A stretch of 29,120 nt of DNA from a virus. Made by a program: the position numbers and the translations under genes. Of the stretch, positions 1 through 29,120 are shown piece after piece (position 1 is the first letter of the stretch; the number at the start of each line of letters is the position of its first letter). The stretch is taken from positions 1-29,120 of the IMG/VR virus record IMGVR_UViG_3300042346_000152, one strand, 5' to 3'. The notes below the pieces were generated by a model. That model saw only the letters and a list, made by a program, of their open reading frames with translations, had not been told where the DNA came from and did not search any database.

Positions 1-306
1 ATCCAAAATTATGGCGAGGCGTTCCTTTTCCTTCGCCCGCCCTGTACCCGCTGCGCGTGGTAGCAGTTGTTTCCATCGTTCGGAGTTCCGCATGTCGTCG
101 GGCATGGAATCTTGTACTTTGATGATCCACTTGCCGATCACTTCGGACATGCAGTCCGGGATGTCGTCGGTCAACTTCCCGGTCAAAGCGAGATTTATTG
201 CCGCGATGGAGCATGCCGATTCTTCATCGCCCAGGCCCGATGGCAAGTGCATGGATGCCAGCTTTGCAGCGATGGCGGTTTGTTGTTCGATTGTGATGGT
301 GCTCAT
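1..306 (-). CDS. Conserved phage protein of unknown function, 3' end cut by window edge
   Basis: An open frame reads leftwards from ATG 304-306 to position 1 with no stop: 102 codons, C-terminus missing. The start codon overlaps the stop of the upstream gene (ATGA), the usual sign of translational coupling. The protein is acidic to neutral and helix-friendly; visible segments include SACSIAAINLALTGKLTDD and CMSEVIGKWIIKVQDSMPDD. It resembles from memory a soluble protein often seen in phages and prophages of proteobacteria with no assigned function. There is no signal peptide or membrane segment. It is the most distal visible gene of the leftward operon. Existence is well supported by coupling and codon structure; function is unknown. 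Confidence 0.72.
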   Translation of the reverse strand, partial: MSTITIEQQTAIAAKLASMHLPSGLGDEESACSIAAINLALTGKLTDDIPDCMSEVIGKWIIKVQDSMPDDMRNSERWKQLLPRAAGTGRAKEKERLAIILD

Positions 307-515
307 GAGTTACTCCTTTGATGTGGTGAAAATTGGAAAGCAAGGTCTTCCACCGTGGCGTCCCTCCAGCGTTTACCGGAGAGGTACTCCGGCAGTCCGT
401 GACCATCGGGAGGCCCGTCGTCATAAGCCTCCTCCACTATAAGAACAAGCATCATCTTGCCGAAGACTGACGAATGCAGACGGTGCCGGAACTGTCCTGT
501 GAGGCGGAAATTCAT
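303..515 (-). CDS. Small phage protein, unknown function (70 aa)
   Basis: ATG 513-515 overlaps the TGA of the upstream gene (ATGA), and its own stop overlaps the next start in the same way, so it sits in a chain of coupled genes. A GGAGGG Shine-Dalgarno sequence lies 4-9 bases before the start. The product has a basic N-terminus, a short hydrophobic patch (MMLVLIVEE, about residues 21-29) and an acidic, proline/glycine-rich middle. No family is recognised. The coupling makes it likely real although short. Confidence 0.6.
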   Translation of the reverse strand: MNFRLTGQFRHRLHSSVFGKMMLVLIVEEAYDDGPPDGHGLPEYLSGKRWRDATVEDLAFQFSPHQRSNS

Positions 516-724
516 GTTCCCTCCTTCGGCATACGGGCAAAGAACCTCCCGCCCGTAAAAATTATGCGCCTCTCATCGGTGCCGTCAACTTCGGGACAAC
601 CCTTAAACCGCACTTCCTCGCCAGCGCGGACGGCTTCGCGTTCGGCGCGGGTCAGTCCTGAGACACGGCGTGCTCCCTTTTCAGCGCCCCAGCGGGCGCA
701 GCGGGCAGTGGTTGAGTAAATCAT
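512..724 (-). CDS. Small basic phage protein, unknown function (70 aa)
   Basis: It starts three bases after the stop of the upstream gene, in the junction GAGGACTGACCTATG that recurs throughout this operon. The upstream stop, the SD and the start therefore lie within about 15 bases. The protein is rich in Arg, Ala and Gly (ARWGAEKGARRVSGL, then a more polar half ending in a MPKEGT tail). There is no membrane segment or known motif. The downstream gene overlaps its stop by ATGA. Likely a real early gene with unknown function. Confidence 0.62.
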   Translation of the reverse strand: MIYSTTARCARWGAEKGARRVSGLTRAEREAVRAGEEVRFKGCPEVDGTDERRIIFTGGRFFARMPKEGT

Positions 725-727
725 AGG

Positions 728-1042
728 TCAGTCCTCGGATACGGTTAAGGCCGAGCGCAAAGTTTCAGCAACAATGTTGGCTGTCGCCTCATCAAGTGCT
801 TCAAGTTCGGAGATAGCCCAAAGCACGTTTTCATAAAGTGCCGGGGCCAGCGCCATGATCACGGCGTTTGCCGTAACTTCTTCTCTGCTCCGCCTATCAA
901 AGCCGGGCGGGCCTATCCGGTGAGTCATCGTGGCGAGGTGGATATCGTTTTCGTCTACCACGTGGATCATGTATCTTCCATCATGGTATTCCATGGTCTG
1001 AGCTACCCACTTGCCGGGGGTGCGTTTTGTAACGTCAGTCAT
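728..1042 (-). CDS. Phage protein of the 'ANA-hydrophobic-AP' type, unknown function (104 aa)
   Basis: The product begins MTDVTKRTPGKWVAQ and has a beta-rich N-terminal half followed by a helical segment with TANAVIMALAPALYENV. This layout (TPG-x-W near the start, later an ANA-x-hydrophobic-xx-AP-x-L helix) matches a widespread family of short phage proteins that, to my knowledge, has no assigned role. Start ATG 1042 follows the recurring GGACTGACCTATG junction, and the stop is part of the next junction. No transmembrane segment. Confident gene, unknown function. Confidence 0.72.
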   Translation of the reverse strand: MTDVTKRTPGKWVAQTMEYHDGRYMIHVVDENDIHLATMTHRIGPPGFDRRSREEVTANAVIMALAPALYENVLWAISELEALDEATANIVAETLRSALTVSED

Positions 1043-1052
1043 AGGTCAGTCC

Positions 1053-1220
1053 TTAGACATAGCCACGTTTTGCCAGATAGGCATCGCGGGCGGGTTGATT
1101 GGAAAAAACTTTGACGCGGTAAACGGTCGAAGGTTCGCCCTTGGCTGCAACACCGTGGCGGCACTCAATGACTATGAATCCTCTGCGATCCGCGCCGAAG
1201 GTGGAAAGTCGGTAAGCCAT
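1053..1220 (-). CDS. Small phage protein, unknown function (55 aa)
   Basis: This short frame runs from ATG 1218-1220 to TAA 1053-1055 and fills the gap between two better supported genes. It begins at the recurring GGAGGACTGACCTATG junction, three bases after the upstream stop, and its own end is followed by the same junction. The protein is MAYRLSTFGADRRGFIV at the start and ends AYLAKRGYV. It is small and basic with a likely beta-strand core and no membrane segment. Exact fit between neighbours and an SD at the right distance support it. Function unknown. Confidence 0.6.
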   Translation of the reverse strand: MAYRLSTFGADRRGFIVIECRHGVAAKGEPSTVYRVKVFSNQPARDAYLAKRGYV

Positions 1221-1223
1221 AGG

Positions 1224-1415
1224 TCAGTCCTCCTGGTTGGAAAAGTCTCGCCGAATGACGGGACGGCCCCGGTCGACCCAGCAGTACAGGCCAGAATTGT
1301 CGCGGGCGACCTGCTCGCATTCCTCACGCGGTCCGGCAATCAAGATTTGCCCGTCCTGAGTGAAAGCTGCGGCAGGATAGCCGGCGCAGTCAGGGGGGAT
1401 GTTCAGATACAGCAT
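1224..1415 (-). CDS. Small phage protein, unknown function (63 aa)
   Basis: I place the start at ATG 1413-1415, not at the in-frame ATG at 1442, because 1415 follows the operon's recurring GGAGGACTGACCCCTATG junction at SD distance. The product starts MLYLNIPPDCAGYPAAAF and ends FSNQED. It has a predicted beta-rich start, two to three cysteines and an acidic helix (PREECEQVARDN). The stop lies three bases before the next start. No known domain. Confidence 0.6.
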   Translation of the reverse strand: MLYLNIPPDCAGYPAAAFTQDGQILIAGPREECEQVARDNSGLYCWVDRGRPVIRRDFSNQED

Positions 1416-1420
1416 AGGGG

Positions 1421-1530
1421 TCAGTCCTCCAAAAGGGACCAAGCATCCTCTAGGGCAGCTTGGTGGTCTAGGTCTAGGTCATCCTCAACTTGCTCAAGAG
1501 CCCAGCGCAGGGCAACCTCCAGGTGCTCTA
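1421..1530 (-). other. Open frame without a clear start; small gene or frameshifted tail of the upstream gene
   Basis: Directly upstream of the TGA at 1421-1423 a frame encodes an acidic helical stretch (LEVALRWALEQVEDD, later AALEDAWSLLED). It ends at the recurring GGAGGACTGA junction, as real genes here do. No ATG, GTG or TTG opens it. It overlaps the end of the gene at 1528-2064, whose frame stops at TAG 1528-1530. The composition continues the Glu/Ala-rich helix at the end of that gene, so it may be its original C-terminus after a one-base frameshift, or a product of programmed frameshifting. It could also be a gene with an unusual start. Confidence 0.35.
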
Positions 1531-2064
1531 CGTGCGCACCTCGTCGCGCGACGAAGCCTTGCGATCGGCGGCAGCTTCGGCGGCCTCCACCAGGCGCTCG
1601 ACTCTGCGCACAAAAGCCGTCGCATCGCCCACCTCGAACCCCTCATTGGAGGCCCATACCAGGTAGTCGCCATGGGCATCACCGCTGAGCCCAATGCAAG
1701 CAAAAACGGTCTCGCCTGCCGGGTCGTGCAGCGTCAAATAGACCTGGCGCTGCGGCAGACTTTCCGTGTCGTCTTGGTCGTTTCCGGCTTCAGGCGTTGG
1801 AAGTTGGGCGAGCCAGAGCCTCCAACCCTCTGAATCCTCCACCAGCACCTCGTCCCCGACCAGATGCGTGACCTTTGGCCACGTCTGCGCGGTGGTGGCT
1901 GGTGCTGAGGCACCTGGCGCTGCTGACGGGTCCGGCGGCAGCAGCCCGTCGGGGTTGTCGCGACTGCGCACTGCGAGTCGCTTGGCGGAAAGGGTTTCGT
2001 CGGCCAGCTCTTCGCGGGTGAGGGGCCGGTCAGGGTCAAGGCAGGGGATCATGATTGGATTCAT
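1528..2064 (-). CDS. Phage protein of unknown function (178 aa)
   Basis: Start ATG 2062-2064 is chosen because it lies four bases after the TAA of the upstream gene and has AAGG just before it; the frame stays open further upstream only by overlapping that gene. The N-terminal part is proline- and aspartate-rich (CLDPDRPLTREELADE), followed by an Ala/Pro linker around residues 45-60. A compact beta-rich region follows (VGDEVLVEDSEGWRLWLAQL, VYLTLHDPAGETVFACIG), then a C-terminal Ala/Glu helix. It is soluble with no known domain. The C-terminus may continue in another frame (see 1421-1530). Confidence 0.6.
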   Translation of the reverse strand: MNPIMIPCLDPDRPLTREELADETLSAKRLAVRSRDNPDGLLPPDPSAAPGASAPATTAQTWPKVTHLVGDEVLVEDSEGWRLWLAQLPTPEAGNDQDDTESLPQRQVYLTLHDPAGETVFACIGLSGDAHGDYLVWASNEGFEVGDATAFVRRVERLVEAAEAAADRKASSRDEVRT

Positions 2065-2068
2065 GGCC

Positions 2069-2329
2069 TTAAACCCATTTCGATTCTCTTGCGCGGCCAG
2101 AGGGGTGCAACTCGGACTGCAGTAGTGCGAGCAGTCCCGCGCTATTTTGGTCCGTCGCCAGTCGGGCCACTTGGTCGGACACGTCAAAATCAAACCGAGA
2201 ATCAATTTCCGCGTTTCTGAGAACAAGGCGGGTTTCTGCCGGGTTGTGCGGGGTTGTGCCACTCGGCAATTCCCGCAGTCCGCGACTGTCGGCGCAAAGG
2301 TCGAACAAGGTGCTGAAAACGACTTTCAT
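2069..2329 (-). CDS. Small phage protein, unknown function (86 aa)
   Basis: ATG 2327-2329 follows AGGAGATTGACC, the operon's standard leader variant, although no sizeable gene ends in this copy. The protein begins MKVVFSTLFDLCADSRGLRE, has an internal DSRFDFDVSDQVARLATDQ segment and ends with a basic ESKWV tail. It is soluble, mixed alpha/beta, and not recognised. The next gene starts four bases downstream, so the two are probably co-translated. Confidence 0.58.
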   Translation of the reverse strand: MKVVFSTLFDLCADSRGLRELPSGTTPHNPAETRLVLRNAEIDSRFDFDVSDQVARLATDQNSAGLLALLQSELHPSGRARESKWV

Positions 2330-2360
2330 AGGTCAATCTCCTGTCGGGCAACATGCCCCC

Positions 2361-2382
2361 ATAGCCCCCCAGCAGGGGCTAT
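2361..2382. repeat. Perfect 8-bp inverted repeat in early-operon gap
   Basis: ATAGCCCC and GGGGCTAT form a perfect stem around a 6-base loop, within the 62-bp gap between two early genes. There is no U-tract on the leftward transcript, so it is not a classical terminator. It could be an RNA processing, stability or attenuation element. Confidence 0.55.
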
Positions 2383-2391
2383 AGGTGCCGG

Positions 2392-2718
2392 TCAAGCCGT
2401 TAGCTTTGCGATAACCTGCCGGGCTTCGTCCAAGGCCTCGTTGACCATGTCCCCGTAGTAATCCCCCTCCTTTACAAATTGGCGCACGCTGTCATAGCAG
2501 CATCCACCGAGGTATGCAGTTCCCAGCGTGATCCCTTCCTTCCGGGCTTCCACACGGGCCACAAAATAGGCCCACACGCCATCGTTGATCTTTCGCAGTG
2601 TCTCGGCGCGCTCCTCCTCGGTTTCGTCCCAATCCGGGGGCATGTCTTCCGGGGCGACGGATAGGACAATCTCGAACCCGTCGCGGGCTTCAGTATGTGC
2701 AGTTTCCCAATGTGTCAT
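2392..2718 (-). CDS. Conserved phage protein of unknown function (108 aa)
   Basis: The protein is acidic and helical at its N-terminus (MTHWETAHTEARDGFEIVLS, then MPPDWDETEEERAETLRKI). It then has the block VWAYFVARVEARKEGITLG, a YLGGCCYDS motif and FVKEGDYYGDMV. The order 'ARVEA..G..LG..YLGGCCY..F...GDYY.DM' resembles a short protein seen in many phages and plasmids, unassigned to my knowledge. It starts at the GGATTGACCTATG junction. No signal peptide or membrane helix. Confidence 0.75.
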   Translation of the reverse strand: MTHWETAHTEARDGFEIVLSVAPEDMPPDWDETEEERAETLRKINDGVWAYFVARVEARKEGITLGTAYLGGCCYDSVRQFVKEGDYYGDMVNEALDEARQVIAKLTA

Positions 2719-2733
2719 AGGTCAATCCTTCCA

Positions 2734-2748
2734 GCGCGCAGGGCGCGC
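2734..2748. repeat. GC-rich hairpin GCGCGC-AGG-GCGCGC
   Basis: A 6-bp perfect stem with a 3-base loop lies between the stop of the 24-residue peptide gene and the SD of the next gene on the leftward transcript. There is no following U-tract. It may insulate translation or stabilise mRNA. Confidence 0.5.
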
Positions 2749-2753
2749 AGCAG

Positions 2754-2828
2754 TTAAATGATGCCCAGCAGCACCAGAATCAGCGCAAGCAGGGAGATGA
2801 TGATTAGTCCGATATCGTCGGTGGTCAT
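2754..2828 (-). CDS. Putative 24-residue single-span membrane micropeptide
   Basis: ATG 2826-2828 overlaps the TGA of the upstream gene (ATGA) and runs 24 codons to TAA. The peptide has a short acidic head (MTTDDIG) followed by an almost uninterrupted run of Leu/Ile/Val to the end, so it can only be a single membrane helix with no tail after it. It is too short for most gene finders. The coupling to the upstream gene and the clean hydrophobic design argue that it is translated. Function is not known; it could be an early membrane-acting or exclusion peptide. Confidence 0.5.
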   Translation of the reverse strand: MTTDDIGLIIISLLALILVLLGII

Positions 2829-3226
2829 GCGAAGTACCGCGACGCAATGGCACGCGGGAATGCACGTCTAGCAGTAGCCCTGATACTGTCGCCCGTGCTT
2901 TCGGGCTCGCGCCAGTAGTCCCAAAGGGCATTCGCCAGCAGGAGACACACAGCCTTGCGGTACTCCGTCGGGAAGTATTGGCCGGTGCAGTAGTCGATCC
3001 GCCCGTTCTCAATCGTGAGCCGGTTCCGGGCTTGCGCGATGATCTGATCTGCAGTGATCCCGGAAAGCTCGCAGTGTCGGATCATGGTCTCGGCGTGGTG
3101 GCGGTCTTGTGTCACTTCGCGGGATTCTTGCCGGTAGTCGGCCAATGAGCCGTAGTTTCCGGGCTCGATGCCGGGTCGCTGGGCGACGAAAGCACGCAAG
3201 GCGTGCAGCAGTGCGGATTTGTCCAT
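2825..3226 (-). CDS. Conserved phage protein of unknown function (133 aa)
   Basis: I choose ATG 3224-3226 because AGGAGA lies eight bases upstream; the longer in-frame version would have to cross the hairpin at 3262-3300. The product is soluble and helical: MDKSALLHALRAFVAQRPG, NYGSLADYRQESREVTQDRH, ITADQIIAQARNRL, then YFPTEYRKAVCLLLANALWDYW. It looks like a phage protein seen with 'DYR.E.R..T.DR' and 'P.EYR.AVC.LL...LW.Y' motifs; no activity is assigned to it that I know of. Its stop overlaps the start of the membrane micropeptide. Confidence 0.7.
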   Translation of the reverse strand: MDKSALLHALRAFVAQRPGIEPGNYGSLADYRQESREVTQDRHHAETMIRHCELSGITADQIIAQARNRLTIENGRIDYCTGQYFPTEYRKAVCLLLANALWDYWREPESTGDSIRATARRAFPRAIASRYFA

Positions 3227-3261
3227 TGTGTGTTTCTCCTGATTGATTCGATGGCCGGTGG

Positions 3262-3300
3262 CGCATCCCATAGGGGCCGGCGAGCCCCTAGACGGATGCG
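3262..3300. repeat. Two-tier inverted repeat (long hairpin) between early genes
   Basis: The outer arms CGCATCC (3262-3268) and GGATGCG (3294-3300) enclose the inner arms TAGGGGC (3271-3277) and GCCCCTA (3284-3290) with a 6-base loop. On the leftward transcript it lies directly after the stop of the first operon gene and about 35 bases before the next start. There is no U-tract. The inner stem has the same GGGGCTA core as the hairpin at 2361-2382. Confidence 0.6.
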
Positions 3301-3600
3301 TCAGTCCTCGCTTTGCTGCAGGTATTCGTCCTCGGTCAACCCGTGGAAGGCCAGCTCGTAACCCTTGTGACACAGGCGAAAGTGTGCGCAGCTACTGCCC
3401 TTAGACTTGATGACCGACCACAGCCGATTGATTCGCACGTCACGGAACAACGAAGCTGGCATGTCATACATGCGTAGTTCGTCGCGGATGAACTCGGCAA
3501 GGTCACGCCTGCGAGTGAACTCCACGGCTGAGCCGTGGTCATCGGGAAGGTAGCATCCCGAGAGGCCGAAGGACGTTGTGTAGCGGGCAATTGTGGTCAT
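3301..3600 (-). CDS. First gene of the leftward operon, unknown function (99 aa)
   Basis: ATG 3598-3600 has CAGGAGACC just upstream. The protein starts MTTIARYTTSFGLSGCYLPD and continues with a helical segment (TRRRDLAEFIRDELRMYDMP), a basic middle and a C-terminal part (HFRLCHKGYELAFHGLTEDE) ending QQSED. It is soluble with four cysteines and not recognised. As the gene nearest the divergent control region it is probably the first translated. The stop is part of a GAGGACTGA sequence like the junctions downstream, but here the following start is replaced by a hairpin. Confidence 0.65.
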   Translation of the reverse strand: MTTIARYTTSFGLSGCYLPDDHGSAVEFTRRRDLAEFIRDELRMYDMPASLFRDVRINRLWSVIKSKGSSCAHFRLCHKGYELAFHGLTEDEYLQQSED

Positions 3601-3688
3601 TTTGGTCTCCTGGTTGATCGCCCCGACATGGAGCGCATGGCGAGAGTGTCGGCCCTTGCACGGCCCTTGTCACTAGGGACTTTCCCTC

Positions 3689-3704
3689 ATGTATAAACGT
3701 ACAG
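3689..3704. promoter_or_regulatory. LexA-box-like site (left half of divergent region)
   Basis: The sequence ATGT-N8-ACAG differs by one base from the CTGT-N8-ACAG core bound by LexA in gamma- and beta-proteobacteria. It lies 89 bp upstream of the leftward operon start and overlaps a TATACA sequence on the minus strand that could be a -10. No convincing -35 was found for it. Confidence 0.4.
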
Positions 3705-3763
3705 TGTGAGCCCTGGTGCGGGTCCGGAGACCGCCCGCAGCATGCGCAGCATGCAGCAGTTCC

Positions 3764-3791
3764 TTGCTTTCCCCATCCGTTCCCCTATACT
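3764..3791 (+). promoter_or_regulatory. Sigma70-like promoter for the terminase block
   Basis: TTGCTT (3764-3769) and TATACT (3786-3791) are separated by 16 bases and lie about 30 bases before the small terminase start. The -10 is inside a perfect 13-bp palindrome, CTATAC-T-GTATAG (3785-3797). That suggests that a repressor competes with polymerase there. Confidence 0.55.
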
Positions 3792-3807
3792 GTATAGAAC
3801 CCCAGTA
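3788..3807. promoter_or_regulatory. LexA-box-like operator overlapping the -10
   Basis: TACTGTATAGAACCCCAGTA contains CTGT-N8-CCAG with the flanking TA on both sides. It is one base away from the CTGT-N8-ACAG core and close to the look of strong SOS boxes such as that of umuD. It overlaps the -10 and the expected transcription start of the rightward promoter, the classic repressor position. Confidence 0.5.
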
Positions 3808-3819
3808 CAAAGTCTCCCT

Positions 3820-4494
3820 ATGAAACTGTCTCGCAAAGCATTAGAGAAAGCAGCTAAGGAAACTCCAATAGAGCACATTCTCGGTAGGCAAGTCTCCGGA
3901 GCACTCACTCCAAAACAAAGACGCTTCGCCCACGAAGTAGCCAAAGGCGCAACCAAAGCAGACGCCTACAGAGCCGCTTATGACGTAACAAGTAAGTACA
4001 CAATGGCAAGCAAACCATACGAGCTTATGAGGGACGAGAGGATACAGAGAGAGATAGACGCCTATGCCCTGGCAATAGAGGCGGAGAAACACAGAACCCC
4101 TGCCGCGCTGCGCTCTTTAGTCATCCAAGGCCTAGTCCAAGTAGCACTAGATGCAGATACTAAGGACGCCGTTAAGGTCCAAGCACTTAAAACCCTCGGC
4201 ACAGTTACCGAGGTCGCAGCATTTACCGAGCGCAAGGAAGTGAGGAGTATTACATCCTCCGATGATGCACGGGCCAAAGTTATGGCTGAGCTTCGCACAC
4301 TGCTGACGGCTCAGGCACAAGATGCCACGGTTATCGAGGCTGACGCTGACAGCCTGCTGCGCGAGCTTAGCGACAATATTAACGGTGCCGACAATATTAA
4401 CGCTGAGTCTGCCGACAATATTAACGCTGCGCCCGATGGAACCACAGAGCCCAGCACCGAGACCCCACCTCACCCGGACCACCCCATTGTGTGA
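3820..4494 (+). CDS. terS: Terminase small subunit
   Basis: The product (224 aa) is the DNA-recognition subunit of the packaging motor. Residues about 29-75 carry the typical small-terminase start: LTPKQRRFAHEVAKGATKADAYRAAY, an HTH-like DNA-binding segment, followed by MRDERIQREIDAYALAIE and an all-helical middle suited to ring oligomerisation. The C-terminus is low complexity, with three DNIN units encoded by GACAATATTAACG repeats and a Thr/Pro-rich tail. ATG 3820 is used because the in-frame extension to 3706 would put the promoter and LexA-like box inside the gene. The SD is weak. Position just ahead of the large subunit supports the call. The closest family cannot be named without a search. 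Confidence 0.75.
   Translation: MKLSRKALEKAAKETPIEHILGRQVSGALTPKQRRFAHEVAKGATKADAYRAAYDVTSKYTMASKPYELMRDERIQREIDAYALAIEAEKHRTPAALRSLVIQGLVQVALDADTKDAVKVQALKTLGTVTEVAAFTERKEVRSITSSDDARAKVMAELRTLLTAQAQDATVIEADADSLLRELSDNINGADNINAESADNINAAPDGTTEPSTETPPHPDHPIV
4372..4426. repeat. Three direct repeats GACAATATTAACG within terS 3' end
   Basis: Exact 13-bp copies lie at 4372-4384, 4390-4402 and 4414-4426, spaced 18 and 24 bases (in frame, encoding DNIN). The ATTAACG core recurs three more times in the following intergenic region, so the array may act as DNA sites as well as code. Confidence 0.8.
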
Positions 4495-4522
4495 GTAGGA
4501 GTCCCGCTGCCTTGAACATACT

Positions 4523-4575
4523 ATTCCACACAAACCATCCCTCATTCCACTCAAACGCCCCATTCCACACCAACG
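4523..4575. repeat. Three iteron-like repeats ATTCCACxCAAAC
   Basis: ATTCCACACAAACC (from 4523), ATTCCACTCAAACG (from 4544) and ATTCCACACCAACG (from 4562) are spaced 21 and 18 bases, about two helical turns. Regular same-face spacing is typical of protein-binding iterons. Confidence 0.65.
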
Positions 4576-4713
4576 ACTCCTAGCCCCAATGAACGCCGTA
4601 AAAATTAACGCTCCTCACCAGACCCCAGCCCTTGATCTGGAAACACCCCCCGGTAGTCGGTCTAAACAAAAGTGGCGGGGGGGTAGCAAAAATTTTGGGA
4701 GCAAATTTGGGTG

Positions 4714-4892
4714 CCGTTAAAATTAACGGATGACATAAAGTACTTTAAGAACCGTGGCTAAGTCTATGATTTGTAAGGACTTTTTGGAAAACGTGAGTTG
4801 TTAGGTGGGTGAAAAGTTGGCGACCGTTAAAATTAACGGAAGTGAAGTGATGCTTTAAGAGTGTGCGCTAAGTTGTTGATTTGTAATGGAAA
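4714..4892. repeat. 110-bp imperfect tandem duplication with identical 16-bp inverted repeats
   Basis: CCGTTAAAATTAACGG occurs identically at 4714-4729 and 4824-4839 (arms CCGTTAA/TTAACGG). At the same 110-bp offset, further matched words follow without gaps: CTTTAAGA, GCTAAGT and TGATTTGTAA. Each copy covers about 65-70 bp. It lies upstream of the LexA-like gene. Confidence 0.75.
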
Positions 4893-4984
4893 AGTGTGAA
4901 AAGCCGGTCAAGAAGTGGCGCACGAAGAAGGTATTGCAGAGTCCTCTGAGGAAGGTGTATGGGTCCAAGGAGGAGGTATTGGAG

Positions 4985-5215
4985 ATGGGGATGACTGAGG
5001 CTCAGAAGGAAGTGTTTTTGGCTATAGATGTGTGGTGGTGCCGGTTTGGGTACGGGCCTAGTTTGAGAAACATATGTGAGTTGAGGGGTAAGCCTGGGCT
5101 GGGGAGTACGAAGAAAATTGTGGATAGGTTGGTGAAGCTAGGTGCTTTGAAGAGGGTTGAAGGGATGGGGAGGTCTGTGCGGCCGACTTACATCTCATTC
5201 CGTAACATGGAGTAA
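4985..5215 (+). CDS. Stand-alone LexA-type winged-helix DNA-binding protein, no peptidase domain
   Basis: The 76-aa product aligns over its whole length with the N-terminal domain of LexA: MTEAQKEVFLAI, then FGYGPSLRNICELRGKPG, a helix (TKKIVDRLVKLGALKR) and a wing ending in GRSVRP. In E. coli LexA the same places read LTARQQEVFDLI, GMPPTRAEIAQRLGF and the EHLKALARKGVIEI helix. There is no cleavage site and no Ser/Lys peptidase domain, so it cannot self-cleave like LexA. The start at ATG 4985 is preferred because AAGGAGGAGGT ends seven bases before it; a longer in-frame version begins at 4886 without an SD. The recognition helix differs from LexA, so its operator may differ. Likely a regulator of phage genes. 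Confidence 0.65.
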   Translation: MGMTEAQKEVFLAIDVWWCRFGYGPSLRNICELRGKPGLGSTKKIVDRLVKLGALKRVEGMGRSVRPTYISFRNME

Positions 5216-5230
5216 CGTAAAGGAGAAGAG

Positions 5231-5923
5231 ATGGACAAGTTTTTGGACTATGTAAATGAGATGTGGCCGGAGTTTATTTGTGGGCCGCACCATGAGTTGA
5301 TGGCGCAGAAGTTTGAAGAGGTCGCTGACGGGAAGATAAAGAGGCTGGTTCTAAACGTGCCGCCTCGGTTTACGAAGTCGATGTTTGCTTCGTACTTGTT
5401 GCCTAGCTGGTTCCTTGGCCGGTTTCCTGAGAAGCAGGTGATCCAAGCGGCTGGCTATAGGGATCTGGCTGTAAATTTTAAGCAGCGCGTTGACAAGTTG
5501 ATGGAGTCACAGAAATACGCTCAGGTGTTTCCTCAGCATGGAAAAACTGTAGCTACTAATGTTGGTGGCGCGGTTTGTGGGTATGCGGCTGACTTGTACA
5601 TTGTTGATGATCCGCACGAAAAAAGATTTGTTAAAGAGCGTGACTGTCAAAGTGCCTTTGATTGGTTTAATGACAATGCGATGTGCAGACTAAAACCTGC
5701 GGGCGCTATGGTTGTTGTGATGAGCAGGAGTTCTGAGTATGACTTGACGGCGCGACTTGAAGAACTTGGCGGGTGGGAGGTTGTAAAAATACCTGCTATG
5801 AAGAGTGATGGTTCTTCTACGTGGCCTGAGTTTTGGCCTGATGATCAGTTGCTTGATGTAAAACGAAACATCTCGATTGCAAAATGGCGAATGGAGTTTC
5901 AGTCAAACAATGAAGCTGGATGA
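5231..5923 (+). CDS. ATPase-only paralog of the large terminase (230 aa)
   Basis: The first 80 or so residues match the downstream large terminase at 53 of 80 positions by hand alignment, including LLPSWFLG and the region around Walker A. Here Walker A reads VPPRFTKS instead of GPRHTKS. Walker B is intact (LYIVDDPH). The coupling motif TRW has become SRS, and about 17 residues before Walker B, including the conserved GGxxTGxG segment, are shortened. It ends exactly where the nuclease domain would begin. The frame is open and has a strong SD (AAAGGAGAAG). It may be a regulatory or decaying copy made by tandem duplication. Loss of conserved motor residues makes independent packaging unlikely. 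Confidence 0.75.
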   Translation: MDKFLDYVNEMWPEFICGPHHELMAQKFEEVADGKIKRLVLNVPPRFTKSMFASYLLPSWFLGRFPEKQVIQAAGYRDLAVNFKQRVDKLMESQKYAQVFPQHGKTVATNVGGAVCGYAADLYIVDDPHEKRFVKERDCQSAFDWFNDNAMCRLKPAGAMVVVMSRSSEYDLTARLEELGGWEVVKIPAMKSDGSSTWPEFWPDDQLLDVKRNISIAKWRMEFQSNNEAG

Positions 5924-7400
5924 TCTAGTAGCGAGCCTGTCTCCTGCGGATCAGGAGAAGCTGTTACAGCAGGTACAAGATTACAAAGACGCTTTGGAAA
6001 GGGAGAAGTGTCAGAAGAGCTTCATGGCGTATGTAAAAAAGATGTGGCCGGGGTTTATTCATGGCCGGCATCATGCGGTGATGGCTAAGAAGTTTGAGGA
6101 GATTGCGGAAGGGAAGTTAAAGAGGCTGATCATCAATCTCGGGCCTCGGCACACAAAGAGCCAATTTGCTTCGTACTTGCTGCCTAGTTGGTTTCTTGGA
6201 AAATTTCCCGACAAAAAAATCATTCAAGCATCCAACACTGCGGATCTGGCGGTGAATTTTGGGCGGCAAGTTCGTAACTTGGTTGGGTCTGAGGAGTACG
6301 CAAGAATTTTTCCTAGTGTTGCTTTAAGACAAGACTCCAAGTCTGCGGGTCGGTGGGCTACTAATAAGAACGGCGAATACTTTGCTATTGGTGTTGGTGG
6401 AACGATGACGGGTAAGGGCGCGGACCTTCTTATCATTGACGATCCGCACTCGGAACAAGAGGCTGCTTTAGCCGCTGGTAGGCCGGAAGTCTATGACTCC
6501 GTGTTTGAATGGTACTCATCTGGCCCGCGTCAGCGTCTCCAGCCGGGTGGGGCCATAGTAGTAGTAATGACCAGATGGGCGAAGTCGGACTTAACAGGCA
6601 GGATACTAAAGACCGCTGGCGAGTTGGGTAAGGAAGATCAGTGGGAAGTCATTGAACTTCCGGCGATCATGCCTTCGGGTAAACCCTTATGGCCTGAGTT
6701 TTGGTCGCTTGAGGAACTGTCTGCTCTAAGAGAAGAACTCCCACAGGGTAAGTGGAACGCTCAGTACCAGCAAAATCCCACCGCTGAAGAAGGCGCGATT
6801 GTTAAACGGGAGTGGTGGAAAATTTGGGACCGGGAGAAGCCTCCTTCATGTGAGTTCATCATCCAGTCTTGGGACACTGCTTTTACCAAGGGAGAAAGAA
6901 ACGACTACTCTGCGTGTACTACGTGGGGTGTGTTTCACATGAATGAGAACGAGAATGACGTCAACATCATCTTGTTGGACTGTTTTCAGCGGCGGATGGA
7001 GTTTCCTGAACTAAAAGAGAAGGCATTGTCTCTTTATAGAGAGTGGGAGCCTGATGCTTGTATAGTAGAAGCAAAGGCTGCAGGGGCTCCTTTGATCTTT
7101 GAGCTTAGAAAAATGGGCATTCCGGTATCTGAATACACCCCTAGCCGTGGAAACGACAAGTTTGCCCGTATTAATTCTGTGGCAGATCTGTTCCAATCAG
7201 GTAAAGTGTGGGCTCCAGATACCCGGTGGGCTAGAGAACTCATCGAAAACATGGCCGCTTTCCCGAATGCCCCGCACGACGATGATGTCGATAGCGCAGT
7301 TCAGGCCCTGATCCGCTTCCGGCAGGGTGGTTTCTTGCGTCTACAAACAGACGAACAAGACGAAGTTCGGTCTTTCAGGCGTAAAGTAGCGTTTTACTGA
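5910..7400 (+). CDS. terL: Terminase large subunit (packaging ATPase and nuclease)
   Basis: The 496-aa motor protein cuts concatemeric DNA and pumps it through the portal. The N-terminal ATPase domain shows Walker A GPRHTKS, the conserved GVGGTMTGKGAD block, Walker B LLIIDDPH with the catalytic acid, and the coupling motif VVMTRW. The C-terminal RNase H-like nuclease shows the three acidic sites SWDTAF, DACIVEAKAAG and PHDDDVDSAVQ. The length is normal for the family. ATG 5910 overlaps the end of the paralog gene by 14 bases, with GGAG about 12 bases upstream; an ATG at 5877 is also in frame. The portal gene follows nine bases after the stop. Confidence 0.93.
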   Translation: MKLDDLVASLSPADQEKLLQQVQDYKDALEREKCQKSFMAYVKKMWPGFIHGRHHAVMAKKFEEIAEGKLKRLIINLGPRHTKSQFASYLLPSWFLGKFPDKKIIQASNTADLAVNFGRQVRNLVGSEEYARIFPSVALRQDSKSAGRWATNKNGEYFAIGVGGTMTGKGADLLIIDDPHSEQEAALAAGRPEVYDSVFEWYSSGPRQRLQPGGAIVVVMTRWAKSDLTGRILKTAGELGKEDQWEVIELPAIMPSGKPLWPEFWSLEELSALREELPQGKWNAQYQQNPTAEEGAIVKREWWKIWDREKPPSCEFIIQSWDTAFTKGERNDYSACTTWGVFHMNENENDVNIILLDCFQRRMEFPELKEKALSLYREWEPDACIVEAKAAGAPLIFELRKMGIPVSEYTPSRGNDKFARINSVADLFQSGKVWAPDTRWARELIENMAAFPNAPHDDDVDSAVQALIRFRQGGFLRLQTDEQDEVRSFRRKVAFY

Positions 7401-7409
7401 GGATTCAGC

Positions 7410-9872
7410 ATGTCAGCAAATTTTGCATCCACGACAACACCCCTTGACATGGGGTTGATGACCGAAGAACCGGCGATTGAGATTGAAATTGAAGATCCTG
7501 AGAGCGTAAAAATTGGGATTGACGGCGTTGAGATTGAACTTGAGCCAGAAACTGAGACGACTGAAGAGTTTGATGCCAATCTTGCTGAGTACATGGACGA
7601 GGCGGATCTAGAAGAGTTGGCCTCTGAACTGATTGACTTGGTTGAATCGGACATTAACAGCCGAAAAGACTGGACAGACATGTTTGTCAAGGGCCTGGAA
7701 GTCCTTGGCATGAAGTATGAAGAGCGGACTGAGCCGTGGTCCGGGGCTTGCGGGGTTTATTCACCTCTTTTGACCGAAGCTGCGATCAGGTTTCAGTCGG
7801 AAATGATCACTGAAACCTTCCCGGCACAAGGCCCGGTGAAGACTCAGATCATTGGAGCGATAGATAAGCTCAAAGAAGAAGCAGCAGATCGTGTCAGGGA
7901 TGACATGAACTACATGCTTACTGAAAAGATGATTGACTATCGCTCAGAACACGAGCGGATGCTGTATTCGCTGGGGCTTTCCGGGTCGGCGTTCAAGAAA
8001 ATCTACCCAAACCCGAATACAGAACTGCCGGCTGCGCCGTTCATCCCTGCAGAAGACCTGATCATGCCCTATGGGGCGTCAAATGTGTACACCGCCGAGC
8101 GCGTAACCCATGTGATGCGCAAGACGGAGAACGAAATCAAGAAACTCCAGGTAGCCGGGTTCTACAAGGATATAGAACTTGGTGAGCCTACTCACATTTT
8201 TTCTGATATTGAGAAGAAAAAGGCTGAAGAGCAGGGTTATTCCTTAACGGATGACGATCGCTATCAGGTGATGGAGATCCATGTTGATTTGGACTTGAAA
8301 GGGTACGAAGATGAGATTCCGATTCCCTACATTGTTACTATTGAACGTGGTACTCAGGAAGTTCTTGCAATCCGCAGGAATTGGGAAGAGACGGACAAGA
8401 AAAAACTCAAGCGACAGCACTTCGTTCAATACACCTACATACCGGGGTTTGGTGCTTATGGCCTGGGTTATATCCACATTATTGGTGGTTATGCTCGGGC
8501 TGGCACTTCCATCATTCGCCAACTTGTAGATGCGGGTACGCTGTCTAACCTGCCGGGTGGTTTAAAGTCTCGTGGTTTAAGGATTAAGGGAGACGACACG
8601 CCGATTGCGCCGGGTGAGTTCAGGGATGTAGATGTTCCGTCCGGTGCGGTTAGGGACAACATCATGCCCTTGCCGTACAAGGAGCCGAGTCAGGTTCTGG
8701 CGGCGCTGCTTGAGAAAATTACTGAGGACGGTCGAAGGCTGGCGGCTATTGCTGATCTAAAAATTAGCGACATGAGCGCACAGGCCCCGGTGGGGACTAC
8801 GCTGGCAATTTTGGAGCGGCAACTCAAGACCATGAGTGCTGTTCAGGCGCGGGTTCATGCCTCGCTTCGGATGGAGTTCAAACTTCTGAAGGGAATCATC
8901 AGAGATTTCTTGCCGGATGAGTATTCATACACCCCTGAAGGTGGTGACCGGGCGGTCAAGCGGGCTGACTACGACACGGTAGAGGTAATTCCTGTCAGCG
9001 ATCCAAATGCCGCCACGATGGCGCAGCGGATCATGCAGTACCAAGCTGCTATTCAACTTGCCCAAAGTGCTCCGCAAATCTACGACTTACCACAACTTCA
9101 CCGGCAGATGCTGGAAGTTCTTGGTATCAAGAATGCGGAAAAATTGGTGGCTTTGCCCGGGGATGAAAAGCCGCAAGATCCTGTGACTGAAAACATGAAT
9201 GTTTTGAGAGGCAAGCCGATCAAGGCTTTTGCTTATCAAGATCATGAGGCGCACTTGCTGACGCATCAAGCGTTCATGCAAGATCCAAAAATTGCCGCGA
9301 CGGTTGGGCAGAACCCAATGGCTCAAGGCATGATGGCTGCACTCATGGCTCACATTGCAGAACATGCTGCGTTTGCTTATCGAGCACAGGTAGAGATGGC
9401 ACTGGGAGTTCCCTTGCCGGTGCTGGATCAAGAAAACAACGCTCCCATTGCGCCAGAAGATGAGAAGGCGTTGGCTCCGCTGATTGCCGCTGCGGCTCAG
9501 AGGACGATGGTTCAAAACCAAGCGATGGCCGCGCAGATGCAGGCCCAGCAGCAGGCGCAAGATCCAACGATCCAAATGGCTCAAGCAGAGCTTCAGTTGA
9601 AGCAAGCTGAGATGGAGCGCAAGTCGCAGAACGACCAGATGGACTTCCAAATTGCTCAAGGCAAACTTCAACTTGAGCAGGCCCGACTGGCGCTTGAAGC
9701 CCAAAAGGGGCAAGGTGAAGATCCCCGGCTGAAGGCTATCCGGGCGCAACAAGAACTTCAACACAAGGAGCAGGCACATCAACAAAAGATGAGGCAGCAA
9801 ATTCAATCGGATGCAATCAAAACCAGACAGCAGATGCTTCGCTCTGCTTCCAAACCAAAGGCTAAAGAATGA
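7410..9872 (+). CDS. Portal protein (820 aa)
   Basis: The portal is the dodecameric ring at one capsid vertex through which DNA enters and leaves. Position straight after terL, large size and content support it: an acidic N-terminus (to residue 70), a core with WSGACGVYSPLLTEAAIRFQ and MLYSLGLSGSAFKKIYPNP, a helical segment with YARAGTSIIRQLVDAGTLSN, and a clip-like region. From about residue 690 it is a long Gln/Ala-rich coiled coil (QAELQLKQAEMERKSQ and similar) ending in a basic tail. That tail resembles the long helical barrel of podovirus portals such as P22 gp1. It matches the portal type common in uncultured aquatic short-tailed phages, from memory. Confidence 0.88.
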   Translation: MSANFASTTTPLDMGLMTEEPAIEIEIEDPESVKIGIDGVEIELEPETETTEEFDANLAEYMDEADLEELASELIDLVESDINSRKDWTDMFVKGLEVLGMKYEERTEPWSGACGVYSPLLTEAAIRFQSEMITETFPAQGPVKTQIIGAIDKLKEEAADRVRDDMNYMLTEKMIDYRSEHERMLYSLGLSGSAFKKIYPNPNTELPAAPFIPAEDLIMPYGASNVYTAERVTHVMRKTENEIKKLQVAGFYKDIELGEPTHIFSDIEKKKAEEQGYSLTDDDRYQVMEIHVDLDLKGYEDEIPIPYIVTIERGTQEVLAIRRNWEETDKKKLKRQHFVQYTYIPGFGAYGLGYIHIIGGYARAGTSIIRQLVDAGTLSNLPGGLKSRGLRIKGDDTPIAPGEFRDVDVPSGAVRDNIMPLPYKEPSQVLAALLEKITEDGRRLAAIADLKISDMSAQAPVGTTLAILERQLKTMSAVQARVHASLRMEFKLLKGIIRDFLPDEYSYTPEGGDRAVKRADYDTVEVIPVSDPNAATMAQRIMQYQAAIQLAQSAPQIYDLPQLHRQMLEVLGIKNAEKLVALPGDEKPQDPVTENMNVLRGKPIKAFAYQDHEAHLLTHQAFMQDPKIAATVGQNPMAQGMMAALMAHIAEHAAFAYRAQVEMALGVPLPVLDQENNAPIAPEDEKALAPLIAAAAQRTMVQNQAMAAQMQAQQQAQDPTIQMAQAELQLKQAEMERKSQNDQMDFQIAQGKLQLEQARLALEAQKGQGEDPRLKAIRAQQELQHKEQAHQQKMRQQIQSDAIKTRQQMLRSASKPKAKE

Positions 9873-10060
9873 CTACTGCGTTTGACGTAGTTATCCAAGA
9901 AATCGAAGAGCGCCGCGATGTGATTGCGCAGGCTCTTATCTCAGGTGCGGCAAAAGACTTCCCTGAGTACAAATACATGACGGGTGAGGTACAAGGGTTA
10001 TCTCGTGCTCATGCGTTTATAATCGATCTTGTCAAGCGCATGGAAAATGACGATGACTGA
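9869..10060 (+). CDS. Small acidic phage protein downstream of portal (63 aa)
   Basis: ATG 9869 overlaps the portal stop (ATGA). The product is a short helical protein: FDVVIQEIEERRDVIAQALI, then YKYMTGEVQGLSRAHAFIID, ending in NDDD. Proteins of this size and pattern often follow the portal gene in podovirus-like genomes; a role in head assembly is possible but unproven. The next gene starts inside its last codons. Confidence 0.7.
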   Translation: MTTAFDVVIQEIEERRDVIAQALISGAAKDFPEYKYMTGEVQGLSRAHAFIIDLVKRMENDDD

Positions 10061-10640
10061 TAAGTTATGCAAGTGGTGTTTGCAAACTAAGCCACTAGAA
10101 GCGTTTACTAAAATTAAACGCTTTGCTGATGGTAGGGCAAACAAATGTAAACCGTGCACAAACGCATCTAATGTGGTTTCAGTACGGGCGTATAAAGAAA
10201 GAAATGCTGAAGCCATTCGCAAACAGCAGCGAGAAAAGTACCATGCAGACATTGAAGCGGCACGCGCAAAAAACAGAGCGAAACATCATGCAAACAAAGA
10301 ACGACGGGCGGCATCTGCAAAAGCGTACGCCAAAGCTAACGTAGAAAAACGAAGAGCTTGGACAAGAGCCTGGGCAGCAGCCAACCCAGACTACAACAAA
10401 CAAAAATTAGCACGTAAACGACAGTCGTTGAAGGGCTTAAGCGAGTTTGACAGGTTTGTGCTTGATGAAGCCGCAAGACTTTGCGCAACCCGGCAGTTAA
10501 TGATAGGTGGCGCTTGGGAAATTGATCACATTGTTCCTGTATCTAAGGGCGGGACAAGCGAGCACTACAACATCCAAGTTGTTCCAAAAACTTGGAATGC
10601 GTCAAAAGGCAATCGGAACTGCAATAAGTTCTTGGGATAA
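10053..10640 (+). CDS. HNH homing-type endonuclease (195 aa)
   Basis: The N-terminus has two CxxC pairs (CKWC and CKPC), a probable zinc site. A long Lys/Arg/Ala-rich helical linker follows. The C-terminal HNH core is WEIDHIVPVSKGGTSEHYNI with a final NASKGNRN. The catalytic DH, the central Asn and the last-His position region are visible (the last His is replaced by the SKGN form). It is a free-standing nuclease with no intron seen, wedged between the portal-linked small gene and the GroES-like gene. ATG 10053 overlaps the upstream stop by eight bases. Such enzymes spread themselves between related phages by cutting uninterrupted copies. Confidence 0.85.
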   Translation: MTDKLCKWCLQTKPLEAFTKIKRFADGRANKCKPCTNASNVVSVRAYKERNAEAIRKQQREKYHADIEAARAKNRAKHHANKERRAASAKAYAKANVEKRRAWTRAWAAANPDYNKQKLARKRQSLKGLSEFDRFVLDEAARLCATRQLMIGGAWEIDHIVPVSKGGTSEHYNIQVVPKTWNASKGNRNCNKFLG

Positions 10641-10648
10641 AGGGTTTC

Positions 10649-10671
10649 GGGGGTTCCCTTTTCTAACCCCC
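10649..10671. repeat. Hairpin GGGGGTT / AACCCCC after the HNH gene
   Basis: A perfect 7-bp inverted repeat with a 9-base loop follows the HNH stop. There is no U-run directly after it, so termination would be weak. A second possible pairing uses AAGGG/CCCTT just upstream. Confidence 0.45.
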
Positions 10672-10691
10672 TGCTTGAAAGATGGAAAACG

Positions 10692-11090
10692 ATGAGTGAA
10701 CTACTCCTGAGCGACGGCAAAAACACGACAACTTTGCCGGGTACTGATGCTGAAAAAGCCAAACAAGTACCAGATCCGAAGACTTTTCATATCTTGTGCA
10801 TGGTTCCAAAAGCAGAAGAAGAGTATGAAAGCGGGCTGGTCAAGGCTGGTCAGACCATGCACTTTGAAGAAGTGACGAGCCCAGTTTTGTTTGTCGCCAA
10901 GATGGGACCGGATTGCTACAAGGACATCAAAAAGTTTCCTGATGGGCCTTCATGCAAGGTGGGTGACTTTGTTTTGGTTCGGCCTAACAGCGGAACTAGG
11001 CTGAAGATTCACGGTACTGAATGGCGGATTATCTGGGACGATAGCGTTGAGGCTACCGTGGACGATCCTCGTGGTATCAAGCGGGTATAA
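10692..11090 (+). CDS. GroES-like co-chaperonin (132 aa)
   Basis: The C-terminal two thirds show the Cpn10 pattern: VLFVAKMGPDCYKD (a reading also seen as 'V..VG.GP..Y'), FPDGPSCKVGDFVLVRPNSGT, a strand with WRIIWDDSVEATV and the end DPRGIKRV. In GroES the equivalent is VGDIVIF, then the E/D-rich dome return and a final strand. Phage co-chaperonins such as T4 gp31 replace GroES to fold the coat protein, and this gene sits just before scaffold and coat. The mobile-loop region would fall around residues 40-60 and is not obvious. The SD is GGAAA. Alternative: an unrelated small beta-barrel. Confidence 0.6.
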   Translation: MSELLLSDGKNTTTLPGTDAEKAKQVPDPKTFHILCMVPKAEEEYESGLVKAGQTMHFEEVTSPVLFVAKMGPDCYKDIKKFPDGPSCKVGDFVLVRPNSGTRLKIHGTEWRIIWDDSVEATVDDPRGIKRV

Positions 11091-11100
11091 GGAGTAGAAC

Positions 11101-12051
11101 ATGGATGATTACAGCGACGTAGATGAAAATTACAACCTCAAAAATCCGCATGAAGCAGAAGCAAAAAAGGCTGCATTAGAGGAAAAGATTGAGTTTGAGG
11201 TTGAAGGCGAAACAAATATCGAGGTCGTTGACGATACGCCTGAGGAAGACCGCAACCGTCCTCCCATGAAGGAGGCACCTACGGAAGTAACTGAAGACGA
11301 ACTCGCACAGTATTCCGAAGGGGTAAAGAAGCGCATCCAGCACTTTTCCAAGGGGTATCACGAGGAGCGCCGCGCTAAAGAGGCGGCTTTGCGTGAGCGA
11401 GAAGAGGCGCTGCGGTTTGCCCAAAACCTAGTTGAGGAGAACAAGAAACTCCAAGGCAGTTTGGGGCAAGGCCAGCAGGCGCTGCTTGAACAGGCTAAGA
11501 AAGTAGTTGCTAACGAGGTCGATCAGGCCAAGGTCAAATACAAACAAGCCTATGAAGCTGGGGACGCCGATGCTTTGGTTGCGGCGCAGGAAGAACTAAC
11601 TGCTGCCAAAATTAAGGCTGAGCGTGTAAACAATTTTAGGCCGCAGGTTGCAAAACCAGAAGAACCTGTGGTACAACCCGCCCCAAGCGTTGCTCAACCT
11701 ATTGTGGATGAGAAAGCCAGAGCGTGGCAAAAGGCCAATCCCTGGTTTACTACAGACCGCAAGATGAGAGCAGTTGCGATGGAAATTCACAATGAACTTG
11801 TAGAAGGCGGTGCAGACACATCAAGCGATGAATACTATCAAAGCATCAATGCTGAGATTAGGAAGATTTTCCCGGATGCGTTCCCTTCGGAGAAAAAGAA
11901 GTCATCGGTTGTAGCCCCCGCCACGCGAAGCACAGCGCCTAAAAAGATCGTGCTAACGCAATCACAAGTACATATCGCCAAGCGGCTTGGTGTTCCTTTG
12001 GAACTCTATGCTAAGCAGGTAGCTGAAGAAATGAGGAAGCAAAATGGCTGA
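11101..12051 (+). CDS. Capsid scaffolding protein (316 aa)
   Basis: The protein has the usual scaffold make-up: a very acidic N-terminal 90 residues and a long coiled coil (HEERRAKEAALREREEALRF, continuing to about residue 190). A Pro/Val-rich linker follows (EEPVVQPAPSVAQP), then a compact helical part with ANPWFTTDRKMRAVAMEIHN, and a basic C-terminus with a helix (LTQSQVHIAKRLGVPLELYA) that could bind coat protein. The gene lies between the portal and coat genes, where scaffolds normally sit. The SD is AAGGAG. The call rests on composition and position, not on a sequence motif. Confidence 0.75.
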   Translation: MDDYSDVDENYNLKNPHEAEAKKAALEEKIEFEVEGETNIEVVDDTPEEDRNRPPMKEAPTEVTEDELAQYSEGVKKRIQHFSKGYHEERRAKEAALREREEALRFAQNLVEENKKLQGSLGQGQQALLEQAKKVVANEVDQAKVKYKQAYEAGDADALVAAQEELTAAKIKAERVNNFRPQVAKPEEPVVQPAPSVAQPIVDEKARAWQKANPWFTTDRKMRAVAMEIHNELVEGGADTSSDEYYQSINAEIRKIFPDAFPSEKKKSSVVAPATRSTAPKKIVLTQSQVHIAKRLGVPLELYAKQVAEEMRKQNG

Positions 12052-12583
12052 ACGTAATCCCCGTGAAATTGAGTCTCGCGCATCGGAATCTCGTGGCGCG
12101 GACAACCGTTCTTCAGAGTCTCGGGTCTCTGACAATCGCGCTGCCGAGTCTCGCGCTGCAGAGATCCGCGCCAAGGTTGAGCGGTTTTCTCAGGCCAACT
12201 CTTCTGTGTTGCCTTATGTCAACGAAGAAGACGGCTATTCCATGCGATGGATTCGGCTCAGCACGATTGGGGTTTCTGATGCCCCCAATGTTTCTCAGAA
12301 ACTTCAGCAGGGCTGGGAGCCCGTAAAAGCTAGTGACCATCCAGAAGTATTCTTGTTTGAAGCTGGCAGCGGCAAGTTTGCAGACACGATTCAAATCGGT
12401 GGCCTGATGCTTTGCAAAACACCAAAGGAGTTGACTGAGATGCACGATGCCAAAGCGCGTGAACGCGCAGAGGCGGAGATGCGTGCGGTTGACAACAATT
12501 TCATGCGCGAGAACGACCCTCGTATGCCAACGATGTTCAGGCATCATCAAACGAAGGTATCAAAGTTCGGACGCGAAGCTTAA
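12044..12583 (+). CDS. Protein with strict 5-residue Arg repeat, unknown function (179 aa)
   Basis: It overlaps the scaffold stop by eight bases and lies between scaffold and capsid genes. Residues 8-47 are a repeat in which Arg recurs exactly every fifth residue (7, 12, 17 and so on to 47), with Glu or Asp two before: units of the type xx[ED]xR. The rest is a compact, unfamiliar domain (YVNEEDGYSMRWIRLSTIG, WEPVKASDHPEVFLFEAGSG, IQIGGLMLCKTPKELTEMHD), then a charged helix and a basic tail. It is probably head-associated because of its place. No known family. Confidence 0.7.
   Translation: MAERNPREIESRASESRGADNRSSESRVSDNRAAESRAAEIRAKVERFSQANSSVLPYVNEEDGYSMRWIRLSTIGVSDAPNVSQKLQQGWEPVKASDHPEVFLFEAGSGKFADTIQIGGLMLCKTPKELTEMHDAKARERAEAEMRAVDNNFMRENDPRMPTMFRHHQTKVSKFGREA
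12065..12184 (+). repeat. 15-bp periodic repeat encoding xx[ED]xR pentapeptides
   Basis: Eight consecutive five-codon units (ESR, DNR, EIR variants) code for the N-terminal repeat of the protein at 12044-12583. The DNA copies have diverged at third positions, so selection seems to act on the peptide. Confidence 0.8.
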
Positions 12584-12597
12584 TCAAGGAGGCTTAA

Positions 12598-13422
12598 ATG
12601 CCATATCCGTTTGTTGATGCACCTTACGGGGCAAAACCCGTAAATCTGTTGGGTGGTCAGGTGTTCTCGGGTTCTACCCGTGAGTACCCGATTGCCTACA
12701 ACTACGGCACGAACATTTTTACGGGTGACGCCGTTACTTTGTCTGCCGGTTTTCTGGTGATCGCAACGGCTCCTATCAACACTACCAACACTACTGTTGG
12801 TGTGTTCGTGGGCTGTTCGTTCACTGATCCTGTGACCAAGCAAAAGCGGTTCTCGCAGTTCTATCCTGCGAACACGCTGGCTGGTGACATCCGCGCAGTG
12901 GTGGTTGATGACCCCGATACGGTTTTCCGTCTGGGTGTTGTGACTGCCGCTGGTGTTCAAACTATCGGTTCCATGTCTCAGTTGGCGGTTGGCGTGAACG
13001 CTGCCGGTTCCACGACCACTGGCTCGGTTGCTACTGGCAACAGTTCTCAGGGCGTAGTGGGCACCACGGCAACGGTTGCTAACGCAGGCTGGCGTATTCT
13101 GAGCCTTGTGCCGGAATCGCAAGTCAGCTCACCGGCAACGTATGTGTCCGGTACTGGCACGACCACGCTGACCGTTTCTGGTCTGACGGTTGGTCAAGTT
13201 CTTCCCATCGGAACGGATGTGTACCAGTTGGTCGCGGCCACTGGTCAGTTGCAGTTTACGGGCTCGTCCCTGACCGCTGCGTCAACCGTAACGACGACGG
13301 GCAACACGGCCTTGACGGTGACTGCTTCGACGGTGACGGTTACTGGCGCGTTGGTGTTGGTTCAAAGCCAAGAAGTTTTGGCTAAGATCAACTTCAATGT
13401 CCATCGCTACAACATCGCTTAA
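12598..13422 (+). CDS. Capsid-associated structural protein, possible decoration protein (274 aa)
   Basis: It precedes the major capsid gene by ten bases, each with its own strong SD (AAGGAGG and AAGGAG). The N-terminal half looks conserved for this place (PYGAKPVNLLGGQVFSGSTR, GVFVGCSFTDPVTKQKRFSQ, DDPDTVFRLGVV). The middle and C-terminal half is a Thr/Val/Ser-rich beta region (TTTLTVSGLTVGQVLPIGTD) like an inserted immunoglobulin-like or beta-sandwich domain, before a last conserved strand. It could decorate or cement the capsid, a usual role of a protein beside the coat gene; this is inferred from position. Confidence 0.7.
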   Translation: MPYPFVDAPYGAKPVNLLGGQVFSGSTREYPIAYNYGTNIFTGDAVTLSAGFLVIATAPINTTNTTVGVFVGCSFTDPVTKQKRFSQFYPANTLAGDIRAVVVDDPDTVFRLGVVTAAGVQTIGSMSQLAVGVNAAGSTTTGSVATGNSSQGVVGTTATVANAGWRILSLVPESQVSSPATYVSGTGTTTLTVSGLTVGQVLPIGTDVYQLVAATGQLQFTGSSLTAASTVTTTGNTALTVTASTVTVTGALVLVQSQEVLAKINFNVHRYNIA

Positions 13423-13432
13423 GGAGTAAATC

Positions 13433-14344
13433 ATGGCTATTGGACGTGCTCAACTACTCAAAGAACTTCTGCCAGGCTTGAATGCTTTGTTTGGCTTGGA
13501 GTATGCGCGCTACGGCGAACAGCACAAGGAGATCTACGATACGGAGACCTCTGAGCGCTCGTTTGAAGAGGAGACCAAGCTTGCTGGTTTCTCCGCCGCT
13601 CCGGTGAAGAACGAAGGTGCAGCTATTGCGTATGACAATGCGCAAGAAGCCTGGACCGCTCGTTATAACCACGAGACCATTGCGCTGGGTTTCTCTATCA
13701 CCGAAGAGGCGATGGAAGACAACCTGTACGACAGCCTGTCTCAGCGGTATACCAAGGCCCTCGCCCGGGCTATGGCGTACACCAAGCAGATCAAGGCGGC
13801 GGCAGTCCTGAACAACGGCTTCTCTTCGCTTGCTCTGTATGGCGACGGTCAGCCTCTGTTCTCGACGCAACACCCGCTGGTGTCTGGCGGCTTCAACTCT
13901 AACCGGCCCGCTACGGCGGCAGACCTGAACGAAACGTCCCTCGAAGCGGCTGTGATCCAGATCGCTCAGTGGGTCGACGAACGGGGCCTGCTGGTCGCCG
14001 CAAAGCCGCGCAAGTTGATCGTTCCCCAAAACCTCAGCTTCGTTGCAACCCGCCTGCTTGGCACCCAACTCCGAGTAGGAACCACCGACAATGACATCAA
14101 CGCCATTGTTAACAACGGCTCCATCCCGGAAGGCTATACCATCAATAACTTCCTGACCGATCCGAACGCCTGGTTCATCAAGACCGACGTTCCCAACGGC
14201 TTGAAGCACTTTGTCCGTATGCCGCTTGCCACTAGCATGGACGCTGACTTTGATACCGGTAACAACAGGTACAAGGCGCGTGAGAGGTATTCTTTCGGGT
14301 GTTCTGATCCTTTGGGAATGTTCGGCTCCCCCGGAAGCTCCTAA
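13433..14344 (+). CDS. Major capsid protein (303 aa, HK97-fold, Mu gpT-like)
   Basis: The protein forms the icosahedral shell. Recognisable parts are an N-terminal arm (MAIGRAQLLKELLPGLNALF), a segment with FEEETKLAGFSAAPVKNEG and ALGFSITEEAMEDNLYDSL (spine and long helix), GDGQPLFSTQHPL, an A-domain with AAVIQIAQWVDERGLLVAAK and PRKLIVPQNL, and a C-terminal strand YKARERYSFGCSDP. The 'PLFST.HPL' and 'ITEEAMEDNLYD' signatures match the coat proteins grouped with the Mu head subunit gpT, from memory. The normal size, the scaffold upstream and the strong terminator downstream agree. Confidence 0.9.
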   Translation: MAIGRAQLLKELLPGLNALFGLEYARYGEQHKEIYDTETSERSFEEETKLAGFSAAPVKNEGAAIAYDNAQEAWTARYNHETIALGFSITEEAMEDNLYDSLSQRYTKALARAMAYTKQIKAAAVLNNGFSSLALYGDGQPLFSTQHPLVSGGFNSNRPATAADLNETSLEAAVIQIAQWVDERGLLVAAKPRKLIVPQNLSFVATRLLGTQLRVGTTDNDINAIVNNGSIPEGYTINNFLTDPNAWFIKTDVPNGLKHFVRMPLATSMDADFDTGNNRYKARERYSFGCSDPLGMFGSPGSS

Positions 14345-14379
14345 AAAGTACTTGTAAATCAAGCACTTACGTTTGATTG

Positions 14380-14402
14380 AGGCTCCTTCGGGGGCCTTTT
14401 TA
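14380..14402 (+). terminator. Rho-independent terminator after the capsid gene
   Basis: AGGCTCC-TTCG-GGGGCCT forms a 7-bp stem (one G-T pair) closed by a UUCG tetraloop and followed by five U. It lies 35 bases after the coat stop. Confidence 0.9.
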
Positions 14403-14410
14403 TTTGCCTG

Positions 14411-14440
14411 TTGACACACGTCGTGTGAATGGCGTATTAT
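14411..14440 (+). promoter_or_regulatory. Strong sigma70 promoter with palindromic operator
   Basis: Consensus TTGACA (14411-14416) and TATTAT (14435-14440) are 18 bases apart, 31 bases before the GIY-YIG start. A perfect palindrome CACACG-T-CGTGTG (14415-14427) overlaps the -35 and the spacer. Being just past a terminator, it would start a new transcript for the endonuclease and perhaps the genes behind it. Confidence 0.75.
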
Positions 14441-14471
14441 TACGGCTCCTATGTTGTGTAACGGAGATCCC

Positions 14472-15308
14472 ATGAAAGAGCCAGTCATCTACAAGATCCG
14501 CAATGTCGTAAACGGCAAGTTTTACGTCGGAAGCACCACTGACACACGCGAACGGTTTCGCACACACCGCTCTCGTTTGCGCAAGGGCGTGCATCACTGT
14601 CGCCACCTCCAGGCCTCTTGGAACAAGTATGGAGAGGACTGTTTTAAGTTTGAAGTTCAAGAAGTGGTTGAGAATGCAACCAAACTTTGGGAGGCTGAGG
14701 CACGTTGGTTGGCTGAGCACTACGGTAAAGCTTATTGCTATAACGCTGGCAGTTCACCAGACGCGCCTATGCGAGGACGTTTTGGTGCAAGCAACCCAAA
14801 GTACAAAGTTCCAATAGCTGAAGAACAAAAAGCCGCAATCTCCGCCACGCTCAAAGCGTTTTACGCTGAAGACCCCAATAACCACCCCCGTGTAGGCAAG
14901 CAGCACACAGAAGAAACCAAAGCAAAAATTAGTGCCAAGGTCAATCAAGCCATAGCCGAAGGTCGAGGCGGTGCTTTCATACCGTCAGAGGAGACGCGGC
15001 AGAAAATGTCGGAAGCACTGAAAGGCAACCAGAACGCTCTTGGCTACAAGCGCACTGATGCCGAGCGTGAGGCTATTCGCCAGCGCACATTAGGCAACCA
15101 AAACTTCCTTGGCAAGAAACACACCGAAGAGTCCAAGCAGAAGATGCGAAAGAGCGTGGTAGAGCGGACATCGGGTCAAGTGTTTGACAGCTTGACTGCT
15201 GTGCTTGCGCACTATCAGATGACCATGCCTACCCTGCGGCGGGCGCTTGTTGCGGGCAAGCCTATTACCAAGGGCAAGTTTGCTGGTTTGGTGTTTGTTT
15301 ACGCTTGA
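14472..15308 (+). CDS. GIY-YIG homing endonuclease with NUMOD3 repeats (278 aa)
   Basis: The N-terminal nuclease domain reads VIYKIRNVVNGKFYVGST (the GIY and YIG strands), with the conserved Arg nearby (ERFRTHRSRLRKG) and Glu later (LWEAEARWLAEHY). The C-terminal part carries NUMOD3-type DNA-binding units with the 'H.EE.K.K' pattern (HTEETKAKISAKV, SEETRQKMSEALKGNQN, HTEESKQKMRKSV) and a final HTH-like segment. ATG 14472 has CGGAG six bases upstream; the earlier ATG at 14451 has none. It sits between a coat terminator and the next structural gene. It probably moves by cutting related phages that lack it. Confidence 0.93.
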   Translation: MKEPVIYKIRNVVNGKFYVGSTTDTRERFRTHRSRLRKGVHHCRHLQASWNKYGEDCFKFEVQEVVENATKLWEAEARWLAEHYGKAYCYNAGSSPDAPMRGRFGASNPKYKVPIAEEQKAAISATLKAFYAEDPNNHPRVGKQHTEETKAKISAKVNQAIAEGRGGAFIPSEETRQKMSEALKGNQNALGYKRTDAEREAIRQRTLGNQNFLGKKHTEESKQKMRKSVVERTSGQVFDSLTAVLAHYQMTMPTLRRALVAGKPITKGKFAGLVFVYA

Positions 15309-15333
15309 CTCCCCCATTCCCCTGTGCTACCCT
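15305..15333 (+). promoter_or_regulatory. Possible promoter for the next structural block
   Basis: TTGACT (15305-15310) and TACCCT (15328-15333) are 17 bases apart, with TG two bases further upstream of the -10. The -10 is poor, so this is tentative. It would serve the gene at 15420 behind the endonuclease. Confidence 0.35.
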
Positions 15334-15356
15334 CATGTAAACCGAGATTCACAACA

Positions 15357-15400
15357 ACCCGCCGACTGGCTCGGCAGACTTCTCCTCAGAGACGGCGGGT
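15357..15400 (+). promoter_or_regulatory. Leader hairpin with an alternative pairing
   Basis: ACCCGCCG (15357-15364) can pair with CGGCGGGT (15393-15400). Alternatively GCCGA (15361-15365) can pair with TCGGC (15371-15375); the two structures exclude each other. The region ends about 20 bases before the start at 15420, with the SD GAGG between. Confidence 0.45.
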
Positions 15401-15419
15401 GCAGATTTGAGGAAACATC

Positions 15420-15899
15420 ATGGGTTGGTCTACTATGTCTGGTCCGGTTCGTGTAGGCACGAACCGCTACCCTCCGGGGCGTAACACGGGCTTGGTGACT
15501 CTGGCTCAGTCGTATGACTCGGGCAATGTGTCTGCCGCTATTGGTAACGTGGATGTGTCGGCGCTCATCATCCCTGCGGGCTCGCAGATCTATGACATCG
15601 TGGTGGATCAGATTGTTATCCCCACCGCTACGTCTACGTTCACGATTTCTGTGGGCACCACTTCTGGTGGTTCGGAGTTGATGGCGGGTGTGGCAACGAC
15701 TGCTGGCGGGCGTTTCCGTGGTACGGCTACTGCTGCTACACAGTTGGCATGGCAGACTTCCACCGCGGCAGATACGACAATCTTTATTCGCAATGCCATT
15801 GGCACGTTGGCTACCACGCAAGGCCGGTTCATTGTGACGGTTGTGTACGTCCAGCGCGATCCTAGCGGTGCTCAGAACCCGACCACGTTCCAGAACTGA
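15420..15899 (+). CDS. Beta-rich phage structural protein (159 aa)
   Basis: The start is ATG 15420, with GAGGA about seven bases upstream; ATG 15435 is possible. The protein is rich in Thr, Ser, Val and Gly, with no charge clusters: NRYPPGRNTGLVTLAQSYD, IIPAGSQIYDIVVDQIVIP, FRGTATAATQLAWQTS, RFIVTVVYVQRDPSG. This looks like an all-beta head or tail surface protein. It lies between the endonuclease and a strong terminator, inside the structural block. No family is named. Confidence 0.72.
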   Translation: MGWSTMSGPVRVGTNRYPPGRNTGLVTLAQSYDSGNVSAAIGNVDVSALIIPAGSQIYDIVVDQIVIPTATSTFTISVGTTSGGSELMAGVATTAGGRFRGTATAATQLAWQTSTAADTTIFIRNAIGTLATTQGRFIVTVVYVQRDPSGAQNPTTFQN

Positions 15900-15903
15900 T
15901 GAC

Positions 15904-15923
15904 GGGGGCTTCGGCCCCTTTTT
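15904..15923 (+). terminator. Rho-independent terminator
   Basis: A GGGGC-TTCG-GCCCC stem with a UUCG tetraloop and five U follows directly after the stop at 15899. It has the same design as the terminator after the capsid gene. Confidence 0.9.
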
Positions 15924-15940
15924 CTAAATAGGAAAAAAGT

Positions 15941-18475
15941 ATGAGCGGGTTTGCACCGTTATATGACAGCGCAACAGGGCGATCTTCTGCTTGGAAGGCT
16001 ACGGATGACGCTGCGCATGTAGTGTCTACGGGCACCCAGAACATCACCACCAAGTTCCGCGACGCATTCGAGACCTACGACCCCGTCAATGGCGGCAAGT
16101 GGATTGAATCCCTCGGCACGGGTGACTTGGTGTACGTGGACGGCAACGCCGCCGCCGCCAGCTATCTTGTGGTCAGCAAAAACCCCCTAGTTGCTGGCAC
16201 CGAGACGGCAATTGAGTCGATCCTTAAACTCAGTATGCCCATCGAACTGGGCTTCGGCGGGCATATGAGCCAGCGCACGCTGAGCCAGGCGTTCGCGGTC
16301 GAGATCGTGGACACTGGCACACCGTTGGAAGACGTGCCGGAGTTGGCTATCACGGCGATCCAGCAGGCCACAACCACGCTAACGGTCACTACCGAGCTGC
16401 CGCACAACCTGTCGGTGGGCAAGAGCATCGGCATTCGAGGCGTGCTGGACAGCCGGGTGAGCTACCCGTCCTTGGTTGTGGCGTCTGTGCCCGCGCCGAA
16501 CCAGTTTACCGTGACCGCAGGCCCTGGCGGCACGATTGCGTCCCTGACGGCATATACCGCTTCGGTTCTCGCGTCCACGACCGCCGCGCTGCCTGCCAAC
16601 GTTTACGCAAACGGCACGGCAGGTGTTGGGGCCACGCTCACAGCCTCAGCCAACGGGGCATTCCCGGCGCAAGACGGCGTGACCATCCCGCTGAACGGGC
16701 GTCTGCTGGTGCGCAACGAGGCGACGGGCGCCAACAACGGCGTTTATGTCCTGACGCAGGTGGGCTCTGCGGGCACTCCCTGGATTCTGACCCGAGCCAC
16801 CGACTACGACACGGCGGCTGAGTTGACGGTGGTAGCCGGCGCGCTGTTCGCGGTGTCGGTGTTCGTGGAGGGCGGCGCAACTAACTCTCAAAAGACGTTC
16901 TACTTGTCCGCCACCGTCACAACGGTGGGTACAACGGATGTGACCTGGGTGGACTCTGGCAGAGTTGGCCCGCTAGGTTTCGTGTTTTTCCGTGAGCGCC
17001 TGGGTCGGGCCAACAACGGCGCCTCAATAATCTTTGAAAACTCGACGGTCACCAACGCTTCGCTCTACATCCGCTCGGAGTCTGGTGACGCGCTGCCCAG
17101 CGGCACCGTTGGGGGCAACCACTCAGTCACCATTGGAACGACGGCTTCCATCCAGATTGCGGGTGCGCAGCCCTACACCTTCTCGTTTTCACCGACCAAC
17201 GAGTTTCGGATGGTCGTTCAGGCCGACCGCACGCAGTGGTCGGACGGTACGGTTGACTCGGCCACGACGGCCTCAAACAACCGACTGATGAGGTCTCAGG
17301 TTTGCCCCGACCCGAACGAGACCTACAAGCTGCGCATCCGCGCCACCAACAACAAGTCGATGCCGACCCCACTCGCGCAGATTGTAAGCGCGGTCAAGAG
17401 TGGCTCCACCACGGCAACGATCAACACGGACAGGCCGCACGGCTTGTTCACAGGCGATATCGTTCAAGTCTTTGGCATCCAAGCGCAGGGTGCAACCGAG
17501 TTCCCCAACTTGGTAACCCCCGGCCCGGTACTTTCCACCCCCAGCGCCACGCAGTTCACCGTCGCCATCGGCACGGCAGGCACGATCACCAGCTACGGTG
17601 GCGTCGTTGTGCGAGTGAACGGCGGCATCGGGTTTGGCGGGCTTGGTGGGCCCAACCTCGCGCTGGCTTCGGCCGCGCTGACCACACTTGTGGACGGCAC
17701 GCGCCAACTCACGGTGGTGGCCTCCGCCACCTGGGTCGGCGCGGCGGTGATCGGTGATCTGGTGGAGCTGATAGGCGTGCGGGACAACGCCACGGGGGCC
17801 ACGCTAAACGTGGACGGCCCGTGGAAGGTCGCCAACATCGCCACAACCACGCTGACGCTGGTGCTGCCGTATAGCGGTCAACGCACGCTGCCTGCGGACT
17901 TTGGGACCATCGCAGCACCTACCAACTGCGGCGGCGCGGCAATGCGGCGCACCGACCTGCGACTGTCGTTCATCCGAATTTTTGACTTTGCACGAGAGCG
18001 CGTGGAACTGCTGGCGCGTCCTTCCGGCGACGTTTCGGCCGCCGCGCCGGTTACAGTCCAAAACTCGCCCTCGGTCACCGTGAGCAGCGGCTCGGACCTG
18101 ATCGGTAATGTTGGCGTCCAGTACCGCACGTCGGCCGCCGGCCTTGCGACGACTGCAACGCACTTTGTCGCAGCCGGCTCGACCAACGCAACGCTGGTCA
18201 AGAACGCTGCGGGCAAGGTCTTTGGGTGGTTCTTCGCAAACACCACGGCAACGTGGCGCTACGTCAAACTGCACAATCAGACCACTACCCCGACAGCAGG
18301 CTCTGGTGTCGTTCGTACCATCGGTGTCCCGCCAAACGGCGTTGCGTCATTCTTCTCCGAAGGCGGCATCACTTTTACCACGGGTATCGGCCTGACGATG
18401 GTTACGGGCGCTGCTGACGCGGACGCCACGGCAGTCACTGCCAACGACCTCGTGGGTGAATTGTTCTACGCGTAA
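15941..18475 (+). CDS. Large modular beta-rich virion protein (844 aa)
   Basis: The N-terminal 120 residues are unique (MSGFAPLYDSATGRSSAWKA). About residues 145-200 and 475-545 are two copies of a module with PHNLSVGKSIGIRGV / PHGLFTGDIVQVFGI, ending FTVTAG / FTVAIG; a third, weaker copy follows near 590. About residues 205-335 match a domain common in phage tail proteins, with NGRLLVRNEATGANNGVYVL and ILTRATDYDTAAEL. The C-terminal part ends in a separate beta domain (GVVRTIGVPPNGVASFFSEG). It is GC-richer than its neighbours. Likely a tail or surface protein; a capsid fibre is possible. Confidence 0.7.
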   Translation: MSGFAPLYDSATGRSSAWKATDDAAHVVSTGTQNITTKFRDAFETYDPVNGGKWIESLGTGDLVYVDGNAAAASYLVVSKNPLVAGTETAIESILKLSMPIELGFGGHMSQRTLSQAFAVEIVDTGTPLEDVPELAITAIQQATTTLTVTTELPHNLSVGKSIGIRGVLDSRVSYPSLVVASVPAPNQFTVTAGPGGTIASLTAYTASVLASTTAALPANVYANGTAGVGATLTASANGAFPAQDGVTIPLNGRLLVRNEATGANNGVYVLTQVGSAGTPWILTRATDYDTAAELTVVAGALFAVSVFVEGGATNSQKTFYLSATVTTVGTTDVTWVDSGRVGPLGFVFFRERLGRANNGASIIFENSTVTNASLYIRSESGDALPSGTVGGNHSVTIGTTASIQIAGAQPYTFSFSPTNEFRMVVQADRTQWSDGTVDSATTASNNRLMRSQVCPDPNETYKLRIRATNNKSMPTPLAQIVSAVKSGSTTATINTDRPHGLFTGDIVQVFGIQAQGATEFPNLVTPGPVLSTPSATQFTVAIGTAGTITSYGGVVVRVNGGIGFGGLGGPNLALASAALTTLVDGTRQLTVVASATWVGAAVIGDLVELIGVRDNATGATLNVDGPWKVANIATTTLTLVLPYSGQRTLPADFGTIAAPTNCGGAAMRRTDLRLSFIRIFDFARERVELLARPSGDVSAAAPVTVQNSPSVTVSSGSDLIGNVGVQYRTSAAGLATTATHFVAAGSTNATLVKNAAGKVFGWFFANTTATWRYVKLHNQTTTPTAGSGVVRTIGVPPNGVASFFSEGGITFTTGIGLTMVTGAADADATAVTANDLVGELFYA

Positions 18476-18485
18476 AGGAAATATC

Positions 18486-18650
18486 ATGAGCATTCAAGAA
18501 CTTATCACGCTGCTGCAAAACAGGCTGACGTTCAACTCCATCCAGCGTGCCGCAGCTTTGTCGCGTGGCGATGCTGCGATGGTGGAAAACCTTGACAAAG
18601 ACACCACCAATACGCAAGCAACTCTCGACCAACTGCTGACGCTGGTGTGA
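18486..18650 (+). CDS. Small helical phage protein, unknown function (54 aa)
   Basis: ATG 18486 is preceded by AAAGGAAA at good distance, ten bases after the large structural gene. The product is one or two helices: MSIQELITLLQNRLTFNSIQ and AAMVENLDKDTTNTQATLDQ. This size and pattern occurs after fibre-like genes in other phages, from memory. Unknown role. Confidence 0.65.
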   Translation: MSIQELITLLQNRLTFNSIQRAAALSRGDAAMVENLDKDTTNTQATLDQLLTLV

Positions 18651-18651
18651 C

Positions 18652-18903
18652 ATGCCCAAGTCTCCCGCTTGGACCCGGAAAGAGGGTCAAAGTAAGACGG
18701 GCGGATTGAACGCCAAAGGGCGTGCTTCGGCCAAAGCACAGGGCATGAACCTGAAGCCTCCTGCTCCGCATCCAAAAACGGAGAAGGACGCCAAGCGGCG
18801 CAAGTCATTTTGCGCTCGCATGGGCGGTATGCCTGGGCCGATGAAGGATGACAAGGGTAGGCCAACTCGTAAAGCGCTATCATTGAAAGCGTGGAACTGC
18901 TAA
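18652..18903 (+). CDS. DUF6321-like small basic phage protein (83 aa)
   Basis: The start follows the upstream stop by one base. The product reads WTRKEGQSKTGGLNAKGRAS, PPAPHPKTEKDAKRRKSFCA and RMGGMPGPMKDDKGRPTRKA, ending SLKAWNC. This string of motifs is typical of a small Lys/Arg-rich protein of cyanophages and other aquatic phages, catalogued to my memory as DUF6321. No activity is known to me. It might bind DNA or be a head protein, given its charge. Confidence 0.7.
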   Translation: MPKSPAWTRKEGQSKTGGLNAKGRASAKAQGMNLKPPAPHPKTEKDAKRRKSFCARMGGMPGPMKDDKGRPTRKALSLKAWNC

Positions 18904-18917
18904 AGAAAGGATGATGT

Positions 18918-19037
18918 ATGTTTCAAGGTTTTAAACTGTGGCTGGCTAAATTGTTTCGATCTGCCGCTAACAAACTTGATCCATTGCCGAAGATGGTTCG
19001 CCCGATGTCTCGCGGCGGCAAAGGCGAAGAGCAGTGA
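18918..19037 (+). CDS. Very small phage peptide (39 aa)
   Basis: ATG 18918, preceded by AAAGG, runs to TGA 19035-19037, which overlaps the GTG start of the next gene (GTGA). The peptide is amphipathic at first (MFQGFKLWLAKLFRSAANK) and basic later (PRPMSRGGKGEEQ type end). It has the RGG/GGK flavour of the small proteins around it. Unknown function; real because of the coupling. Confidence 0.55.
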   Translation: MFQGFKLWLAKLFRSAANKLDPLPKMVRPMSRGGKGEEQ

Positions 19038-19468
19038 AGTTCAACAAAATTGTTGGTATAACTTTAGTTGTACTGCTACTAACGGCAGCAGTTCACTACA
19101 TGCCAACAATTTTGTCGCAACAGTACACAGAACCTGTGCGTATTGAAAGAGCACTGTTCTATGTAATGCAAGGTGTCAAAGGACTTGTTTTGTATGGAGT
19201 GATCTTGTGGTTGCTTCCAAAGAACAAGTTCATGGTTCCAGTGTGGTTCGCGGTGGCGTGGGCCATGTATGAAGATGCGCTAGTTGTTGGATGCAGGTTA
19301 GCCATAGGAATTGAAAATCCGGTGTCAAAAACCGCAAACCCGTGGGAAGGCATCTGTGAGCAAACAGGCATGGCTAACTACTGGCTTGTGATACCGCCAA
19401 TTTTGGTTGCTTCAACATTGGCTTGCCTTCTTCATGTGAAAGATGAACATGGAAAAACTCTGCGATAA
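19034..19468 (+). CDS. Four-span membrane protein, holin candidate (144 aa)
   Basis: GTG 19034 overlaps the upstream stop. Four hydrophobic segments are visible: about residues 6-28 (VGITLVVLLLTAAV), 45-62 (VKGLVLYGVILWLLP), 66-86 (MVPVWFAVAWAMYEDALVV) and 115-134 (YWLVIPPILVASTLACLL). The end is basic. It overlaps a second membrane protein. The lysis enzymes at 25975 have no holin beside them, so one of these two could supply that function; this is a guess from topology. It could instead be an unrelated inner membrane protein. Confidence 0.6.
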   Translation: MKFNKIVGITLVVLLLTAAVHYMPTILSQQYTEPVRIERALFYVMQGVKGLVLYGVILWLLPKNKFMVPVWFAVAWAMYEDALVVGCRLAIGIENPVSKTANPWEGICEQTGMANYWLVIPPILVASTLACLLHVKDEHGKTLR

Positions 19469-19826
19469 GACTGTTGAAGTTGAAAAGTTAAAGCAGTCAA
19501 CATACTGGACTCGACTTGTTGTTCGTGTTACAAAATTAACAGCATTGCTGGTTGCTTTGCCTTTAGCGGGAGCGTCTGCAGTGAAAGAAGTAGTTCAATC
19601 AAATTCGCAGTCAGCTATGAATTTTCAACACAAGGCTGATGTTGTTGATGCCACCATGAAAGGGTTACCGCCTGTTGCGGTAAGCGGCGCGGCAGCAGCG
19701 GGGATGCAGATCAATGAAGTCATCATGTGGGCAACGCTTGTCTACTTGATCCTTCAGATTGGGTTTTTGTTGTACAAGTGGATACGTTTGCACAATGAGA
19801 AAAGCAAGACGGAAGACAAAGAGTAA
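19443..19826 (+). CDS. Two-span membrane protein, holin-like (127 aa)
   Basis: Two transmembrane segments are visible (about residues 26-47, VTKLTALLVALPLAGASAV, and 91-112, VIMWATLVYLILQIGFLLY). A polar loop lies between them and a strongly charged C-terminus (NEKSKTEDKE) follows, the layout of class II holins. The gene overlaps its upstream neighbour by 26 bases and the next start by one base. ATG 19449 is an alternative start. No motif proves holin activity, and it is about 7 kb from the endolysin. Confidence 0.6.
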   Translation: MNMEKLCDKTVEVEKLKQSTYWTRLVVRVTKLTALLVALPLAGASAVKEVVQSNSQSAMNFQHKADVVDATMKGLPPVAVSGAAAAGMQINEVIMWATLVYLILQIGFLLYKWIRLHNEKSKTEDKE

Positions 19827-20164
19827 TGCCGGTCAAGTCTGAAGCTCAGCGTAGGCTGATGTACGCGGCGTTGAAAGATCCCAAGGGCGTTGGCATCCCC
19901 CGTAGTGTTGCCGAGAAGTTTGTTGGGCCGAAAGCCCATGCTGAAGGAGGCGATGTGAAAGAGTCCAAGGAAATGATGAAGAAGGAAGTGGCCTTCATGA
20001 AGAAGAAGGGCGCTCCGAAGTCCATGCTCAAGCACGAGATGGCCGAAGCCAAGGGCAAGAAGATGATGGGCGGCGGCATGGCTTATGCCAAGGGCGGCGG
20101 CGTCGAGTCCAAGGGCAAGACCAAGGGCAAGATGGTCAAGATGATGCGCGGGGGCAAGTGCTAA
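19826..20164 (+). CDS. Lys/Gly/Met-rich basic protein with KGG motif (112 aa)
   Basis: The N-terminus (MPVKSEAQRRLMYAALKDPK, then GIPRSVAEKFVG) matches a short protein common in aquatic phages, with 'SEAQRR.M.AAL' and 'P...A.KFV' motifs. It continues as a Lys/Met helix (KEMMKKEVAFMKKKGAPKSM) and ends in a glycine-rich basic tail with AKGGGVESKGKTKGK. It is strongly positive and probably DNA- or RNA-binding, or packed in the head. The KGG tail is shared with neighbouring genes. Confidence 0.72.
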   Translation: MPVKSEAQRRLMYAALKDPKGVGIPRSVAEKFVGPKAHAEGGDVKESKEMMKKEVAFMKKKGAPKSMLKHEMAEAKGKKMMGGGMAYAKGGGVESKGKTKGKMVKMMRGGKC

Positions 20165-20174
20165 GGAGATAAAA

Positions 20175-20570
20175 ATGCCTGCTATTGATCCAAAGTCTTT
20201 GTCTACAAAGTTGCAAAATAGAGCGCCATCAAGAAACTTGACACCACAAGAAATGCAAATGGCTATTGCACAAATGAAGTCTCCATCGGCACCGACGGCA
20301 CCGCGTTCGACGCGCCGCTTTGATAGCGGGCTTAACCCGGATGATTCTCCAATAATGCCTCCGCGTGTTGAAGAAATGCTCCCTGCTAATTTTGTAGAAG
20401 AGGCTCCTCCGCAACTTCCTATGCAGTCAAACAGTGGCATGGTAAACCCGCGCCGTCGCCTGCCAATGACCCCCTACGGTGAGCCGTCTTTTGCAAAAGG
20501 TGGTGTTGTCAAGTCCAAGGGGATTGACGGCTGTGCCCAGCGTGGTAAGACCAAGGGGAAGTACATCTGA
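20175..20570 (+). CDS. Proline-rich phage protein with C-terminal KGG/RGKTKG tail (131 aa)
   Basis: After an AAGGAG SD the product starts MPAIDPKSLSTKLQNRAPSR. It has a helix (LTPQEMQMAIAQMKSP), a long disordered Pro/Ser/Arg-rich middle, and ends in FAKGGVVKSKGIDGCAQRGK followed by TKGKYI. The ending recurs in small proteins of uncultured aquatic phages, from memory. No enzymatic domain. The stop overlaps the next start by one base. Confidence 0.68.
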   Translation: MPAIDPKSLSTKLQNRAPSRNLTPQEMQMAIAQMKSPSAPTAPRSTRRFDSGLNPDDSPIMPPRVEEMLPANFVEEAPPQLPMQSNSGMVNPRRRLPMTPYGEPSFAKGGVVKSKGIDGCAQRGKTKGKYI

Positions 20571-20800
20571 TGCGCGCCAGTAGGGGCATGGGCGCTATCC
20601 GTAAAGGTTTGACAAAGCAGCGCCGTGACAACACAGACTTTACCGAGTATGCAAAAGGTGGAGAAGTTGGGCTTTATGACCGCATCAACGCCAAGCGCAA
20701 GCGGATTGCCGCTGGATCGGGTGAAAAAATGCGCAAGCCGGGTTCTCCCGGCGCTCCTACTGCCAAAGCCTTCAAGCGTTCTGCGATGACAGCAAAGTAA
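20570..20800 (+). CDS. Basic KGG-motif protein (76 aa)
   Basis: The product has an Arg/Gly-rich start (MRASRGMGAIRKGLTKQRRD), the YAKGGEVGLYDRINAKRKRI core and a final GSPGAPTAKAFKRSAMTAK. It is very basic and low complexity at the end. The core, with a 'KGG.VGLYD.I..KR.RI..GS.E' pattern, is familiar from phages of aquatic bacteria; a head-DNA or internal virion protein is possible. It is coupled to the upstream gene. Confidence 0.68.
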   Translation: MRASRGMGAIRKGLTKQRRDNTDFTEYAKGGEVGLYDRINAKRKRIAAGSGEKMRKPGSPGAPTAKAFKRSAMTAK

Positions 20801-20825
20801 ATGTTGCGTTGATAGCAAAGTAAAT
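20791..20825. repeat. 12-bp direct repeat AGCAAAGTAAAT
   Basis: Exact copies lie at 20791-20802 and 20814-20825, each after GA[CT]. They span the stop of one gene and the start of the next and look like a short slippage duplication. Confidence 0.6.
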
Positions 20826-20826
20826 C

Positions 20827-21522
20827 ATGACCACATCCGGCGCAGCTACGTTCAATCTTGACCTCAATGAATGCGTCGAGGAAGCGTTCGAGCGTTGCGG
20901 CACGGAGTTGCGTACTGGCTATGATCTGCGCACAGCCCGTAGGTCGTTAAATTTGTTGCTGGCAGATTGGGCGAACAGGGGTTTGAATTTATGGTGCGTG
21001 GAGCAAGGCCAACAAGTCTTGACTCCTGGCACAAACACTTACACCTTGCCGGCTGACACGGTAGATTTGATTGAGCATGTGATCCGCACGGGCGCGGGCA
21101 ATGTCTCTACTCAGACTGATCTGACCATCACGCGTATCAGTGTTTCTACCTACTCGTCCATTCCCAACAAGTTGCAACAAGCAAGGCCGATTCAGGTGTG
21201 GATCAATCGGCAAGCTGATGCGCCAGAGTTTACGGTGTGGCCTACGCCTGATGATTCTCAGACATACACGTTTGTCTACTGGCGGCTTCGCAGGATTCAA
21301 GACGCTGGGGCTGGTGGTACTTATACGCAAGACATACCGTTCCGTTTTCTGCCGGCGCTGATATCTGGGCTGGCTTATCAACTGTCCATGAAGATCCCGA
21401 ATGCGATGGATCGGATGCAAATTTTGAAGGCTCAGTACGAGCAAGACTGGGAGTTGGCTAGTTCCGAGGACCGCGAAAAGGCAGCTATTCGGTTAATTCC
21501 AAGACAGATGTTTGTGAGTTAG
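20827..21522 (+). CDS. Head-tail adaptor, P22 gp4-like (231 aa)
   Basis: The N-terminal helices (DLNECVEEAFERCGTELRTG, YDLRTARRSLNLLLADWANR) are typical of the gp4/ttpA-type adaptors that attach to the portal and seal the DNA. A beta region follows (VLTPGTNTYTLPADTVDLIE, FTVWPTPDDSQTYTFVYWR). The C-terminal helix contains FLPALISGLAYQLSMKIP and the conserved end KAQYEQDWELASSEDREK. The match is to the P22 gp4 style of neck protein. There is no SD close to the start, but the order and length fit. Confidence 0.7.
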   Translation: MTTSGAATFNLDLNECVEEAFERCGTELRTGYDLRTARRSLNLLLADWANRGLNLWCVEQGQQVLTPGTNTYTLPADTVDLIEHVIRTGAGNVSTQTDLTITRISVSTYSSIPNKLQQARPIQVWINRQADAPEFTVWPTPDDSQTYTFVYWRLRRIQDAGAGGTYTQDIPFRFLPALISGLAYQLSMKIPNAMDRMQILKAQYEQDWELASSEDREKAAIRLIPRQMFVS

Positions 21523-21523
21523 T

Positions 21524-21907
21524 ATGAGCAACCGTTTTGCCAACGGCAAAAAATCCTTTGGGTTTTGCGATCGTTGTGGCTTCCGCTTTGACTTGAAGAA
21601 GTTGAAGAACGAGGTAGTCAAAACAAAGCAGACTCAGATTCGTTCTTGCCCGGATTGCTGGAGCCCGGACCATCCGCAGCTTCAGTTGGGCATGTACCCT
21701 GTTGCTGACCCGCAGGCTATCCGCGATCCTCGGCCTGACACGAATACTTGGTACGCATCTGGAGTAACTTCTAGTGGGACAATCGGAGAAGGTAGTCGGG
21801 TAATTGAGTGGGGGTGGGCACCAGTTGGGGGTGCTAGTGGCGTGATGAGTGGAGTGACACCAAATTCCTTGGTTGCCAATGGATATGTTGCTACAGTAAC
21901 AGTTTAA
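21524..21907 (+). CDS. Zinc-ribbon-containing phage structural protein (127 aa)
   Basis: The N-terminus has two cysteine pairs 28 residues apart (FCDRCGFRFDLKKL and SCPDCWSP), consistent with a zinc ribbon. The rest is Gly/Ser/Val-rich and beta-like (YASGVTSSGTIGEGSRVIEW), ending in YVATVTV. The gene starts one base after the gp4-like adaptor stop. A neck or tail structural role with zinc is inferred from place and composition. Confidence 0.7.
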   Translation: MSNRFANGKKSFGFCDRCGFRFDLKKLKNEVVKTKQTQIRSCPDCWSPDHPQLQLGMYPVADPQAIRDPRPDTNTWYASGVTSSGTIGEGSRVIEWGWAPVGGASGVMSGVTPNSLVANGYVATVTV

Positions 21908-21916
21908 GGAGCACAC

Positions 21917-22066
21917 ATGAAGATGACACCTGAAAAGGCCGTGGCGAAGCATGAAAAGCGCATGCACCCTGGCAAGAAGCCATCCTTTAAGAAGGGTGGC
22001 CCTACCACTGAAGACCGACTGAAGTACGGGAAGAACATGGCCCGTGTGATGAACCAGAAGGGGTGA
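21917..22066 (+). CDS. Small basic KGG-motif protein (49 aa)
   Basis: ATG 21917 follows TAAGGAG and reads MKMTPEKAVAKHEKRMHPGK with a SFKKGGPTTEDRLKYGKNMA core, ending VMNQKG. The protein is very basic, shares the [FY]xKGG motif with the group at 19826-20800, and ends four bases before the next start. It was too short for routine gene calling. Confidence 0.65.
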   Translation: MKMTPEKAVAKHEKRMHPGKKPSFKKGGPTTEDRLKYGKNMARVMNQKG

Positions 22067-22069
22067 GAC

Positions 22070-22261
22070 ATGGGAAAAGTTACCAAAGTTGCTAATCCAA
22101 AGACCTTGCCTCAAGAAATTGACAACTTGAGAAACACAAGTTGCATGGTTGTTGGGCAGACTGCTGCGAACCCTGCGCCGCCCACCAAAACTTCGGGCAT
22201 CAAGATGCGCGGTGTGGGTGCTGCTACTCGGGGCTTCATGTCTAGAGGGCCGATAGCGTGA
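22070..22261 (+). CDS. Small basic phage protein with IKMRGVGAATRG motif (63 aa)
   Basis: The product has a variable first half and a C-terminal SGIKMRGVGAATRGFMSRGP end. That 'K.RG.GAATKG...RGP' motif is widespread in small proteins of podovirus-like phages; it is usually unannotated, to my knowledge. It is coupled by an overlapping GTGA to the next gene. Confidence 0.68.
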   Translation: MGKVTKVANPKTLPQEIDNLRNTSCMVVGQTAANPAPPTKTSGIKMRGVGAATRGFMSRGPIA

Positions 22262-22905
22262 ACTACTCGGAACTGAAAACGGCTGTAGAGGATGCGACGG
22301 AAAACGCATTCACTACTGTTGACTTTGCCACTATCACAAAATTGGCAGAGCAAAGGATCTACAACGCCGTTCAGCTTCCGATCCTTCGCAAGACTACGAC
22401 ACTGGTTCTTAGCGTCAGCAACCCGCTGATTCCAGTGCCGGTGGATTTTTTGACGCCGTTCTCGCTGGCTGTTATCTCTGCGAATGAGTACAGTTTTTTG
22501 CTGAACAAGGATGTAAATTTTATTCGGGAGTCGTTTCCTAACCCGAATGTAACGGGCACGCCGAAGTACTATGCCTTGTATGGAACGCAGACTGGCACTC
22601 CAAAGGTGCAGTCTTTCCTGCTTGGGCCGTCGCCCAGCGCGGCGTTCAATGCAGAACTGAACTACTTTTACTACCCGGAGAGCATTGTTACTGCTTCTAC
22701 AACTTGGCTTAGCGACAATTTTGACAGCGTGTTGTTCAACGCTGCGATGGTTGAAGCGGCAAGGTGGATGAAGCAGGAGCCGGATATTGTGGCGATGATG
22801 GATAAGGAACTCAATCAATCCATGATCTCGCTCAAGAATCTGGGTGATGGCAAGAACCGACAAGACAGTTATCGATCAGGGCAGCTTAGAACACAGGTGA
22901 TGTAA
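22258..22905 (+). CDS. Neck adaptor-like protein (215 aa, SU10-type)
   Basis: GTG 22258 starts inside the previous stop. The N-terminal helices (SELKTAVEDATENAFTTVDF, TITKLAEQRIYNAVQLPILR) with the 'E.RI...' helix, then a beta domain (VSNPLIPVPVDFLTPFSLAV, KYYALYGTQTGTPKVQSFLL, LNYFYYPESI) and C-terminal helices (FNAAMVEAARWMKQEPDIVA) follow the pattern of the SU10-type adaptor that lies under the portal ring. It follows another adaptor gene, so both may form the neck. Confidence 0.62.
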   Translation: MNYSELKTAVEDATENAFTTVDFATITKLAEQRIYNAVQLPILRKTTTLVLSVSNPLIPVPVDFLTPFSLAVISANEYSFLLNKDVNFIRESFPNPNVTGTPKYYALYGTQTGTPKVQSFLLGPSPSAAFNAELNYFYYPESIVTASTTWLSDNFDSVLFNAAMVEAARWMKQEPDIVAMMDKELNQSMISLKNLGDGKNRQDSYRSGQLRTQVM

Positions 22906-23316
22906 ATGCCGATTGCACAAACTCTGTGCTCATCGTTCAAGCAAGAGTTGGGGCAGGCAATCCACAACTTGCCTGTTGATACCTTGAGAATGGCGCTGTA
23001 TGTAAGCGCCGCATCGCTTGGACCGACTACAACGGTGTACTCGTCTACCAATGAAGTGGTAGGAACAGGGTACACCGCTGGTGGTATTGCTCTAACCAGT
23101 GTTCAGTGGGTGTTGTCTGGCACGGTTGCTTACTTGACGTTTGCAAATCCATCGTGGGCTGGATCTTTGACTGCGCGGGGCGCTTTGATCTACAACGCAT
23201 CAAAAGCGAACCGTGCTATTGCGGTGCTGGATTTTGGCGCTGATAAGACTGCCAATCCTTTTGTGGTGCAGTTGCCTGCGCCTTCGGCTACATCTGCCCT
23301 GATCCGAATAGTTTGA
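22906..23316 (+). CDS. Conserved phage tail-region protein (136 aa)
   Basis: The product has a strong pattern: CSSFKQELGQAIHNLPVDTL, RMALYVSAASLGPTTTVYSS, NEVVGTGYTAGGIALTSV, FANPSWAGSLTARGALIYNA and AVLDFGADKTANPF. 'DT.K.ALY.SSATL...T..Y' and 'RGALIYN' recur in many unrelated phages, from memory, usually as tail or virion proteins of unknown role. It starts directly at the end of the adaptor gene. Confidence 0.78.
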   Translation: MPIAQTLCSSFKQELGQAIHNLPVDTLRMALYVSAASLGPTTTVYSSTNEVVGTGYTAGGIALTSVQWVLSGTVAYLTFANPSWAGSLTARGALIYNASKANRAIAVLDFGADKTANPFVVQLPAPSATSALIRIV

Positions 23317-23323
23317 GGTTCAC

Positions 23324-24211
23324 ATGCCATCAACCTTTACCAGTAGTCTAAGACTTGTTCTCCCTGCAACGGGGGAGTTGTCAAATACTTGGGGCACGGT
23401 GTTCAACGCCGGGGCTACAAATTTGATTGACACGGCGATATCTGGCACGACCAGTATCACGATGGCCGCTGCTGATTACACACTGACATCTGCCAACGGA
23501 GCCGCCGACGAAGCGCGGGCGATGTTCCTTGTGCTGGGCGGAACGCCTGGGGCGGCAAGAAACGTCATCGTTCCTGCGGTAAGCAAACTGTACTTTGTCA
23601 CCAACAACACAACTGGTGGGTTTGCACAGACAGTCAAGACATCAGCGGGGAGTGGAATTTCCGTACCTAACGGAAACAGCATGGTTCTACGTTGCAACGG
23701 AACCAACGTGCTGGAAGGGATTACTCTTCCTTCTGCTGGTGTTTCATTGAGTGCTGATAACACTTGGACGGGAACTCAAACTTTCAGTGGCACGAGCGCT
23801 AAATTTGGCGTGGTGCTCAATGATGCCGCAGAAGTGGCTACTGTTTCTGCCACGGCGGCAACAGGCACGATTAACTACGACATCACTACACAGTCTGTTC
23901 TGTTCTACACCACGAACGCAAGCGGAAACTTCACGGTAAATTTGCGGGCATCTGCTGGAACTACGCTGGACACAGCCTTGGCAGTGGGCCAAGCGGCTAC
24001 CGTAGTGTTCCTTGTTACGAACGGAACTACTGCGTACTACAACACCACCGTGCAGGTAGACGGAACCACATCAGGGGTCACCACCCGGTGGCAAGGCGGC
24101 GCAGCGCCCACGGCGGGCAATCCCTCGGGCGTGGATGTGTACTCCTACACGATCATCAAAACCGCTGCGGCTACGTTCACCGTGTTGGCTTCCCAGACGA
24201 GGTTTGCGTAA
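23324..24211 (+). CDS. Fibre-like tail protein (295 aa)
   Basis: The product is Ser/Thr/Ala-rich with little charge and no Cys cluster. The N-terminus (MPSTFTSSLRLVLPATGELS, NTWGTVFNAGATNLIDTAIS) is the typical start of a phage fibre-like protein, with the 'LP.TGE.SNTWG...N' motif. Later segments include LSADNTWTGTQTFSG (a collar-like turn of many fibres) and a C-terminal beta domain (YNTTVQVDGTTSGVTTRWQG, YSYTIIKTAAATFTVL). Its stop overlaps the next start. Likely part of the host-contact apparatus. Confidence 0.8.
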   Translation: MPSTFTSSLRLVLPATGELSNTWGTVFNAGATNLIDTAISGTTSITMAAADYTLTSANGAADEARAMFLVLGGTPGAARNVIVPAVSKLYFVTNNTTGGFAQTVKTSAGSGISVPNGNSMVLRCNGTNVLEGITLPSAGVSLSADNTWTGTQTFSGTSAKFGVVLNDAAEVATVSATAATGTINYDITTQSVLFYTTNASGNFTVNLRASAGTTLDTALAVGQAATVVFLVTNGTTAYYNTTVQVDGTTSGVTTRWQGGAAPTAGNPSGVDVYSYTIIKTAAATFTVLASQTRFA

Positions 24212-25530
24212 TGCCGTTGCTTGGAACGAGGGGGGCTGCCTCTGCGCGGGGGTTTGGGATGCTGTCGGTTGTCGGGGCCGTTGGGTGGATTGGATTGTTG
24301 GCACCAAGTGCAGTTGGAGATACAAAAGGACGATCTGTTGCAGTAGATTCTTCTGGAAATATGTATGTAATAGGGCATACAAATCCAAGCGGCAACTATG
24401 AATTCCAACTTGCCAAGTATTCCAGCAGCGGCGTCATTCAATGGCAAAGAAATTTGGGCGACTCTTCTAGTTTAGAGTTTGGATATTCTGTTGCATTAGA
24501 CTCTTCTGGTAATGTTTATGTATGCGGAACATCAAATGTTAGTGGTACATACAACATTCAGATAGCAAAATATAACACCAGTGGAGTTATACAATGGCAA
24601 AGAAGTCTAAACAGCAGTTCTAATTTGGAAGAGGGCCGAGCAATAGCCGTAGATTCTTCTTCTAATGTTTACATTTGCGGGTTTTCGGCCGCAGGATCTC
24701 CAAGCGGAGATATACAAATTGCTAAATACGATACAAGTGGCGCAATTCAGTGGCAAAGAAGTTTAGGCGGCCAATCACGAGGCTTTTGTATTGCAGTAGA
24801 TTCGTCTGCTAATCTCTATGTAGGAGGTGCCTCAATAGCGGGAGGAAATAATGCATTACAAGTGTCCAAATACAATACCAGTGGCGTCATTCAATGGCAA
24901 AGAACATTAAGTGATGCTGTCAATGATGAGCAAACCAATGGACTTGCGGTTGATGCTTCTGGTAATGTTTATCTATGCGGTTACTCTGGGCCAACTGGAA
25001 GTACCAACATTCAGATTGCCAAGTACAACACCTCTGGAACAATCCAATGGCAAAGAACTCTAGGGTCCAGCGGGAACAACCGTGGTAACTCGGTTGCAAT
25101 AGACGCTTCTGGAAATGTTTATCTTTGCGGATACTCAAGCGCTGCTTTTGGCTGTCAACTTGCAAAATACGATACAAACGGCAACATTCAATGGCAACGT
25201 ATTTTAGGTTATGCTAGTTACGCGGCAGAAGGTTTTGGTATCGCTCTAGATTCTATAGGAAACTTTTACGTCTGCGGTATTGGTTGGGATACAGGGCCAG
25301 TTAGGGACGGATTTTTGTTTGCAAAACTTCCTGGAGATGGTTCTAGAACAGGGACGTTTTCATTGTCTGGATTATCTGTTACGTATGCCAATACGAGCCT
25401 TACAGACTCCGCGTCAAGTCTTACATCTGCGGCGTCCTCCTTGACTGATGCTGCCTCAAGCCTGACAGATTCTGCATCTAGCTTGACAGATTCTGCATCT
25501 TCTCTCACCTCCACGGTCACTCAGATATGA
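24211..25530 (+). CDS. Seven-bladed beta-propeller tail protein with heptad tail (439 aa)
   Basis: ATG 24211 overlaps the upstream stop (TAATG). After a hydrophobic start, seven repeats of about 50 residues run to about residue 385. Each holds the pattern 'VAxDSSGNVYVCGxS...IQIAKYxTSGxIQWQR', the SBBP-type blade of beta-propellers. Residues about 396-435 are six near-perfect heptads SLTDSAS, probably a helical bundle or stalk. It lies after a fibre protein and before a small assembly-type protein, so host binding is likely. The region is AT-richer than its flanks. Confidence 0.82.
   Translation: MPLLGTRGAASARGFGMLSVVGAVGWIGLLAPSAVGDTKGRSVAVDSSGNMYVIGHTNPSGNYEFQLAKYSSSGVIQWQRNLGDSSSLEFGYSVALDSSGNVYVCGTSNVSGTYNIQIAKYNTSGVIQWQRSLNSSSNLEEGRAIAVDSSSNVYICGFSAAGSPSGDIQIAKYDTSGAIQWQRSLGGQSRGFCIAVDSSANLYVGGASIAGGNNALQVSKYNTSGVIQWQRTLSDAVNDEQTNGLAVDASGNVYLCGYSGPTGSTNIQIAKYNTSGTIQWQRTLGSSGNNRGNSVAIDASGNVYLCGYSSAAFGCQLAKYDTNGNIQWQRILGYASYAAEGFGIALDSIGNFYVCGIGWDTGPVRDGFLFAKLPGDGSRTGTFSLSGLSVTYANTSLTDSASSLTSAASSLTDAASSLTDSASSLTDSASSLTSTVTQI
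25396..25512 (+). repeat. 21-bp minisatellite encoding SLTDSAS heptads
   Basis: Six units of 21 bp code for SLTDSAS, SLTSAAS, SLTDAAS, SLTDSAS, SLTDSAS and a partial SLTST. The last two full units are nearly identical in DNA, so slippage could change their number. Confidence 0.8.
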
Positions 25531-25970
25531 GCACCTACATCAAACTCTCCACCCTTGAATACCCGCGCCACATTGGCGACATTCAGACCGATCCCCTTGG
25601 CATGGCCGATTACGCCTTGGTGGAGTGGGTGGATCCGCCTTCGGTAGACGCTTCGCACCGCGCCGTGCAACTGCCGCCCGTGCAGGTGGCCGGCGCATGG
25701 AAGATGGCCTGGCAAGTGCAATTGAGGCCGCCGCCCAGCGTGGTGACCGCCCGCCAGGCCCGCCTGGCCCTGCTGCAGGCCGGCAAGCTGGAAGCGGTGG
25801 CTGCGGCCATTGCTGCCCTGCCCAGCCCCACCAAAGAGGCCGCGCAGATCGAGTGGGAGTACGCCACCGAGATTCGGCGCGACTGGCCCCTGGTGCAGAC
25901 CCTGGCGCCCGTGTTGGGCATGTCCGCTGCCGATCTTGACGCGCTGTTCATTGCCGCAGCCGCCCTGTAA
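25527..25970 (+). CDS. Small tail-fibre-associated protein (147 aa)
   Basis: ATG 25527 overlaps the propeller stop (ATGA). The N-terminal half is beta-like (YIKLSTLEYPRHIGDIQTDP, ALVEWVDPPSVDASHRAVQL). The C-terminal half is helical: VTARQARLALLQAGKLEAVA, LPSPTKEAAQIEWEYATEIR, LAPVLGMSAADLDALF. This 'ARQARLALL..GKL' and 'QIEWEYA' form is common behind fibre genes of Burkholderiales prophages, from memory. Codon use changes abruptly to GC-rich here. It may help fibre assembly, but that is an inference from position. Confidence 0.7.
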   Translation: MSTYIKLSTLEYPRHIGDIQTDPLGMADYALVEWVDPPSVDASHRAVQLPPVQVAGAWKMAWQVQLRPPPSVVTARQARLALLQAGKLEAVAAAIAALPSPTKEAAQIEWEYATEIRRDWPLVQTLAPVLGMSAADLDALFIAAAAL

Positions 25971-25974
25971 AAAC

Positions 25975-26472
25975 ATGAAAGCCCGCATAATTGCCGCCGC
26001 CCTCAGCCTCAGCGCCGCCGGCCTGGTGGCCCTGGTCATGGACGAAGGCTACACGGAAAAAGCCGTGCGCCCGCTGCCCACTGACGTGCCCACCGTCGGC
26101 TTCGGCTCCACCCGCCGCCCTGACGGCAGCCCCGTGCAGATGGGCGACACCACCCGCCCACCCCAAGCCCTAGCCTTGGCCCTGCGCGAAGTGCGGCAGT
26201 TTGAGAGCGCCTTGCAGCGCTGCGTCACCGCCCCGCTCACACAGGGTGAGTACGATAGCCTGGTGAGCCTGGCCTACAACGTGGGGGCGGATGCCGTGTG
26301 CCGCAGCACCATGGTACGCCTGCACAACGCCGGCCAGCACGCCCAAGCCTGCGCCGAGTTCGACCGCTGGACGTTTTTCCAGGGCCGAGACTGCCGCGAC
26401 CCCGCCCACCGCTGCGGCGGATTGGTCAAGCGCCGCGAGAGCGAACGCGCCAAGTGCGAGGGTCGCTCGTGA
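25975..26472 (+). CDS. Endolysin, GH24 lysozyme with SAR-type N-terminus (165 aa)
   Basis: ATG 25975 follows the upstream stop by four bases. The first 22 residues form a weakly hydrophobic Ala/Leu-rich helix (IIAAALSLSAAGLVALVM) with a single basic cluster, as in signal-arrest-release endolysins. Straight after it comes the lysozyme active site: catalytic Glu24 in MDEGY, then DVPTVGFGST with Asp37 and Thr40. The spacing is that of the P1/P21-like variant with an insertion, not T4-like. Also seen are LTQGEYDSLVSLAYNVGADA and the end LVKRRESERAKCEG. It breaks peptidoglycan when freed from the membrane. Six cysteines follow the helix. Confidence 0.85.
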   Translation: MKARIIAAALSLSAAGLVALVMDEGYTEKAVRPLPTDVPTVGFGSTRRPDGSPVQMGDTTRPPQALALALREVRQFESALQRCVTAPLTQGEYDSLVSLAYNVGADAVCRSTMVRLHNAGQHAQACAEFDRWTFFQGRDCRDPAHRCGGLVKRRESERAKCEGRS

Positions 26473-27014
26473 TTTTGGGAAGCCTAATCAGCCGCCCCAT
26501 GCTGGCGGGCATCCTGGTGGCACTGGCCCTGGCCGGCGTGCAGACCTGGCGTCTGCAGCGCGCCCAGCTTACCGCCGCCGAGCTACGCACAGAACTCCAG
26601 GCCCAGCGCCGCCAAGCCGCCGAAGACCGAGCCCAGGCCGTGGCCGCGTACCGCAACATCGAGCAAGCATGGATCCACAAGCACCAGGAGATTGCCCGTG
26701 AAGCCCAAGACCAAACCCGCCGTACTGCCGCTGCTGCTGCTGATGCTCGCCTTGCTGGTGACAGCTTGCGCCAGCGCGCCGAGCAACTTGCCGCCACCTG
26801 TTCCGCCGCCGCCCCAAATCCCGCCGTTGCCTCCAGCGGCCCAACAACCACCAACCCCGCCGCTGTGCTTGCCGACGTGCTCAGACGGGTGGAAGAGACT
26901 GGTAGAGAGCTTGCTAAAATAGCGGATGACCGGGGCACCGCTGGCGTAGCCTGCGAACGCGCTTTCCTTGGATTGTTAAAAAGCCAAGAGGCAGAAGCAA
27001 AATTGCCGAGGTAG
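26469..27014 (+). CDS. Rz: i-spanin Rz-like (181 aa)
   Basis: GTG 26469 overlaps the endolysin stop (GTGA); ATG 26499 is another in-frame start just before the membrane helix. The protein has one N-terminal transmembrane segment (PMLAGILVALALAGVQTW) followed by a long coiled coil (RAQLTAAELRTELQAQRRQA) and an Ala/Arg-rich linker. It contains a nested out-of-frame Rz1 gene, which is the hallmark of Rz. It links to Rz1 across the periplasm and fuses the membranes at the last step of lysis. A Pro/Thr-poor C-terminal helix (RRVEETGRELAKIADD) follows. Confidence 0.82.
   Translation: MILGSLISRPMLAGILVALALAGVQTWRLQRAQLTAAELRTELQAQRRQAAEDRAQAVAAYRNIEQAWIHKHQEIAREAQDQTRRTAAAAADARLAGDSLRQRAEQLAATCSAAAPNPAVASSGPTTTNPAAVLADVLRRVEETGRELAKIADDRGTAGVACERAFLGLLKSQEAEAKLPR
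26698..26922 (+). CDS. Rz1: o-spanin Rz1-like lipoprotein, nested in Rz (74 aa)
   Basis: This gene lies wholly inside the Rz gene in another frame. GTG 26698 has AGGAG seven bases upstream and is preferred to TTG 26692. The product begins with a basic head, a Leu-rich signal helix (PAVLPLLLLMLALLVTAC) with a lipobox-type ending VTAC, then a proline-rich region (PPPVPPPPQIPPLPP) and a short C-terminus (CLPTCSDGWKRLVESL). The lipid-anchored, proline-rich design is exactly that of Rz1. Confidence 0.85.
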   Translation: MKPKTKPAVLPLLLLMLALLVTACASAPSNLPPPVPPPPQIPPLPPAAQQPPTPPLCLPTCSDGWKRLVESLLK

Positions 27015-27023
27015 ATATGTTAC

Positions 27024-27650
27024 TCAAGAAACTTTACGTTTGTTGTCCCAATATGCTTTTCTGGCAGCGGATAGTTTGGCGCGGTATTCCGGCGTGTCCC
27101 ACTCGGCACGACGAGCCTTGAATTCTGGTGAATTCATGGTTACCTTAAGTCGCTCCTTGCGTTGGGCGAGCGCCTCTGGTGTTGACATTTTTTCGCGCCT
27201 TCGATCTTGGGCTTTTTGTATGCCCTGTATGCGGCGTTTTTTAATCTCAGTGTCAGTGTTGAGTATTTTGTGGTACTCACGCATTGGATTAGTTGGGTCA
27301 AGTAAGCGCTGGCGTTTTGCCTCCAACACTTCTTGTCTTGGTCGAGTTACGCCTTCTCCGCCGTCTGTAAAGTTTGCAAGCGTGCCTCCGTCAGAAATGC
27401 GCTTAAAGTGCGCAATTAAAGATTTTTCTAGTGAGCAAGCATCTTCCCAAGAAACCCGAACAAAGCGTTGTACTTTTATGTTCTCCGGTCCATACTTCTG
27501 CACCATCCGGAAGCACAAAGTGTTGCGATCTTTTGTCTTGATGCATGTCGGCTTCCAACGCGTAGAAGTCTTGCCAATTCCGACATAAAACGGAATCCAG
27601 TCAGGGCTAAACCAAATGTACACGTACGCAGAAGCATCGAGTGTTTTCAT
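27024..27650 (-). CDS. GIY-YIG endonuclease on the reverse strand (208 aa)
   Basis: The N-terminal GIY-YIG region reads YVYIWFSPDWIPFYVGIGKT with a conserved Arg (STRW) soon after. The Glu-bearing helix SLEKSLIAHFKRISDGG follows, then TLANFTDGGEGVTRP and a long basic helical C-terminus with repeated 'S.E...R' blocks (NSPEFKARRAEWDTPEYRAK). It points against all surrounding genes, between the lysis cassette and a tail gene; its start faces that of the tail gene across 14 bases. AT-richer than the lysis genes. A free-standing homing nuclease is the likely reading. Confidence 0.85.
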   Translation of the reverse strand: MKTLDASAYVYIWFSPDWIPFYVGIGKTSTRWKPTCIKTKDRNTLCFRMVQKYGPENIKVQRFVRVSWEDACSLEKSLIAHFKRISDGGTLANFTDGGEGVTRPRQEVLEAKRQRLLDPTNPMREYHKILNTDTEIKKRRIQGIQKAQDRRREKMSTPEALAQRKERLKVTMNSPEFKARRAEWDTPEYRAKLSAARKAYWDNKRKVS

Positions 27651-27664
27651 GAGAGGAGCATAAC

Positions 27665-29120
27665 ATGCCCCTAAAAAAACTGAAACTTAATACAGGGGTT
27701 TCGAGGGAAAACACTCGCTACTTCAACGAGAACCGTTGGTATTCCTGCGACAAGATCCGCTTTCGCCAGGGCACGCCTGAAAAAATTGGTGGCTGGCAGC
27801 GGGTAGCGTCCACCAGTTATCTTGGCACATGCCGCTCTCTGTGGCAGTGGGCAACCAATGGCGGTGTACCCTACATTGGCGTAGGCACACACCAGAAGTA
27901 TTACGTCTACTACGGTGGAACGTATTACGACATCACGCCTGTGGTTAGCACAACTGCTGCCGGGGCGGTCACATTTTCTGCGGTAACGGTGTCTCCGTTT
28001 AGCACAACCATCACTGTCAACCACACAGGACATGGCGCTACGGTAGGAACATCTGTCACGTATTCTGGAGTTAGTGCTTCCGGGCTGGGTGGCGCTATTA
28101 CTCAGGCGGTTTTGCAGTCTGAGTTTCAGATTACGTCCGTGATTGATGTTAATTCTTACACCATCACTTCGCCAGTCTTGTCCAATGCTTCTGACACTGG
28201 GAATGGTGGGGCGGCTGTAGTAGGGGCGTATCAGGTCAACGCTGGCAATGATATTGAAACGCCTGTTGCGGCGGCGTGGGGAACTGGCGGGTGGGGTCTT
28301 GGAGCATGGGGTGTAGGCTCTGGCGGGATAACCCCAATCAGAATCTGGAACCATCAAAACTTTGGTGAAGATTTGATCTATGGCCCCAAGGGTGGGCCAA
28401 TGTACTATTGGGATACATCTGCTGGGTTTACTACTAGAGGCGTGGCTTTGTCTTCCATGCCCGGTGCAACAGATGTTCCAACTGCACAAAATTTGTTCAT
28501 CGTGTCTGATGCGTCAAGATTCGTTCTTGCGTTCGGTTGCAATGACTATGGGGCAACAGAACTAGACCCGATGCTGATTCGGTGGACCGCACAGGAAAGC
28601 GCGGTGAACTGGACGCCATCTGCCACGAACCAGGCCGGCAGTCTTAGGTTGTCTCACGGGTCAAAGATCGAGGCAATCCAGCAGGTGCGCCAGGAAATCT
28701 TGGTCTTCACAGACACAACGCTGTACGGCTTGCAATACTTAGGCGCTGGCAATGGGGTCTGGGGATCTCAGCTTCTGACAGATAACATCTCCATCATCAG
28801 TGATCGATCAGTAGTGACCGCATCTGGTGTTACCTACTGGATGGGTGAAGACAAGTTCTATGTCTTTGATGGTCGAACCAACTCTTTGGAATGCGACCTT
28901 AGAGAATATGTCTTCCGTGATATCAACATCAATCAATACCAGCAAGTCTTCAGTGGAACGAATGAGCAGTTCAATGAAGTTTGGTGGTTCTATCCGTCGC
29001 TTAACAGTACGGTAGTTGACAGGTATGTAATCTACAACTACGTGGAAAAGGCGTGGTACTACGGCACTCTTGGCAGAACCGCTTGGATTGACGTTGGCTT
29101 GTTCTCAAACTATCCCATCG
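27665..29120 (+). CDS. Tail-hub or DNA-stabilisation protein, gp10-like, 3' end cut by window edge
   Basis: ATG 27665 follows GAGAGGAG and the frame stays open for 485 codons to the edge, so the product is longer than this. The start reads MPLKKLKLNTGVSRENTRYF and NENRWYSCDKIRFRQGTPEK. A glycine-rich turn (GTGGWGLGAWGVGSGG), then LIYGPKGGPMYYWD, FIVSDASRFVLAFG and WMGEDKFYVFDG follow. These match large virion proteins that sit below the adaptors in podovirus tails (P22 gp10-type), from memory. Residues about 115-190 look like an inserted Thr/Ser beta module (HTGHGATVGTSVTYSGV) similar to modules in the 844-residue protein. Confidence 0.72.
   Translation, partial: MPLKKLKLNTGVSRENTRYFNENRWYSCDKIRFRQGTPEKIGGWQRVASTSYLGTCRSLWQWATNGGVPYIGVGTHQKYYVYYGGTYYDITPVVSTTAAGAVTFSAVTVSPFSTTITVNHTGHGATVGTSVTYSGVSASGLGGAITQAVLQSEFQITSVIDVNSYTITSPVLSNASDTGNGGAAVVGAYQVNAGNDIETPVAAAWGTGGWGLGAWGVGSGGITPIRIWNHQNFGEDLIYGPKGGPMYYWDTSAGFTTRGVALSSMPGATDVPTAQNLFIVSDASRFVLAFGCNDYGATELDPMLIRWTAQESAVNWTPSATNQAGSLRLSHGSKIEAIQQVRQEILVFTDTTLYGLQYLGAGNGVWGSQLLTDNISIISDRSVVTASGVTYWMGEDKFYVFDGRTNSLECDLREYVFRDININQYQQVFSGTNEQFNEVWWFYPSLNSTVVDRYVIYNYVEKAWYYGTLGRTAWIDVGLFSNYPI

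Follow-up and report, generated by a model that had tools for sequence, protein, structure and literature searches.

Putative LexA-type operators upstream of the terminase genes in a group of uncultivated tailed phages

Introduction

In coliphage 186 (tum), SPC32H, and CTX phage, a host LexA box lies on a phage promoter, and DNA damage starts the lytic cycle. LexA in these phages mostly controls an antirepressor or works together with a phage repressor. In the Bacillus thuringiensis tectivirus GIL01, lysogeny is kept by host LexA, and the late promoter P3 is repressed via tandem LexA boxes (PMC6182141). LexA boxes are present at the early as well as the late promoters of GIL01, and both a dedicated phage repressor and integration are absent (PMC6182141, PMC4551915). 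The GIL01 protein gp6, a truncated LexA homologue, activates P3 through a 6-2-6 palindrome, GaCACAn nTGTGaC (PMC6182141). Other host transcription factors act at phage promoters in several lineages, among them CtrA in phages of Alphaproteobacteria, with lytic deferment, and Spo0A in phi29; host regulators can thus serve phages in which no integration module is evident (PMC9437464). In the open literature, with few subscription papers included, we did not find a description of LexA boxes at the terminase or late promoters of tailed phages.

The locus described here lies in a 29,120-base IMG/VR record, the whole of which was analyzed and is called the window. Together with its relatives it resembles GIL01 in several respects. 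Boxes of the host-LexA type are found at early or replication genes and at the late promoter, a phage repressor and integrase were not found in the available contigs, which are not closed, and the phage encodes a truncated homologue of the LexA DNA-binding domain alongside 6-2-6 palindromes, here CGTTAA-nn-TTAACG. It differs from GIL01 in being a tailed dsDNA phage of ~60 kb with a terminase, boxes of the Gram-negative type, and a LexA-type operator that controls the terS operon in the proposed scheme. Its truncated homologue is encoded inside the late operon, and a lysogenic state like that of GIL01 is hypothetical here. In contrast to 186, SPC32H, and CTX, the boxes lie directly on the terminase operon and on the replication-initiator gene, and no phage repressor was found. 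Compared with the CtrA and Spo0A systems, the signal taken from the host would be DNA damage relayed by LexA, and deferment is hypothetical.

Results

The rightward genes of the window run in the order terS, a LexA-like winged-helix gene, terL, portal, and head genes, and the left side holds small leftward genes without assigned function. The genes referred to below are as follows.

3301 to 3600, minus strand: first leftward gene, an ORF of 99 aa, which follows site 1 in the leftward direction
3820 to 4494, plus strand: terS, terminase small subunit, opening the late operon (phrog_51, 4.6e-9; Pfam Terminase_2, 8.3e-5)
4886 to 5215, plus strand: truncated LexA homologue of 109 aa, with the winged-helix DNA-binding domain only and the S24 peptidase absent
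5877 to 7400, plus strand: terL, terminase large subunit (phrog_38, 2.5e-112)
7410 to 9872, plus strand: portal protein (phrog_1216, 6e-25)

Homologues of the first leftward gene sit to the left of site 1 in L003, L008, L016, and L018. In a 51-kb relative (G001), genes for an exonuclease, a Sak annealing protein, a helicase, a primase, and a ParB-like protein follow beyond the leftward genes. No close annotated phage was found by DNA comparison or by a terS match. The terL relatives among annotated phages are below 60% identity, and strong boxes were absent from the terL regions of DSL-LC04, 023Pt_psg01, and HTVC027P when these were scanned.

A sequence-only reading of the window had proposed two LexA-like sites between the leftward and rightward genes, ATGT-N8-ACAG at 3689–3704 and CTGT-N8-CCAG at 3790–3805. 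Both are present with the sequence and coordinates claimed: the first is ATGTATAAACGTACAG, and the second is CTGTATAGAACCCCAG, within TACTGTATAGAACCCCAGTA (3788–3807). The elements of this region are listed here.

3675 to 3687, unstranded: second dyad, AGGGACTTTCCCT, adjoining site 1
3687 to 3706 (core 3689 to 3704), unstranded: site 1, LexA-like operator TCATGTATAAACGTACAGTG, matrix rank 2 in the window, 13.7 bits
3764 to 3791, plus strand: late promoter, inferred by reading, with −35 TTGCTT at 3764–3769, a 16-bp spacer, and −10 TATACT at 3786–3791
3788 to 3807 (core 3790 to 3805), unstranded: site 2, LexA-like operator TACTGTATAGAACCCCAGTA, matrix rank 1 in the window, 17.9 bits

Both sites are one base off the CTGT-N8-ACAG core. 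Cores with one mismatch occur 11 times in the window against 11.8 expected (shuffle mean), which is chance level, and a matrix and a comparative test were therefore used instead. The 20-bp symmetrised matrix was built from an informal working set of 18 E. coli SOS boxes, so that its scores are a lead; it represents the E. coli motif, which may not be that of the host. By this measure the third-best match in the 29-kb record reaches 11.0 bits, versus 17.9 and 13.7 for sites 2 and 1. The expected number of sites scoring as high as site 1 is 0.11 per window, and a scan of 3 Mb of Markov sequence gave zero matches as good as site 2. The training boxes, scored by leave-one-out, range from 6.7 to 27.3, most of them above 15, which puts site 2 in the range of ordinary SOS boxes and site 1 among weak ones. 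The CTGT-N8-ACAG dyad is thus found in a 20-bp AT-rich context, in the window by matrix score and in relatives with perfect cores. Two further matches, at 27678 in the window (11 bits) and at 34338 in the relative G018, fall inside coding sequence and were taken as chance.

Site 2 had been placed on the −10 and start of a TTGCTT-16-TATACT late promoter, and the position is borne out, with the −10 (3786–3791) and site 2 sharing two bases. Site 2 thereby shows the promoter overlap of an SOS box, at the −10 of terS. Most relatives keep GTTCCCCTATA and a TTGC- or TTGA-like −35; a strict consensus sigma-70 scan did not call the terS promoter. The surroundings of site 1 are less clear-cut. The TATACA said to overlap it on the minus strand is present at 3690–3695 but is not conserved in relatives where site 1 is kept (L009, L011, L012, and L013), and the consensus sigma-70 scan called no promoter at site 1. 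The further suggestion that site 1 controls a leftward promoter thus retains a conserved position and loses its conserved −10, and we infer such control only as a possibility. The dyad adjoining site 1 takes the form AGGG-N4/5-CCCT in both box clades and is doubled in L009, L011, and L019.

Relatives of terS were gathered twice, yielding 44 and then 80 loci, with some contigs recurring. The conservation scan covered 79 terS loci with a threshold of 10.5 bits for a matrix match, and the upstream region was taken as the 260 bases before terS, 20.2 kb over all loci. These loci are partly redundant and the counts not independent; with that limit, 109 matches lie in the 20.2 kb upstream of terS and one in the remaining 386 kb. 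When the matrix was replaced by 100 symmetric column-permuted versions, the upstream matches averaged 0.5 and reached a maximum of 9, as against 109. The motif search in related phages that the sequence-only reading had called for therefore has a positive outcome, with LexA-like boxes upstream of terS in 59 of the 79 relatives. The reading would have been undermined had close relatives lost both sites, a condition set beforehand; the sites are kept, with site 1 missing in two close relatives (L004 and L007).

Site 2 occurs in the relatives as 17 distinct alleles, in which the outer CTGT...CAG is nearly always kept and the middle is variable; perfect-core alleles include CTGTATAGAACCACAG, CTGTAAAGAACTACAG, and CTGTAMATTCATACAG. 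The 13 distinct alleles of site 1, located at −87 to −221 from terS, include CTGTATGAACGTACAG and CTGTGTTTTCATACAG, and several are CTGT-N8-ACAG. In a clade with terS ~51–60% identical (L021–L026 and L148–L161), the −10 is TATAAT or similar, and an intact box begins 8 bp from the first base of the −10, as against the 4 bp seen elsewhere. The box is shifted relative to the −10 yet intact, which indicates that the dyad, and not the promoter, is what is conserved. Conversely, L028–L032 retain the GTTCC...−10 promoter with the box absent, so that promoter conservation does not account for the boxes. More remote lineages carry other LexA-like boxes before terS (L153, L164, L168, L096, L056, and L081).

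Larger relatives contain boxes away from terS as well. In G011, G012, and G019, a box precedes a gene that matches phage replication-initiation O-like families and plasmid RepL, and in G011 it comes directly after a TACAAT −10. Of 26 loci, 23 have a box in the replication region, where it precedes a small conserved gene. G013 has three tandem LexA boxes with an exact 21-bp spacing (L187:3043–3104), upstream of a nuclease-like gene that is followed by ParB-like, helicase, and primase genes. The longer box-less relatives G014, G015, and G006, 178 kb taken together, gave one matrix match. As in GIL01, boxes are therefore found at both replication and late promoters, the late one being site 2 and the other that of the initiator gene in G011, G012, and G019. 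For the genome of the window itself, the replication region is either uncovered or box-less. The window's twin, G002/L204, is 100% identical over 10.7 kb and is without the replication-region box, and so the regulon differs between genomes.

The protein encoded at 4886–5215, called the 4985 protein in the sequence-only reading, scores 20.5 bits against LexA_DNA_bind, below the cut-off of 23.7, and its profile matches LexA in PDB entry 3k2z (3.8e-5). An AlphaFold2 model shows three helices and a wing, with a pLDDT of ~90 over residues 31–90. Its recognition helix is GLGSTKKIVDRL, and that of E. coli LexA is SPNAAEEHLKAL. The box-less relatives equally carry a homologue with much the same recognition helix. 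Between terS and terL there are two copies of a palindrome that has been considered as a site for this winged-helix protein or as a pac site.

4714 to 4729, unstranded: palindrome CCGTTAAAATTAACGG, copy 1, proposed winged-helix protein site or pac site
4824 to 4839, unstranded: palindrome CCGTTAAAATTAACGG, copy 2, with the same proposed roles

Both copies lie in two 81-nt repeats, and every ATTAACG word of the window falls within 4378–4832. Among the records scanned, 19 of 20 full CGTTAA-N2-TTAACG copies are in terS or in the gap between terS and the winged-helix gene. The relatives have lineage-specific full palindromes, even in the coding 3′ end of terS, and some other clades have different palindromes at the terS 3′ end or in the same gap. 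We consider the CGTTAA-N2-TTAACG palindromes, just upstream of the winged-helix gene, to be better candidate sites for the truncated homologue than the boxes.

Tyrosine integrase (PF00589) and resolvase or serine integrase (PF00239) were absent from the records searched. The same records, in which the box-clade contigs are not closed, gave zero family matches to S24 peptidase, HTH_3 repressor, or ParA, and the 62.8-kb relative G011 yielded no S24 or HTH_3 protein. The missing part of the box-clade contigs could encode a repressor, and a repressor of an unrecognized family could also be present. Terminal repeats were found only in the box-less G014 and G006. As to the host, a single-protein scan of species genomes for a related prophage gave no match, and no tRNA genes were found that could serve as a clue. 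An alignment scan returned mostly MAG contigs whose taxa contradict one another; these are probably binned phage, and the scan was set aside.

Discussion

Conservation, the permutation control, and the further boxes strongly support sites 1 and 2 as LexA-type operators. It is likely that they serve as operators for host LexA, of the gamma/betaproteobacterial type CTGT-N8-ACAG, and that they gate the late promoter until the SOS response; the specificity of the host LexA is assumed here, and this motif may not be that of the host. The sequence-only reading had named either host LexA or the 4985 protein as the binder. The first proposal agrees with the operators found, and the second fits poorly with the recognition helix of the 4985 protein and its presence in box-less relatives. 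Because of the different helix and this distribution, we favor host LexA as the binder. It is probably also the main switch in the box-clade phages, since the boxes of related phages reach replication genes and no CI-type repressor or integrase was found.

LexA bound to site 2 would mask the last bases of the −10 together with the start of the terS promoter, which would keep the packaging and structural genes off. At site 1 it would probably restrain leftward early transcription or aid repression at site 2, and it probably also represses further phage promoters until SOS. RecA filaments on single-stranded DNA would then cause LexA to cleave itself, and the late promoter would open. Damage to the host would set off RecA and SOS, and replication of the phage itself may do the same. 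For the truncated LexA homologue, a later role at other sites is probable, with the CGTTAA-N2-TTAACG palindromes of the terS–terL interval as its targets.

An unlikely but serious alternative is that the boxes form a strictly lytic timer and have no part in dormancy. The late genes would await SOS from phage replication or host DNA breakdown, which would give an early-to-late order without a phage regulator. The best-conserved box is indeed the one on the late promoter, integrase, CI, S24, and ParA were not found in the records searched, relatives encode an exonuclease, a Sak annealing protein, a helicase, and a primase, and the related DSL-LC04 was called virulent by BACPHLIP (PMC10611076). 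The boxes before the replication initiator argue the other way, as they would hold back replication in an unstressed cell. They favor deferment, or a silent episomal or carrier state, over a lytic timer.

It is improbable that the binder is an unrecognized phage repressor with LexA-like specificity, encoded outside the sequenced parts. The window and the box-clade contigs are incomplete and many early genes are without a family match, which leaves room for such a protein; the 62.8-kb G011, however, yielded no S24 or HTH_3 candidate. Binding of both boxes by the phage's own truncated LexA homologue, which would then autoregulate the late operon, is very improbable. A LexA-type winged helix encoded beside the boxes makes the idea attractive, as does the GIL01 precedent for truncated LexA-type proteins at late promoters of phages (PMC6182141), but the helix GLGSTKKIVDRL differs from the SPNAAEEHLKAL of E. 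coli LexA and is similar in box-less relatives, and the palindromes upstream of its own gene are better candidate sites. That the sites are AT-rich promoter parts kept for RNA polymerase, with an accidental likeness to LexA boxes, is scarcely credible: site 2 does overlap the −10 and one-mismatch cores are at chance in the window, but the permuted matrices never exceeded 9 upstream matches against 109, the box shifts relative to the −10 between clades, site 1 is retained without a conserved promoter, further boxes stand at other gene starts, and L028–L032 keep the promoter without the box.

With host LexA as the preferred binder, a broader picture can be put forward tentatively. These phages may form a widespread tailed-phage family without an integrase or repressor of its own, in which host LexA gates both virion production and replication initiation while a LexA-derived protein works on late-operon palindromes. 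The logic of GIL01 would have been reached independently, with a deferred lytic cycle. If so, uncultivated freshwater phages lacking their own repressor would time virion production by the DNA-damage state of the host, and the GIL01 principle would extend to tailed phages with a terminase. It would also suggest that phages classed as virulent because they have no integrase are still capable of a silent state gated by the host. LexA boxes before terS would be a simple sequence mark for such phages in metagenomes.

Several other features of these genomes were observed. A partial second copy of the N-terminal (ATPase) part of terL, ~42% identical to terL, lies at 5231–5923 of the window and is restricted to a few close relatives (L002, L003, L006, L009, and L010). 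In L011, L020, L031, and L096, the terL homology is split by a gap of ~0.8–1 kb that resembles an intron or homing-endonuclease insertion. Two homing-endonuclease-like genes (phrog_314) occur amid the structural genes of the window, at 14451–15308 (plus strand) and 27024–27650 (minus strand). Among 47 early proteins of G011, the best match to the RNA polymerase alpha C-terminal domain (PF03118) has an E value of 3.9e-16; assigned to its gene by reading the sequence, the domain probably belongs to a small early protein at L183:17112–17483 (minus strand).

Follow-up and report, generated by a model that had tools for sequence, protein, structure and literature searches.

A conserved C-terminal tag on unrelated small phage proteins encoded mainly between capsid and adaptor genes: a candidate sorting signal

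Results

Gene map of the window and the four motif genes

We analyzed the 29,120-nt virus record IMGVR_UViG_3300042346_000152 (the window, meaning this whole stretch of DNA), in which a set of 30 genes was read; the features of interest are collected in Table 1, with genes called by their first position. As in the SU10/Pam1 adaptor module, a homologous adaptor is present, which is 50.2% identical to a DSL-LC04 protein annotated as Pam1 adaptor, while a comparison by sequence with solved structures gave no match except a chance-level lectin.

Table 1. Features of the window discussed in the text
Feature	Position	Strand	Remarks
Portal	7410-9872		phrog_1216
Major capsid protein	13433..14344	+	phrog_371; upstream border of tagged-gene block
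DUF6321 protein without tag	18652..18903	+	in relatives, tag appended after ...AWNC
Holin-like gene	19443-19826		
Tagged gene 1 (112 aa)	19826..20164	+	N-terminal module resembling phrog_16759, then longer-form C-terminal tag; YAKGG at aa 87
C-terminal tag of gene 19826	20084..20161	+	YAKGGGVESKGKTKGKMVKMMRGGKC
Tagged gene 2 (131 aa)	20175..20570	+	FAKGG at aa 106; cargo replaced in near-identical phages L165, L234
Exchanged cargo of gene 20175	20165..20522	+	unalignable to L165; for L234, 20166-20483
C-terminal tag of gene 20175	20490..20567	+	FAKGGVVKSKGIDGCAQRGKTKGKYI
Module-joint gene (76 aa)	20570..20800	+	SRGMG-type N-terminal segment, YAKGG (aa 27; 20648-20662), phrog_16028 module
Pam1/SU10-type adaptor	20827..21522	+	PF24175 above cut-off, E 8.3e-15
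Module-joint gene (49 aa)	21917..22066	+	FKKGG (aa 24; 21986-22000), then PTTEDRLKYGKN

The original prediction had singled out an [FY]xKGG motif in genes 19826, 20175, 20570 and 21917, and all four do carry it, with no other gene among the 30 having [FY].KGG. In 20,000 rounds of composition-preserving shuffles of these hand-picked genes, the number of motif genes averaged 0.126 with a maximum of 3, none reaching 4, and a looser form, [FYAVKI].?KGG, had seven matches in the six frames of the window, four of them in the named genes. Two genes inside the 19826-22066 interval are free of the motif, namely the adaptor and the gene at 21524-21907. The four motif genes are not one thing: genes 19826 and 20175 end in a C-terminal tag, with the [FY]xKGG motif at its front and an RGKTKG-type tail at the C-terminus, while the motif of genes 20570 and 21917 is linked to other modules instead. 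The core named in the original prediction, [FY]xKGG, makes up just the first half of the tag, and does so in two of the four genes.

Several other features of the window are recorded here as observations. Two overlapping terminase-like ORFs (5231-5923 and 5877-7400) share a similar N-terminal sequence and look like a duplication when the translations are read by eye, and homing-endonuclease-like ORFs, GIY-YIG- or HNH-type by eye, were seen at 14451-15308, 10029-10640 and 27024-27650 (minus strand), with one directly 3' of the capsid gene. The DUF6321 protein and the phrog_16028 module of gene 20570 both match phrog_11180, and the corresponding genes adjoin each other in cyanophage KBS-P-1A; DUF6321 matches 507 phage records, cyanophages for the most part.

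Sequence, forms and occurrence of the tag

The tag comprises about 26 C-terminal residues with the consensus [FYM]xKGG-x-V-xx-SAS-x-RADG[CI]A-x-[RK]GKT[KR]G[RK]-[MF]-V-stop. Across a set of 294 loci, three window pieces included, [FY].KGG is carried by 524 ORFs of the + strand and 2 ORFs of the other; in loci fetched with proteins, + denotes the strand that the query matched. A regular expression for the tag (GG, a spacer, [RKQS]GK[TRS][KRS] and a nearby stop) matched 678 ORFs (546 distinct) among 30,246, on contigs of IMG/VR and on three GTDB contigs that look phage-like, and the parts preceding the tag, which we call cargo (541 with a length of 20 aa or more), fell into 159 sequence clusters. 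As GK is forced by this expression, its conservation in the matched ORFs is not independent of the search; among 144 C-termini anchored on DG[CIV], where GKT was not demanded, K was found in 130 and T in 143. Tag-bearing segments numbered 396 of 35,807 in real DNA vs. 0 of 38,902 in reversed DNA, which together with the shuffles rules out composition as the source of the motif or the tag.

At least 120 stretches of tag core DNA were found in IMG/VR; among the matches listed (155 in 119 loci), 151 have GG within 16 residues before the core and 134 end within 20 codons. The same core pattern gave 83 stretches in GTDB genomes, chance for the most part; seven matches look real upon reading, on contigs L432 (three), L478 (two), L462 and L485, all four of which, albeit binned with bacterial genomes, are probably phage contigs. 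Among 87 loci having capsid and adaptor genes, the strict expression had no match in 10, eight of which were viewed (all except L119 and L141): L255, L108/L109, L297 and L224 have variant tags outside the expression, L295 has a divergent relative, and L296 and L298 are without it. The tag is also present in the isolate MinM2, a Synechococcus phage, with R replacing K, the isolates Pag-Yong1 (a Planktothrix phage) and Pra-JY27 have the same match, and DSL-LC04 has a divergent relative. We came across no account of the tag in our literature searches.

In the common form of the tag (118 of 159 clusters), the stop is nine residues along, counted from the R/K of [RK]GKT, while a second, longer form, as in gene 19826, continues KMVKMxxGGKxC. 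Within the front element, GG varies least, as might be anticipated if a protease were to cut after it and remove the tail in the manner of prohead maturation; there is a precedent in the T4 internal protein IPI, which is proteolysed to a mature form (PMC3012670). We judge a processing signal of this kind, which had been put forward in the original prediction, to be highly improbable, since a cleavage site alone needs no conserved residues beyond it, up to a fixed stop, and our analysis found no support for it; nor was a protease identified, short of a systematic search.

The mean net charge of the tag is +6.8, and the cargo is positively charged in 90% of 145 cluster representatives; in addition, G occupies position -4 (G-x4-G-K-T) in 158 of 159 clusters, which, where the Lys is kept, gives the letters of a Walker A motif, G-x4-G-K-[ST]. 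These features would befit a nucleic-acid- or phosphate-binding tail that grips the DNA backbone with G-x4-G-K-T, the proteins thereby coating or condensing phage DNA. We regard such a role as rather unlikely, as charge alone would not conserve the D, C/I, A and T residues and the exact chain end, the Lys is replaced in 14 of the 144 C-termini chosen without demanding it, and low-confidence AlphaFold2 models have no strand-loop-helix around this Lys. A strict P-loop NTPase was rejected on the grounds that these low-confidence models lack a strand before the tag core and that the commonest form ends nine residues past the R/K. The models, built on shallow alignments (34 and 5 sequences) with mean pLDDT of 61.6 and 58.9, are to be taken as weak evidence. 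In gene 19826, pLDDT is below 50 at residues 78-92, and a low-confidence short helix is predicted at 101-107; in a tagged DUF6321 protein, residues 87-107 are below 50. Modeled in this way, the tag region is compatible with a disordered linear motif.

The front element as a proposed separable part

The original prediction would have been weakened by a motif unconserved in homologues, but the motif is kept there in the loose form [FYMLHW]-x-x-GG. For the 20570, 21917 and 19826 types, this form is present in 160 of 165, 14 of 14 and 77 of 77 ORFs, and the strict [FY].KGG in 44, 10 and 62 of these homologues, respectively. In the 20570 type, where YAEGG is the commonest form, the Lys is not essential, as just 44 ORFs of that type have the strict motif. 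Aromatic-x-x-GG is also found as a link between modules in ORFs of the 20570 and 21917 types, and near the N-terminus, as [FYW]xxGG, in 37 of 269 tagged ORFs vs. 42 of 5,800 untagged ORFs, the latter probably being for the most part not genes. It is possible that the N-terminal occurrence represents a second copy of the front element; we surmise that aromatic-x-x-GG is a separable part of the proposed signal, given its occurrence near some N-termini and at the module joint in genes 20570 and 21917 as well as in the tag. Some tagged proteins (loci L004-L298) have a basic N-terminal start followed by aromatic-x-x-GG, e.g. MKKKVKKYAEGG. In a near-identical phage, a 20570-type gene (L165:818-973) keeps the N-terminal part and YAKGG, with the phrog_16028 module lost.

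Exchange of cargo at the tag boundary

Swaps of cargo at the tag boundary are already visible in nature among near-identical phages. The slot of gene 20175 holds a protein of 131 aa in the window, 75 aa in L165 and 172 aa in L234, with the same tag at the end, and alignable sequence begins again at 20484 for L234 and at 20523 for L165, either shortly ahead of the tag or within it. One of these close relatives also has an additional tagged gene directly 3' of the adaptor (L234:7552-7908), which is missing from the window. At adaptor identities of 99-100%, 97-99%, 95-97% and 90-95%, tagged genes without a counterpart numbered 2 of 172, 1 of 5, 18 of 38 and 185 of 301, respectively, counted only in loci with long upstream sequence and in pairs that share loci and hence are not independent. 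At 90-95% adaptor identity, the alignable fraction of DNA was 0.449 upstream vs. 0.724 downstream; at 95-99%, the contrast was small (0.708 vs. 0.740, 9 pairs). Among 313 distinct breakpoints in 196 genes, 155 fell in the tag, 69 at gene starts, 18 at stops and 71 in cargo interiors, where a uniform distribution would give 84, 37, 2.6 and 189, respectively.

The tag is also appended to DUF6321 proteins, which occur untagged as well, as exemplified by 15 ORFs that end in ...RAWNC plus the tag, with the window's own DUF6321 protein stopping at ...KAWNC. Taken with the 159 cargo clusters and the swaps above, this bears out the earlier proposal of a common tag on otherwise different proteins.

Clustering of breakpoints at the tag would also be expected if the shared 3' ends were mainly a DNA-level joint for gene exchange by homologous recombination, with a nearly functionless peptide, and some paralogous tags of one genome are indeed identical in DNA (L341). 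In 55 within-genome tag pairs from different clusters, fourfold third bases agreed at 0.51 vs. 0.36 expected, while core amino acid identity was 0.88; we take these figures to mean that the peptide has been kept while some DNA was exchanged recently. A DNA-only element is disfavored, and in our view very unlikely, because codons vary freely among clusters while the amino acids are kept.

Cargo families and genomic setting

To annotate the cargo, 135 of 165 tagged representatives were searched against Pfam, PHROGs and PADLOC, with few matches; those to PADLOC (E 0.005-0.006, one member each) and to a PHROG endolysin (0.0077) were treated as chance, and a profile of the 135 compared with solved structures gave nothing convincing. 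Cargo was cut at the tag before clustering, as masking the five motif residues alone merged 281 of 328 proteins via the shared tail; the largest cluster (201), formed by single linkage, probably comprises several families, and wrong start codons (some ORFs open with the preceding tag read out of frame) may split or lengthen other clusters. Two PHROGs annotated as virion structural protein, 22033 and 25121, matched 4 and 3 of the 135 representatives, respectively, and some tagged proteins have an N-terminal module similar to the beginning of jumbo-phage structural proteins (CBB and GAP32), with one cargo module homologous to the N-terminus of CBB_322. In the CBB virion structural protein table, CBB_322 is entered with 30 and 43.57, taken here as peptides and percent coverage (PMC5259590). 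The CBB_322 homology and the PHROG matches support virion association of a cargo module, not of the tag. The small basic phage modules DUF6321 (PF19846), phrog_16028 and the SKAQ-type module of jumbo phages are present in window genes 18652 and 20570 and in some tagged cargo; they are untagged in those cyanophage, Methylophilales-phage and jumbo-phage regions that were read (L501-L506).

In adaptor-bearing loci, all 619 tagged genes are on the adaptor strand, 587 upstream and 32 downstream, and in loci that also hold a capsid gene, 177 of 185 tagged genes lie between capsid and adaptor; these linkage counts are inflated, as the adaptor served as query for many loci and some contigs were fetched repeatedly. 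The fairer set is that fetched by tag DNA alone, in which, among the matches listed, the adaptor was found in 98 of 119 loci, and all 51 loci of at least 8 kb held one or more of six structural genes belonging to this phage type. At most, this gene position would indicate late co-expression. The tag does not appear to be essential to heads with a Pam1/SU10-type adaptor, because HTVC023P and CRP-901 share the adaptor family and have no tag in the regions read.

Late expression would also be in keeping with a tag that sends proteins to a host component (e.g. membrane, ribosome or polymerase) without their ever being in the particle. The holin-like gene in the same block implies that not all block genes are structural, and the diversity of cargo fits host-directed functions; we nevertheless consider a host target quite unlikely, since it would not predict linkage of the tag to one phage head/tail type, though shared hosts could give such linkage.

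Discussion

We found a constant peptide at the end of many unrelated, small and mostly basic proteins, whose genes lie in the putatively late block reaching from the capsid to the adaptor genes in phages having a Pam1/SU10-type adaptor. We propose a sorting role for the C-terminal tag: as a short linear signal, it would bring rapidly exchanged proteins to the assembling head, a reading to which we give about an even chance. The tag would bind a conserved partner of the assembling head, be it scaffold (11101-12051 in the window), capsid protein, portal or adaptor, and tagged proteins would thereby be taken into or onto the particle; some of them may well be delivered with the DNA, in which case a changing cargo would pay, e.g. 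against host defense. The original prediction had spoken of a binding or targeting signal and of virion or DNA association. The common tag is strongly supported, with targeting or binding as its likeliest use, and the evidence that points to the virion (position among head/tail genes, a single adaptor type, cargo-module homology to a CBB virion protein) is circumstantial. An association with DNA is possible in view of the basic nature of the tag.

The closest precedents that we know are the capsid targeting sequence (CTS) of T4 internal proteins and the packaging signal of P1 DarB. The T4 CTS is at the N-terminus, unlike the tag, which is C-terminal and ends at the stop, with N-terminal [FYW]xxGG on only 37 of 269 tagged ORFs. 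Like the CTS, the tag is a short conserved peptide common to unrelated proteins (here 159 cargo clusters); T4 internal proteins are described as highly diverse and having only the conserved targeting sequence in common (PMC3012670). Also as in T4, cargo differs among close relatives, as evidenced by the swaps in the 20175 slot with breakpoints at the tag. In T4, which is a different phage type, packaging, cleavage and injection have been demonstrated. In P1 DarB, the first 30 residues direct a reporter to the capsid as an N-terminal packaging signal (PMC9024508). The likeness lies in a terminal segment as particle-targeting signal, sufficient in DarB and proposed here, and the difference in its being N-terminal on one protein in DarB vs. 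C-terminal with one consensus on 159 cargo clusters here. We regard T4 and P1 as precedents for function rather than as systems to which the tag belongs, because it does not have the N-terminal position that defines them; conditional on the sorting function, the tag would be a variant of a terminal virion-targeting signal.

A bolder form of this proposal, which we advance tentatively and hold to be possible rather than probable, is that one C-terminal address tag, universal within a large group of freshwater podophages, loads a rotating library of unrelated small proteins, of well over 100 families, into the virion for delivery, as a modular cargo system. If the sorting reading is true, hundreds of present hypotheticals would become one recognizable class, candidate virion cargo could be found in freshwater phage contigs by a simple sequence rule, and the tag would be portable for packaging. 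If the cargo is injected, its changing set would be a place to seek new counter-defense proteins.
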